Assembly: GCA_903844845.1 (NCBI GenBank)
Contig: CAIMVG010000015.1
Coordinates: forward strand, 1-44,394
Direction of reading: 5' to 3'
Origin: an uncultured Dehalococcoidia bacterium
GTDB lineage: Bacteria; Chloroflexota; Dehalococcoidia; Dehalococcoidales; UBA1222
Length of the DNA: 44,394 bases
Of this stretch, positions 1 to 44,394 are shown piece by piece. Made by a program: the position numbers and the translations under genes. Numbering within the stretch: the first letter of the stretch is position 1; every line of letters begins with the position of its first letter. The notes under the pieces are model-generated. The model made no database searches, was not told the origin of the DNA, and saw nothing but the letters and a program-made list of their open reading frames with translations.

Positions 1-1
1 C

Positions 2-148
2 CGTCTGCTTATGAAATATCTAATCTGGTACAACACTGAAAAGCCTCACCGGGGCATTGGAAAATCTTCCCCTTTGCGCTACTATGTGGATAATTTCATC
101 ACCAACCCCCGGAAATCCCATATGTACTGGACCCTTACAGGTCATTGA
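2..148 (+). mobile_element. C-terminal fragment of a DDE transposase/integrase (IS481/IS3-like), cut by window start
   Basis: Frame 2 is open from the window edge to TGA at 146-148 and gives 48 residues. The stretch WYNTEKPHRGIG followed by SPLRY and a terminal MYWT is the typical end of the rve (DDE) integrase core of IS481/IS3-type transposases. The catalytic part lies upstream of the window. No terminal inverted repeat could be verified, because the other element end is not present. The family is recognised from the motif; the subfamily is a guess. Confidence 0.7.
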
Positions 149-173
149 CACTCTTTGCGGTGTTCGTTAGACT
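145..173 (+). promoter_or_regulatory. Sigma-70-type promoter for the tubulin-like gene
   Basis: TTGACA (145-150), a 17-nt spacer, then TAGACT (168-173). The -35 box contains the stop codon of the transposase fragment. The predicted transcript start is near 180, about 24 nt before the ATG at 204. A GGAG ribosome-binding site precedes that ATG. Confidence 0.6.
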
Positions 174-203
174 GAAATCGATCATTCAAAGCGGAGACGC
201 ATA

Positions 204-1373
204 ATGAAACTGGGGGTAATCGGTCTCGGACAGTGCGGCGGCAGGATAGCGGACGAATTTGCCCGGTTGCAGATGCGTTCGCACGGGCTGCGCGGACTGG
301 ACATCATCGTTGAAGCGGTGGCTGTCGATACTGATTTTGCCGACCTTGCCGGTTTAGTCAGCATCAAATCCGATGCCAATCACCGCCTGCTTGTCGGTTC
401 GGCTTCCGTACGCGGTCACGGAACGGCCGGGGCCAGCGACCTGGGCGCAGAGATATTGCGGCGTGAATCGGGGAAGATAACGGAGACCCTGGACCACGCG
501 CACAAACTCGCCGGCGCCGATGCCATTATTGTCATAGCGGCCTCAGCCGGTGGCACGGGGTCCGGCGGCTTGCCGCTTTTAGTGCGAGCGCTAAAAGAGA
601 AGTTCACGGACAAACCCGCATACGCGTTGCTCGTACTGCCCTTCGACCATGAGGAGGATGAGCAAAGCGCTGCAATGAACACGGCAATATGCCTTAAATC
701 GACCGGCGCCGTTGCCGACGCGGTGATTTTGGCCGATAATCAGCTCTTTAGCAAGGGGGGAGCATCTCCGAAGGAGCACATCCTTAAAATTAACCGGCAG
801 TTGGTAGATCCGTTCATGGACCTTCTTTGCGCAGGCGAAGAAAAGAAGCCGAAGCCCGGAACCGGAAAGCCGCATACCTCCGATGTTATCGCTACCCTCG
901 ACGGATGGTCGTCTCTCGGTATGGGGAAACCCGTTATACCCATGATATCTCGGGGCAAAGCGGATTCGACCAATACCCTGCGCCGCGAGTTACAGTCTGA
1001 CCAGGGCATATTCGCGATGAATGACGCTTTGGCACAGATGGCATTCAGTCTCAGGCCCTCGGGAGCCTACAAAGCTCTTTACATGGTTGCAGGCCCCGCG
1101 AAAGAACTTGACGGGAACCTGGTTGAGGTATTGGGGGCTTATCTGAAAAATAAGGCTCCGCACGCTCAAATCAGGGGCGGGGATTATCCGAGGGACGGGG
1201 GCGGAATGGAAGTAACAGTCATCCTTTCCAACTTCGGAGAAACCGACAGGATGAGGTATTTCCGCGAAAAGGCGAAACAATTGTCACTTGACCGGGCGGC
1301 TCAACAGCAGGCCAAAGCCGACAGGGCCATGTTGACCGAAGAAGCCGGCCGCGATATCCCCAATTTACTATAA
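204..1373 (+). CDS. Tubulin/FtsZ-superfamily GTPase (CetZ/tubulin-like)
   Basis: A 389-aa protein with the tubulin-family nucleotide fold but not canonical FtsZ. The N-terminal GLGQCGGRIA (about 7-16) fits the T1 loop. The signature loop GGTGSGG lies at about 116-122. AVADAVILADNQ (about 177-188) fits the T6 region with its guanine-contacting Asn. NRQLVDPFMDLL may be the T7/synergy loop that supplies catalytic acids. There is no FtsZ C-terminal tail peptide. Such proteins form GTP-dependent polymers or act in shape or positioning; the function here is unknown. The ATG start has GGAG about 9 nt upstream. The gene stands alone between a transposase tail and an exported small protein. Confidence 0.75.
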   Translation: MKLGVIGLGQCGGRIADEFARLQMRSHGLRGLDIIVEAVAVDTDFADLAGLVSIKSDANHRLLVGSASVRGHGTAGASDLGAEILRRESGKITETLDHAHKLAGADAIIVIAASAGGTGSGGLPLLVRALKEKFTDKPAYALLVLPFDHEEDEQSAAMNTAICLKSTGAVADAVILADNQLFSKGGASPKEHILKINRQLVDPFMDLLCAGEEKKPKPGTGKPHTSDVIATLDGWSSLGMGKPVIPMISRGKADSTNTLRRELQSDQGIFAMNDALAQMAFSLRPSGAYKALYMVAGPAKELDGNLVEVLGAYLKNKAPHAQIRGGDYPRDGGGMEVTVILSNFGETDRMRYFREKAKQLSLDRAAQQQAKADRAMLTEEAGRDIPNLL

Positions 1374-1596
1374 GGTATGTAAATAACCCCACCCCGTTGC
1401 CCCTCGGAATTTATACCCGGCGCTTCCGGACCCTATCGACACATTACGGTATTTTATTGAGCAATATTTACCCCTTTTACCGGCATCCCTTTGTCGATTC
1501 TTTACGCCTTCTTAACATGATTTTTACCTTCCTTTAACCGCGGTGCGGGTATCCTTTAATCACAAGGACAAATGATTAGGGCGAAAGGAGGTGAAG

Positions 1597-2043
1597 ATGA
1601 TGAAATTAAACAGGAAATGGCTGGCTGTCGGAGGAATCACTCTTGCACTGATTCTTGCCGCATCGATAGGCGGGATAGCCGTTCTGGCTGATAACGGAAC
1701 AGCCGTTGCCGCTACCGGTGCTGCAACTACAACTACTGCAACGGTGACCCCGGAACAGGCATTGCTGGATAAAATCGTGGCTGATTATAAAGCCGCTACG
1801 GGTGTGAGTCTGGACGAAACTGCGCTTAAAAACGCCATAACTCAGGCGCAAACTGAAACCAGGCTTGCAGGTCTGCAAACCAGATTGTCTGCGGAAGTAA
1901 CTGCCGGTACACTGACCCAGGCGCAGGCTGATCAGATACTGGCCTGGTACAATTCGATGCCCGGCGTATTAAGCGGGGAAGGAGGGCTGGGTCTATTGGG
2001 AGGTCACGGCATCGGCCGCGGGATGGGTTGTTTGCAGCCTTAA
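1597..2043 (+). CDS. Small exported protein with Ala/Thr-rich linker and Gly-rich tail, function unknown
   Basis: About 148 aa. It has a lysine/arginine-rich start and a hydrophobic stretch (about 9-28), so a signal peptide or membrane anchor, followed by an Ala/Thr-rich linker. A helical segment of roughly 80 residues ends in GTLTQAQADQILAWYNSMP, a pattern seen in small secreted bacterial proteins (DUF2680-like, only suggestive). The tail is Gly-rich (GGHGIGRGMG). AGGAGGT (1586-1592) is a strong ribosome-binding site. It overlaps the possible GTG at 1591, so ATG 1597 or ATG 1600 is preferred. A strong hairpin follows the gene. Confidence 0.65.
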   Translation: MMKLNRKWLAVGGITLALILAASIGGIAVLADNGTAVAATGAATTTTATVTPEQALLDKIVADYKAATGVSLDETALKNAITQAQTETRLAGLQTRLSAEVTAGTLTQAQADQILAWYNSMPGVLSGEGGLGLLGGHGIGRGMGCLQP

Positions 2044-2090
2044 AGGCAGGCTTTCTGTGATCATTTTACGAGGAGGAATATAAAAATTAT

Positions 2091-2121
2091 CAGAAATGGA
2101 GCGGATTCCGCTCCATTTCTG
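2091..2121 (+). terminator. Perfect 14-bp hairpin after the exported protein gene
   Basis: The arms 2091-2104 and 2108-2121 are exact reverse complements around a 3-nt loop. No clear T-run follows, so it may be a terminator or an mRNA-stabilising hairpin. An orphan AGGAGG at about 2071 precedes it with no start codon nearby. Confidence 0.5.
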
Positions 2122-2174
2122 GTTTACCAGGAAGGCATATTACACGAGGTATAGCGCCTTCGGCGCATTTATGC

Positions 2175-2190
2175 TACAATATATCCCGTT
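2175..2190 (+). promoter_or_regulatory. Candidate -10 element giving a leaderless or near-leaderless moaA mRNA
   Basis: TACAAT at 2175-2180 is only 10 nt before the moaA ATG (2191), so a start near 2187 would leave almost no 5' leader. No Shine-Dalgarno sequence precedes the ATG. The -35 region is poor. A small GC hairpin (GCGCC-TTC-GGCGC) lies at about 2154-2166. Confidence 0.4.
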
Positions 2191-3174
2191 ATGACCCAGA
2201 GCCTGCTTGACAGTTATCACCGGCACATAGACTACCTGCGCATTTCGGTCACCGACCGCTGCAATCTCCGCTGTATTTACTGCAACGCCAGTACCATGCA
2301 GCACCTTTCCCATGACGACATCCTGCGCTACGAAGAGATTACCCGCGTTGTGAAAGCGGCCGCCCGCCTCGGTGTCAAAGACATCCGCCTTACAGGCGGC
2401 GAACCCACGGTGCGTCCCCATGTGGCCGACCTCGTGAGGATGATAGCAGCGGTGCCCGGGATAGAAGACATCTCCATGACGACCAATGCCACCCGCCTCG
2501 CCGAAATGGCGCAGGAATTGAAGGATGCAGGGGTAAGCAGAGTGAATATCAGCCTTGACACCTTCAAGCCCGAACGATTTAAAGCGATGTGCGGCGCCGG
2601 GCGCATAGAAGATGTGCTGGAAGGCATAGAGGCCGCGCGGAAAGCCGGGCTTAATCCGGTGAAGATAAATACGGTGGTTCTGCGCGGCGTCAACGACGAC
2701 GAAGTCGTGGATTTCGCACGTAAAAGCGTCACTGACGGCTGGAACGTCAGGTACATCGAAGAGATGCCTCTTGTCGGGAACGACAACGGACACAAGATGG
2801 TTTCTATCGAAGAGATTAAATCCCGAATCGAGCATGAACTCGGCGGCCTGGAACCGTGCTGGCCGACCAACGGCCACGGACCTGCCAAGTATTTCCGCCT
2901 GCCCGGCAGCCCGGGGACCATAGGCTTCATCGGGCCGGTGACCGGCTGTTTTTGCGAAACCTGCAACCGCTTCCGCCTGACGGCCGACGGGAAACTCAGG
3001 CCCTGCCTACTGCGCGAGGACGAGGTGGACCTGAAGCCGGCCCTCAGAAGCGGAGCCAGCGAAGAAGCCCTCGAAGAACTCCTGATGAAAACCGCGGCCA
3101 TGAAACACGAAAGGCACCAACTGGCCGAACACATCTCGCCGCAGGGGCGGAACATGCGGCAGATCGGCGGTTAA
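2191..3174 (+). CDS. moaA: GTP 3',8-cyclase MoaA
   Basis: A 327-aa radical SAM enzyme. With MoaC it converts GTP to cyclic pyranopterin monophosphate, the first step of molybdenum-cofactor synthesis. The SAM-cluster motif CNLRCIYC (C24, C28, C31) is intact. The second 4Fe-4S site that binds the substrate is formed by C255, C258 and C272. LTGGEP at about 68-72 is the SAM-contacting region. The C-terminus ends in Gly-Gly, as in functional MoaA, where the tail enters the active site. The length is normal for the family. It begins the forward moaA-moaC-MOSC unit; moaC starts 41 nt downstream. Confidence 0.97.
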
Positions 3175-3215
3175 CCGCTTTACATCAGCGCGATTATCGA
3201 AATAAGGAGCCTGGA

Positions 3216-3704
3216 ATGCCTGAACTGACACACGTTAATGCCGCTGGAGAGGCGCGTATGGTTGATGTCAGCCCGAAAGGCGAGACTGAACGCGAGGCGG
3301 TTGCCAGCGGGGGAGTGCGCATGCTGCCCGCTACACAGGCAAAGATCAAGCAGATGTCGATAAAAAAGGGAGATGTGCTGTCGGTTGCGCGTATCGCGGG
3401 CATCATGGCGGCCAAGAAGACCCCTGAACTTATCCCCCTGTGTCATACGCTTCTTCTGGAAGAAGTGACCGTCAATTTTGATTTTATCGGGGAAGATTAC
3501 ATAAAGGTGGTATCCACCGTCAAATGCACCGGAAAAACGGGGGTTGAGATGGAAGCGCTGACAGCGGCTTCGGTCAGCTGTCTTACCATTTACGACATGT
3601 GCAAGGCCATCGACCGCGGCATGACCATTGAGGGCGTAAGGCTCGAAAAGAAAAGCGGCGGGAAAAGCGGCACTTACATCAGGGGAGAGAATACTGTTGG
3701 CTAA
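3216..3704 (+). CDS. moaC: Cyclic pyranopterin monophosphate synthase MoaC
   Basis: A 162-aa protein that completes cPMP formation from the MoaA product. Conserved blocks are visible: [37 protein letters not shown], and the C-terminal EKKSGGKSG. The frame stays open upstream into moaA. ATG 3216 is chosen because AAGGAG lies just upstream (about 3204-3209) and translation from it begins with the normal MoaC N-terminus. The last 8 nt overlap the MOSC gene, indicating translational coupling. Confidence 0.96.
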
Positions 3705-4137
3705 GATAGTTGCGGTTTGCACCAGCGAAAACAAAGGGCAAAAGAAACACGATATCCGCGAGGGCGTGCTCAAGGAAGACCACGGCCTTGTCGGCGATTC
3801 ACACGCTTGCGACGGCAACCACCGGCAGTTAAGCCTGCTGTCCATGACCAGCGTCGAAAAGATGCGCAAGCTCGGGATAGACGTAGGGCCTGGCGATTTC
3901 GCCGAGAATCTAACGGTAGAGGGCGAGGAACTGGTGCTTTATAAACTTCCCGTCGGAAAGCGACTCAAGGTGGGCAAAGACATCGTATTGGAAGTTACAC
4001 AGATAGGCAAAACCTGCCATGACAGGTGCGAGATATTCAAGAAAGTCGGTACCTGCGTGATGCCCGTTGAGGGCATCTTCACCAGGATCATCAAAGGCGG
4101 CAAGGTCAAAGTCGGCGACGACGTCGCCGTTCTCTAA
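3697..4137 (+). CDS. MOSC-domain protein
   Basis: A 146-aa single-domain MOSC protein. MOSC domains handle sulfur for molybdenum-cofactor sulfuration or related transfer. Family features include the N-terminal beta strand, the GLVGDSHA loop, [11 protein letters not shown], and the C-terminal block with the conserved cysteine region [11 protein letters not shown] and [11 protein letters not shown]. The start is TTG 3697, inside moaC, with AGGGGAG 10 nt upstream. The position after moaA-moaC fits a role in cofactor maturation or binding; the specific partner is unknown. Its TAA shares bases with the opposing moeA stop codon. Confidence 0.9.
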
Positions 4138-5330
4138 AACGGCGTAATTTCCACACTCTCACCGGCCGGCAGTTCGGTGTCGGGCGGGATGACTATGTAG
4201 CCGTCGGCCCGTCCCGCGCTTGTTATGGCCCCCGAATCCTTGAAAGCAGAATAGGCTTTCCCTTCCTTCAGTCTGACGGGCAGGAATATCACCCTGCCTG
4301 TTGCTCCGTGCACCGCTTCTCCAAGGATGGCCGATATCGCCCTGTTTTTCACGGAACCCAGGCGTGACATCTTTCTGAGGGCGGGCGCGAGCAGCAGGTA
4401 AGCGTTCATGAGGCATGACGTCGGATAACCCGGCATCCCCAGCACAGGCTTGCCTTTGACTACGGCGAATGCCGTCGGTTTCCCCGGTTTTAACTTGACT
4501 CCGTGGAACCTGACGTCGCCTGCAGATTCCAGAAGGTCCATAAGGAAATCCTTCTCGCCGACGGAAGTCCCCCCTGAAATAACCGCAAAATCCGATGCCA
4601 GGGCCTTCTCAAGGCTCGCATTAAGGCTTTTCATCTCGTCCCCGGTTATCGGGAGTACCAGCGGGACCCCGCCGTTCAGGCGTACTACTGAGGCCAGGGT
4701 ATGTGAATTGATGTCGTATATCTGCGCCCCCGTCAGGTGCTTGCCCAACGGGACGATTTCCTCTCCGGTAGGCATGATGGCGACGATCGGTTTGACATAA
4801 ACCGATACTTCAGCGAGGCCCTGGGAAGCCAGCATGCCTATCTTGGCCGGGTCGAGTATTGAGCCCGCTTTAAGAAGGATTTCTCCCTCACGGATATCGG
4901 AAGCCATGCGTGTGATATTGTCGCCTTTAGAAGGATATCGGTATATTTCGACAACGCTGCCGGCGCGTTTGGTATCTTCCACCATCACCACCGTATCGGC
5001 GCCCCCCGGTATCGGGGCCCCGGTGGCGATCTGCATCGCTTGTCCGCGGCCCAGCTTATTCTTTGCGGCGCTTCCGGCGAAGATGTCTTCGACGACTGAA
5101 AGCGCGGTGGGAGTCCCGCTGCCGCCCAGGTCTTCGCTGATGACGGCATACCCGTCCATGGTGGAACGGTCGAAAGGCGGCGCGGAATGGGCGGCGGTGA
5201 TATCGGAGGCGAGTACCCTTCCGAGAGCGTCGTCGAGGGGCAAAGTCTCTTTACGCTCTATCGGTTTTATGGCGGCGTCGATGATCCCGGCTGCATCTTC
5301 CAGTGGTATGAGCGCTCCGATTGGCCTCAT
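4134..5330 (-). CDS. moeA: Molybdopterin molybdenumtransferase MoeA
   Basis: A 398-aa MoeA, which inserts molybdate into adenylylated molybdopterin. Visible motifs are PPFDRSTMDGYA (about 51-62), ATGAPIPGGADTVV, MPTGEEIV, the MPT-binding-type SGGTSVGEKDF, and the GKPVLGMPGYPTS block. The C-terminal beta domain IV is present, so the protein is full length. The ATG overlaps the mogA TGA in an ATGA arrangement (5327-5330), showing coupling. The gene runs against the moaA-moaC-MOSC operon and the stop codons overlap. Confidence 0.96.
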   Translation of the reverse strand: MRPIGALIPLEDAAGIIDAAIKPIERKETLPLDDALGRVLASDITAAHSAPPFDRSTMDGYAVISEDLGGSGTPTALSVVEDIFAGSAAKNKLGRGQAMQIATGAPIPGGADTVVMVEDTKRAGSVVEIYRYPSKGDNITRMASDIREGEILLKAGSILDPAKIGMLASQGLAEVSVYVKPIVAIMPTGEEIVPLGKHLTGAQIYDINSHTLASVVRLNGGVPLVLPITGDEMKSLNASLEKALASDFAVISGGTSVGEKDFLMDLLESAGDVRFHGVKLKPGKPTAFAVVKGKPVLGMPGYPTSCLMNAYLLLAPALRKMSRLGSVKNRAISAILGEAVHGATGRVIFLPVRLKEGKAYSAFKDSGAITSAGRADGYIVIPPDTELPAGESVEITPF

Positions 5331-5830
5331 CTGGACGACTCTCGCACCAGGTGCCCGATTTCAAGGAGGATTATCTTATCGAGGGCGAGTTTCACGGCCT
5401 TGAGGGAACCGGGCAGGCATATTATTACTTTGCCGAGCGCAACCCCGGCAGTGGCGCGGCTGAGGATACTGCCTGTTCCTATTTCCAGGTAGGTGAGGTA
5501 TCGGAACAGTTCCCCGAATCCATCGAGCTTCTTTTCAAACATGGGAACGACGGTTTCGATGGTAAGGTCCATCTTGCTTGCGCCGGTGCCGCCGCTGGCG
5601 ATTATGGCCTGGATGTCGGCGGAGTGCAGCAGTTCCCCGATCTTCTCGCGGATGGCCTCGCGGTCGTTTTTGATAAGCGAAAACGAATTGACTTCATGCC
5701 CGGCGGCCTTAAGGCCTTCGACAAGCAGCTTCCCTGACTCGTCCGTTTTCTCGGTTCGGGAGTCCGAGATGACGAGAACGGCGCACTTGACGGTTTGCGG
5801 CGAAAGGTGTTTATGGTCTTCGTAACCCAT
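5327..5830 (-). CDS. mogA: Molybdopterin adenylyltransferase MogA/MoaB
   Basis: A 167-aa MoaB/Mog-family protein that adenylylates molybdopterin before molybdate insertion. Family motifs are VLVISDSRT near the N-terminus, the MPT-binding SGGTG at about 89-93, and the C-terminal LPGSLKAVKLAL...GHLVRE block. The single-domain size is typical. ATG 5830 has AAGGAG six nt upstream. It is the first gene of a two-gene unit with moeA. Whether it is MogA or the related MoaB type cannot be decided by eye. Confidence 0.9.
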   Translation of the reverse strand: MGYEDHKHLSPQTVKCAVLVISDSRTEKTDESGKLLVEGLKAAGHEVNSFSLIKNDREAIREKIGELLHSADIQAIIASGGTGASKMDLTIETVVPMFEKKLDGFGELFRYLTYLEIGTGSILSRATAGVALGKVIICLPGSLKAVKLALDKIILLEIGHLVRESSR

Positions 5831-5907
5831 GTCCGCTCCTTAGGTGGAAAGATTCCGCAATAATTATAGCTATCCGTAATTGGCCGTGCAAAGGATATCC
5901 CCCCTTG

Positions 5908-5936
5908 TTGAGTTTACCGATAAGGTAAGGTATGAT
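5908..5936 (+). promoter_or_regulatory. Sigma-70-type promoter for the universal stress protein gene
   Basis: TTGAGT (5908-5913), a 17-nt spacer and TATGAT (5931-5936). The predicted start, near 5943, lies about 23 nt before the ATG at 5966. Confidence 0.55.
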
Positions 5937-5965
5937 TATTATCTCAACAAAACAGGCTGGGATTT

Positions 5966-6862
5966 ATGTTTAGAAAAATGCTGGTTCCCCTGGATGTGTC
6001 CGAACTTTCGGAAGTTACGTTTAATTACGCCAACGAACTCGCGGGACGTTTCAAGGGGCTTGAAGTTATCCTCCTCCATGTTTGTTCCGACAGGGACACC
6101 GTATCTCTGCACCGTACATATATAGAAACTTCGGCGGACAAGATACGAGCCGAGGCGCAGAAGAACTCGAAAAACAAAGACATCAAGATCAGGGGGGAAC
6201 TGTTGCTCGGCACTCCGGCCGACGAGATCACGAAATTCAGTGAGCAGAACAGCATCGACCTTATCCTCATGGCTTCCCACGGGCGTTCAGGCATCAGCCG
6301 GTGGGCCATGGGCAGTGTGGCTTACAAAGTACTCAGGCAATCGAAGGTCCCCGTCCTTATGGTGCGCGCAGGCATCGAAGACGCCATTATACTCGACCGC
6401 TTACCCGAACGGCGTATCCTGGTGCCCCTGGATGGGACCAAATCTGCCGAAGCAATACTGCCGCAGGTAGAGGCCATGGCGGGGCAATGGGGGAAAGACG
6501 CGGTCCAGGTCATCCTGATACGGACCTGCGAACCCCACAGCGTATCTTCCGATTACCCATCCGACCTCGGCGTCAGCTGGGAAGCCAGGGTGTCCCAGGA
6601 AAACCTCAAATGCAAACTCGTCGCCGGTTCATACCTGGCCAATATCGAAAAACGTTTTCGCGAGGCTGGCGTCAAGGCCCGCAGCGAACTCCCGCTGGGA
6701 AACCCTTCTCAGGAGATAATAAATTCGGCAGCCAGGAACAGGGCCAACCTTATCGCGATGGTTATCCATGGCCGCTCCGGTATCAGCCGCTGGGCTTACG
6801 GGAACACCGCGGAGGAAGTCATGATAGGTGCCCGTACCCCCATCTTGCTCGTCAGGGGTTAG
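5966..6862 (+). CDS. Tandem universal stress protein (two UspA domains)
   Basis: A 298-aa cytoplasmic protein made of two Usp domains (about 1-138 and 150-298). Each begins with the family start (KMLVPLDVSE and RILVPLDGTK). Each ends near the ATP-loop HGRSGISRW followed by a P-[IV]-L strand. The first domain has the full G-2X-G-9X-GS ATP-binding pattern. In the second the final GS is GN, so nucleotide binding there may be weaker. Such proteins respond to stress, starvation or hypoxia. The gene is monocistronic. Confidence 0.9.
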   Translation: MFRKMLVPLDVSELSEVTFNYANELAGRFKGLEVILLHVCSDRDTVSLHRTYIETSADKIRAEAQKNSKNKDIKIRGELLLGTPADEITKFSEQNSIDLILMASHGRSGISRWAMGSVAYKVLRQSKVPVLMVRAGIEDAIILDRLPERRILVPLDGTKSAEAILPQVEAMAGQWGKDAVQVILIRTCEPHSVSSDYPSDLGVSWEARVSQENLKCKLVAGSYLANIEKRFREAGVKARSELPLGNPSQEIINSAARNRANLIAMVIHGRSGISRWAYGNTAEEVMIGARTPILLVRG

Positions 6863-6939
6863 TGCTGAGGGGTTTAGTTGTCTTTACAACCACTGAAATG
6901 CAGTTCGGCTAGTTTGTCTTTGATATTCTTTAAATGTGT

Positions 6940-6966
6940 GTCATTCCCGCGCAGGCGGGAATCCAG
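6940..6966. repeat. Extragenic palindrome, family I (GTCATTCC...GGAATCCA)
   Basis: A single copy of the palindromic element that recurs across the window. It has GTCATTCCCGC, a short loop, then GCGGGAATCCAG. It lies between the convergent Usp and GIY-YIG genes, where it could also act as a transcription end. Confidence 0.8.
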
Positions 6967-6997
6967 CGGGGGTTAAAGAGGACAACCTTAAGGGATT

Positions 6998-7306
6998 TCA
7001 TTGATTGATCTCTTCCCATAGATCCTTCCAATCCGGGTTCTTTTCTTCTATTATTCGTATCTTCCAATTACGGCGCCACTTTTTGACGCACTTTTCCAGG
7101 TAAATAGCCGAGTTGACCTCGTTTGTCCCTGCATAATAAACCAGGGTATGAACCTTGTATCTTTTAGTGAAGCCATCACAAAAGTCGCTTCGGTGCTCGT
7201 TTACCCTTCTGATGAGGTCATTGGTGACGCCGGTATATATCGTCCCGTTATTTTTACTCGCCATGATGTAAACGTAATAGTGTTTTTCTTCTTTTGTTTT
7301 CACCAT
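6998..7306 (-). CDS. GIY-YIG nuclease-superfamily protein (YhbQ-like)
   Basis: A 102-aa single-domain GIY-YIG protein. The motif is seen as YYVYIMASKNNGTIYTGVTNDLIRRVNEH: the first half of GIY-YIG is YVY and the second is IYTGVT, followed by the conserved Arg. The Glu (EKCVKKW) lies in the expected position. Relatives include small stand-alone proteins (YhbQ/UPF0213) linked to DNA repair or of unknown function. A second, different GIY-YIG protein lies at 38072-38386. Flanking palindromes suggest an isolated transcription unit. Confidence 0.85.
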   Translation of the reverse strand: MVKTKEEKHYYVYIMASKNNGTIYTGVTNDLIRRVNEHRSDFCDGFTKRYKVHTLVYYAGTNEVNSAIYLEKCVKKWRRNWKIRIIEEKNPDWKDLWEEINQ

Positions 7307-7353
7307 TTATTGGCCACGATCGTTTTTCCGTTAAATATGAATTTCAACACTGC

Positions 7354-7387
7354 ACATGTTATTCCCGCCTGCGCGGGAATAACATGT
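7354..7387 (-). terminator. 15-bp perfect hairpin built on a family I palindrome
   Basis: The arms 7354-7368 and 7373-7387 pair perfectly around CTGC. The core (ATTCCCGC...GCGGGAAT) is the window-wide family I palindrome with the stem extended. It sits just downstream of the P-type ATPase stop codon, so a terminator role is plausible. Confidence 0.5.
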
Positions 7388-7412
7388 CATCTGGATAGGG
7401 GACAAAAACTGC

Positions 7413-10136
7413 TCAAACCTTCTGCTTTTTCCTCCCAACCCTCCTCGCCAGCTTGTAAAGTTCCAGCCCGAAGAAGATGGTTGAAGCCGACGCGATGGCT
7501 ATGCCCCATTCCTCCCCGTTCAAAGCAAAGGTTTTAAATGCGGATTGGAACGGGCTCCAGTAGACGATCGCGAGCAGCAGCAGTATCTGCGACGCGATGG
7601 AGATTATCAGCCACTTGTTTTTAAACAGGCCCACCTTGAATATTGACTGGTCCAGCGAGCGGCAGTTGAAGGCGTTGAAAAATTCCACCAGTATCAAAGT
7701 GACGAAACACAGGCTTTGAGCTTCTTTAAGCACCTGGTCGGCAATCCCGGTCCGCGTGTGCATGGCCCACAGGAAGACCCCCAGCGTCACCAGTGCGGTC
7801 CATACCCCGGCTATGACCATGTAAGTGATGATAGGCCGGGTGAAGATGCTTTCGTTCCTGGGGCGGGGTTTCTGCAGCATGAGTCCGGGTTCCGGGGGGT
7901 CCACCGAAAGCGCGATGGCAGGAAGCCCGTCGGTTGCGAGGTTGACGAACAGTATCTGGATAGCTATGAGAGGCACCACTCCCGAAGGCAGGCCCATCAA
8001 CGGGCCAAACAGTATAACGATGGCCATTAACAATATCTCGCCCAGGTTTGACGACAGGAGGTACACAAGATACTTCTTGATGTTTGAGAATATCCCCCGG
8101 CCCTGTTCCACCGCCGCCACTATCGATGCGAAATTATCGTCGGTCAGCACCATCCCGGCTGCTTCTTTAGTCACGTCGGTACCGGTTATCCCCATGGCGA
8201 TCCCGATGTCGGCCTTCTTGAGAGCAGGGGCGTCATTGACTCCGTCCCCGGTCATGGCGACCACATGCCCTTTGGAAGTGAGGGCTTCGACCACCCTCAG
8301 CTTGTGAGACGGGGAAACACGGGCGTAAACGTCGATGTTCTCTACCTGGGAGTTGAATTCGGCGGGGCCGAGGCGGTCCAGTTCGGCGCCGCTGAAAGCC
8401 AGCCCGCCTTTCATCAATCCAAGTTCTTGCGCGATGGCGACGGCCGTGGCTTTATGGTCGCCTGTTATCATGACTGTGCGGATACCGGCTGCGTCGCAAA
8501 GCTTGATGGCTTCTTTTACTTCCGGCCGCGGGGGGTCTATCATCCCCACCAGGCCCAGGAACACCATATTTTTCTGCATATCCGCGTCGGTTTCACCGAT
8601 AAGGACTTTTTTGTAGGCAAGGCCCAGTACCCTGAGTGCGCTGTCCGCCATCCTTCTTGTCGCCTCCAGCACCGTTTCACGGGTAGCGTCGTCGAGGTCA
8701 AATTCCCTGTCGTTTATCAGAACGTATCTAGAAAGCTCGAGGATCACTTCCGCGGCACCCTTCGCCATGGCTGTATCCCCCGAAGCGGTCGAATGGACGG
8801 TCGTCATGCGTTTTGATTCCGAGGAAAATGGGATCTCGTGGATACGGGGATTTTCAGCGGCAATCTTATGAACGTTGAGCGAGGCTTTCCCCGCCAGCAC
8901 AAGTAATGCCCCCTCGGTAGGGTCGCCTTTAACGCGCCATGACCCGGTTTCGTTGGAGAGTTCGGTATCGTTGCACAGGGCCCCGGCTGTCAGGAGCCGT
9001 TCCAAAGAAGGCATGGAGGAGGCGGTGATCGGCTTCCCTCCGGCGCTGAAATCGCCCTTCGGTTCGTAGCCCGAACCGCTTACTTCGACATGTTTCATGT
9101 CCACAAGCAATTCCCTGACGGTCATCTGGTCCTGGGTCAGGGTTCCTGTTTTATCCGAACATATAAAAGTCGTGCTTCCGAGCGTCTCTACTGCAGGCAG
9201 TTTGCGTACCAGTGCGTGCTGCTTTGCCATCTTCTGGACACCGAGGGAAAGCGATATGGTTACCACGGCTGGCAACGCCTCAGGGACGGCTGCGACTGCG
9301 AGGCTGACGCCCCAGAGCAGCATTTCCAGGACACCGTGACCTCTTAATATCCCGAGCAAGGCCAGAACGAATGTAAGGCCGAGAGCGGCGAATATGATGA
9401 TTCGGCCCATGCGGTCGAGATTTACCTGGAGCGGGGTTTCTTCTTCTTTCACTTCCTGAAGGAGGCTGGCAATCTTGCCGAATTCCGTTTCCATCCCTGT
9501 CGATGTGATAACTGCGGTGCCGCGGCCGTAGCTTGCCGACGTTCCCGCGAAAACCATGTTGCGGCGGTCTGCCGTGGCGGCCTCCCCGGGAATGGGTTCG
9601 CAGTGTTTGGCAACCGGTGAGCTTTCGCCTGTCAGGGATGCCTCGTCTGTCCTGAGGTTGACAGATTCCATTACCCGCCCGTCGGCAGGTATACGGTCCC
9701 CTGTTTTTACAAGCACGACGTCCCCGGGCACCAGTTCGTTTGCCGGGATGTCGATGTGTTTCCCGTCCCTGACCACCCGTGCGGTAGGGGCGGCCATTTT
9801 ATTGAGAGCTTCCAGGGAACGCTCGGCGCGGTATTCCTGAATGAATCCCAAACCGGCCGCAAAGATGATGATGATGAAAATAACGATGGCGTCCACCGTT
9901 TCGCCTAAAATTGCGGATATTACTACCGCGACGAGCAGTATGATGATGAGCAAATCTTTGAATTGTTCGAAAAAGATGGCCCACGGGGATATCTTTTTTA
10001 GCCTGCGGAGTTCGTTAGGCCCGTATTCTTGTAGTCTCCTGGCTGCTTCTTCGGAAGTAAGGCCGTCGCGGCTCGATCTGAGGCTATTTAATGTTTCTTC
10101 TGCAGCGAGGTTGAACGAGTTGTCTGATTTGGGCAT
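7413..10136 (-). CDS. P2-type cation-transporting ATPase (Ca2+-ATPase-like)
   Basis: A 907-aa membrane pump with the full P-type layout: N-terminal cation-ATPase domain, TM pairs, TGES (169-172) in the actuator domain, phosphorylated Asp in DKTGTLT (D328), TGDHK and GDGVNDAP in the P domain, and a C-terminal set of TM helices. The M4 motif is PEALP (285-289) and M6 carries NLATDGLPA, which point to Ca2+ transport (SERCA/PMCA-like bacterial pumps). Start: the frame extends to 10310, but ATG 10136 has CAGGAG just upstream and gives a normal N-terminus. It follows secF, separated by a terminator. Confidence 0.93.
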
Positions 10137-10236
10137 AAATGTGCTCCTGAAGGATGAATTAATTGGCGTAACAGCAACGCCCGGTACGATAGAAATATAG
10201 CATAAAAGCAGGATTACAGGTGTTGATGCAGGCCGG

Positions 10237-10276
10237 AAAAAAAAGGGAGGGGGAAGTGTAGCTTCTCCCTCCCTTT
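10237..10276 (-). terminator. Rho-independent terminator after secF
   Basis: On the minus strand, a stem of roughly 14 bp (AAAGGGAGGG... with CCCTCCCTTT) is followed by a run of eight T. It separates secDF from the ATPase gene. Confidence 0.85.
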
Positions 10277-10318
10277 GTGTGCTGATTGCTGAAAGCTGAG
10301 TGCTGAACACTCTTTAGG

Positions 10319-11254
10319 CTATGCCTGGGATGCGGCTTTCTTTTTACCCAGGCCGGGTATCCATGAAACGAAGCGGCCCCACTCCTTGTTTTCCCAGACG
10401 ACAAGCAGCTGGCTGGCGTTGGCAACCGAGCTGTATGTGCCCGTGATGACGCCGACAAGGAGGACAAGAGTGAAGTAATGGATGGTCGGCCCGCCGAGTA
10501 CGAAGAGTGACAAAAGCACGAACAGAACTGTCAGGGAGGTATTGAGGGAGCGGGTCATGGTCTGCAGGATGCTTGAGTTCACCACGTTTTCGAAGTTCCC
10601 GCCGCCGCCCTTTGACAGGTTCTCGCGGATGCGGTCGAAAACCACGATTGTGTCATGGACGCTGTAACCCACAACCGTGAGCATGCCCGTGATGAATAGA
10701 GCGTCAATCTCCACCCCGGCCAACCAGCCGAGGATTGAGAAGATGCCGACTACCACCAGGACGTCATGGATCATGGCGATGACGGCGCAGGTGCCCCAGC
10801 GAAGGGGATTTGGCATCTTGCGGAATGCGAAGGTGATGTACAAAAGGATGCCGACGGCGGCAACGATGACGGCGATGACCGCGTTGCGGGCCGTCTGCGA
10901 AGCCACGCTGGCTGAGATCGAAGCGAAGTCCTTCTGCTCCGTTGTCGTTTTAAGATCGGTATTTAACGCTGCCATCAGCGCCACGTTCTGGGCGCTGTCG
11001 ATCGCTTCCAGCTTGACGATAAAATCGTCGCTGCTTGTATGCTGTACAACTGCGTCTTTATAGCCGATGTTGTTAAGCTCGGAACGCAATTGTGTCTCAT
11101 TCACGGCCGTGCTGAAATGCAGGGTCATGGACGAACCTGCCTTAAAGTCGATCCCTGTTTTAAGGCCGAAAAAGCCCAGCGATATGAGTCCGGGAATGAT
11201 CACGATGGCGGAGAGCAGGAAGAACCAGAATCTTTTACCTACAAAATCAAACAT
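10319..11254 (-). CDS. secF: Protein translocase subunit SecF
   Basis: A 311-aa inner-membrane protein with six predicted TM segments. With SecD it uses the proton-motive force to help Sec-dependent export. GIDFKAGSS after TM1 is the SecD/F N-terminal motif, with the usual GG replaced by AG. TM4 carries the D5-type motif VGYSVHDTIVVFDRIREN. ATG 11254 lies 8 nt inside the end of secD, with AGAGGT upstream, so the two are translationally coupled. Length is normal. Confidence 0.96.
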   Translation of the reverse strand: MFDFVGKRFWFFLLSAIVIIPGLISLGFFGLKTGIDFKAGSSMTLHFSTAVNETQLRSELNNIGYKDAVVQHTSSDDFIVKLEAIDSAQNVALMAALNTDLKTTTEQKDFASISASVASQTARNAVIAVIVAAVGILLYITFAFRKMPNPLRWGTCAVIAMIHDVLVVVGIFSILGWLAGVEIDALFITGMLTVVGYSVHDTIVVFDRIRENLSKGGGGNFENVVNSSILQTMTRSLNTSLTVLFVLLSLFVLGGPTIHYFTLVLLVGVITGTYSSVANASQLLVVWENKEWGRFVSWIPGLGKKKAASQA

Positions 11255-12578
11255 TTTTCTTGACCTCTTGTACGGATAAACCCTTGATCACTCCGCCGCC
11301 TATCAGCAGGCTGATGAAAGTCCTCGTGATGACCACAGCGCTAAACATACTGATGGCAACACCGAGGAACAGGGTCAGCGCGAAGCCCTTTACCATGAAA
11401 GCGCCGAAAGTGTTGCCGAACCAATAAAGGATGCCGCAGGTGATAAAGGTGGAGATGTTGCTGTCGCGGATGGAAGGCCACGCTCGCCGAAAGCCTTCAT
11501 CGACAGCCTTGTGAAGGGTGCGCCCCGCGCGAAGCTCTTCCCGCAGGCGTTCGAAGATAAGCACGTTGGCGTCCACGGCCATACCGACCGAAATGATGAA
11601 GCCGGCGATGCCGGGAAGTGTCAGTGTAACAGGCATCAACTTATATACGGCCAGCACCAGCGCGGTGTAGATGAGAAGTGCGGCCGCGGCGATGGCGCCG
11701 GGGACGCCGTAATAGAAGATCATGAAGAGGATTACGATCCCGATGCCGATGGCTCCGGCTGTAACGCTCTTGGTGAGGGAATCTGCACCCAGTGTGGCGT
11801 CTACGTCCGTCCTCTGCACGACTGTCAGGGGCACATCCAGGCTGCCGGAGTTAAGTTGTATGACCAGGTTCTTCGCGTCGGCGAGTTTCAGTCCGGTGAT
11901 GACGCCTTTGTCGGAGATGACCGCGCTTACTGTTGCGACTTCTACATTGGTGTTATCAAGGAATATCGCGATCGGTTTGTTGAGGTACTCGGTTGTTATT
12001 TCCTCAAAGAGTTTCGCACCTTCGGTGTTCCATTCGAAAGCTACTTCTGGCGCATTGGTGGTTGAGTTGAGTACGACCGTTGCGTTGGCTTTGAGATATT
12101 TGCCGGTGAGGTCTTCCATGGTAACACCGTCGGTTCCTAGGGCTTGCGCCAGGAACCATTGGGCATTGCCATCTGAACCTTTGATTGCATTACCGCTTGA
12201 ATCGTAATGGTACACTCGGATTTCAAGAACGGCGGTCGATCCGATGATGTTGATTGCGGTGTCGACGTCCGTAACCCCGGGTAGATCGACGACGATCTTG
12301 TCAGAACCCTGTATGGCGATAAGCGGTTCGGTTACTCCCAAACCATTGGCGCGCCGTTCGATCTTGGCTTTGACTGCAGCCATGACCTGTGCGTCGGTCT
12401 GCGATGGGTCTTTGTCGCTCAGGTCGGCCTGGTAAACCAGGTGAGTGCCGCCTTTGAGGTCGAGGCCCAGCTGGAAGCCGTTCCTGCCAAGGCGCACGGA
12501 ATTAGTCGGCAAAATTGTCCACAGGGACAGGCCGATAAGAATAAGGATAAAGATAAGGAAATAGCTGTCCTTTTTCAT
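11247..12578 (-). CDS. secD: Protein translocase subunit SecD
   Basis: A 443-aa SecD with an N-terminal TM helix, then FQLGLDLKGGTHL (D1 motif), a large extracytoplasmic P1 region, and five C-terminal TM segments. The latter carry LTLPGIAGFIISVGMAVDANVLIFERLREEL, the conserved D4 motif with the proton-relay Asp. First gene of the secD-secF pair. The ribosome-binding site (AAGG) is weak and distant. It acts at the membrane in late stages of Sec translocation. Confidence 0.96.
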   Translation of the reverse strand: MKKDSYFLIFILILIGLSLWTILPTNSVRLGRNGFQLGLDLKGGTHLVYQADLSDKDPSQTDAQVMAAVKAKIERRANGLGVTEPLIAIQGSDKIVVDLPGVTDVDTAINIIGSTAVLEIRVYHYDSSGNAIKGSDGNAQWFLAQALGTDGVTMEDLTGKYLKANATVVLNSTTNAPEVAFEWNTEGAKLFEEITTEYLNKPIAIFLDNTNVEVATVSAVISDKGVITGLKLADAKNLVIQLNSGSLDVPLTVVQRTDVDATLGADSLTKSVTAGAIGIGIVILFMIFYYGVPGAIAAAALLIYTALVLAVYKLMPVTLTLPGIAGFIISVGMAVDANVLIFERLREELRAGRTLHKAVDEGFRRAWPSIRDSNISTFITCGILYWFGNTFGAFMVKGFALTLFLGVAISMFSAVVITRTFISLLIGGGVIKGLSVQEVKKNV

Positions 12579-12697
12579 TACGTTTTCAACCTTCAGCCTC
12601 TTTCAAATTTCGTTCCATTATAGTGTTTAAACAAAAAAATGTATAGAGCGTGACGCTCGGCATGCCTCGTTTGTCAACGTCAGGCTGCGGCCAAAGT

Positions 12698-12892
12698 GTC
12701 ATTCCCGCGAAGGCGGGAATCCATGGTCACACTCTTTGTTGACTGCCTTATTCAATTCGAAGCTCCTGTGCCTATCGTCATTCCGGGGTTCGCCTGGGCT
12801 AACCGGAATCCAGCGCCGATCTCTCGGTCGACAGCCTTGTTCAATTCGGAAACATTGAGATCATTGTCATTCCCGCGAAGGCGGGAATCCAG
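12698..12892. repeat. Three family I palindromes upstream of metF
   Basis: Copies at about 12698-12723, 12779-12812 and 12866-12892. The middle one has a longer stem and loop (GTCATTCCGGGGTTCGCC...) but keeps the GGAATCCAG border. The 475-nt gap between secD and metF otherwise holds only the metF promoter. Confidence 0.8.
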
Positions 12893-12954
12893 AATACCCG
12901 TCCCCTCGTTTGGCATCTTGTCATCCTCATGGAGGAAGGCAATCCATCAAGTTT

Positions 12955-12983
12955 TTGACCTCTGTTCCCGGATGCTATACAAT
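12955..12983 (+). promoter_or_regulatory. Sigma-70-type promoter for metF
   Basis: TTGACC (12955-12960), a 17-nt spacer and TACAAT (12978-12983). Transcription would begin near 12990, leaving a 5' leader of about 64 nt before ATG 13054. No riboswitch fold was recognised in this leader. Confidence 0.6.
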
Positions 12984-13053
12984 GTTGATTTCCAGCGTTG
13001 TTCGAGCCTGTTTCCTATTTTACTTTTTTGGGATTTCGAGGAGAATATAGCAG

Positions 13054-13935
13054 ATGAACATAGGTGAACTGCTTACATCGAGGGGCAAAAGCCTTTCCTT
13101 TGAATTTTTCCCGCCCAAGGACGACCTGGGAGAGATCAATCTGTTTCAGGCTATCCACAGCCTTGAGGCACTTAATCCAACGTTTGTATCTGTGACTTAT
13201 GGCGCCGGAGGCGGGACCGCCAAGAACACCCGCCATGTAGTCGAGCGGATAATCGAAGAAACCTCTTTCAATCCCATGCCCCACCTCACTTGCATCAACC
13301 AGAGCAAAGAGGAACTAGAGGGCATCCTGGAAGACTACAAAAAGATGGGTATCGACAATGTCCTTGCCCTGCGCGGTGACCCTCCCATGGGAAAAGACGG
13401 AAAACCCATGCCGGTGACTCATAAGTATTACGCCAAAGACCTTGTTCGTTTGGTGGCCGCTGAAAAAGGCTTCTCGATCGGCGTCGCTGTTTACCCGGAG
13501 GGGCACGGTGAAACCCCCGACCTTGAGCGGGACATCCTTTATACCAAGGAAAAAATCGATCAGGGCGCCGATTTCGGTGTCACCCAGATGTTTTTCGACA
13601 ACAACCTGTTTTATGCTTTTATGGAAAGGGCCCGGCGTGTTGGCATCAATATCCCGATTGTCACCGCGATAATGCCTATTACTGACGTGGGACGGATGCA
13701 GACCTTTTGCCAGCGCTGCGGGGCGACGCTCCCGAAATCTTGCGTTGAACGTTTCGGGGACAAACCGCTTTCCAAGGAAGATGCCGTGAAAATCGGTGTC
13801 GAACTCGCTTGTGAGCAGGTCACCGACTTAATGAAGAACGGCGTAAAATATTTCCATTTCTACACTTTGAATAAAGACGAATCTGTGGCGGCCATCATCA
13901 AAAACATGAGGATGGAGAAGTACGGGTTAGATTAA
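13054..13935 (+). CDS. metF: Methylenetetrahydrofolate reductase (MetF)
   Basis: A 293-aa flavoprotein of the TIM-barrel MTHFR family. It interconverts 5,10-methylene-THF and 5-methyl-THF, for methionine synthesis or the Wood-Ljungdahl methyl branch. FEFFPPKDD (about 16-24) carries the catalytic Glu. SVTYGAGGGT and NVLALRGDPP are conserved family blocks, and QMFFDN is the barrel substrate loop. GAGGAG precedes the ATG. The gene stands alone, so context does not say which pathway it serves. Confidence 0.95.
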   Translation: MNIGELLTSRGKSLSFEFFPPKDDLGEINLFQAIHSLEALNPTFVSVTYGAGGGTAKNTRHVVERIIEETSFNPMPHLTCINQSKEELEGILEDYKKMGIDNVLALRGDPPMGKDGKPMPVTHKYYAKDLVRLVAAEKGFSIGVAVYPEGHGETPDLERDILYTKEKIDQGADFGVTQMFFDNNLFYAFMERARRVGINIPIVTAIMPITDVGRMQTFCQRCGATLPKSCVERFGDKPLSKEDAVKIGVELACEQVTDLMKNGVKYFHFYTLNKDESVAAIIKNMRMEKYGLD

Positions 13936-13994
13936 CCTGATCGCGATCATTGCGAGCATAGCGCGATAATCTGGTGTCTTATCCCCTCCAACAT

Positions 13995-14022
13995 GTCATC
14001 CCGGGCCGGGACCCGGGATCCA
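13995..14022. repeat. Family I palindrome, GGGCC-stem variant
   Basis: GTCATCCCGGG...CCCGGGATCCA. The border sequence is conserved but the stem differs from the CCCGC variants. It opens the 855-nt repeat-filled gap between metF and the J-like gene. Confidence 0.75.
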
Positions 14023-14043
14023 TTCCTTGGTTTTTCTTTTCCC

Positions 14044-14531
14044 GTCATTCCCGCGCGCTAGCGGGAATCCAGAGTCGATCTCACGGGTAAAAGTCTTATG
14101 CAATTCGAAACCACCAAGTTTATTGTCATCCCCGCGAAGGCGGGGATCCAGAGTACCCATTCACCCTCGTGTCATTCCCGCGCGCTAGCGGGAATCCAGA
14201 GCTGATCTCCCGGGTGAGAGACTTATGCAATTCGGAACCACCAAGTCTATTGTCATCCCCGCGAAGGCGGGGATCCAGAGTACCCATTCACCCTCGTGTC
14301 ATTCCCGCGCGCTAGCGGGAATCCAGAGTCGATCTCCCGGGTAAAAGTCTTATTCAATTCGGAACCACCAAGTCTATTGTCATCCCCGCGAAGGCGGGGA
14401 TCCAGAGTACCCATTCACCCTCGTGTCATTCCCGCGTGCTAGCGGGAATCCAGAGTCGATCTCCCGGGTCAAAGTCTTATGCAATTCGGAACCACCAAGT
14501 TTATTGTCATCCCCGCGAAGGCGGGGATCCA
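14044..14531. repeat. Tandem array of a 127-bp unit (about 3.8 copies)
   Basis: Units start at 14044, 14171, 14298 and 14425, exactly 127 bp apart, and the last is incomplete. Each unit holds two different palindromes (a GCGCGCTAGC-type and a CCCCGCGAAGGCGGGG-type) joined by near-identical spacers, including ACCACCAAGT and ACCCATTCACCCTCGT. Copies differ at only a few positions. The frames open across it are by-products of the repeat. Confidence 0.95.
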
Positions 14532-14564
14532 TGGTATTTTTCCCCCCGTTTTCCCGCTTCGTGT

Positions 14565-14710
14565 GTCATTCTCGAGCGTCGAGCTCGGGAATCCAGAATT
14601 TGGGGATGGGTGTCGCAGTTTTCTTCTCCCCCAAATAATCGGGGGGCGAGCTGAAAAATGCGGGGCGCATATTATGGTTTGTCATCCTCGGGCCGTGACC
14701 CGGGGATCCA
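14565..14710. repeat. Two family I palindromes around a family II hairpin element
   Basis: Family I copies lie at 14565-14596 (GAGCGTCGAGCTC stem) and 14681-14710 (CGGGCC/GACCCG stem). Between them, at about 14623-14670, is a second element type: CTCCCCC...GGGGG followed by GCTGAAAAATGCGGGGCGC. Confidence 0.7.
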
Positions 14711-14790
14711 TTTCCGCTACCTTATCGAGCGAAGCGAAACAATACCAAATAATCCCGTGTGAGTTCCGGGTGCGTTTTCTGCACGGCCCA

Positions 14791-15732
14791 TCAAGTCCGG
14801 AAATATGCCACCTTCGACGTCGGCCCGTTCTTTATTTCCCTGCCCTGTGCCACCGCAAACCAGAAATATTCGCCGCCCGGCGTCAACACCTTCTCTGGCA
14901 CGGTGAATGCGTCGAACGGCGCGAATTGAGGTCCGTAGACCACTTCCCACGCATCCTTCCCTCGTTTCTCTATCCAGACATTGTAATAATCGGCGCCGGG
15001 AATGCGTTTCCAGCGCAAATTGGGTGTCAGTGTTTTAATGATGGGGCCGGGTGGAGTGGGCGAAGATTCCGGCTTGTCTCTCCTGGGTTTATTCTCAGGT
15101 TTCTCTTCTGTAGAGCGGTTACCCTGCTGCCTGGTCCCCGGCTGTTCGGGGATGGTAGTCAATTCTATCCGGATGTGGGTTTCTTCTTCATCGAGTTTTA
15201 CGATGATATTGTCAGAGTAACTCTTCTCCCATTCATCGCCGGTCAATTCGAGTTCTATCTCGAGCGGCAATTTAGCAGACTGGGACAATGATTTCAGGCG
15301 GGGAATCTTGATCCAGTCGTTGGGTTTACTGATGCGGATCTTGGAATACGCAGCACCTTCGTTTGAAATGATGAATATCGCCTTTCGAGGTTCTCCCGGT
15401 GTTACTCCGGAAACGCGGATGATGGCGGGGCGCACAACCGGCTTGGGTCTGGCCGGAGGGGCCGTCGAGGGAGGAGAAACCTGGTGTTTTTTAGGCTCCC
15501 TTAAGGAAAATTCCCTGTCGTAGCTTGTTTTCTTCAAAGGGTTACCGAGTATTTCGTATGCTTCGTTAAGGTCTTTCCATTTTTGTTCAAATTTCGGCGA
15601 ATTCTGGTCGGTATTGTATTTCTGTACCAGTTTCAAATATGCAGCCTTGATGACCTCGGGTTCGGCCGAGGTATGCAGTTGAAGGATCTGGTAATAGTCC
15701 TTCCAGTAAAAATGGTAGTTTTCTTTCGTCAT
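14791..15732 (-). CDS. J-domain-like protein lacking HPD, with C-terminal beta domains
   Basis: A 313-aa protein. Residues 11-72 resemble a DnaJ domain: DYYQILQLHTSAEPEVIKAAYLKL, then LNEAYEILGNPLKKTSYD. The obligatory HPD tripeptide is NTD (40-42), so Hsp70 stimulation is unlikely. A Pro/Lys-rich linker follows. Then comes a region of about 90 residues (IRVSGVTPGEP...IRIELTT) that looks like an Ig-like beta sandwich, a second charged linker, and a C-terminal fibronectin-III-like segment (LTPNLRWKRIPGADYYNVWIE). No signal peptide, so probably cytoplasmic. It stands alone between repeat clusters; its role is unknown. Confidence 0.75.
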   Translation of the reverse strand: MTKENYHFYWKDYYQILQLHTSAEPEVIKAAYLKLVQKYNTDQNSPKFEQKWKDLNEAYEILGNPLKKTSYDREFSLREPKKHQVSPPSTAPPARPKPVVRPAIIRVSGVTPGEPRKAIFIISNEGAAYSKIRISKPNDWIKIPRLKSLSQSAKLPLEIELELTGDEWEKSYSDNIIVKLDEEETHIRIELTTIPEQPGTRQQGNRSTEEKPENKPRRDKPESSPTPPGPIIKTLTPNLRWKRIPGADYYNVWIEKRGKDAWEVVYGPQFAPFDAFTVPEKVLTPGGEYFWFAVAQGREIKNGPTSKVAYFRT

Positions 15733-15798
15733 CAGTAAGTGAACCTTCGAGGGATTTTATCTGCCCTGCTTTGAGGTGTCAAATCCCCCAAGTTCCTT

Positions 15799-16316
15799 TA
15801 TCATTCCCGCGGAGGCAGGAATTTCGAGCATACGCTCTGTCTCATGTCATTCCGGCGCGCTAGCCGGAATCCAGAGTCGGACTCTAGGTTGACAACCGAA
15901 TGAGATTCAAAGGCTTAATGCCCATTGTCATACCCGCGAACGAGGGGCCTTGGGATGTCCCCCGAGGTTCTCGCACTCGAGGCTCGAGTGTTCTTGCCCT
16001 TATGTCTCTCGTCGTTGTCATTGCCGGGCGTCGAGACCCGGCAATCCAGAATAAGGCTTGGTTTTCCTCCACATTCACCGCTTCGTCTGTCATTCCCGAG
16101 CGTCGAGCTCGGGAATCCAGGATAATGAGGGGGGGTTGTTATTCCTTTTCCTGAAAAATGAGGCGCGCACTTTTGTCATTCTCGAGCGTCGAGCTAGGGA
16201 ATCCAGAATCTGGATAGGGGGATGATTCTTCGTTTGTCATTCCCGCGAAGGCGGAACCTTCGGGTATATTCCCTCCTACTCCCACCTGTCATCCCGGGCC
16301 GAGACCCGGGATCCAT
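15799..16316. repeat. Cluster of family I palindromes with at least five stem variants
   Basis: Copies lie at about 15799-15826 (imperfect), 15846-15874, 16017-16049 (GTCATTGCCGGG...CCCGGCAATCCA), 16089-16120, 16174-16206, 16234 (truncated) and 16289-16316. They fill most of the 805-nt gap between the J-like and DedA genes. The stretch 15947-16121 is duplicated at 17681-17855. Confidence 0.85.
15947..16121. repeat. 175-bp direct repeat, copy 1
   Basis: Nearly identical to 17681-17855, with only a few substitutions and a 1-nt indel. It contains GCCTTGGGATGTCCCCCGAGG, a CTCGAG-rich segment and two family I palindromes. Confidence 0.9.
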
Positions 16317-16392
16317 TATCTGGAGGAGGGGTGTTTATTCTTTTTTACTATTTGCCTATTGTCATCCCTGTGAAAGCATTGTCCCCATTGGT

Positions 16393-16440
16393 CTTTTTTC
16401 TCCCCCATCCAACCGGGGGAGAAAATGAAAAATGAGGGGC
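16393..16440. repeat. Family II hairpin element, copy
   Basis: A T-run, CTCCCCC, a short loop ending AACC, GGGGGAG, then AAAATGAAAAATGAGGGG. The same arrangement recurs at 18574-18620, and in diverged form at about 14623-14670. Confidence 0.8.
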
Positions 16441-16478
16441 GCATCTTGCATAAGCATCAGCCGGCATACGTTCAGACG

Positions 16479-16511
16479 TAAAAAAGAGCCCCGCTGCGTA
16501 GCGGGGCTCTT
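16479..16511 (-). terminator. Rho-independent terminator after the DedA gene
   Basis: A 12-bp stem (AAGAGCCCCGCT and AGCGGGGCTCTT) with GCGT loop. The minus strand continues into a T-run. Confidence 0.9.
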
Positions 16512-16537
16512 CAGTTTCGTATCTGGCTTCCGGGTTA

Positions 16538-17164
16538 CTAGGACGGATTCTTTGCCGCCTTCATGGACTTAATCCTCTTCCAGATAAAATATGCGACCAT
16601 CGCTACCAGAATAATGACTATCGGGATATCGAAGGGCCTCATAACGCGCCGTATCGCTTCATAGTTGCTTCCGAGCAGGTATCCTCCATAGGCGAGGAGC
16701 GTGGACCAGATGAGAGACCCTGCGAACGTGAAGATGTAGAAACGAAGTTTGGGCGTCCTGGCTATCCCTGCCGGCAGGCTTATGAATGTGCGGACACCGG
16801 GCAAAAGCCGGGAAAAAAATGCAGCGCGGTCTCCGTAGCGGGCGAACCATTTATCCGCGTTGTTGATCTCATGTTCGGTTATCAATAAGTACTTTCCATA
16901 ACGCTTGAGGAAAGGACGGCCGCCGTACGCCCCGACCAAGTAGGAAATTGCGGAGCCGAGTACGTTGCCGATGGCCCCGTAGAACCCGGCAACGAGTATG
17001 AATTCCCATCGGCCCGCGCCAATAAGCATCCAGCCGGCCAGCGGCATTATTATCTCGCTGGGCAGGGGGATACAGGCGCTTTCGATGGTCATCAAACCAA
17101 CTACGCCGGCCCAACCTATGTGCTGGTAAACATTGCGGATGAAATCCAGGATATGTTGTTCCAA
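16538..17164 (-). CDS. DedA/SNARE-associated family membrane protein
   Basis: A 208-aa polytopic membrane protein of the DedA family, implicated in lipid-carrier flipping, envelope homeostasis and membrane potential. Family features: MTIESACIPLPSEIIMPLAGW (about 25-45) with the conserved Glu, GNVLGSAISYLVGAYGGRPF, and FFSRLLPGVRTFISLPAGIAR (about 116-136) with the essential Arg residues. Last TM near 180-198, then a basic tail. Length is typical. No neighbours share its strand closely; it ends in a strong terminator. Confidence 0.93.
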   Translation of the reverse strand: MEQHILDFIRNVYQHIGWAGVVGLMTIESACIPLPSEIIMPLAGWMLIGAGRWEFILVAGFYGAIGNVLGSAISYLVGAYGGRPFLKRYGKYLLITEHEINNADKWFARYGDRAAFFSRLLPGVRTFISLPAGIARTPKLRFYIFTFAGSLIWSTLLAYGGYLLGSNYEAIRRVMRPFDIPIVIILVAMVAYFIWKRIKSMKAAKNPS

Positions 17165-17235
17165 AATATTCGTCCTTGTCCGATATTGGCAAAAGCCTTA
17201 TGAATTATACACTAACACCCTGTTTTTCCTACGAC

Positions 17236-17270
17236 AATAAAACAGGCAGGGCGTATTTACCCTGCCTGTG
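17236..17270 (-). terminator. Terminator after the 68-aa protein gene
   Basis: A 10-bp stem (ACAGGCAGGG and CCCTGCCTGT) with an 8-nt loop. The minus strand continues TTTTATTGT. Confidence 0.8.
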
Positions 17271-17306
17271 ATATACAAAAATATGGATGTAGAATGTTAA
17301 ATGCTG

Positions 17307-17513
17307 TTACTTGTTCTGGCGATAGTGGATGTTCCACTTAAGGCAGAGCTGGTCGACGTAAGACCTGACCTCGGGGCCCGCGCGATACAGGTCAGCCAGG
17401 AAGCCGTGCATCAGTTCGCCGCCGCTCATTCCGGCAGTGGGCTCCTCGGGGCCGGGCAGGTTCACGAATACGATTTCGCTCATTACTTTTTGATAATCGA
17501 TAGCGCCGCTCAA
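17307..17513 (-). CDS. Small 68-aa protein, unrecognised
   Basis: A 68-aa soluble-looking protein beginning (M)SGAIDYQKVMSEIVF, with a central PEEPTAGMSGGELMHGFL and a C-terminal RSYVDQLCLKWNIHY. No known motif or TM segment. Support for a real gene: TTG 17513 has GGAGGA seven nt upstream, and a rho-independent terminator follows the stop. An opposing frame of similar size (17301-17519) lacks such signals. It is flanked by repeats and could be a small regulator or an enzyme accessory subunit; no function is assigned. Confidence 0.65.
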   Translation of the reverse strand: MSGAIDYQKVMSEIVFVNLPGPEEPTAGMSGGELMHGFLADLYRAGPEVRSYVDQLCLKWNIHYRQNK

Positions 17514-17658
17514 ATGTAAGTCCTCCTCCGATTATTTTGGATTCGTATTGTAGCATAATGATTATTGCCAGTGCGAGTCAAGTTTATTACAAAGTGTAAA
17601 ATGTCATTCCCACCCAGACATCTGGATTCGGAAAGGGAGGGTGGGGCGAACCTCGGTT

Positions 17659-17855
17659 GTCATCCCGGGCCGAGACCCGGGCCTTGGGATGTCCCCCGAG
17701 GTTCTCGCACTCGAGGCTCGAGTGTTCTTGTCCTTATGTCTCTCGTCGTTGTCATTGCCGGGCGTCGAGACCCGGCAATCCAGAATAAGACTTGGTTTTT
17801 CCTCCACATTCACCGCTTCGTCTGTCATTCTCGAGCGTCGAGCTCGGGAATCCAG
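17659..17855. repeat. Family I palindromes and copy 2 of the 175-bp direct repeat (17681-17855)
   Basis: It begins with GTCATCCCGGGCCGAGACCCGGG, which then runs directly into the duplicated segment in place of the usual ATCCA border. The duplicated part matches 15947-16121. It fills most of the gap between the 68-aa gene and the pentapeptide gene. Confidence 0.9.
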
Positions 17856-17886
17856 AATCTGGGTAGGGGCTCTTTTGTGGGCGCAT

Positions 17887-18462
17887 CTACTCTATCACCA
17901 CATCCAACCCATCCAGCAATGCCAGCGCCTCAGGCAGGGAAAACTTCGCTTTCTTCACGATATTGACACGGGCGTCTATGTAATAATTCCGTGCCCCTTT
18001 GAAGTCTGCACCGCTGATGTTCGTGTGGAAAAAGATGCTCTTTTCGAAGTCTGTATTGCTGAAATCCCCGGTTGAAAGGTCTGCTTCCGTAAAGTCGGCT
18101 TCCTTTGCTTCGCACCCGGTCATTTTGAGCTTCTTGAGTTTCAGCATCCTGAAGTTGGAGTAGTTGATCTGGCATTTGTCGAAACTGACGCCCTCGATGT
18201 GTTGTACCTTTGTCCAGTCCAGGCCGATGGCTTTGCTGCCCGTGAATGCGGTTTCTACGAACCTGGAATCGGTCAGGGGTATGGCGCTCAGGATGCCTCC
18301 GATGATTTTACAATTGATAAAGCGGCAGCGGATGAACTTGCAATCGATGAATACGCAGTCATGAAACTCGCATTCCTCGAATTTGATGCCGTCGAGTGTC
18401 TCTCCGGTCAGCGCTTTCTTGGTGAATTTTTCCTGAAAATAGTAATGTTTAGTGAATTCCAC
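17887..18462 (-). CDS. Pentapeptide-repeat protein
   Basis: A 191-aa protein with two blocks of pentapeptide repeats, which form a right-handed quadrilateral beta helix. The first block (about 26-72) is Cys/Phe-rich: FEECEFHDCVFIDCKFIRCRF. The second (about 108-155) is ADFTEADLSTGDFSNTDF and similar. A break near residues 78-95 (GLDWTKV) and a C-terminal helix (LPEALALLDGLDVV) resemble the Qnr/MfpA/AlbG layout of gyrase-protecting proteins, but many such proteins have other roles, so quinolone resistance is not claimed. Stand-alone gene. Confidence 0.88.
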   Translation of the reverse strand: MEFTKHYYFQEKFTKKALTGETLDGIKFEECEFHDCVFIDCKFIRCRFINCKIIGGILSAIPLTDSRFVETAFTGSKAIGLDWTKVQHIEGVSFDKCQINYSNFRMLKLKKLKMTGCEAKEADFTEADLSTGDFSNTDFEKSIFFHTNISGADFKGARNYYIDARVNIVKKAKFSLPEALALLDGLDVVIE

Positions 18463-18573
18463 GGCAATATACTACGACTTCTTTGAATTTTGTTCCACTG
18501 AAACGTGGCCCTCAAAGGTATTCATATTTGGGCAGTGATGATTGCCGTACGTCAAGCTCGTAAATTCAGCCGT

Positions 18574-18620
18574 CTTTTTTCTCCCCCATTCAACCGGGGG
18601 AGAAAATGAAAAATGAGGGG
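18574..18620. repeat. Family II hairpin element, copy
   Basis: Matches 16393-16440 almost base for base (CTCCCCC, loop, GGGGGAG, AAAATGAAAAATGAGGGG). It is followed 14 nt later by a family I palindrome. Confidence 0.8.
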
Positions 18621-18634
18621 TGCGATCTTCGTCC

Positions 18635-19200
18635 GTCATTCTCGCGCGTCGAGCTCGGGAATCCAGAATATCCGTTCCCTCGTTTGTCATTCCGGCGTTC
18701 GCCTGGGCGAACCGGAATCCAGAGTCGACCCCTTGGTTGACAAGCAAGTACGATTCAAAGGCTTAGTACCCATTATCATTCCCGCGAAGGCGGGAATCCA
18801 TGGTCTTATTTCTCACCCATATTCACCATGTCGTCCGTCATTCTCGAGCATCGAGTTCGGGAACCCATAATATCTGTTCCCTCGTTTGTCATTCCCGCGA
18901 ATGCCGGAATCCAGAGTCGACCTCTAGGCTGACAAAAGGAAGCGATTTAGAGGCTTAATGCCATTGTCATTCCCGCGCAGGCGGGAATCCATGGTCTTAT
19001 TTCTCCCCCATATTCACCATGTCGTCCGTCATTCTCGAGCGTCCAGCTCGGGAATCCAGAATATCTGTTCCCTCGTTTGTCATTCCGGCGTTCGCCTGGG
19101 CGAACCGGAATCCAGAGTCGACCTATAGGCTGACAAAAGGAAGCGATTCAAAGGCTTAATACCATTGTCATTCCCGCGCAGGCGGGAATCCAGGATCTGG
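18635..19200. repeat. Composite array: three copies of a roughly 195-bp unit
   Basis: Units start at 18635, 18837 and 19028 (spacing 202 and 191). Each carries, in order, a CTCGAGC/GAGCTCGGG palindrome, CCAGAATATC-GTTCCCTCGTTT, a second palindrome (GCGTTCGCC...GGCGAACCGG type or a short variant), a GACAA...GATT(C/T)...AGGCTTA spacer, and a CCCGCG-AGGCGGG palindrome. Part of the 1.1-kb gene-free stretch 18463-19582. Confidence 0.9.
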
Positions 19201-19239
19201 ATTGGAGGTGTTATTCGCTTGCGCCCCCTACTCCCCCCT

Positions 19240-19407
19240 GTCATCCCGGAGGGGCATCCGGGCCTCGGGCGCTTCCCCGAGGTTCTCGTCCTCAAGGGTG
19301 TTCTTGAGGGATCCATTACCATCACTTTGGAGGCCAATGAGCCCGCAAAAGCTATCGATATTTCGCTTATTTTCTCGTTTGTCATTCCCGCGAAGGCGGG
19401 AATCCAG
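19240..19407. repeat. Long family I element and a standard copy
   Basis: 19240-19316 begins GTCATCCCGG and ends GGGATCCA, but carries about 60 nt of nested inverted repeats (GCCTCGGG...CCCCGAGG, CCTCAAG...CTTGAGG) in between. A normal copy lies at 19380-19407. Confidence 0.75.
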
Positions 19408-19455
19408 CGGTCCTTTTCTTCCCCCTTGATTTTCAGACTATTGCCTCTCGATTCA

Positions 19456-19484
19456 TTGACATTTAAGTATCCATATAATAAAAT
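19456..19484 (+). promoter_or_regulatory. Strong sigma-70-type promoter for the arsR-like operon
   Basis: TTGACA (19456-19461), a 17-nt spacer, TAAAAT (19479-19484). Transcription would begin near 19491, about 92 nt before the arsR TTG. ArsR repressors usually bind over their own promoter; no clear operator palindrome could be fixed by eye. Confidence 0.65.
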
Positions 19485-19582
19485 GCGCCTATAGTAATGT
19501 ATCCTTCGATGGACACCCTGGAAAGGAAGCCTTACGAAGCTACACTCGGAATCCTGGTTCTCTGTGGTTTTACGAGGGTTAA

Positions 19583-19993
19583 TTGGATAGTACAGCCCGC
19601 TGTTTCCAAATACTTTCCGATACCACGCGGATCAGGATCCTGCTGTTGCTTCATAAACACGAACTTTGTGTTTGCCAGTTGATGGGTGCGCTGGGAATGT
19701 CTCAGCCGAGAATCTCTCAGCAACTAGGCGTTCTAAAACAAGGTGAACTTGTTATTAACTCGAGAAAAGGAAATTGGATTTATTACAAAATCAACCCGGA
19801 ATTAACCGATAAAAGCATAGAAAAACACGTCATCAGTCAGATTCCAAAATGGTTGGATAAGGATGAAACGGCTAAAGCAGACGCAGTCGTGCTTCGAGCT
19901 TGTTTGAAGTTGCAGGAAACCACCGGCAGTTGCGATTTTAAGAGTTTTGCGGGTATACGGGAAAAGGTCTTAAATAAATCGATGGTGAGTTGA
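19583..19993 (+). CDS. ArsR/SmtB-family metalloregulator
   Basis: A 136-aa winged-helix repressor. ILSDTTRIRILLLL, then ELCVCQLMGALGMSQPRISQQLGVL, is the ArsR DNA-binding domain. CVC in the first helix of that block is the alpha-3 metal/metalloid site used by As(III)- or Cd/Pb-sensing members; the third Cys of E. coli ArsR is Met here. Two further cysteines lie near the C-terminus (RACLK, GSCDF). Start: TTG 19583, with GAGGG upstream and an in-frame stop immediately before it. Derepression would switch on the two genes downstream. Confidence 0.9.
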   Translation: MDSTARCFQILSDTTRIRILLLLHKHELCVCQLMGALGMSQPRISQQLGVLKQGELVINSRKGNWIYYKINPELTDKSIEKHVISQIPKWLDKDETAKADAVVLRACLKLQETTGSCDFKSFAGIREKVLNKSMVS

Positions 19994-20045
19994 TGGTTGA
20001 CTCTTCGAGACGGGTGACTATTATTTTTAAAAGGAGTTGAAAAAA

Positions 20046-20216
20046 GTGGAAAAAACGGAAAAGAAAAAAGGGTTTTTCTCGGCAATCAAACAATCCATGA
20101 ACAAAACCACGGGATGCAACTGCGGTCCGGGAGATGCTTGCTACGTGAAACCTGAAGAAGAGAAAAAAGAAGAAAAATGCTGCTCCGACCATTCTGAAAA
20201 AGGTAAATGCTGCTAG
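20046..20216 (+). CDS. 56-aa cysteine-rich, probably metal-binding protein
   Basis: GTG 20046 with AAGGAG nine nt upstream; ends TAG 20214-20216. The protein is Lys/Glu-rich with seven cysteines in short clusters: GCNCGPGDAC (C24, C26, C32), then CCSDH (C45, C46) and a C-terminal CC (C55, C56). It lies 52 nt after arsR and about 30 nt before the P-type ATPase, on the same strand. A metal buffer or metallochaperone role is inferred from composition and position. No known family was recognised; it is not ArsD (too short) and has no HMA fold. Confidence 0.75.
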   Translation: MEKTEKKKGFFSAIKQSMNKTTGCNCGPGDACYVKPEEEKKEEKCCSDHSEKGKCC

Positions 20217-20246
20217 GGCATAGTTTACTCCCTAGGGGTGATAATC

Positions 20247-22148
20247 TTGACGACTAAAAAGGCAACCCGTAATTACGGGGAAATAGCCATACTGGCTATT
20301 GTCCCGATTATTGTCGGAGTTCTCATAATCATTAGCTGGGCCCTGGCACATTTTAAAATCGGGCCGAACTATCTGAATGACGGGATAGCTCTGGTAGCCA
20401 TTCTATTCGGCGGCTATTTGCGTTTTGTCTCAGGATTCAAGGACATTTTCCATCGAAAAATAACCGTCAGCGTGTTCGTAACTGTTGCGTTGACCGCGAC
20501 CGTAGCTGTTGGAGAATTTCGCGCGGCGGCTATCGTGATTTTCATCATGTCGATAGCCAGTGCCCTTGAATCTTATACATTGGACAATACCAGGAAAAGT
20601 ATCCGCGGGCTGCTCGATCTTGCCCCGCAAATGGCGACGGTAAGGCTGGGGCAAGATGAATCTACCGTGCCTGTAAGCCAGGTTCATGTGGGGGATATCG
20701 TGATCGTCAGGCCTGGCGGCCGTATTCCCGTAGACGGTACTGTGACGGGCGGGTCAGGAGCCGTCAATCAGGCGCCCATAACCGGTGAATCGATCCCTGT
20801 GGAAAAAACAAGAGGCGACACCGTGTTCCGGGGGACTTTGAACGAAACAGGGCGTCTGGAAATCGAGACCACCAAAATAGGCGGGGATACGACACTGGCC
20901 AGGATAGTCCACCTTACCGAAGAAGCCCAGGCGACAAAAGCCCCCGTGCAAGCCATCGCTGATCGTTTCACTACGTGGTTCTTCCCCACGATATTAGTCC
21001 TGGCAATATTGGGATACATAATTTCACGGGACATAAAGGTAGCTGTGTCTGTACTTCTGGTCGCCTGCCCCTGTGCCTTTGCCATCGCTACGCCGACGGC
21101 AGTCACAGCTGGGATTTCCAATTTGGCGAGAAAGGCCATACTGGTCAAAGGGGGCATCTTCCTGGAACTCGCCAGCAAGCTGGATATACTCCTGGTAGAC
21201 AAGACGGGAACTTTTACTATCGGAGAACCCGAGGTTGTACAAGTTGTTGCTTTCAACGGAAATCCCGAGGATGAAATACTGCTCCTGGCCGCCATAGGCG
21301 AAAAATACTCGGGGCATCCTCTTTCCAGGGCAGTTTTATCTTCGGCTAAAAAAGCGGGTATCACCGTCCCTGACCCGGACGAGTTTAAGGTTGAAGCAGG
21401 GAAGGGTGTGGTAGCACACTGGCTGGGGAAAGAACTGTTAGTCGGGAATGAAGAATTGTTGCGTGCCAGGGACATTCTCGCAAACCAGGATATAAAAGAC
21501 GTTGTTTCCCAGCAGGTGTCCCATGGCAGAACGGTTGTATTCGTTACGCATGGGCAAGAAATCGCTGGCGTTATCTCCATCGCCGACGAAGTTCGTCAGG
21601 GCATTCCAAAGGCCATCGCCTCGCTGAAAAAGCTCGGCGTTACGAAGATTATCATGCTAACGGGGGATAATCCGACCGTAGCAGCCGCTGTGGCAAATGA
21701 CATCGGAGTCGAAGACTATCAGGCCGAATTGTTGCCTGAACAGAAGATGGATGTTGTAAAGCGTTTTCAAAAAGAAGGGCAACGTGTCGCTATGGTCGGT
21801 GACGGCATCAATGACGCCCCCGCTCTGGCACAGGCCGATATTGGGATCGCCATGGGGGCCGCCGGTACCGCCGTAGCTATCGAGACGGCTGGCGTGACTT
21901 TGATGAGCGATGAGTTCGGCGGGGTAGTGGATTTCGTGCAGATGTCCCATAAAGTACTTCGGCGCATTAAACTGAACATCTTCTTTTCAATCATTTACAA
22001 CGTTATCGGACTTACCTTGAGTATCCTCGGCTTGCTCACACCCGTGCTTGCGGTGACTTTTCAGGAAGCAGGCTGCCTGACTGTTGTTTTGAGTTCAACT
22101 CTGCTTCTTTGGGCAAAAACCGAACATAAGGGCCCATCGAATGCTTGA
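20247..22148 (+). CDS. P1B-type heavy-metal-transporting ATPase
   Basis: About 633 aa, with no N-terminal HMA domain. Actuator TGES, transport motif CPC (about 274-276) in ACPCAFAIATP, phosphorylated Asp of DKTGTFT (about D318), the HP signature SGHPLSRAV, and [20 protein letters not shown]. The last TMs read YNVIGLTLSILGLLTPVLAVTFQEAG, unlike the usual Zn/Cd (DG) or Cu (MSS) signatures, so the metal is uncertain. Start: TTG 20247 with AGGGGTG upstream is preferred; GTG 20238 is possible. The missing HMA domain may be compensated by the Cys-rich protein encoded just upstream. Confidence 0.9.
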   Translation: MTTKKATRNYGEIAILAIVPIIVGVLIIISWALAHFKIGPNYLNDGIALVAILFGGYLRFVSGFKDIFHRKITVSVFVTVALTATVAVGEFRAAAIVIFIMSIASALESYTLDNTRKSIRGLLDLAPQMATVRLGQDESTVPVSQVHVGDIVIVRPGGRIPVDGTVTGGSGAVNQAPITGESIPVEKTRGDTVFRGTLNETGRLEIETTKIGGDTTLARIVHLTEEAQATKAPVQAIADRFTTWFFPTILVLAILGYIISRDIKVAVSVLLVACPCAFAIATPTAVTAGISNLARKAILVKGGIFLELASKLDILLVDKTGTFTIGEPEVVQVVAFNGNPEDEILLLAAIGEKYSGHPLSRAVLSSAKKAGITVPDPDEFKVEAGKGVVAHWLGKELLVGNEELLRARDILANQDIKDVVSQQVSHGRTVVFVTHGQEIAGVISIADEVRQGIPKAIASLKKLGVTKIIMLTGDNPTVAAAVANDIGVEDYQAELLPEQKMDVVKRFQKEGQRVAMVGDGINDAPALAQADIGIAMGAAGTAVAIETAGVTLMSDEFGGVVDFVQMSHKVLRRIKLNIFFSIIYNVIGLTLSILGLLTPVLAVTFQEAGCLTVVLSSTLLLWAKTEHKGPSNA

Positions 22149-22308
22149 CCTGGATTAAGGCGTATCTTAATCATTTTTCTACGTTGCCAAAAAAGGAAAA
22201 TATATTCAACTCACGCACGGATCGGGATATCTGTTGAGTTGTACCAAAATAGTTTCCATCAAACCTGGCAACGGCTTCACTGGGGCTGAAAAATAGTTAA
22301 AGGACCCA

Positions 22309-24384
22309 CTAGAGCAATTCGTTGACTCTTCGCACTAAAGTATCGATGTCAAAAGGCTTTCTGATGCTCATTAATTTGTTATTGATCAGGAATTCATCTG
22401 TACCGTGATCTGCAATGTCCCCTGTAATTATTATTACTTTGTTCTTATATTTCGTGTGGTTCTCCTTGATTTCTCGGTATACCTCGATCCCGCTCATTCC
22501 GGGCAGCCGTAAATCTAGGAGGACACAATCATAGTCCTTCTTTTCCAATTTCGATAATGCGTCCATTCCGGAAGCTGTCGTTTCTACGGAGCATCCGTTT
22601 ACGGTCAATACCCTTTCGATTACTTTCCTTATCATTTCCTCATCGTCGACTACAAGTATGCTTCCTGGCTTGGTGATCTTCGGCTTGGGGGAGTCGCCAG
22701 GCGGTTTCTCTTCCATTTCATCTGAGGATGAGGAAAGCGGCAGGACAACGGTGAATGTTGCTCCCTGGTGTTCGGTTACAAATTCTATGGTGCCGCCAAG
22801 CTCTTCAACCATCGCGCGGGACAAACTCAAGCCTAAGCCCGTGCCCTCTCCGACCGCTTTGGTCGTAAAGAATGGATCGAATAATTGTTTTGCGATGGTC
22901 TTATTCACGCCCAGGCCATCATCCTGAAAAGAGATGCGCGCCTGATTGCCTGCCCTTTCTGTGCTGACGATCAGCTTGCCCTTGCCATGGGCTTTTTTCA
23001 TGCTATATTCGGCATTGACGATGATATTAACGAAAATCTGCTGTATTTGTGCTGGGTCCGTAACAATCTGAGGGATTTTCGAATCAAGGTTTTTGACCAC
23101 TTCTATGTTGGCGGTAGTATGGACATAATCTCTCAACGCTAGTGTCGCCTGGACCAGTTCATTGATGTCGACTCTCATTTTTTTGGGAGTGCTCTGCCCG
23201 GCAAATACAAGCATTCGCCTGATGATGTCTCCTGCTCTTTTAGCACCGTCAGCGATTACATGGAGGTCTTGCCTGATGTCCTCAGGCAGGTCAGTTCTCC
23301 TGGCAAGGTAGTCGGACAAACCCAGAACGGGTGTTAAAGGATTATTGATCTCATGAGCGATGCCGGCGGCCATCTCGCCTACTGATGCCAGGCGGCTGGC
23401 TATTTCATTTTTATAACGGAGTTTACGGTTCTCTTCTTCCGATTTTACGCGCGCCAGAACATTGCCGATTGCTAAAGCCAATTTCTCGTAAAACGATATA
23501 AGGTCCGGGTTGAACATGTTACTGCGGGAGTCATTTAACTGGAGTAAGCCGATATTGCCCTGCTGGGAGCGGAAAGGTATTAAGGCCACCGACTCGTATC
23601 CTTCTCCATTGCAACGGTTGCGGGTTCTTGCCTGCCTGTCTTCCTCGGTTGTACTGGCTAACAGAGCAGTAGTGCTGTTCGTACAGAAACTGCCGCCCTT
23701 GGTGAAAAACGGCTGCTTCGGATCGAATCGGCCGCAAATTATATTGCCGCACATACATTCCAGAACGGGATTTCCGTTTTGGTCTCTTAGAAGCTTTCCA
23801 CTCGTCGAATAGGCGCAGAGGCGATTCTCCAACGAAATATGCTTATCGGGGAACCCCTGCGTTTCATAGTAGGGATAGTCGTCTCCTTCGTGAAGCCGTA
23901 TTCCAACTGCTTCAAAACCACTGAACTCTTTGATTAGCGTTAAGACCTGGTGGATTTTGACGGGCAGTTCGTCGCTCCCATTAAGTATCGTTAATATATC
24001 TAAATAAAGCTTATCCTGTATTTCCTTCTGCTTGCGCTCTGGGATGTCTTGAAGAACTGTAATCGCATGCGACTTCCCGCTGATTTCGATTAATTCAGCC
24101 GAAGCCAGCACTGGAAAGGTTTTTCTGGATTTATTCGTTAAAGTAAATTCGATGTCACTGAAACTGCCGTGATTATTAAGTAGCGAAATAAATTTATTCC
24201 GCCCCTCAAAATCATACATCTCGAGGTCCAATACCGAATGTCCGAGTAATTCATCGCGTGTGAATCCGGAAAAGTTTACGAAATGATCATTGACTTCAAC
24301 GATCTTTCCGTTTGCTAATTCAGTCACCAGGATTGCTTCAGGACTTGCGTGAAACAGCTTTAAAAATTTATCTTCGATGGCCAT
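22309..24384 (-). CDS. Hybrid sensor histidine kinase: PAS-GAF-HisKA-HATPase-REC
   Basis: A 691-aa soluble kinase. PAS at 1-118, then a GAF domain (about 125-315) containing a cysteine cluster: C190, CMC at 210-212, C217, C234, C258. HisKA has H344 in GEMAAGIAHEINNPL. The HATPase has N and G boxes (IVNAEYS, DDGLGV, GEGTGLGLSL). A C-terminal receiver has VVDDEE, phospho-acceptor D624 in LLDLRLPG, and KPFD. ATG 24384 is chosen because AAGGA lies seven nt upstream, though the frame runs on to 24459. No TM segments, so it senses a cytoplasmic cue. No partner regulator is adjacent. Confidence 0.92.
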   Translation of the reverse strand: MAIEDKFLKLFHASPEAILVTELANGKIVEVNDHFVNFSGFTRDELLGHSVLDLEMYDFEGRNKFISLLNNHGSFSDIEFTLTNKSRKTFPVLASAELIEISGKSHAITVLQDIPERKQKEIQDKLYLDILTILNGSDELPVKIHQVLTLIKEFSGFEAVGIRLHEGDDYPYYETQGFPDKHISLENRLCAYSTSGKLLRDQNGNPVLECMCGNIICGRFDPKQPFFTKGGSFCTNSTTALLASTTEEDRQARTRNRCNGEGYESVALIPFRSQQGNIGLLQLNDSRSNMFNPDLISFYEKLALAIGNVLARVKSEEENRKLRYKNEIASRLASVGEMAAGIAHEINNPLTPVLGLSDYLARRTDLPEDIRQDLHVIADGAKRAGDIIRRMLVFAGQSTPKKMRVDINELVQATLALRDYVHTTANIEVVKNLDSKIPQIVTDPAQIQQIFVNIIVNAEYSMKKAHGKGKLIVSTERAGNQARISFQDDGLGVNKTIAKQLFDPFFTTKAVGEGTGLGLSLSRAMVEELGGTIEFVTEHQGATFTVVLPLSSSSDEMEEKPPGDSPKPKITKPGSILVVDDEEMIRKVIERVLTVNGCSVETTASGMDALSKLEKKDYDCVLLDLRLPGMSGIEVYREIKENHTKYKNKVIIITGDIADHGTDEFLINNKLMSIRKPFDIDTLVRRVNELL

Positions 24385-24528
24385 GGCGTTTTCCTTGACA
24401 AGCCTTCCTGGCAAAGATATACCACACCGCAATGGCAAATAATAGGACTGCAGGGCCATTTTTAGTGGTATATTTTCAGTATTTCAAGTTGCCCTATAAT
24501 TAAATCAGAATAGTTTTGGAGGTTAAGC

Positions 24529-24579
24529 ATGAACGGCGCCGCATATCACAAAGAGGTTTTATCCGGGTTGTTAGTCTGA
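24529..24579 (+). other. 16-codon upstream ORF with a strong ribosome-binding site
   Basis: ATG 24529 follows TTTTGGAGGTTAAGC and reads 16 codons to TGA 24577-24579. The next gene begins at GTG 24584, four nt later, in another frame and with no site of its own. It may be a leader peptide whose translation feeds the downstream gene. Confidence 0.45.
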
Positions 24580-24583
24580 AGCC

Positions 24584-24931
24584 GTGAATGTTGACGAATA
24601 CGTCCGGGCGAAAGTGCCGCACGAGTTCCAGCCGACAGTTGCACGGCTGCGGGAGTTGATGCATGAACTGGCCCCGGAAGCCAGGGAAACTTTGAGCTAC
24701 GGGATGCCGACATATAAAGTTAAGCGTATCGTTTCTTACATCCTGCCCACAAAAAAGGATATTACATTTTCCTTCACTTACGGAGCGAAGTTCGAGGACA
24801 AATACGGGATTCTCAAGGGACACGCGAAGTTTGCGCGGTACCTCAAATTCAAAAATCCCGGTGATATAGACAGGGAGGTTGTCGATTATTACCTTCGACA
24901 GGCGATTGAACTCGATAGCCTTCGATCTTGA
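24584..24931 (+). CDS. DUF1801 (YdhG/YjbR-like) protein
   Basis: A 115-aa protein of the DUF1801 fold. The start MNVDEYVRAKVP and the conserved ARETLSYGMPTYKVKRIVSYI are typical of the family. The C-terminal FKNPGDIDREVVDYYLRQAIEL matches the final helices. No catalytic role is established for the family. GTG 24584 is the only reasonable start, since an in-frame stop lies 12 nt upstream. Coupled translation with the short ORF before it is inferred. Confidence 0.85.
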   Translation: MNVDEYVRAKVPHEFQPTVARLRELMHELAPEARETLSYGMPTYKVKRIVSYILPTKKDITFSFTYGAKFEDKYGILKGHAKFARYLKFKNPGDIDREVVDYYLRQAIELDSLRS

Positions 24932-25129
24932 AATTGGGCAATATATGAATTATTAGCAAAAAACATAACATCCCATGGTCTCCCTTTTTATAGTGTCGGA
25001 ATGATATTGGCCAATGTCGCTTTGTCGGGTTTGTTGTGATCTCTGCTTGCCGCAATAATGCGGCCTTTACCGCGTCTTTACTTGCATAAATTATAATTAA
25101 ATCTAGATAAATTAAAGGAGAAGATGCAT

Positions 25130-25369
25130 ATGATGCACGGATTTTACTATGGCGGCGGCTGGAACTGGGTTGGTTTTATTCTTAATGCGGTCGTCTGGGC
25201 CCTGATCATCTCTTTATTTATCTGGCTTGTGATGAGGCTGAGCCGGGGCGGGCAAACGATGCAATCGATGCACGGCGGCCAGAACGCCCTTGATATCGCC
25301 AGGGAAAGATATGCCAAAGGCGAGATAGACCACGACGAGTTTGAAAAGATCAAGAAAAATCTGTCATAA
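25130..25369 (+). CDS. SHOCT-domain small membrane protein
   Basis: About 79 aa. One TM helix (WVGFILNAVVWALIISLFIWLVM), then a linker and a C-terminal SHOCT domain (NALDIARERYAKGEIDHDEFEKIKKNL). SHOCT proteins are common, short, and mostly of unknown function, perhaps oligomerisation modules. ATG 25130 is preferred because AGGAG ends nine nt upstream; ATG 25124 is only three nt away and less likely. Followed by a terminator. Confidence 0.85.
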   Translation: MMHGFYYGGGWNWVGFILNAVVWALIISLFIWLVMRLSRGGQTMQSMHGGQNALDIARERYAKGEIDHDEFEKIKKNLS

Positions 25370-25389
25370 AAACGCATCGGGATAAAATT

Positions 25390-25420
25390 AAAAGGGGGGT
25401 AGCAAAATACCTCCCTTTTC
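25390..25420. terminator. Bidirectional terminator between the SHOCT and lipoprotein genes
   Basis: AAAAGGGGGGTA, a short loop, TACCTCCCTTTT. A-run on one side and T-run on the other serve both convergent genes. Confidence 0.8.
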
Positions 25421-25439
25421 TATTGCTTGCTGGTTCCGC

Positions 25440-25952
25440 CTATGTGACGGTTACTGTCCCGTAAACCCATTGGACCCCGTCCAGCCAGAACTTGTATGTA
25501 CCGGGTTTGTTGAAATTGAACGGGATAAGAGCCAGCGGGTCCATGTTCATTGTAAACGGGGCGTCGCTCCACAGCTTGTGATAATTGCAGCAATCCTCAT
25601 TCTTGAAATCCACCTTGGTTCCCGCGCTGACAGTCAGTGACATCGGATAAAAGATGCCATCGACTCCGATAACTATGGTGGGGTTGTTCTCTGCGGCGGG
25701 AAGAGAAGGTTCGCCCGTAACTATCGGTTCTGGCGTTGATGACGGAGCTGCCGCCGTGGTTGTAGGGGAAGTTGAAGTAGCTGCGGGTGTGCCCGAATAT
25801 GGTTGGTTTGTCGTTTTGACCGTGGACGTAACCGGCGCCGTTCCACCGCAGGCTGTAAAAAGGATGCAGGCCGCAAGGCTAAAAATCGGCAATGACCGGA
25901 TAAGTTTATTATTCAATAGAAATATCCTGTATAAAATGTTGTGGAGTTGCAT
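25440..25952 (-). CDS. Cupredoxin-like lipoprotein
   Basis: A 170-aa exported lipoprotein. The lipobox is LFTAC with C35 (counting from ATG 25952). A Thr/Ser/Pro-rich linker (about 38-82) follows, then a beta-rich domain of about 85 residues with the cupredoxin pattern MSLTVSAGTKVDFKNED and KPGTYKFWLDG. The first copper-type His is present (NYHKL, H125), preceded by two cysteines (C121, C122). The usual C-terminal C-x-H-x-M cluster is absent. ATG 25952 has no ribosome-binding site; TTG 25916, 12 codons in, has AGGA upstream and gives a more compact signal peptide, so it may be the true start. Confidence 0.75.
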   Translation of the reverse strand: MQLHNILYRIFLLNNKLIRSLPIFSLAACILFTACGGTAPVTSTVKTTNQPYSGTPAATSTSPTTTAAAPSSTPEPIVTGEPSLPAAENNPTIVIGVDGIFYPMSLTVSAGTKVDFKNEDCCNYHKLWSDAPFTMNMDPLALIPFNFNKPGTYKFWLDGVQWVYGTVTVT

Positions 25953-25977
25953 TCAATATACCATATAGCCCGCATAC

Positions 25978-26006
25978 TTGCTTTTCAACTCCTTGTATCG
26001 TAGAAT
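25978..26006 (+). promoter_or_regulatory. Promoter for tRNA-Gly
   Basis: TTGCTT (25978-25983), a 17-nt spacer, TAGAAT (26001-26006), with the predicted start about 10 nt before the tRNA. Confidence 0.5.
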
Positions 26007-26022
26007 TTAGGCACGCCACCGA

Positions 26023-26097
26023 GCGGGAGTAATTCAGTGGTAGAATGTCTGCTTCCCAAGCAGAATGTCGCGGGTTCGAGTCCCGTCTCCCGCTCCA
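26023..26097 (+). tRNA. tRNA-Gly (anticodon CCC)
   Basis: A full cloverleaf: acceptor GCGGGAG/CTCCCGC, D stem ATTC/GAAT, anticodon stem TCTGC/GCAGA with loop TTCCCAA, and T arm GCGGG-TTCGAGT-CCCGT. CCA is encoded at 26095-26097. Confidence 0.96.
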
Positions 26098-26165
26098 TCA
26101 TCACTTAAGTCCCGCCTTTGACAGTATTGCCTGTTCACCGAAATCGAACGCTTAAAAGCAACAAT

Positions 26166-26190
26166 AAGGGAGGGCTTTTGCCCTCCCTTT
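26166..26190. terminator. Bidirectional terminator
   Basis: AAGGGAGGGC-TTTT-GCCCTCCCTT, a 10-bp perfect stem between tRNA-Gly and the zinc-ribbon gene on the other strand. Confidence 0.85.
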
Positions 26191-26214
26191 CGCAATAATC
26201 CCGCATGATAGATA

Positions 26215-26424
26215 TTACTGCGCCCTTGCGTACTTCTTCTCATTCGCGCGATTGGCCGTTCGCATTGGCCTGCCCACCGGCAGGTTTAACTCAGACGCAT
26301 CGATAGGTTTTTTGATCCCCGTGAACCCGCATTGCAGGCAATGCGAGAAACAGTCGTTTTCTTCAGTATCCATAAACACGTCGCCGTTGCACCTGGGGCA
26401 GCACTTCAATTTCCAGTTGGCCAT
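26215..26424 (-). CDS. Small zinc-ribbon-like protein
   Basis: A 69-aa protein with two CxxC knuckles: KCCPRCNGD near residue 10 and CLQCGFTG near residue 32. These would bind one zinc ion. The tail is basic and Ala/Arg-rich (PMRTANRANEKKYARAQ). Start: ATG 26424 with GAGGTG just upstream; the GTG at 26433 lies inside that site. Function unknown; a nucleic-acid or protein-binding role is possible. Confidence 0.75.
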   Translation of the reverse strand: MANWKLKCCPRCNGDVFMDTEENDCFSHCLQCGFTGIKKPIDASELNLPVGRPMRTANRANEKKYARAQ

Positions 26425-26480
26425 TTTATTCACCTCTACTTTTTAAGTACATTATCAAATGCACCTTGGGTTTATGGACG

Positions 26481-26696
26481 TCAGACCCTCTCATATGTCC
26501 CGGCGCCACGTGAAACGGGTTCTGTCTCTATCAGTTTCTTGATTGTACCCATGGCCTCTTTCATTTCATTCAGGAGGCGGTCCATCTCGTCAATTATCCT
26601 GGCGGTCTCTTCCGCCGATAATTGGGTTTCGGCTGGTGGTACTCGTTTAATCATGCTCATTTCCCAGTCCCGCTTCTTTGAGCGGAATTTATCCAT
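26481..26696 (-). CDS. Short coiled-coil protein, unrecognised
   Basis: A 71-aa charged protein whose middle (about 25-60, AEETARIIDEMDRLLNEMKEAMGTIKKLIE) is strongly heptad-like. No signal or TM. ATG 26696 has no good ribosome-binding site; ATG 26660 (MSMIKRVPPAE) has GGGA nearby and could be the true start. It precedes the zinc-ribbon gene on the same strand with a 56-nt gap. Real coding status is likely but not certain. Confidence 0.5.
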   Translation of the reverse strand: MDKFRSKKRDWEMSMIKRVPPAETQLSAEETARIIDEMDRLLNEMKEAMGTIKKLIETEPVSRGAGTYERV

Positions 26697-26838
26697 AATA
26701 CACTTGAGGTTATCAAGAAATCATAAAATTGTTCGTATTTTAATTAAAAAAACATTACATTTCCCATTGTTTTATCTGCCCCCCCCAATATTCAAAGATA
26801 AAAGTGCGCCAAAACGGGCGAAGGAGTAAAATTGCGGC

Positions 26839-28089
26839 GTGGTTACAAAGACAGAAGACAATTCTGAAATTCGTAAACGGGAAGATCTAGGTCTTCGCGA
26901 ATCCCGCAGGCTGGAACGTATCTTTCTTTATCACCGTTGGCTATATGTCGTCGCGATAATCCTCATGGCGCTTGTTTATAAGGATCTGCCTCTCACGGCC
27001 ATCATCGGCCTTTCCGTCAGCCTGGGTTTAGTCAACGTGTTTGACTGGTTCATATATCGCAAAATCGGTTCACTTCAAGAGCAGACTATGTTGAGCCTGG
27101 GGATGCTTTCCGTGGACGGGCTGGTCTCGTGGGGATTGATGCTTCTTTTCATCCGCCAGCCTTCGGCCATCGTTTACGCGATCTTCGCGCTGGTGGTTAT
27201 CGAAGGGGCCGTGCGTTTCAGTCTTGCTGGGAGTCTGCTTACCGGATTATTCTTTATTATCGGGTTGTCCGGGGCATGGATCTACCGCGTTAGCGTGCTG
27301 GGGATGAATTTCGACCTGGCCGCGTACGTTTTTTGGGTCGGGCTCATAACCCTTCTGTCCATTATGGTGGGAATGTCGGTACGGGAAGGGCGCAAGCAGC
27401 GGGCTTATGCGGAGACGCTTTCAAATGAAAAGGCTCTTTTTATCGAACGAAGGCGTATCTCGAACGAGCTCCACGATACTGTGCTTAAAAGTCTCCAGGG
27501 GCTTGCCCTTGAAGCCCATGCGCTTGGTAAAATCCCCGAAAACCGAGAATCCGCCGTCGAATCGAGGGCCCGTTACATCGAAGAGGTCTGCAACGGAATG
27601 AGCCAGGAGATCAGGGGGGTAGTGCTTGAATTACGCGAATCTGAAGGCAACAAAGCTCAGGGCCTTAAGCCTCAGATGACGGAAATCGTCGATACCTGGG
27701 GCAAAGGTTCGAAAATACCGGTAGACCTGATTTTCAAAGGTGAAGTGCCGGTTTTGCCGTTGAAGCTTTCGCATGATATACGCAGGGTCGTAGGTGAAGC
27801 GCTGGCTAATATCCAGAGGCATTCAGGCGCAACGAGAGTAGATATGGAGTTCACGGCTTCTGGGGATTCTCTGGAGTTGAAGATAAGTGATAACGGGCAT
27901 GGCTTCGACTTCACGCCGGAAGACCTGTACGCGTTTGTCGGTAAAGGAAGGCTGGGGCTGGTTTCGATGAAAGAACGCGTAGAATTGGCAGGTGGCACCT
28001 TCTGCCTGACCAGCAGCGGCGATGGAACAACCATCTATGTCTACGTCCCTTTGGGAAAGTCTAGAAGGCATATGCCGGAGCCTTTATGA
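26839..28089 (+). CDS. NarL-type sensor histidine kinase (membrane, HisKA_3)
   Basis: A 416-aa kinase. Five or six TM segments occupy about 34-180 with no large extracellular sensor domain, so it may sense within or near the membrane. The HisKA_3 dimerisation motif ERRRISNELHDTVLKSLQGL carries the phospho-His H212. The HATPase shows EALANIQRHSGA (N box), DNGHGFDF and GRLGLVSMKERVELAGG. GTG 26839 start; AAGGAG lies 13 nt upstream, rather far. Overlaps the response-regulator gene by 4 nt, so the pair is a two-component system. Confidence 0.92.
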   Translation: MVTKTEDNSEIRKREDLGLRESRRLERIFLYHRWLYVVAIILMALVYKDLPLTAIIGLSVSLGLVNVFDWFIYRKIGSLQEQTMLSLGMLSVDGLVSWGLMLLFIRQPSAIVYAIFALVVIEGAVRFSLAGSLLTGLFFIIGLSGAWIYRVSVLGMNFDLAAYVFWVGLITLLSIMVGMSVREGRKQRAYAETLSNEKALFIERRRISNELHDTVLKSLQGLALEAHALGKIPENRESAVESRARYIEEVCNGMSQEIRGVVLELRESEGNKAQGLKPQMTEIVDTWGKGSKIPVDLIFKGEVPVLPLKLSHDIRRVVGEALANIQRHSGATRVDMEFTASGDSLELKISDNGHGFDFTPEDLYAFVGKGRLGLVSMKERVELAGGTFCLTSSGDGTTIYVYVPLGKSRRHMPEPL

Positions 28090-28727
28090 ACAAGATACGT
28101 GTGTTTTGCGTGGATGACAATTTTGTCGCCAGGCGCGGACTGCGGAGCGTGCTTGAATCCGAAAGCGATATTGAAATCGTGGGGGAGGCGTCAAGCGGCT
28201 CGGAAGCCCTAAAACGACTTCAAGGATGTATTGCGGACGTGGTACTTATGGACATCCGGATGTCGGATATCGACGGTATCGAAGCCACATCGCTTCTTTT
28301 ACAACAAAATCCCGAAGCGCGGGTGTTGATGGCAACGGTTGTCGAAGACCCCAGGGTACACATGAACGCCATGCTCGCAGGGGCCAGGGGCTACATGGTT
28401 TACGGGCACTTTATTCCGGAGTCGCTTATCGCAGCGGTCAAGGCCGTAGCTTCCGGTCAACGCGTTAATATCCCGCCATTGCCGGAGGAAGCTGTGTTCG
28501 CGCCTGTCGAGAGCGAAGGCAATGAACTGACCCAGCGTGAAGTCGAGATAATGAAGCTGATAGCTGCAGGGAAAGACAATCGCGAGATTTCTGGAGCGCT
28601 CAATATCGAAGAAAAGACCGTGAAAAACCATATCAACAATATCTATTCAAAACTTCATGTAACCACACGGCAGGAAGCCATATATTTCATGCTTAACCGC
28701 ATGCTCAGGGATAAACCGCAGGAATAG
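28086..28727 (+). CDS. NarL/FixJ-family response regulator
   Basis: A 213-aa regulator. The receiver domain has D10/D11 and the phospho-acceptor D56 (VVLMDIRMSD); the switch Thr is in LMATVV. The conserved Lys of GYLLK is Tyr here (GARGYMVYGHF), which is unusual. The C-terminal LuxR-type HTH is LTQREVEIMKLIAAGKDNREISGALNIEEKTVKNHINNIYSKL. ATG 28086 overlaps the kinase TGA, so the two are translated together. Target promoters unknown. Confidence 0.93.
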   Translation: MNKIRVFCVDDNFVARRGLRSVLESESDIEIVGEASSGSEALKRLQGCIADVVLMDIRMSDIDGIEATSLLLQQNPEARVLMATVVEDPRVHMNAMLAGARGYMVYGHFIPESLIAAVKAVASGQRVNIPPLPEEAVFAPVESEGNELTQREVEIMKLIAAGKDNREISGALNIEEKTVKNHINNIYSKLHVTTRQEAIYFMLNRMLRDKPQE

Positions 28728-28730
28728 CAT

Positions 28731-30449
28731 TTAACTCTCGCCGGTGTCAGCCTGTCCGGGAGGGTTGCTATTTTTCAGACGAGATGTGCCTATTATTGCT
28801 TTTCCCATTGCCAGTATATTGTGCGGGCGCATGAGCAGATGCAGGCCGTCCGCGGAACGCGGGCCATCCGATAGCCGGTTGATGTTTGTTATTTCAGGCA
28901 GCAGCATGGCGATCTCTTCGGGGGAAACATCACTTTCGAATTTGGCGATGCGCTTCACCATCTCCATCCCCCTCTCGTAAACCGCGGCCGCGCGTTCAGC
29001 CGTGATGGCTGTGATCTGTCCGTATTTAGCTTTCAACCGGATCAGCCGTGCCAGAATAGCGTAGGTCGTTAGGGCGAGCTCCTGGGACGACATCTCCCGT
29101 GTGCGATATTCAAGCCTGTCGCTCCAGCAGGGCAGGCTCATGCCTTCGATATAATCCTTAAAATCCTTAAAACGGGAGACGAAACCGTACCCGGCCAGCG
29201 CTCCGAAACCTGCGGATGCCGGGGAAGAGACGGGTGTGATCGTGAGCGAAATGCGCTTGTCACCATCGAAGGCCCTCAGCAGCGATTCGCAATAAACAGA
29301 AGTATCGTAAACGGATTCAGGGGTCTGACCCGGGAGCCCGGCCATGAATGATATCTCTATGCGCCCTGTTCCTGCTTTAAGGGCTTCCGATATGGTCGAT
29401 TCGATGTCGGCATTGGAATAATTCCTGCCTGCCGCCTTTCTCAAAGCCTCGTCGTGGCTCCCTGGAGTTAGCCTTAATTGGAAGCGCGGCGCGGACCGGG
29501 CTATTTCTTGTATGAAGAATGGCTTAACAACTCCGCGGGATTCGAATACCAGGTAATTTCGGGCGGGCTTATGTTGCAGCAGGCTTAAGAGTTGCTCGGC
29601 AAAATGGCCTCCGGGAGCGAGGATGTCCCCCTTTACTACGATGGGACTGGCGGTATAGCGGCACAATTCGACGATTTCGCGATAGATATCTTCAGGGCTC
29701 CGATAGGACAAGGCCGTCGGTGTGTCGTTTAAAATGTCTGCCAGGGTTATCTCGAGACCCTCTTTGCGGCTGGCTGCGATCTTTACACAGGGATGATTCA
29801 AAATGTCGGCTATGAACGGATTGGCCCCGGGATCGTGTTGTTTCAGTGCTTGGTTGAGGGCTGCGCGGCGCATCTCGGAAACGACGATGGTTTTAGCCGG
29901 AACCTTGTGTGAGAATTGGTTGATGCGGGTTTTGCCACTTTTTGCCTTCCATGCAAGGTCAAGTACTTTGATGAGACTGTTCGTACCTGAGGACTGTATA
30001 AGTTCAATACACGCTTGCTCGTCAAGGCTGTCAAGCAGCACGGCGTCTATCTGGGTAAAACTTAACAATTCTTTTTCGAGCGCCGCAGCTACCCGGCCGA
30101 ACAGGACCGTTTTCGTTTCAGGATGCAGTTTTTTAACAGTCTCTGCAATTTCAAGCGCTTGCGGGATCTCTTCCCGTTCTTCGATTTCCAACGCTAAGAT
30201 GGGCGTGACTGACTTCTCGATGTAAGCACTGAGGTCGAAGTGCTGTTTTGGAGAAAGTGAAGCCATGTCGACTATACGGATTTTCCTTCCCGTATTGTTG
30301 ATCTCGTTGACTGCCCGAAGCAGGTCCTCGTTCTGAGAATTGTCTCCTACGCGTGATTCGGTATCGGAAACAGGGGGGTGGAGCAAAGGTTTTTCGGGGT
30401 AATCGTATATTGAGGGCGCACGGGCCACGATGATATCGCTTTTTTGCAT
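28731..30449 (-). CDS. B12-binding/radical-SAM-like protein lacking the iron-sulfur cluster cysteines
   Basis: A 572-aa protein built like B12-binding radical SAM enzymes. The start DIIVARAPSIYDYPEKPLLHPPVSDT matches their N-terminus. ETKTVLFGRVAAALEKELLSF...DAVLLDSLDEQ (about 111-145) fits the B12-type Rossmann domain, but no DxHxxG is seen. Where the family has SRGCPxxCxFC, this protein reads SRKEGLEITLA (227-237), so all three cluster cysteines are missing. Barrel features downstream remain: YRSPEDIYREI, LRLTPGSHDEALRKAAGRNYS, FMAGLPGQTPES. It is probably not a SAM-cleaving enzyme. Its 3' end faces the NarL regulator gene. Confidence 0.7.
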   Translation of the reverse strand: MQKSDIIVARAPSIYDYPEKPLLHPPVSDTESRVGDNSQNEDLLRAVNEINNTGRKIRIVDMASLSPKQHFDLSAYIEKSVTPILALEIEEREEIPQALEIAETVKKLHPETKTVLFGRVAAALEKELLSFTQIDAVLLDSLDEQACIELIQSSGTNSLIKVLDLAWKAKSGKTRINQFSHKVPAKTIVVSEMRRAALNQALKQHDPGANPFIADILNHPCVKIAASRKEGLEITLADILNDTPTALSYRSPEDIYREIVELCRYTASPIVVKGDILAPGGHFAEQLLSLLQHKPARNYLVFESRGVVKPFFIQEIARSAPRFQLRLTPGSHDEALRKAAGRNYSNADIESTISEALKAGTGRIEISFMAGLPGQTPESVYDTSVYCESLLRAFDGDKRISLTITPVSSPASAGFGALAGYGFVSRFKDFKDYIEGMSLPCWSDRLEYRTREMSSQELALTTYAILARLIRLKAKYGQITAITAERAAAVYERGMEMVKRIAKFESDVSPEEIAMLLPEITNINRLSDGPRSADGLHLLMRPHNILAMGKAIIGTSRLKNSNPPGQADTGES

Positions 30450-30545
30450 TTTATTCTTTCAGGCGCACGCAAAGCGTGACGGAGGGATTTATAAGATAAT
30501 TATATCATTCGGCCGGTAATTCTGTATGGATGTTGGGATAGCGGC

Positions 30546-30575
30546 TTGCGCTGGTGAACTCATTTTTGATAGACT
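30546..30575 (+). promoter_or_regulatory. Candidate promoter for tRNA-Lys
   Basis: TTGCGC (30546-30551), an 18-nt spacer, TAGACT (30570-30575). Predicted start about 5 nt before the tRNA. Confidence 0.4.
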
Positions 30576-30586
30576 ATTACCTCGGT

Positions 30587-30659
30587 GGGCCGCTAGCTCA
30601 TTTGGTAGAGCACTTGACTTTTAATCAAGTGGTGCTGGGTTCGAGCCCCAGGCGGCTCA
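30587..30659 (+). tRNA. tRNA-Lys (anticodon TTT)
   Basis: Acceptor GGGCCGC/GCGGCTC (one G-T pair), D stem GCTC/GAGC, anticodon stem CTTGA/TCAAG with loop CTTTTAA, T arm CTGGG-TTCGAGC-CCCAG. CCA is not encoded, in contrast to the tRNA-Gly in this window. Confidence 0.96.
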
Positions 30660-30765
30660 CTCTTAACTTCCACCGGATTCTCCGCATTTATTCTGTGTTC
30701 TTCTTTTTTGAGATTTCACGTTAGTATCAACAGCATCAACGCTGTACGCAGAAGAACCATGAGAT

Positions 30766-31080
30766 CTATTCTGGAAAGAGCAAACTCCCCAGTATAAAAA
30801 ATAACACATCAAATCCGATAAACGTGGACAATAAAACAAGCAAAGACCGTTCTCTGTACTTCAATATACCTATCAAACCTACCACAAAAGCAGCTATTCC
30901 GGACCCTACCGCGATTAACATGGGAATGGCGATATAGTTATTGGCAGTGATTGTGTCTCCGCCTGTTTGATGGCCTAATGTAACGACTAACGTAGCGACA
31001 AGAAAAAAGGAAACCAGCGAAATAATGAGACCGATTGTCCATTGGCCAAATTTTGTTGTCGGTAGAAGTGTGATTTTCAT
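30766..31080 (-). CDS. Small membrane protein, unrecognised
   Basis: A 104-aa protein with three hydrophobic segments (about 14-36, 50-72, 80-100), so integral to the membrane. No motif was recognised. ATG 31080 has a textbook AAGGAGG seven nt upstream, which supports expression. No close same-strand neighbour; tRNA-Lys lies beyond its 3' end on the other strand. Confidence 0.75.
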   Translation of the reverse strand: MKITLLPTTKFGQWTIGLIISLVSFFLVATLVVTLGHQTGGDTITANNYIAIPMLIAVGSGIAAFVVGLIGILKYRERSLLVLLSTFIGFDVLFFILGSLLFPE

Positions 31081-31542
31081 ATCGTCCTCCTTACAATTTC
31101 CATAATACTCTAACAGAATAGTATTTTCCCGCCAGTAAAATAGTAATATTTCAAAGTGGGCTCATAACTTGCCGGGAAGAAATTAGGAAGCGGGTCATGG
31201 TTATGTTTGAATAAACTGGCGCAAATTGAAGAGACGAACTTGATGCTGCTCTGGAAAATCACAAAGGTCATTGTGAATGTATTGTTTACCAAAACAAAAA
31301 GGGCAGAGTCTCATGCTCTGGCGTTTGTATAGCAACGAGTTGAATTTAAATCTTTATTTCCAAAATCCAAGGCCTGGTGAAGCTTATGATTTTAGGAGGA
31401 GCCCATGATGCGGCATATCACTGAACAAAAATAACGTGATTGTTTAAACGAACTGAGGTTAACATAAGGCATACGTTGACAGCCGGGGCCAACAAAAGGG
31501 CATCGCTTGCGTAATATCGTCGTAGCGCTTTCAGCTATGGAT
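31081..31542. other. Gene-free stretch, nothing recognised
   Basis: About 460 nt with no convincing gene, repeat or RNA. Short frames on the minus strand lack ribosome-binding sites and coding character. It would hold the 5' signals of the membrane-protein gene at 30766-31080. Confidence 0.4.
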
Positions 31543-32706
31543 TTATTCCGAACCGGATATAACTTTTGCTGGTTTTTTAGGTCTGTCAAAAATCACCAGT
31601 ACCAGCGCCAGGAACAACATAGCCAAGCCGATCCCAAGCAGCACCATGATAGGCTCTTTGATAAATTCCAGGACGTCTGACAGGAGATTGATCAGCCAAA
31701 CGTTGATTGATGGCAGGAACATATAAGCATCGGTATGCGTGCTTGCTAGTTTAGCCAGCGTGGAGTACATGTAGTCTACTATGATTGAAATTACGACTGT
31801 GAAGCCCAATGTCCACAGGGCGGTCTTGAGGTTTTTGCTCGCTAGGATTATCCCCGCCATGGAGATTGCGATCAGGGCTAACATAACCATGCGGAACGAC
31901 GGTAGATAAGTGAAGGCCAGGCGCATCAGTTTAAGAGGAGAAGCCACATAAGGCGAAGCAGTTTTCAGTGACAGCACCGCCTCACTGGGAACATGCGCGA
32001 ACTGTTTTTGGTACACGGTGTCAATATAAGCTTGTATCTGCTCCGGGGACGCGTTTGTCAACTCGGCTGGAGGGGAGCTTAAAACGGCTTTCTCAAGGTT
32101 AGCTCTGAGGGAATCCCGCAGGCTTCCCAATGGTATGTCCACATTCGGGTCCGCTGTTTTACCATCGAAATAATCGTAAACCGAGTAAATGGCTCCGACC
32201 AGTTCTTCTCTCAGGGACGGCTCGAATACCGCCATCGTCGCTTGTACGCTTGCTGCACCATAAACCTGGTCGGTAGTCAGCTTGTTGACTTTATTGGATA
32301 CCTGGTTCGACAATTCTTCTGCACTGGCGGACACGCTCGAAGGAAACAATTCTTTCAGGGTGTCCAGCAGTTGATTCGTGGATTGCTGGTTCAACATCCC
32401 GGTGACAGTTGCGTTTACGTCCAGCCTTTGTATTTCATCAACAACGAAATCTGCTTTGAAAATAGTGCCTTCTAGGCTTATGGCCATCGTAAAAAGCACC
32501 AGGCAAATCACAAGAATATGATTCAGTACGGATAAAATCGCTTGTCTTGTACGGCCGCCGGGAGTTTCCGGTGCCTTTACTGCGGATTTACCGCTGCTCA
32601 GTTTTTCACCTAACCATTTGAAAAAATGGTTCAATACTCTGAACACGATGACCGTTACGGCAAGAAATAATAGGATGCTTAAGATGAATAGATAGTTGAA
32701 AGACAT
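31543..32706 (-). CDS. Integral membrane protein, unrecognised
   Basis: A 387-aa protein. TM segments at about 5-27 and 58-80, then a soluble stretch of about 180 residues (helical, Ser/Asn/Asp-rich, LNQQSTNQLLDTLKELFPSS), then TMs at about 275-297, 300-325 and 352-375, with a basic tail. The layout suggests an extracytoplasmic domain held between membrane segments. No known family was recognised. ATG 32706 has AGGGG seven nt upstream. Divergent from the AI-2E-type permease gene, with 231 nt between. Confidence 0.8.
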   Translation of the reverse strand: MSFNYLFILSILLFLAVTVIVFRVLNHFFKWLGEKLSSGKSAVKAPETPGGRTRQAILSVLNHILVICLVLFTMAISLEGTIFKADFVVDEIQRLDVNATVTGMLNQQSTNQLLDTLKELFPSSVSASAEELSNQVSNKVNKLTTDQVYGAASVQATMAVFEPSLREELVGAIYSVYDYFDGKTADPNVDIPLGSLRDSLRANLEKAVLSSPPAELTNASPEQIQAYIDTVYQKQFAHVPSEAVLSLKTASPYVASPLKLMRLAFTYLPSFRMVMLALIAISMAGIILASKNLKTALWTLGFTVVISIIVDYMYSTLAKLASTHTDAYMFLPSINVWLINLLSDVLEFIKEPIMVLLGIGLAMLFLALVLVIFDRPKKPAKVISGSE

Positions 32707-32937
32707 AATAATCCCCTATCGCTTCTTGCTCAAACAAATTTCGAATATTCTACTACCTTATGCGCAAACTTTCCATAGGGTTAACCGGCCAGCAATAAAC
32801 TGCGATTCAGGCACTGAAAGTGCGTGGTTGATAGATGCTTCTGTCGTCGCTTGCAGATTGGGTAGTTGGGCAGGCAATAGTTACTGTTGCGTGATGGAAT
32901 CAAACCATGTAAATTGGAAATGAAAGATTGGTAAAAT

Positions 32938-34098
32938 ATGAAAGAAATAAACGTATCAAAAGCGATGAGCAGCAATTGGCGTTACCTGCTATTCATCGCC
33001 GTAACGTTGATACTTTTCTGGGCCCTCTACACCTGGAGGATGGCCCTTCTTCCGTTTATGATTGGGCTTCTTCTGGCATATCTTCTGATGCCGATAGTAA
33101 AATGGACCGAAGCCTTGCTGCCGATCCCGGACAAGTATGCGGGGACCCGCCGCCTGATTTCGGCGTTATTGGTGATTGTCGTTTTCCTTGGCGCCATAGC
33201 TCTCGTGATAATTTTTCTTGTTACGGCGATTGTTCATGGTTCTACAAGCTTATTAAACAACGCGTCCCAGATAATATCTTCCTTCGGGTCCAAATTGACA
33301 CAATGGACGCATTATATCCGCGAGCATCTTCCTGCGAATATGCAATCCGAAATGGACACCTTTATTAATAATATCGGGACAGGATTCATAAGCTCGATCT
33401 CAGGTTTCGTCGGCAGCGGGAGTACGGTATTTACCAGGATAAGCGGATCATTCGGTTTACTGCTAGGTTTTGCTTCACTGCCTTTGTTCGTTTTCTATCT
33501 CCTTAAAGATTCAGAATTGATCCAGAATAATATTTATTCTGCACTCTCCCCGGCGGTAGCCGGGCATACCCGAAACATAGTCAATATAGTTGATAAGGTT
33601 CTCGGAAGATATCTTAGGGCTCAGGTCGTAACTGGAATTATAGTGGGTATTGTCACATACTTCGGCTTGAGTATTATCAGGGTGCCCTATGCCTTGCCGC
33701 TGGCTTTTTTCAACGGGTTATTTGCCGTTATCCCTTCGTTTGGGCCTATCATCGCCGGCGTGATTATCGTCATAGTTGTCTTGACCGAGGCGACCTCTAA
33801 GACTATAGGTGTATCGATTTTACTCGTTGTTGTAGAGTTGGCAAAAACACTATTCGTCGTCCCCAAGATTACCGCTGACCGTCTCCACCTGCACGCCTCT
33901 TTAGTAGTTGCGCTTCTGGTGTTGGGTGCTTACTTCTGGGGAGTTTGGGGTGTAATTTTGCTCGTGCCAATCGTGGCAACCCTTGTCGAGGTTTTTAATT
34001 ATATCAGGGCAGTTACTCACAACAAACTGACCGGTGAACCCCTTGTCATCCTAAAAACCGGCGGTGGCCCCGAAATAATGAGGCGTCGAGGGAAATAA
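32938..34098 (+). CDS. AI-2E family transporter (UPF0118/PerM-like permease)
   Basis: A 386-aa polytopic protein. Family markers are the N-terminal TM pair, the central amphipathic region, and the conserved LPLAFFNGLFAVIPSFGPIIAG followed by ITADRLHLHASLVVALLVLGAYFWGVWGVILLVPI. Members export AI-2-like signals or small solutes, or act as antiporters; the substrate here is unknown. The ribosome-binding site is weak. Length is normal. Confidence 0.93.
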   Translation: MKEINVSKAMSSNWRYLLFIAVTLILFWALYTWRMALLPFMIGLLLAYLLMPIVKWTEALLPIPDKYAGTRRLISALLVIVVFLGAIALVIIFLVTAIVHGSTSLLNNASQIISSFGSKLTQWTHYIREHLPANMQSEMDTFINNIGTGFISSISGFVGSGSTVFTRISGSFGLLLGFASLPLFVFYLLKDSELIQNNIYSALSPAVAGHTRNIVNIVDKVLGRYLRAQVVTGIIVGIVTYFGLSIIRVPYALPLAFFNGLFAVIPSFGPIIAGVIIVIVVLTEATSKTIGVSILLVVVELAKTLFVVPKITADRLHLHASLVVALLVLGAYFWGVWGVILLVPIVATLVEVFNYIRAVTHNKLTGEPLVILKTGGGPEIMRRRGK

Positions 34099-34140
34099 AC
34101 CTATAACCGTACATCCAACACTGGGGTGAGGCTAGGAGTT

Positions 34141-34485
34141 TTACTTCCTGGTGGAGAAAATAAGCACGACCGCCCCGCATATTATCAGCGTACCAGATAT
34201 GGCGTACCCCAGTGTGACGTGTTTTAACACTCCCGTAACTTCAAGAAGGATGCCCGCGCCGGCGAGTGTAAACACCCCGGACAGGATACGAAGCCGTATT
34301 TTGCGCGCTTTTTTGATACGCTCCCGCTGTAACGCTTCCTGAATTTCAGCCTGGGTGGGGCGGCGTGCCCGAGCTGCTTGAGCAGCTTTGAAGGCCGCTC
34401 TTTTACCGGCTTTTTGACGCAGCAAGAAATAAAAAACGCCCACGAGAGCAAAAATTAGTAATACGTCGGTAAAACCTAGTTCCAT
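34141..34485 (-). CDS. Small membrane protein at the end of the Tat cluster
   Basis: A 114-aa protein: one TM at the N-terminus (GFTDVLLIFALVGVFYFLL), a very basic helix (about 24-66, RAAFKAAQAARARRPTQAEIQEALQRERIKKARKI), then two TMs (about 67-87 and 92-110). GGAG lies seven nt before ATG 34485. It follows tatC by 77 nt on the same strand and is probably co-transcribed. The first half resembles an insertion-type subunit, but no family was recognised. Confidence 0.7.
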   Translation of the reverse strand: MELGFTDVLLIFALVGVFYFLLRQKAGKRAAFKAAQAARARRPTQAEIQEALQRERIKKARKIRLRILSGVFTLAGAGILLEVTGVLKHVTLGYAISGTLIICGAVVLIFSTRK

Positions 34486-34562
34486 TCAAACTCTCCGGGG
34501 TTGTATTCATCATCGATTTTGAATCGATCGTTGAACTTGTTTCAATGAGTAGTAAAATGACG

Positions 34563-35321
34563 CTACTCTTCCTCGGGAACCCAAACGCGTTTCTTTTTAT
34601 AAACCAGGCGTGAAAGGAGTATCCCAAGTTCAAGCAGCAATATTAGCGGCACGGCCACGATCGTTTGGTTGAGCGGGTCTGGAGTAGGCGTGACTATTGC
34701 CGCGATGACGAATGCGATCAAAACCCACCATTTGCGCCTGTGCGCCAGCCAATCAGGGGACACTACGCCAATTTTGGCTAAAGCCATGACAATCAGCGGT
34801 GTTTCGAAAACCACACCGAATATCAGGAGCACGCGTACGACGAAGTTGATGTATGTTGAAAGAGAAGGTTTTGCCGCGGCGATGGAGCTGTTGAAATGAT
34901 AAAGAAAGGTAAGCGCGGGATGAAGTGCGATGAAATATGCGAAAGCGACCCCGCATAAAAACATGAAGATTATGCCCGGAAGGATAGAAAATACGACCCG
35001 TTTTTCTTTACTGGTCAAGCCGGGCGCGACAAATGCCATCAATTGAAACACCAGAAAAGGCATGGCTATTACGACGGCGGTCAGCATGCTCACCTGGAAA
35101 TACACAGACATGGGTTCCATGACCGTTTTAGTTATCAGGCCGATATCTCCGCCGGGTATGATTAAAAGACGGATTATGGGGTTGCCGAAAAACATTCCGA
35201 CGAGCAACCCTGCGCCGAGAGCGATGGCGGAATACATTATACGGTTGCGCAGTTCCTTGAGGTGGACCATCAAAGGGGCGCGGCCGTCATTAGGCGGAGG
35301 CCTCATCACTTCGTCAACCAT
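34563..35321 (-). CDS. tatC: Sec-independent translocase subunit TatC (first paralog)
   Basis: A 252-aa TatC with six TM segments. Family motifs are HLKELRNRI near the start (cytoplasmic twin-arginine binding site), FQLMAFVAPGLTSKEKR, and TPTPDPLNQT before TM6. It forms the signal-peptide receptor for folded-protein export. It lies 36 nt after tatB and belongs to the operon that also encodes tatA and a second, different tatC. Confidence 0.94.
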   Translation of the reverse strand: MVDEVMRPPPNDGRAPLMVHLKELRNRIMYSAIALGAGLLVGMFFGNPIIRLLIIPGGDIGLITKTVMEPMSVYFQVSMLTAVVIAMPFLVFQLMAFVAPGLTSKEKRVVFSILPGIIFMFLCGVAFAYFIALHPALTFLYHFNSSIAAAKPSLSTYINFVVRVLLIFGVVFETPLIVMALAKIGVVSPDWLAHRRKWWVLIAFVIAAIVTPTPDPLNQTIVAVPLILLLELGILLSRLVYKKKRVWVPEEE

Positions 35322-35357
35322 AATTAAATGCCGCCTTTTACACCGTGGAATATCATA

Positions 35358-35951
35358 CTATCCTGTTCCGGGTTCTTCTGCCTGAGGGATTGCAGGGGGA
35401 GGAGGGGCTTGGATGTCTTCATCCCCGGGTAGTAAAGGCGTCTGGGCAATCTCGGCAGCCGGAGGATCTGCCTGGATCGTTGTGACGGGAGTGTTCATCC
35501 CTGCCTCGAGTGTAGCAGCAACGATTTTGGCCTGTTCCTGAAGGGTTGTATCAAGCCCTGAGGCTTGGGTGTTGACGGTTTCCGAGATCGCATTGGCCTG
35601 CTTTTCAAAACTGGCGGTTGTTTCCTTCGTGTTGGCTTCGACTGTTTCCGTCAGTATCTTGGCCTGGCTTTCAAGTGCGGATTTAAGCTCCGCGACATCA
35701 GCTTCCAGGGTTCGCTTCACAGCCATGAGGTCTTGCTTGAAACGAGGGGACTTATCCCCTCCGTCATCGTCCATATCCAACGCCTCGTTGATCTGCCCCG
35801 TGATGACCTTGGTGACCTTCTCGAAATTGCGGATGACCTTGGCGGCTTTGCGAGCATAGGAAGGCAACTTCTCGGGGCCGACGGCGATCAACCCCACGAT
35901 GAGAAGTATCATGAATTTAAACCAGTCTATGTTCATGCCAAGGATATTCAA
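35358..35951 (-). CDS. tatB: TatA/B-family subunit, TatB-like with a long coiled-coil tail
   Basis: A 197-aa protein. An N-terminal TM (FMILLIVGLIAVGPEKLP), followed by an amphipathic helix (ARKAAKVIRNFEKVTK), is the TatA/B architecture; the GPEKLP turn is TatB-like. The remainder is a long Gln/Ala/Thr helix region (about 75-150), likely coiled coil, and a Pro-rich tail (QAPPPPAIPQAEEP). TTG 35951 has GGAG eight nt upstream; ATG 35936 is the alternative. It sits between tatA and tatC. Confidence 0.88.
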   Translation of the reverse strand: MNILGMNIDWFKFMILLIVGLIAVGPEKLPSYARKAAKVIRNFEKVTKVITGQINEALDMDDDGGDKSPRFKQDLMAVKRTLEADVAELKSALESQAKILTETVEANTKETTASFEKQANAISETVNTQASGLDTTLQEQAKIVAATLEAGMNTPVTTIQADPPAAEIAQTPLLPGDEDIQAPPPPAIPQAEEPGTG

Positions 35952-36063
35952 GGTTCCATCTCCATTATTGAGGCCTATCTGCCGTGGTAAGGCAGTTCAT
36001 CATCACTGCTTCCGTCAATCTATTCGTAACGCGTGTGCATTCTGGACTGGCGTTACGAAATCG

Positions 36064-36122
36064 TCTCTCAGGGGCCTGCCGCTAGGGGGTCCGGTTATCC
36101 CGGCATACGGCCCCGTGAGAGA
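36064..36122. other. Stable hairpin between tatA and tatB
   Basis: TCTCTCA-GGGGCC-TGCCG (36064-36081) pairs with CGGCA...GGCCCC-G-TGAGAGA (36101-36122), with small bulges. This gives about 18 bp of mainly GC stem and a 19-nt loop. No T-run follows in either direction. It could be an mRNA processing or stability element separating tatA from tatB-tatC. Confidence 0.5.
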
Positions 36123-36136
36123 AATCGACTGTCAGG

Positions 36137-36397
36137 TTATTCCTCGATCTCTTTAACTTTTGCAACCTTTGCTTTTGTGGTTGCTGCGGTTGTTTTTGTC
36201 GCGCGTTTCTTTTTTACGACTACTACTTCTTCGTCGTCAGCGACGGTGTCGTCGTCGGTGCGGGACGACTCTTTCCTGAATTCCTTCATGGCCTTACCGA
36301 GAGAACCCGCAGCCTGGGGGAGTTTGCCGACGCCGAATATCATAACGACGATGAGCAGGATGATGATAAGTTCCATAGGTCCGATTTTACCGAGCAT
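36137..36397 (-). CDS. tatA: Twin-arginine translocase pore subunit TatA
   Basis: An 86-aa TatA: N-terminal TM (MELIIILLIVVMIFGVGKLPQ) with the conserved FG pair, an amphipathic helix (AAGSLGKAMKEFRKES), then an acidic stretch and a Lys/Ala-rich tail. GGGAGGAG precedes ATG 36397. It oligomerises in the membrane to pass folded twin-arginine substrates. It lies between the second tatC (upstream) and tatB (downstream). Confidence 0.94.
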   Translation of the reverse strand: MLGKIGPMELIIILLIVVMIFGVGKLPQAAGSLGKAMKEFRKESSRTDDDTVADDEEVVVVKKKRATKTTAATTKAKVAKVKEIEE

Positions 36398-36575
36398 TTG
36401 ATTTCTCCTCCCGACACCCGGTTGCCTTCAGGCAATCCTGGGTATATTAACTATATCTACAAAACGAAACTTGTTTATGTGGATTCTTTTTACTATGACT
36501 TACACCTCCTGTTGTTCTTTGCTTCATTGCGTATCAAAAAGTCTTGGAACGATCCGCTTCAAACAGACATGGTGT

Positions 36576-37376
36576 TTAATCTTCTTCCAGTCCGACGTCG
36601 GAAATCGGAACTTCTTGTTTCGGTCTGCGCGCGAGCCACGCCATGAATATGCTGACGAAATAGAGGAAGAATATTGGGCCGGAGACGGAAAATCCGCAGT
36701 CCATCAACAGGACATCCCTGAGGCTGTCGTGAAAAACGTCCCCTGTAGGAGTGACCAGCGCCGCGATTATTGCGGAACCGAGGATGCCCCAACGCCATTT
36801 TTTAAGCAGCCAGGTATGCGATACGATACCAAATTTCGCGAGTATATACATGATTACAGGAAGTTCAAAAGCGATACCTATCATGAAGTAAACGCGTGTT
36901 AAAAATCCGATGTAATTTCCCAGGTCCACCAGAGGTGTGATGCTGGGGCTTATCTGGTTCACGAAGCCGATTGTGAATTTGAGGGCCATCGGCGCAAACA
37001 CATACGTAGCGTAAACGGTGCCTCCGACAAAAAAGAGCAATATCAGCGGGATGAACGTGTATACATAAAATTTGATTTTAGAGTTGAGGACAGGTGATAG
37101 TGTCCTCAGGGTCTGGATCAGCAGGAACGGGGATACCAGCGCAAGTCCGCTGTAAAGGGCTACGCGAACGTAGATTTCAAAATTGGCTTCAAGCTGGTAG
37201 GCGACGAATTGGGTGCCGGCGGGCGACAGTCCTTCAAAAAAGAGGATGACTTTGTTCGCAAACATAAACGAGACGCCCCATGCCAAAAAAAGCATGGCGA
37301 TAGACAGCAGGAAACGCCTTCTGCTGTCCTGTACGACGCTTAGTGCTTGTGCGAATTTATTTTGCGGAGCATCCAT
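36576..37376 (-). CDS. tatC: Second TatC-family protein
   Basis: A 266-aa TatC with six TM segments, clearly different from the downstream paralog. Recognisable parts are QDSRRRFLLSIAML near the start (the first cytoplasmic region, with the usual HLxELR absent), SPFLLIQTLRTLSPVLNSKIK, FELPVIMYILAKFGIVS, and ALVTPTGDVFHDS before TM6. ATG 37376 is used because AAGGA lies eight nt upstream; the TTG immediately before is possible. First gene of the Tat unit. Unusual N-terminal motif and sequence suggest a divided role with TatC1. Confidence 0.88.
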   Translation of the reverse strand: MDAPQNKFAQALSVVQDSRRRFLLSIAMLFLAWGVSFMFANKVILFFEGLSPAGTQFVAYQLEANFEIYVRVALYSGLALVSPFLLIQTLRTLSPVLNSKIKFYVYTFIPLILLFFVGGTVYATYVFAPMALKFTIGFVNQISPSITPLVDLGNYIGFLTRVYFMIGIAFELPVIMYILAKFGIVSHTWLLKKWRWGILGSAIIAALVTPTGDVFHDSLRDVLLMDCGFSVSGPIFFLYFVSIFMAWLARRPKQEVPISDVGLEED

Positions 37377-37379
37377 CAA

Positions 37380-38060
37380 CGTATTCCTTGCTCGGATGAA
37401 TGTGGATTGAATGTATCAAAGATTATTGTGCCGTGCCGATCTCCCGACCATGGTGACGCGTTTGATGCACAACGTTGCTTACCGGTCTGGAAATGAGGGA
37501 TTCGCTTAAAAACACACACACGTCGTCTGGTCATGTTAAGACCTGACAACTCTAGAAGTATCGTTATAATTATACCGGTGAACAGGAGCGAATCAATCCA
37601 TTGTCCAAGGACCCTTAACATTAAGTCAATCCCCTTTACTTCAACCAGCTCGAATGGAACTTACCTATGGCATCCGGGATTCTATATCCCCTGAAGTTCC
37701 TGTGGCAGGGACGGGTTCTCTTTTGTTCCCCTCAATACCGGCAAGCGGTATTATTCCCCCACCTAAATGCCATGTGATGATTATTCGGGCATTGACTTAA
37801 ACGTTATTTTATTCCTTTTTCGCTCTGTTTCCTCCGTGTTGTTCAGATGTCTTTAACGAGCAATATACCTATATGATATACAATACTACCACTTTTATGC
37901 AAAAGTGTCACATGTGAAAAGTTTCAAATGTCGGATGGGGGTTCTTATATAGTCAAGCTATCCAATGCCGATTGGCAAACCAGGTAAGGATTCCCTTTTC
38001 TCCGGGTTTTCCGGCAGATTTACCTGTGCGCACTTGATTCCCGACCGTCGAACCCTCTAC
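37380..38060. other. Gene-free stretch of about 680 nt upstream of the Tat operon
   Basis: No convincing gene. It contains a perfect 10-bp palindrome TCACATGTGA (37908-37917) and next to it a CACTTTT...AAAAGTG hairpin (about 37890-37907). Tat operon and GIY-YIG promoters must lie here but were not fixed. One 81-aa frame (37376-37621, minus) has a hydrophobic start but overlaps tatC2 and lacks a ribosome-binding site. Confidence 0.4.
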
Positions 38061-38071
38061 TATTGAACGGC

Positions 38072-38386
38072 ATGGGCACAAACAACGGCGAAGTTTCACC
38101 CGTATGGCACGTTTATATGATACGATGCGCTGACGGGAGCCTTTACACAGGTATAGCGACCGATGTGGCCCGCAGGTTTGCCCAGCATCAGGCAGGTAGC
38201 GGCAAAGGATCGAAGTATCTCAGGGGCAGGGGGCCTCTTGCCATGGTGTTCCAAAAAAGTCTGCCCGATAAAAGCACCGCTTTAAAGGTTGAAAACAAGC
38301 TCAAATCTCTATCCAGAACCCGCAAAGAAGAAGTACTGGGATCCGGTTCTTTCTTCACCGAACTGCTAAAACAGGTCGGTTCTTGA
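38072..38386 (+). CDS. GIY-YIG nuclease-superfamily protein
   Basis: About 104 aa. VWHVYMIRCADGSLYTGIATDVARRFAQH shows the GIY-YIG pair (VYM, YTGI), the conserved Arg and the following helix. KYLRGRGPLAMVFQK and the Glu in KVENKLKSL complete the UPF0213/YhbQ-type domain. Neither ATG 38072 nor TTG 38063 has a clear ribosome-binding site; the ATG is taken. Only distantly similar to the protein at 6998-7306. Confidence 0.85.
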   Translation: MGTNNGEVSPVWHVYMIRCADGSLYTGIATDVARRFAQHQAGSGKGSKYLRGRGPLAMVFQKSLPDKSTALKVENKLKSLSRTRKEEVLGSGSFFTELLKQVGS

Positions 38387-38396
38387 AGCCGGGACT

Positions 38397-38639
38397 TTAA
38401 CGTCTCAATTTCTTAACAGGCTCAAGAAGATATTCCAGTCCGTTAAGTTTGATTTCGTAGATTGCACCTAGTAATATTCCTATCTTCCCTTCCGGCAGCC
38501 CTTTTTGATTGAACCATACAAGGTAAGGTTCCGGCAGGTCGCACAGCAAACGGCCCTGGTATCTGCCGAAGGGCATTCTCTGCGATACAAGGTCCACTAA
38601 AAGTTTCGGATCCAGGTGCGAGTCCGATGTTCCAAACAC
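38397..38639 (-). CDS. DUF3820-family protein
   Basis: An 80-aa protein. MPFGRYQGRLLCDLPEPYLVWFNQKGLPEGKIG and YEIKLNGLEYLLEPVKKL match the DUF3820 family (called putative quorum-sensing-regulated virulence factor in some databases; function unproven). The GTG start has GAGGA about 13 nt upstream. Convergent with the GIY-YIG gene, ten nt apart. Confidence 0.85.
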   Translation of the reverse strand: MFGTSDSHLDPKLLVDLVSQRMPFGRYQGRLLCDLPEPYLVWFNQKGLPEGKIGILLGAIYEIKLNGLEYLLEPVKKLRR

Positions 38640-38833
38640 TCTGAGACGCTATCCTCTAATTTTATTCAAAAGATTTTACCATTTCGGAGGGAAGGATATT
38701 TGAAGGAACGCTTTATTTACAAAATTTTGCGTTTGTTTGGGGACACAGGCGAGGTTGCATTGTTCAGAGCACCCTTTATGCGCTAGAATTGGATTGATAA
38801 ATAATCTATCGTGATACCAAGCGGAGGGCTTAG

Positions 38834-39124
38834 ATGAATATATATGTTGGGAACCTTGATAATGATGTAACCGAAGAGACTCTCCGCAGCCTCTTCGCCA
38901 GGTTTGGTGAAGTGGGAAAAGTGAATTTGATGACTGACAGGCGGGGGATTTCAAAAGGATTCGCTTTCGTCGAAATGCCTTCACAGGCTGAAGGTTCGAC
39001 TGCAATGGAAAATCTCAATAGGACGCTATTGCTGAACCGCACCCTCGATATAAGCGAATCTGCGCCCCCTATGAGTAAGGGCGCCCGTAAAGCTAAAATT
39101 CGCCCATCCAGGCCGAAACGTTAA
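38834..39124 (+). CDS. RRM-type RNA-binding protein
   Basis: A 96-aa protein made of one RNA-recognition motif. RNP2 is IYVGNL (3-8) and RNP1 is KGFAFVEM (about 41-48). The C-terminal tail is Lys/Arg-rich (SKGARKAKIRPSRPKR) and could add nonspecific RNA binding. Short RRM proteins of this kind occur in cyanobacteria, Chloroflexota and others and are linked to cold or stress. GGAGG lies upstream of the ATG; a strong terminator follows. Confidence 0.92.
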   Translation: MNIYVGNLDNDVTEETLRSLFARFGEVGKVNLMTDRRGISKGFAFVEMPSQAEGSTAMENLNRTLLLNRTLDISESAPPMSKGARKAKIRPSRPKR

Positions 39125-39146
39125 ATCTGGGAGCATAAAGCCAACA

Positions 39147-39180
39147 TAAATGGACGGCACGTGAAAATGCCGTCCATTTA
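39147..39180. terminator. Bidirectional terminator
   Basis: TAAATGGACGGCA and TGCCGTCCATTTA, 13 bp perfect, with an 8-nt loop. It lies between the RRM gene and the opposing protease gene and can serve both. Confidence 0.85.
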
Positions 39181-39195
39181 TATTAACGGTCTGGT

Positions 39196-40047
39196 TTACC
39201 CTGCGTAAGATTGGATAAGTGGCAGAAGTTCATCCATTGGCAGGCAATACCCCATATTCATCACAGGGTCGCCATTATTATCGTAAATATCAGCCGAGTC
39301 GTTTATCCCGATGACCTGGCCTGAAATATTCAGTATCGGGCCGCCGCTATCACCTGCATTTATGGCAGCGTCTGTTTGAATATAATTATATGTATCATCC
39401 AGCTTCCTAAAAGCCGAGATTATCCCGAAGGTGAATGATGGGTTGGGGGTGTAGCCTAACGCGAAACCTCCGAGAACCACGAAGTCGCCGACGGCTGAAG
39501 CGCTGGACGATCCGAGGGTCGCGACCGCAAGCCCGGTAGGAACGGTACCAAGTTTTAGCACCGCAAAGTCCCGACCCTGAGCGCCGGCGATGACTGTGGC
39601 GGGGACCGTTGTCCCTGAACTGAAGGTTACGTTGATGGTTGTAGCACGGGTGATGATGTGATATGCGGTAAGGACATATCCCCGGTTGCTGATGATAACA
39701 CCGGTGCCGACAACCTCACCGTGAGAACTGATGGCATCGATATAGACCATCATCGGCGTGATTTTGTTAACCAGGTTGCTCACCGATAACAATGAACCGC
39801 TCGCGCCGGTTGCGCCGGTTGCGCCTGCGGGCCCCGTCTCCCCGGTGGCTCCGGCCGGCCCTATAACATAGCCTGCGTCGATGGTCGATCCGCCGGAGAG
39901 CGTCAGGATCAAGTGCCCTTCGCTGTCAACGTTTGCACCAGTGACGCCTGCGCCAGCAGCCCCCGGTTTTCCGGCGCATCCGGTAAACAACACCGCTATC
40001 AATATAACGGCGAGGATCACCCCCGAAATCCTGCGGATATATTTCAT
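39196..40047 (-). CDS. Lipoprotein trypsin-like serine protease with a collagen-like linker
   Basis: A 283-aa exported lipoprotein. Signal peptide and lipobox LFTGC (C24), a Gly/Ala-rich stretch, then collagen-like Gly-X-Y repeats GPAGATGETGPAGATGATGASG at about 63-84. A trypsin/HtrA-like domain (about 100-283) has the triad H130 (LTAYHII), D160 (GRDFAVLKL) and S234 (AGDSGGPIL). No PDZ domain. ATG 40047 has GGAGG upstream; the frame runs on to 40089 without a better site. Anchored on the outer face of the membrane, it could process exported or surface proteins. Confidence 0.88.
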   Translation of the reverse strand: MKYIRRISGVILAVILIAVLFTGCAGKPGAAGAGVTGANVDSEGHLILTLSGGSTIDAGYVIGPAGATGETGPAGATGATGASGSLLSVSNLVNKITPMMVYIDAISSHGEVVGTGVIISNRGYVLTAYHIITRATTINVTFSSGTTVPATVIAGAQGRDFAVLKLGTVPTGLAVATLGSSSASAVGDFVVLGGFALGYTPNPSFTFGIISAFRKLDDTYNYIQTDAAINAGDSGGPILNISGQVIGINDSADIYDNNGDPVMNMGYCLPMDELLPLIQSYAG

Positions 40048-40271
40048 AAAGCAACCTCCACTAGCACTATTGTAAGATTGGGGCATCAAGAAATCAAAAC
40101 TGCTTGCCCGTATTCGTTAAATATTCGGTAGAAAAGACTCCGGTGCAATGGAATCGCATAAATCCAACCAAAAACAAACGATATATAGTATTGATTATTT
40201 ACGAGGGTACTGAGATACTTGATGGCAATATAGTTAAACAAAAATCGGGGCGCGACAGGGGGGGGTATTTC

Positions 40272-40700
40272 ATGAGGAAGAAGTTGTTAATCAGGGCTGC
40301 AGTGGTATTGGGAGTTTGCTTGGCAACACTCCTGATGGCGGCGCCGGCGATGGCGATCTGGGATTGGTGTGATGTTGATCCGATACTGACCATCGGAGGG
40401 CATTCAGTCAGTCTGGATGCGGCTTATCTCGGCGATTCACAGGATATAAACGGCAAGATAACTTTTGTTGTGACGGTTCCGAGGGGAACCCCGGTTTCGA
40501 TCGATGCCGTTGATCCGGGTGTTAAGGTGAAGGTTCGATACGACGGCGATTCTTCTAATGGTATCCCTGTCGGGGTTTCTGTCAGCATAAAATCCAAACA
40601 AACCTATGACACAACACTGACGGTGACTCTGGAAGGAACACAATTGACCGTTGAAACCGGTAACACAGATGACACCCTGGGCTATTCCTTTATCATCTGA
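40272..40700 (+). CDS. Exported beta-rich protein, unrecognised
   Basis: A 142-aa protein. Signal peptide MRKKLLIRAAVVLGVCLATLLMAAPAMA, probable cleavage after AMA. The mature part starts IWDWCDVDPILTIGG and then alternates short strands (ITFVVTVPRGTPV, VKVRYDG, TTLTVTLEGTQLTVETG), suggesting a beta-sandwich. The frame is open upstream to 40104; ATG 40272 is chosen because a purine-rich GGGGGG site is adjacent and the signal peptide begins there. Lies 52 nt before a histidine-kinase gene on the same strand, so it may be co-transcribed. Confidence 0.7.
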   Translation: MRKKLLIRAAVVLGVCLATLLMAAPAMAIWDWCDVDPILTIGGHSVSLDAAYLGDSQDINGKITFVVTVPRGTPVSIDAVDPGVKVKVRYDGDSSNGIPVGVSVSIKSKQTYDTTLTVTLEGTQLTVETGNTDDTLGYSFII

Positions 40701-40751
40701 TAGCTGGTGACATGCGTTTTTTCAACGAGGCCTCCAGGGGGTTGGTTATAA

Positions 40752-42323
40752 ATGGTCACTAGAGAGGTATCGGACGCTTCTTACAGCCGAAGACTGCCGG
40801 CGGCAGCTGCCGTAGTGGCAGGAACCGGCGGACCAAGCCGTCGTGCCCTGAACTTGTACGTGGCCGGATTGACGCTCGCGGCCATAGTGATGGTAGCCAT
40901 TTTTGCGGTAATTCAGCCGTTTACTTCATATACCAACGTCTTTATGGTGGGCACTTTTCTGGCGCTTGTATGGTTCGCAGGGTTGTACCCTATCCACGTC
41001 GCCCCTAAAACCAAAGTAAGCGTCACGACCGCCGCGGTATTCGCCGCTATACTCGTTTTTAACCCGCTGGTAGCGGTTCTGGTCGCCGGTGTCGGGGTTA
41101 CCGCAAATCAACTGTTCCTGCAGAACAAAACCTGGTCCAATTTCGTATTCAGCATTTCCCAAACTGTCCTTTTCGTGGGAGCCGCGGGGCTTGTATATTC
41201 AGCATTGCAGAATACGAGCGGTCCGACAGCGCTGGTATCCGGTTACGGGTTTTTCTGTGCAGTTGCCGCAGCTCTGACTTTATACATGGTAAATAGCGCC
41301 GCCGTATCGCTTGCAGCCGGATTTCAGACACACCGTAATCCGTTGATGATCTGGGTGAAAGGGACCAAACAGTCCGCCGCTCAGGAGATCGCATTGTTCG
41401 CTGTCGGTTTGGCAGCGGCTATGATCGTCAAAGAAGCGCCGTGGGGGATCCTTTTAATGCTTGCGCCTGTCGTCGTCATATATTATTCCTTCAATCGTAT
41501 GGCGGCCCTGAATACTAAGGTTGAGAAGCAGTTACAGGAATTGAAAACGGCCCAGGCCCAGCTTGTGGAATCGGCGCGGATGGCATCGATCGGCACGATG
41601 GTAGCCGGGATAGCGCATCAGATAAACAACCCCATATTCGTTATAAGAGGGCGGGCGGAAACTTTAACCGAAGATGCGGAAGAGCATCTTAAAACCCCGT
41701 CTGCAAAGAAAGCTGTTCAGGTTATTTTCGAGATGGCAGACCGGGTGAGTCGTATAGTTAACTCGCTGATGCCAATTTCCCAGGTATCGGAAGATGGGAA
41801 GGAGTGCTGCGACGTTAACGGAGTTGTTCGGAACACACTTCTTTTGCTTGAGCCTAAATTGCTGAAGTCATCCATAGAAATCACAACAACGATGGCGAAA
41901 GACCCCCCTTTATGTTTGGGTGACGCCTGCCAGGTACAGGAAATGCTTATCAACCTCGTAGATAACGCGTGCAATGCCATGCCGGGCGGCGGCAGATTAG
42001 CTGTAGTTACCAGGGAAACAGGATTCGGATTATCTATCAGCATTGCCGACACGGGTTCCGGGATTTCAGATGATAATATTTCAAAGATTTTTAGCCCGTT
42101 CTTTACGACTCGTAAAGGGTCCGGCGGTGTGGGGCTTGGCCTTTACATGAGCAAACATATCGCAGAAAAATACGGCGGCAGCATTACAGTTGACAGCCGC
42201 ATCGATAAAGGTACCGTCTTTACGGTCAACCTTCCCGGAAGTTCAAAAACGAAGGTTAAGCCCCGGTACCAGCCTGAACCGGAACTTGCTCCGGTTGGCG
42301 TAGGTGCAAAGCTACATAAATAA
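40752..42323 (+). CDS. Membrane sensor histidine kinase
   Basis: A 523-aa kinase. Seven or so hydrophobic segments at about 33-245 form an integral-membrane sensor region with no PAS or HAMP. A coiled stretch leads to HisKA, with phospho-His H289 in GTMVAGIAHQINNPIFVI (HQINNP, where HEINNP is commoner). The HATPase has NLVDNACNAM (N box), DTGSGISDD, and GGVGLGLYMSKHIAEKYGG. No receiver domain and no adjacent response regulator, so it is an orphan here. Followed by a terminator. Confidence 0.9.
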   Translation: MVTREVSDASYSRRLPAAAAVVAGTGGPSRRALNLYVAGLTLAAIVMVAIFAVIQPFTSYTNVFMVGTFLALVWFAGLYPIHVAPKTKVSVTTAAVFAAILVFNPLVAVLVAGVGVTANQLFLQNKTWSNFVFSISQTVLFVGAAGLVYSALQNTSGPTALVSGYGFFCAVAAALTLYMVNSAAVSLAAGFQTHRNPLMIWVKGTKQSAAQEIALFAVGLAAAMIVKEAPWGILLMLAPVVVIYYSFNRMAALNTKVEKQLQELKTAQAQLVESARMASIGTMVAGIAHQINNPIFVIRGRAETLTEDAEEHLKTPSAKKAVQVIFEMADRVSRIVNSLMPISQVSEDGKECCDVNGVVRNTLLLLEPKLLKSSIEITTTMAKDPPLCLGDACQVQEMLINLVDNACNAMPGGGRLAVVTRETGFGLSISIADTGSGISDDNISKIFSPFFTTRKGSGGVGLGLYMSKHIAEKYGGSITVDSRIDKGTVFTVNLPGSSKTKVKPRYQPEPELAPVGVGAKLHK

Positions 42324-42367
42324 GCTGACTTTTAAATGATGGTGCTTGCAGGTCCTTGAGCAGGGGA

Positions 42368-42405
42368 ATACTGCCCGCTTTTTGAAAAGCGGGCAGTATG
42401 ATTTT
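42368..42405 (+). terminator. Terminator after the histidine kinase gene
   Basis: ATACTGCCCGCTTTT and AAAAGCGGGCAGTAT, a 15-bp perfect inverted repeat, followed by GATTTTG. Confidence 0.85.
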
Positions 42406-42567
42406 GTAACCGGCATCTAAAACAAAACTGGGACTGAGTATTTATCGCCGAAAATAGACAACTGCTTGCTGTGAACGATATATTCCCGAAAACATCAAGC
42501 GACATTGCTCAATATCATTCCGACACCATAAAAAGAAGAATTTGTGATAGCTGGAGACTTATTATTA

Positions 42568-42593
42568 TGCGCCGGTGAATTGGCACCGGCGCA
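42568..42593 (-). terminator. Hairpin downstream of lepA
   Basis: TGCGCCGGTG-AATTGG-CACCGGCGCA, 10 bp perfect, 44 nt past the lepA stop codon on the minus strand. No T-run, so either a weak terminator or an mRNA-end stabiliser. Confidence 0.5.
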
Positions 42594-42636
42594 TCAAGTG
42601 ATTTCGTTTAACGAATAAGTCTGATCGGATAAACAC

Positions 42637-44394
42637 CTAGATCTCGGTTTTCAGGACGCTCAGGAAGGCTTCCTTCGGCACATCTACCTGGCCGATGGTT
42701 TTCATCTTTTTCTTGCCTTCTTTTTGTTTGTCCAGCAGCTTCCGCTTGCGTGTGATGTCGCCGCCGTAGCACTTGGCGAGGACGTCTTTTCGCTTTGCTC
42801 CTATATCGGCGCGGGCTACGATCCTGCCGCCGACAGCCGCCTGGATGGGCACCACGAATAACTGCCTGGGAATCTCTTCTTTAAGTTTCTGTACGAGCAC
42901 CCTGCCGACTGCCTGGGCCTGTTCCGGGGGCACGATGCGCGAAAAGGCGTCAACCAGTACCTCGTTTACCAGGATATCGAGTTTTACCAGTTGCGTTTGG
43001 CGATAACCCTCGAATTCGTAGTCTAGGGAGGCATACCCTTTCGACCGGCTCTTGAGATTGTCATAAAAAGTCGTCAGCATAGAGCGCAAAGGCATATCAT
43101 AATCCAGCCTTACGCGCTGGGACTCTTCGTTCCCCATGGCGACCCCGAGGAATTCGGTGTGCTTGTAGATGCCGCCCGAGTCGCGCTCAAGTTCCATTAT
43201 GGGGCCGATGAACTTGGAAGGGGTGATGATGTTCACCTTGACCCAAGGCTCCTCTATTTTGACGATCTGGCTCGGGTCAGGCATCTCTCCCGGGTTGATG
43301 ACGGTGATCTTTTCACCGCCGCTTCTGGTTATCTGGTATTCCACGCCGGGAGCCGTGACCACGAGGTTCAATCCGAACTCCCGCTCGAGGCGTTCATAAA
43401 CGATGTCCATGTGCAGCAACCCGAGGAACCCGCACCGGAAACCGTGGCCCAGCAGGGGGCTGTTCTCCATTTCAGAGGTCAGGGAAGCGTCGTTCAACTT
43501 CAGTTTATCCATGGCCTCGCGCAGGTCCTGGTAGTCGTTGGCTTCAGTAGGATAAATGCCGGCGAATACCATAGGTTTTGCTGGACGGTAACCCGCCAGG
43601 GGGGATGCGGCGGGGTTCTCGATCGAAGTTAGTGTATCGCCGACAGGGGCTTCCCCAACCTGTTTAAGCCCGGTCGCGATGTAACCGACTTCGCCTGTTT
43701 CCAGTACGTCGACAGGGCATTCGCGAGGGTTGAAATATCCGACTTCGATGACCTCGAGTTCGGTGCCTGTCGCCATAAACTTGAGCTTGTCGCCTTTTCT
43801 TATGCTGCTGTCGACCACGCGCAGGTAGCCGATGACCCCCTTGTAGCGATCGTAATGGGAATCGAAAACGAGGGCGCGGAGCGGGTTTTCGGGCTTCCCC
43901 GAAGGCGGCGGGATGCGCTTGACGATTTCTTCGAGAAGTTCCGGGACGCCTAAACCGGTTTTACCGGAGATCTTGAGTGTCTCGTCCTCGGTATAACCCA
44001 GCACCGTTTTGACCTCGGACATGACCCTCTCGGGCTCGGCCCCGGGAAGGTCCATCTTGTTGAGGGCTGGTATGATTTCGAGGTTATGCTCCATCGCTGA
44101 ATATACGTTGGCCAGCGTTTGGGCCTGGATGCCCTGCGTAACGTCGATAAGCAGCACCGCACCCTCGCAGGCGGCCAGTGTGCGGGATACCTCATAGGAG
44201 AAATCCACATGTCCCGGCGTGTCGATAAGGTTCAAGAGATAGGTCTCGCCGTCTGCGGCTGTGTAATTCAGCCTGATGGCTTTCGCCTTGATGGTTATGC
44301 CCCTCTCCCTTTCCAGTTCCATGCTGTCCATCACCTGGGCGCTCATCTCTTCACGGCGCATCGCGCCGGTGCTCTCGATAAGACGGTCGGCCAG
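42637..44394 (-). CDS. lepA: Elongation factor 4 (LepA), 5' end beyond the window
   Basis: 585 residues are visible; the frame is open to the window edge, where it begins LADRLIESTGAM, so only about 15-20 N-terminal residues including the P-loop are missing. GTPase motifs: RERGITIKAK (G2), DTPGHVDF (G3), NKMD (G4), SGKTG (G5). Then come domains II and III, and the LepA-specific C-terminal domain (YGGDITRKRKLLDKQKEGKKKMKTIG) that contacts the ribosome. LepA back-translocates or aids ribosome assembly under stress. An internal ATG at 44361 is not the start. Confidence 0.97.
   Translation of the reverse strand: MADRLIESTGAMRREEMSAQVMDSMELERERGITIKAKAIRLNYTAADGETYLLNLIDTPGHVDFSYEVSRTLAACEGAVLLIDVTQGIQAQTLANVYSAMEHNLEIIPALNKMDLPGAEPERVMSEVKTVLGYTEDETLKISGKTGLGVPELLEEIVKRIPPPSGKPENPLRALVFDSHYDRYKGVIGYLRVVDSSIRKGDKLKFMATGTELEVIEVGYFNPRECPVDVLETGEVGYIATGLKQVGEAPVGDTLTSIENPAASPLAGYRPAKPMVFAGIYPTEANDYQDLREAMDKLKLNDASLTSEMENSPLLGHGFRCGFLGLLHMDIVYERLEREFGLNLVVTAPGVEYQITRSGGEKITVINPGEMPDPSQIVKIEEPWVKVNIITPSKFIGPIMELERDSGGIYKHTEFLGVAMGNEESQRVRLDYDMPLRSMLTTFYDNLKSRSKGYASLDYEFEGYRQTQLVKLDILVNEVLVDAFSRIVPPEQAQAVGRVLVQKLKEEIPRQLFVVPIQAAVGGRIVARADIGAKRKDVLAKCYGGDITRKRKLLDKQKEGKKKMKTIGQVDVPKEAFLSVLKTEI

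Follow-up and report, generated by a model that had tools for sequence, protein, structure and literature searches.

The locus described here, from a member of the order Dehalococcoidales, lies in the window, by which we mean the whole stretch of 44,394 nucleotides that was analysed. It consists of a two-component system and a gene for a divergent radical-SAM-like protein (hereafter the target), set between two tRNA genes. The features are listed below with their coordinates in the window.

26023..26097, + strand: tRNA-Gly(ccc), the other conserved border of the block.
26839..28089, + strand: membrane histidine kinase (HisKA_3/HATPase_c), a conserved neighbour, from domain matches and the orthologous locus.
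28086..28727, + strand: LuxR-type response regulator, convergent (tail to tail) with the gene of the pseudoenzyme, from a domain match.
28731..30449, - strand: pseudo-radical-SAM protein of 572 aa, a divergent TIGR04190 homologue, from a profile match and the orthologue L005:1498-3183.
29250..29705, - strand: barrel half, residues 249-400, with 20 of 22 family-invariant residues kept, from column comparison.
29739..29771, - strand: SRKEGLEITLA (residues 227-237), remnant of the cluster loop, shortened and without Cys, from comparison with relatives.
30159..30188, - strand: EIEEREEIPQ (residues 88-97), in the place of the lost cobalamin-site signature DLHWxVHxHG, from comparison with relatives.
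30452..30460, - strand: RBS-like GAAAGAATA before the ATG, GAAGGAATA in the orthologue.
30499..30507, - strand: extended -10 element TGATATAAT, with TGCTATAAT upstream of the orthologue.
30587..30660, + strand: tRNA-Lys(ttt), the conserved upstream border of the locus.

The block of tRNA-Gly, kinase, response regulator, pseudoenzyme gene and tRNA-Lys is common to this species and a second species of the genus. Beside the tRNA-Gly we also noted a lipoprotein-like ORF of 170 aa (25440-25952, - strand) with a weak cupredoxin-like match. Chance alone would produce the extended -10 pattern about once in a window of this length, and no full sigma-70 site upstream of the pseudoenzyme gene came out of a general promoter scan, so that the weight of this element rests on its conservation. 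The promoter-like element and the RBS, both conserved, are candidate expression signals of the pseudoenzyme. The stop codons of the regulator and pseudoenzyme genes are 3 bp apart in the window and about 38 bp apart in the orthologous locus, a spacing that could point to a role in transcription only, by antisense or terminator coupling to the response regulator, with the protein being incidental. We give this very little credence, because selection is detected at the amino-acid level (omega < 1, see below) and the RBS is conserved.

Radical SAM enzymes make up one of the largest enzyme superfamilies, in which annotation proceeds by fold and motif. A sequence-only reading of this DNA had placed on the reverse strand, at 28731-30449, a B12-binding radical-SAM-like protein whose cluster motif reads SRKEGLEITLA at residues 227-237. 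Position, strand, length and motif were all correct, and our re-reading agrees that the frame of 572 codons is intact, without any interruption. The proposed homology is borne out by the match to TIGR04190 (NCBIfam, B12_SAM_Ta0216; E 5e-65, 220 bits), which is full-length, with residues 5-499 of the target on profile positions 1-507; the equivalog cut-off of TIGR04190 (500 bits) is reached neither by the target nor by its orthologue (288 bits). The Pfam radical SAM profile PF04055 scores 25.8 bits on the target, below its gathering cut-off of 29.5, and aligns only from residue 249 on, past the lost loop. The B12-binding profile PF02310 is not among the matches listed at E values up to 1 for the target; the paralogue L002 matches it at 9e-15. 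Searches with the target sequence returned no match among solved structures at E <= 1 and none in the defence-system library.

The target contains cysteines at positions 147, 221, 263, 387 and 441 only, and CxxxCxxC is absent from all of its 572 residues. The other reading frames across the cluster loop carry no Cys motif either, which makes a frameshift artefact unlikely. A displaced motif, whether in another part of the protein or in a different frame, could have overturned the idea of a lost cluster site; it was searched for in the whole protein and in the other frames and is ruled out. An assembly or frameshift artefact is likewise ruled out by the same state and an intact frame in an independent genome. 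Both the target and its orthologue thus lack the CxxxCxxC of a functional radical SAM enzyme.

The cysteines had been described as replaced in place by E, I and A. Comparison with relatives contradicts this. The spacing between the (Y/H)P and (Y/F)R anchors, counted by eye, is 34 residues in the family (VTAVFTCRGCNYNCIFCSG...), 28 in the target and 26 in the orthologue, which leaves the cluster loop with 6 to 8 residues fewer than its counterparts and indicates that deletion shortened it in addition to the replacement. The absence of a B12 motif had also been claimed, on the grounds that DxHxxG is missing. The cobalamin site is indeed lost when the target is set against its relatives, but a missing DxHxxG is no proof of it, as the family signature is not the classical one but an invariant DLHW(L/M)VHxHG; at this position the target reads EIEEREEIPQ and the orthologue GMNETVQVRD. 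With neither the signature nor PF02310, the target is predicted to lack a functional B12-binding domain, and compared with its active homologues it has lost residues essential for catalysis, as a pseudoenzyme has.

The losses are unevenly distributed. Of the columns that are at least 95% invariant across 59 Cys-bearing relatives, those of the B12 domain are matched by the target in 9 of 24 cases and those of the cluster loop in 3 of 9; in the barrel (251-400) 20 of 22 are retained. With columns at least 90% conserved, 29 of 83 are kept in residues 1-248 vs 32 of 38 in residues 249-400 (Fisher p 5e-7). The same regions of the orthologue give 39/83 and 29/38 (Fisher p 0.003). Target and orthologue have jointly lost 46 family-conserved positions, 11 of which carry an identical new residue (e.g. 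W91E, G42D, N447E, W452E). The retained barrel residues D275, E303, H332, D333 and R337, together with the new residues common to the pair (H219, C263, K273, E447, E452), could be taken as signs of a new enzyme, in which the barrel would catalyse some reaction without radicals or hold a metal or cluster by means of different residues. Only Cys 263 and Cys 387 are common to both orthologues, however, and one of these is a general family residue; two shared cysteines are too few, which disfavours a cluster held by other cysteines, and a recognisable new motif was not found in the pair. We consider a new enzyme improbable.

The same genome encodes two Cys-bearing TIGR04190 paralogues, a divergent pair on contig C21 that match the profile with 603 and 621 bits (E 4e-181 and 3e-186) and have the cluster motifs CRGCNYNCIFC and CKGCDHNCIFC. 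One of them is followed by a UbiA prenyltransferase gene and three nitroreductase genes, and one of these two active paralogues was confirmed in the second species of the genus. The orthologue of the target (561 aa) comes from the genome of that species and is about 38-39% identical over its whole length; it has no cluster motif (the site reads FKTGCAASPLFVS) and no B12 signature. A conserved orthologue with the same replacement, which the sequence-only reading had named as a check, therefore exists.

Beyond this pair the cysteines are retained. Among 68 distinct homologous frames of the order, 63 have the cysteines and two, the target and its orthologue, do not; the remaining three are fragments that do not cover the cluster site and are uninformative. 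A single-sequence scan of the GTDB genomes gave no match. Using a 13-member alignment we found relatives at 233 GTDB species loci, of which the best 80 were retained; the cysteines are kept in 83/83 homologues at these best 80 of 233 loci, with no further Cys-less member among them, and in 27/27 further loci fetched from the class (the order, GTDB and class sets overlap in some records). Neither the order (156 genomes) nor a sample of the class (393 genomes) yielded another close relative of the Cys-less pair, and the eight other genomes of the family are without the pseudoenzyme. It is thus known from one genus and two genomes, each of which is split into many contigs. The target and its orthologue form one clade (support 100/100), and this clade and the 11 identical new residues are most simply explained if the loss predates the species split. 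The pair may belong inside the A-type clade, a placement to which synteny points and which the AU test does not reject (p 0.33). A fragment beside a histidine kinase-response regulator (HK-RR) pair in G055 (L083) was considered as a third pseudoenzyme and ruled out: it represents the C-terminal portion of a normal A-type copy and is 76% identical to the active paralogue.

Several other members of the family deserve mention. Two divergent TIGR04190-like copies in G144 (L084 and L085, contigs C33 and C29), 23-24% identical to the target, keep the cysteines and have no DLHW B12 signature, and may have changed their cofactor use. In the A-type copies L006, L014, L015, L016, L018, L031 and L075 the extra first Cys of CRGCxxxCxxC is often S, T, N or G; this residue lies outside the cluster motif and seems to be dispensable. 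Two GTDB loci labelled Deltaproteobacteria (L140, L133) have TIGR04190 genes close to those of Dehalococcoidales; the label of the L140 record is probably wrong, as it matches G040, which is assigned to Dehalococcoidales.

The loss of catalytic residues raises the possibility of a slowly decaying pseudogene that by chance is still open in both genomes, and the rate of change fits such decay. The tree tips of target and orthologue are 3.08 and 1.18 long vs 0.09 and 0.12 for the active orthologues, and identity between the two species is about 38-39% for the pseudoenzyme, 83% for the active orthologues, 67% for the kinase and 73% for the regulator. To separate rate from constraint we used codon models. 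In a free model the silent lengths ran to the bound (24.9) and the resulting omega was unusable; we therefore tied the silent branch lengths to those of the active orthologue pair. In this model the target had an omega of 0.256 and the orthologue one of 0.163, vs 0.035 for the background, values that depend on the shared branch lengths because silent divergence between the species (>2) is near saturation. Neutrality (omega = 1) was rejected in both lineages (2dlnL 69 for the target, 71 for the orthologue), and for the target also with silent lengths halved or doubled. By region, the omega of the target was 0.41 in the first 219 residues, where neutrality was rejected more weakly (2dlnL 12) and where weak constraint would suit decay, and at most 0.15 behind the loop, being lowest in residues 249-400 and 401-572. 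Neutral simulation over the same silent distance left 15 to 23 stops (about 20) per copy, whereas both frames are intact. This expectation and the rejection of omega = 1 make decay unlikely; the non-random retention of conserved residues in the barrel and the conservation of promoter box, RBS and synteny argue against it as well, and we regard it as distinctly improbable. The pattern fits a constraint that is relaxed but real, concentrated on the barrel and the C-terminal part, and these codon models and simulation indicate retention under purifying selection, the second mark of a pseudoenzyme.

We had an AlphaFold2 model of the target built with 74 relatives in the alignment (pLDDT 85, pTM 0.86). 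The former cluster loop (residues 230-236 and 240-245) is modelled with pLDDT < 50, whereas the loop of a Cys-bearing member is confident. The best structure matches of the target model (Foldseek, VIA) are TsrM, CysS, AprD4, MgmA, OxsB and TokK, with a best Foldseek E of 3e-13 (TsrM, 6wte) and VIA Z scores that reach 18.5, at an rmsd of 4.2-4.4 over 424-435 aligned residues; the model of the Cys-bearing member gave an identical list. The target is thus predicted to consist of a partial TIM barrel and a B12-type Rossmann domain, the fold of radical SAM proteins, a prediction carried in part by relatives since the alignment consists of Cys-bearing ones. A match to an unrelated fold would have spoken against the original assignment; the matches are to B12-dependent radical SAM enzymes. 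The sequence-only reading had gone on to call the protein repurposed, non-SAM and not decaying. Its rejection of decay agrees with the codon models. "Non-SAM" holds for the Fe-S cluster, whose site is gone, but the barrel may still bind SAM or another nucleoside, and "repurposed" concerns the present job of the protein, which can only be proposed.

The genomic neighbourhood bears on this job. In family f16 (G024, G057, G055) the tail-to-tail neighbour of an HK-RR pair is UbiA, behind which comes an A-type TIGR04190 enzyme; in G002 the tail-to-tail neighbours are an amidohydrolase and an A-type TIGR04190 enzyme, and in G005 the neighbour is UbiA, with nitroreductases on the other side. In G003, G004 and G007 the pair has different neighbours. 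These repeated neighbourhoods link the HK-RR pair to the TIGR04190/UbiA cluster; the pseudoenzyme sits where these other genomes have that cluster.

HisKA_3/LuxR pairs were seen at 26839-28727 of the window and at L222:493-2366, L219:5829-7734, L223:1881-3721, L097:5511-7461 and L101:5183-7170, and the tail-to-tail arrangement with UbiA and/or an active TIGR04190 gene recurs in two families of the order, which suggests that the pair controls a TIGR04190/UbiA pathway. UbiA is near TIGR04190 genes in 13 of the best 80 of 233 GTDB loci. On C21 (L067:7793-17182) an ABC transporter lies between the divergent active paralogues, with UbiA and three tandem nitroreductases on one side; this is possibly a prenyl/lipid or quinone modification cluster.

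The reading we prefer, with a probability of roughly 0.55, is that the target is a TIGR04190-type pseudoenzyme kept by purifying selection, one that probably serves the UbiA/TIGR04190 pathway as a regulatory partner or as a ligand sensor. Taken by itself, the statement that it is a retained non-catalytic protein is one we hold with considerable confidence; its assignment as a regulatory partner or sensor of this particular pathway is tentative. In the scheme we envisage, a B12/radical-SAM gene of the TIGR04190 type was duplicated, and the cluster loop and cobalamin site were lost in the ancestor of one genus. Loss of both sites would remove ordinary radical-SAM chemistry while purifying selection persisted on the C-terminal helices and on that side of the barrel which faces the substrate or nucleoside. 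The protein would still fold and could bind the pathway substrate, the active paralogue or both, and binding might tune the UbiA and TIGR04190 pathway, whose two-component system adjoins tail to tail; binding partner, ligand and direction of regulation are what we infer here. We put at somewhat below even odds the bolder version, in which the scaffold, stripped of both cofactors, has turned into a stable protein for signalling or regulation (a ligand sensor or a dead partner) and is linked to the two-component system controlling the pathway. Against such coupling, the pseudoenzyme gene is convergent with the kinase and regulator genes and shares no operon with them, and the active enzymes sit on another contig (C21) of the target's genome.

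A related proposal dispenses with the kinase: the target would be a prozyme-like heteromeric subunit that activates or inhibits an active TIGR04190 paralogue. The retained fold and barrel, the occurrence of both active paralogues in the target's own genome (with one of them confirmed in the second species) and the precedent of a dead S-adenosylmethionine decarboxylase paralogue (PMC5201418) are in its favour. The absence of the pseudoenzyme from the eight other genomes of the family weighs against it, and we think it rather unlikely, if less so than a new enzyme or decay.

If the regulatory or sensor reading is true, the target is a clear case of a radical-SAM pseudoenzyme without either cofactor and under selection, and the two-component system governs a lipid- or prenyl-type pathway of the active paralogues. 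Confirmation would mean that a radical SAM fold can persist for binding or regulation alone, would provide a natural control for separating barrel residues that serve the substrate from those that serve the cluster, and would tie the unnamed TIGR04190 family to UbiA prenyltransferase and a dedicated two-component system. Our search of the literature on TIGR04190 and on cysteine-less radical SAM proteins, with partial coverage (few subscription journals), returned nothing relevant, and a retained radical SAM member without its cluster seems a topic seldom covered.

Compared with known systems, the target is closest to the TIGR04190 family, with which it shares full-length homology, domain order and predicted fold. 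It is ~30-34% identical to the Cys-bearing relatives of the order and differs from the family in having lost the CxxxCxxC loop and DLHWxVHxHG. The predicted fold also matches TsrM, CysS, TokK, OxsB and MgmA over most of its length; these enzymes bind cobalamin and [4Fe-4S], whereas the target has neither site and is 9-13% identical to them. AprD4 (6fd2), a radical SAM 1,2-diol dehydratase of similar fold (VIA Z 18.1), retains the B12-type domain without using cobalamin. It is a precedent for the loss of one cofactor but, unlike the target, retains the cluster and is catalytic. The trypanosomal prozyme (PMC5201418) is a dead paralogue that activates S-adenosylmethionine decarboxylase. It belongs to another enzyme family, where activation has been demonstrated and not, as for the target, only proposed; it is likewise a dead paralogue beside active copies, and as such a model for the way in which the target might act.
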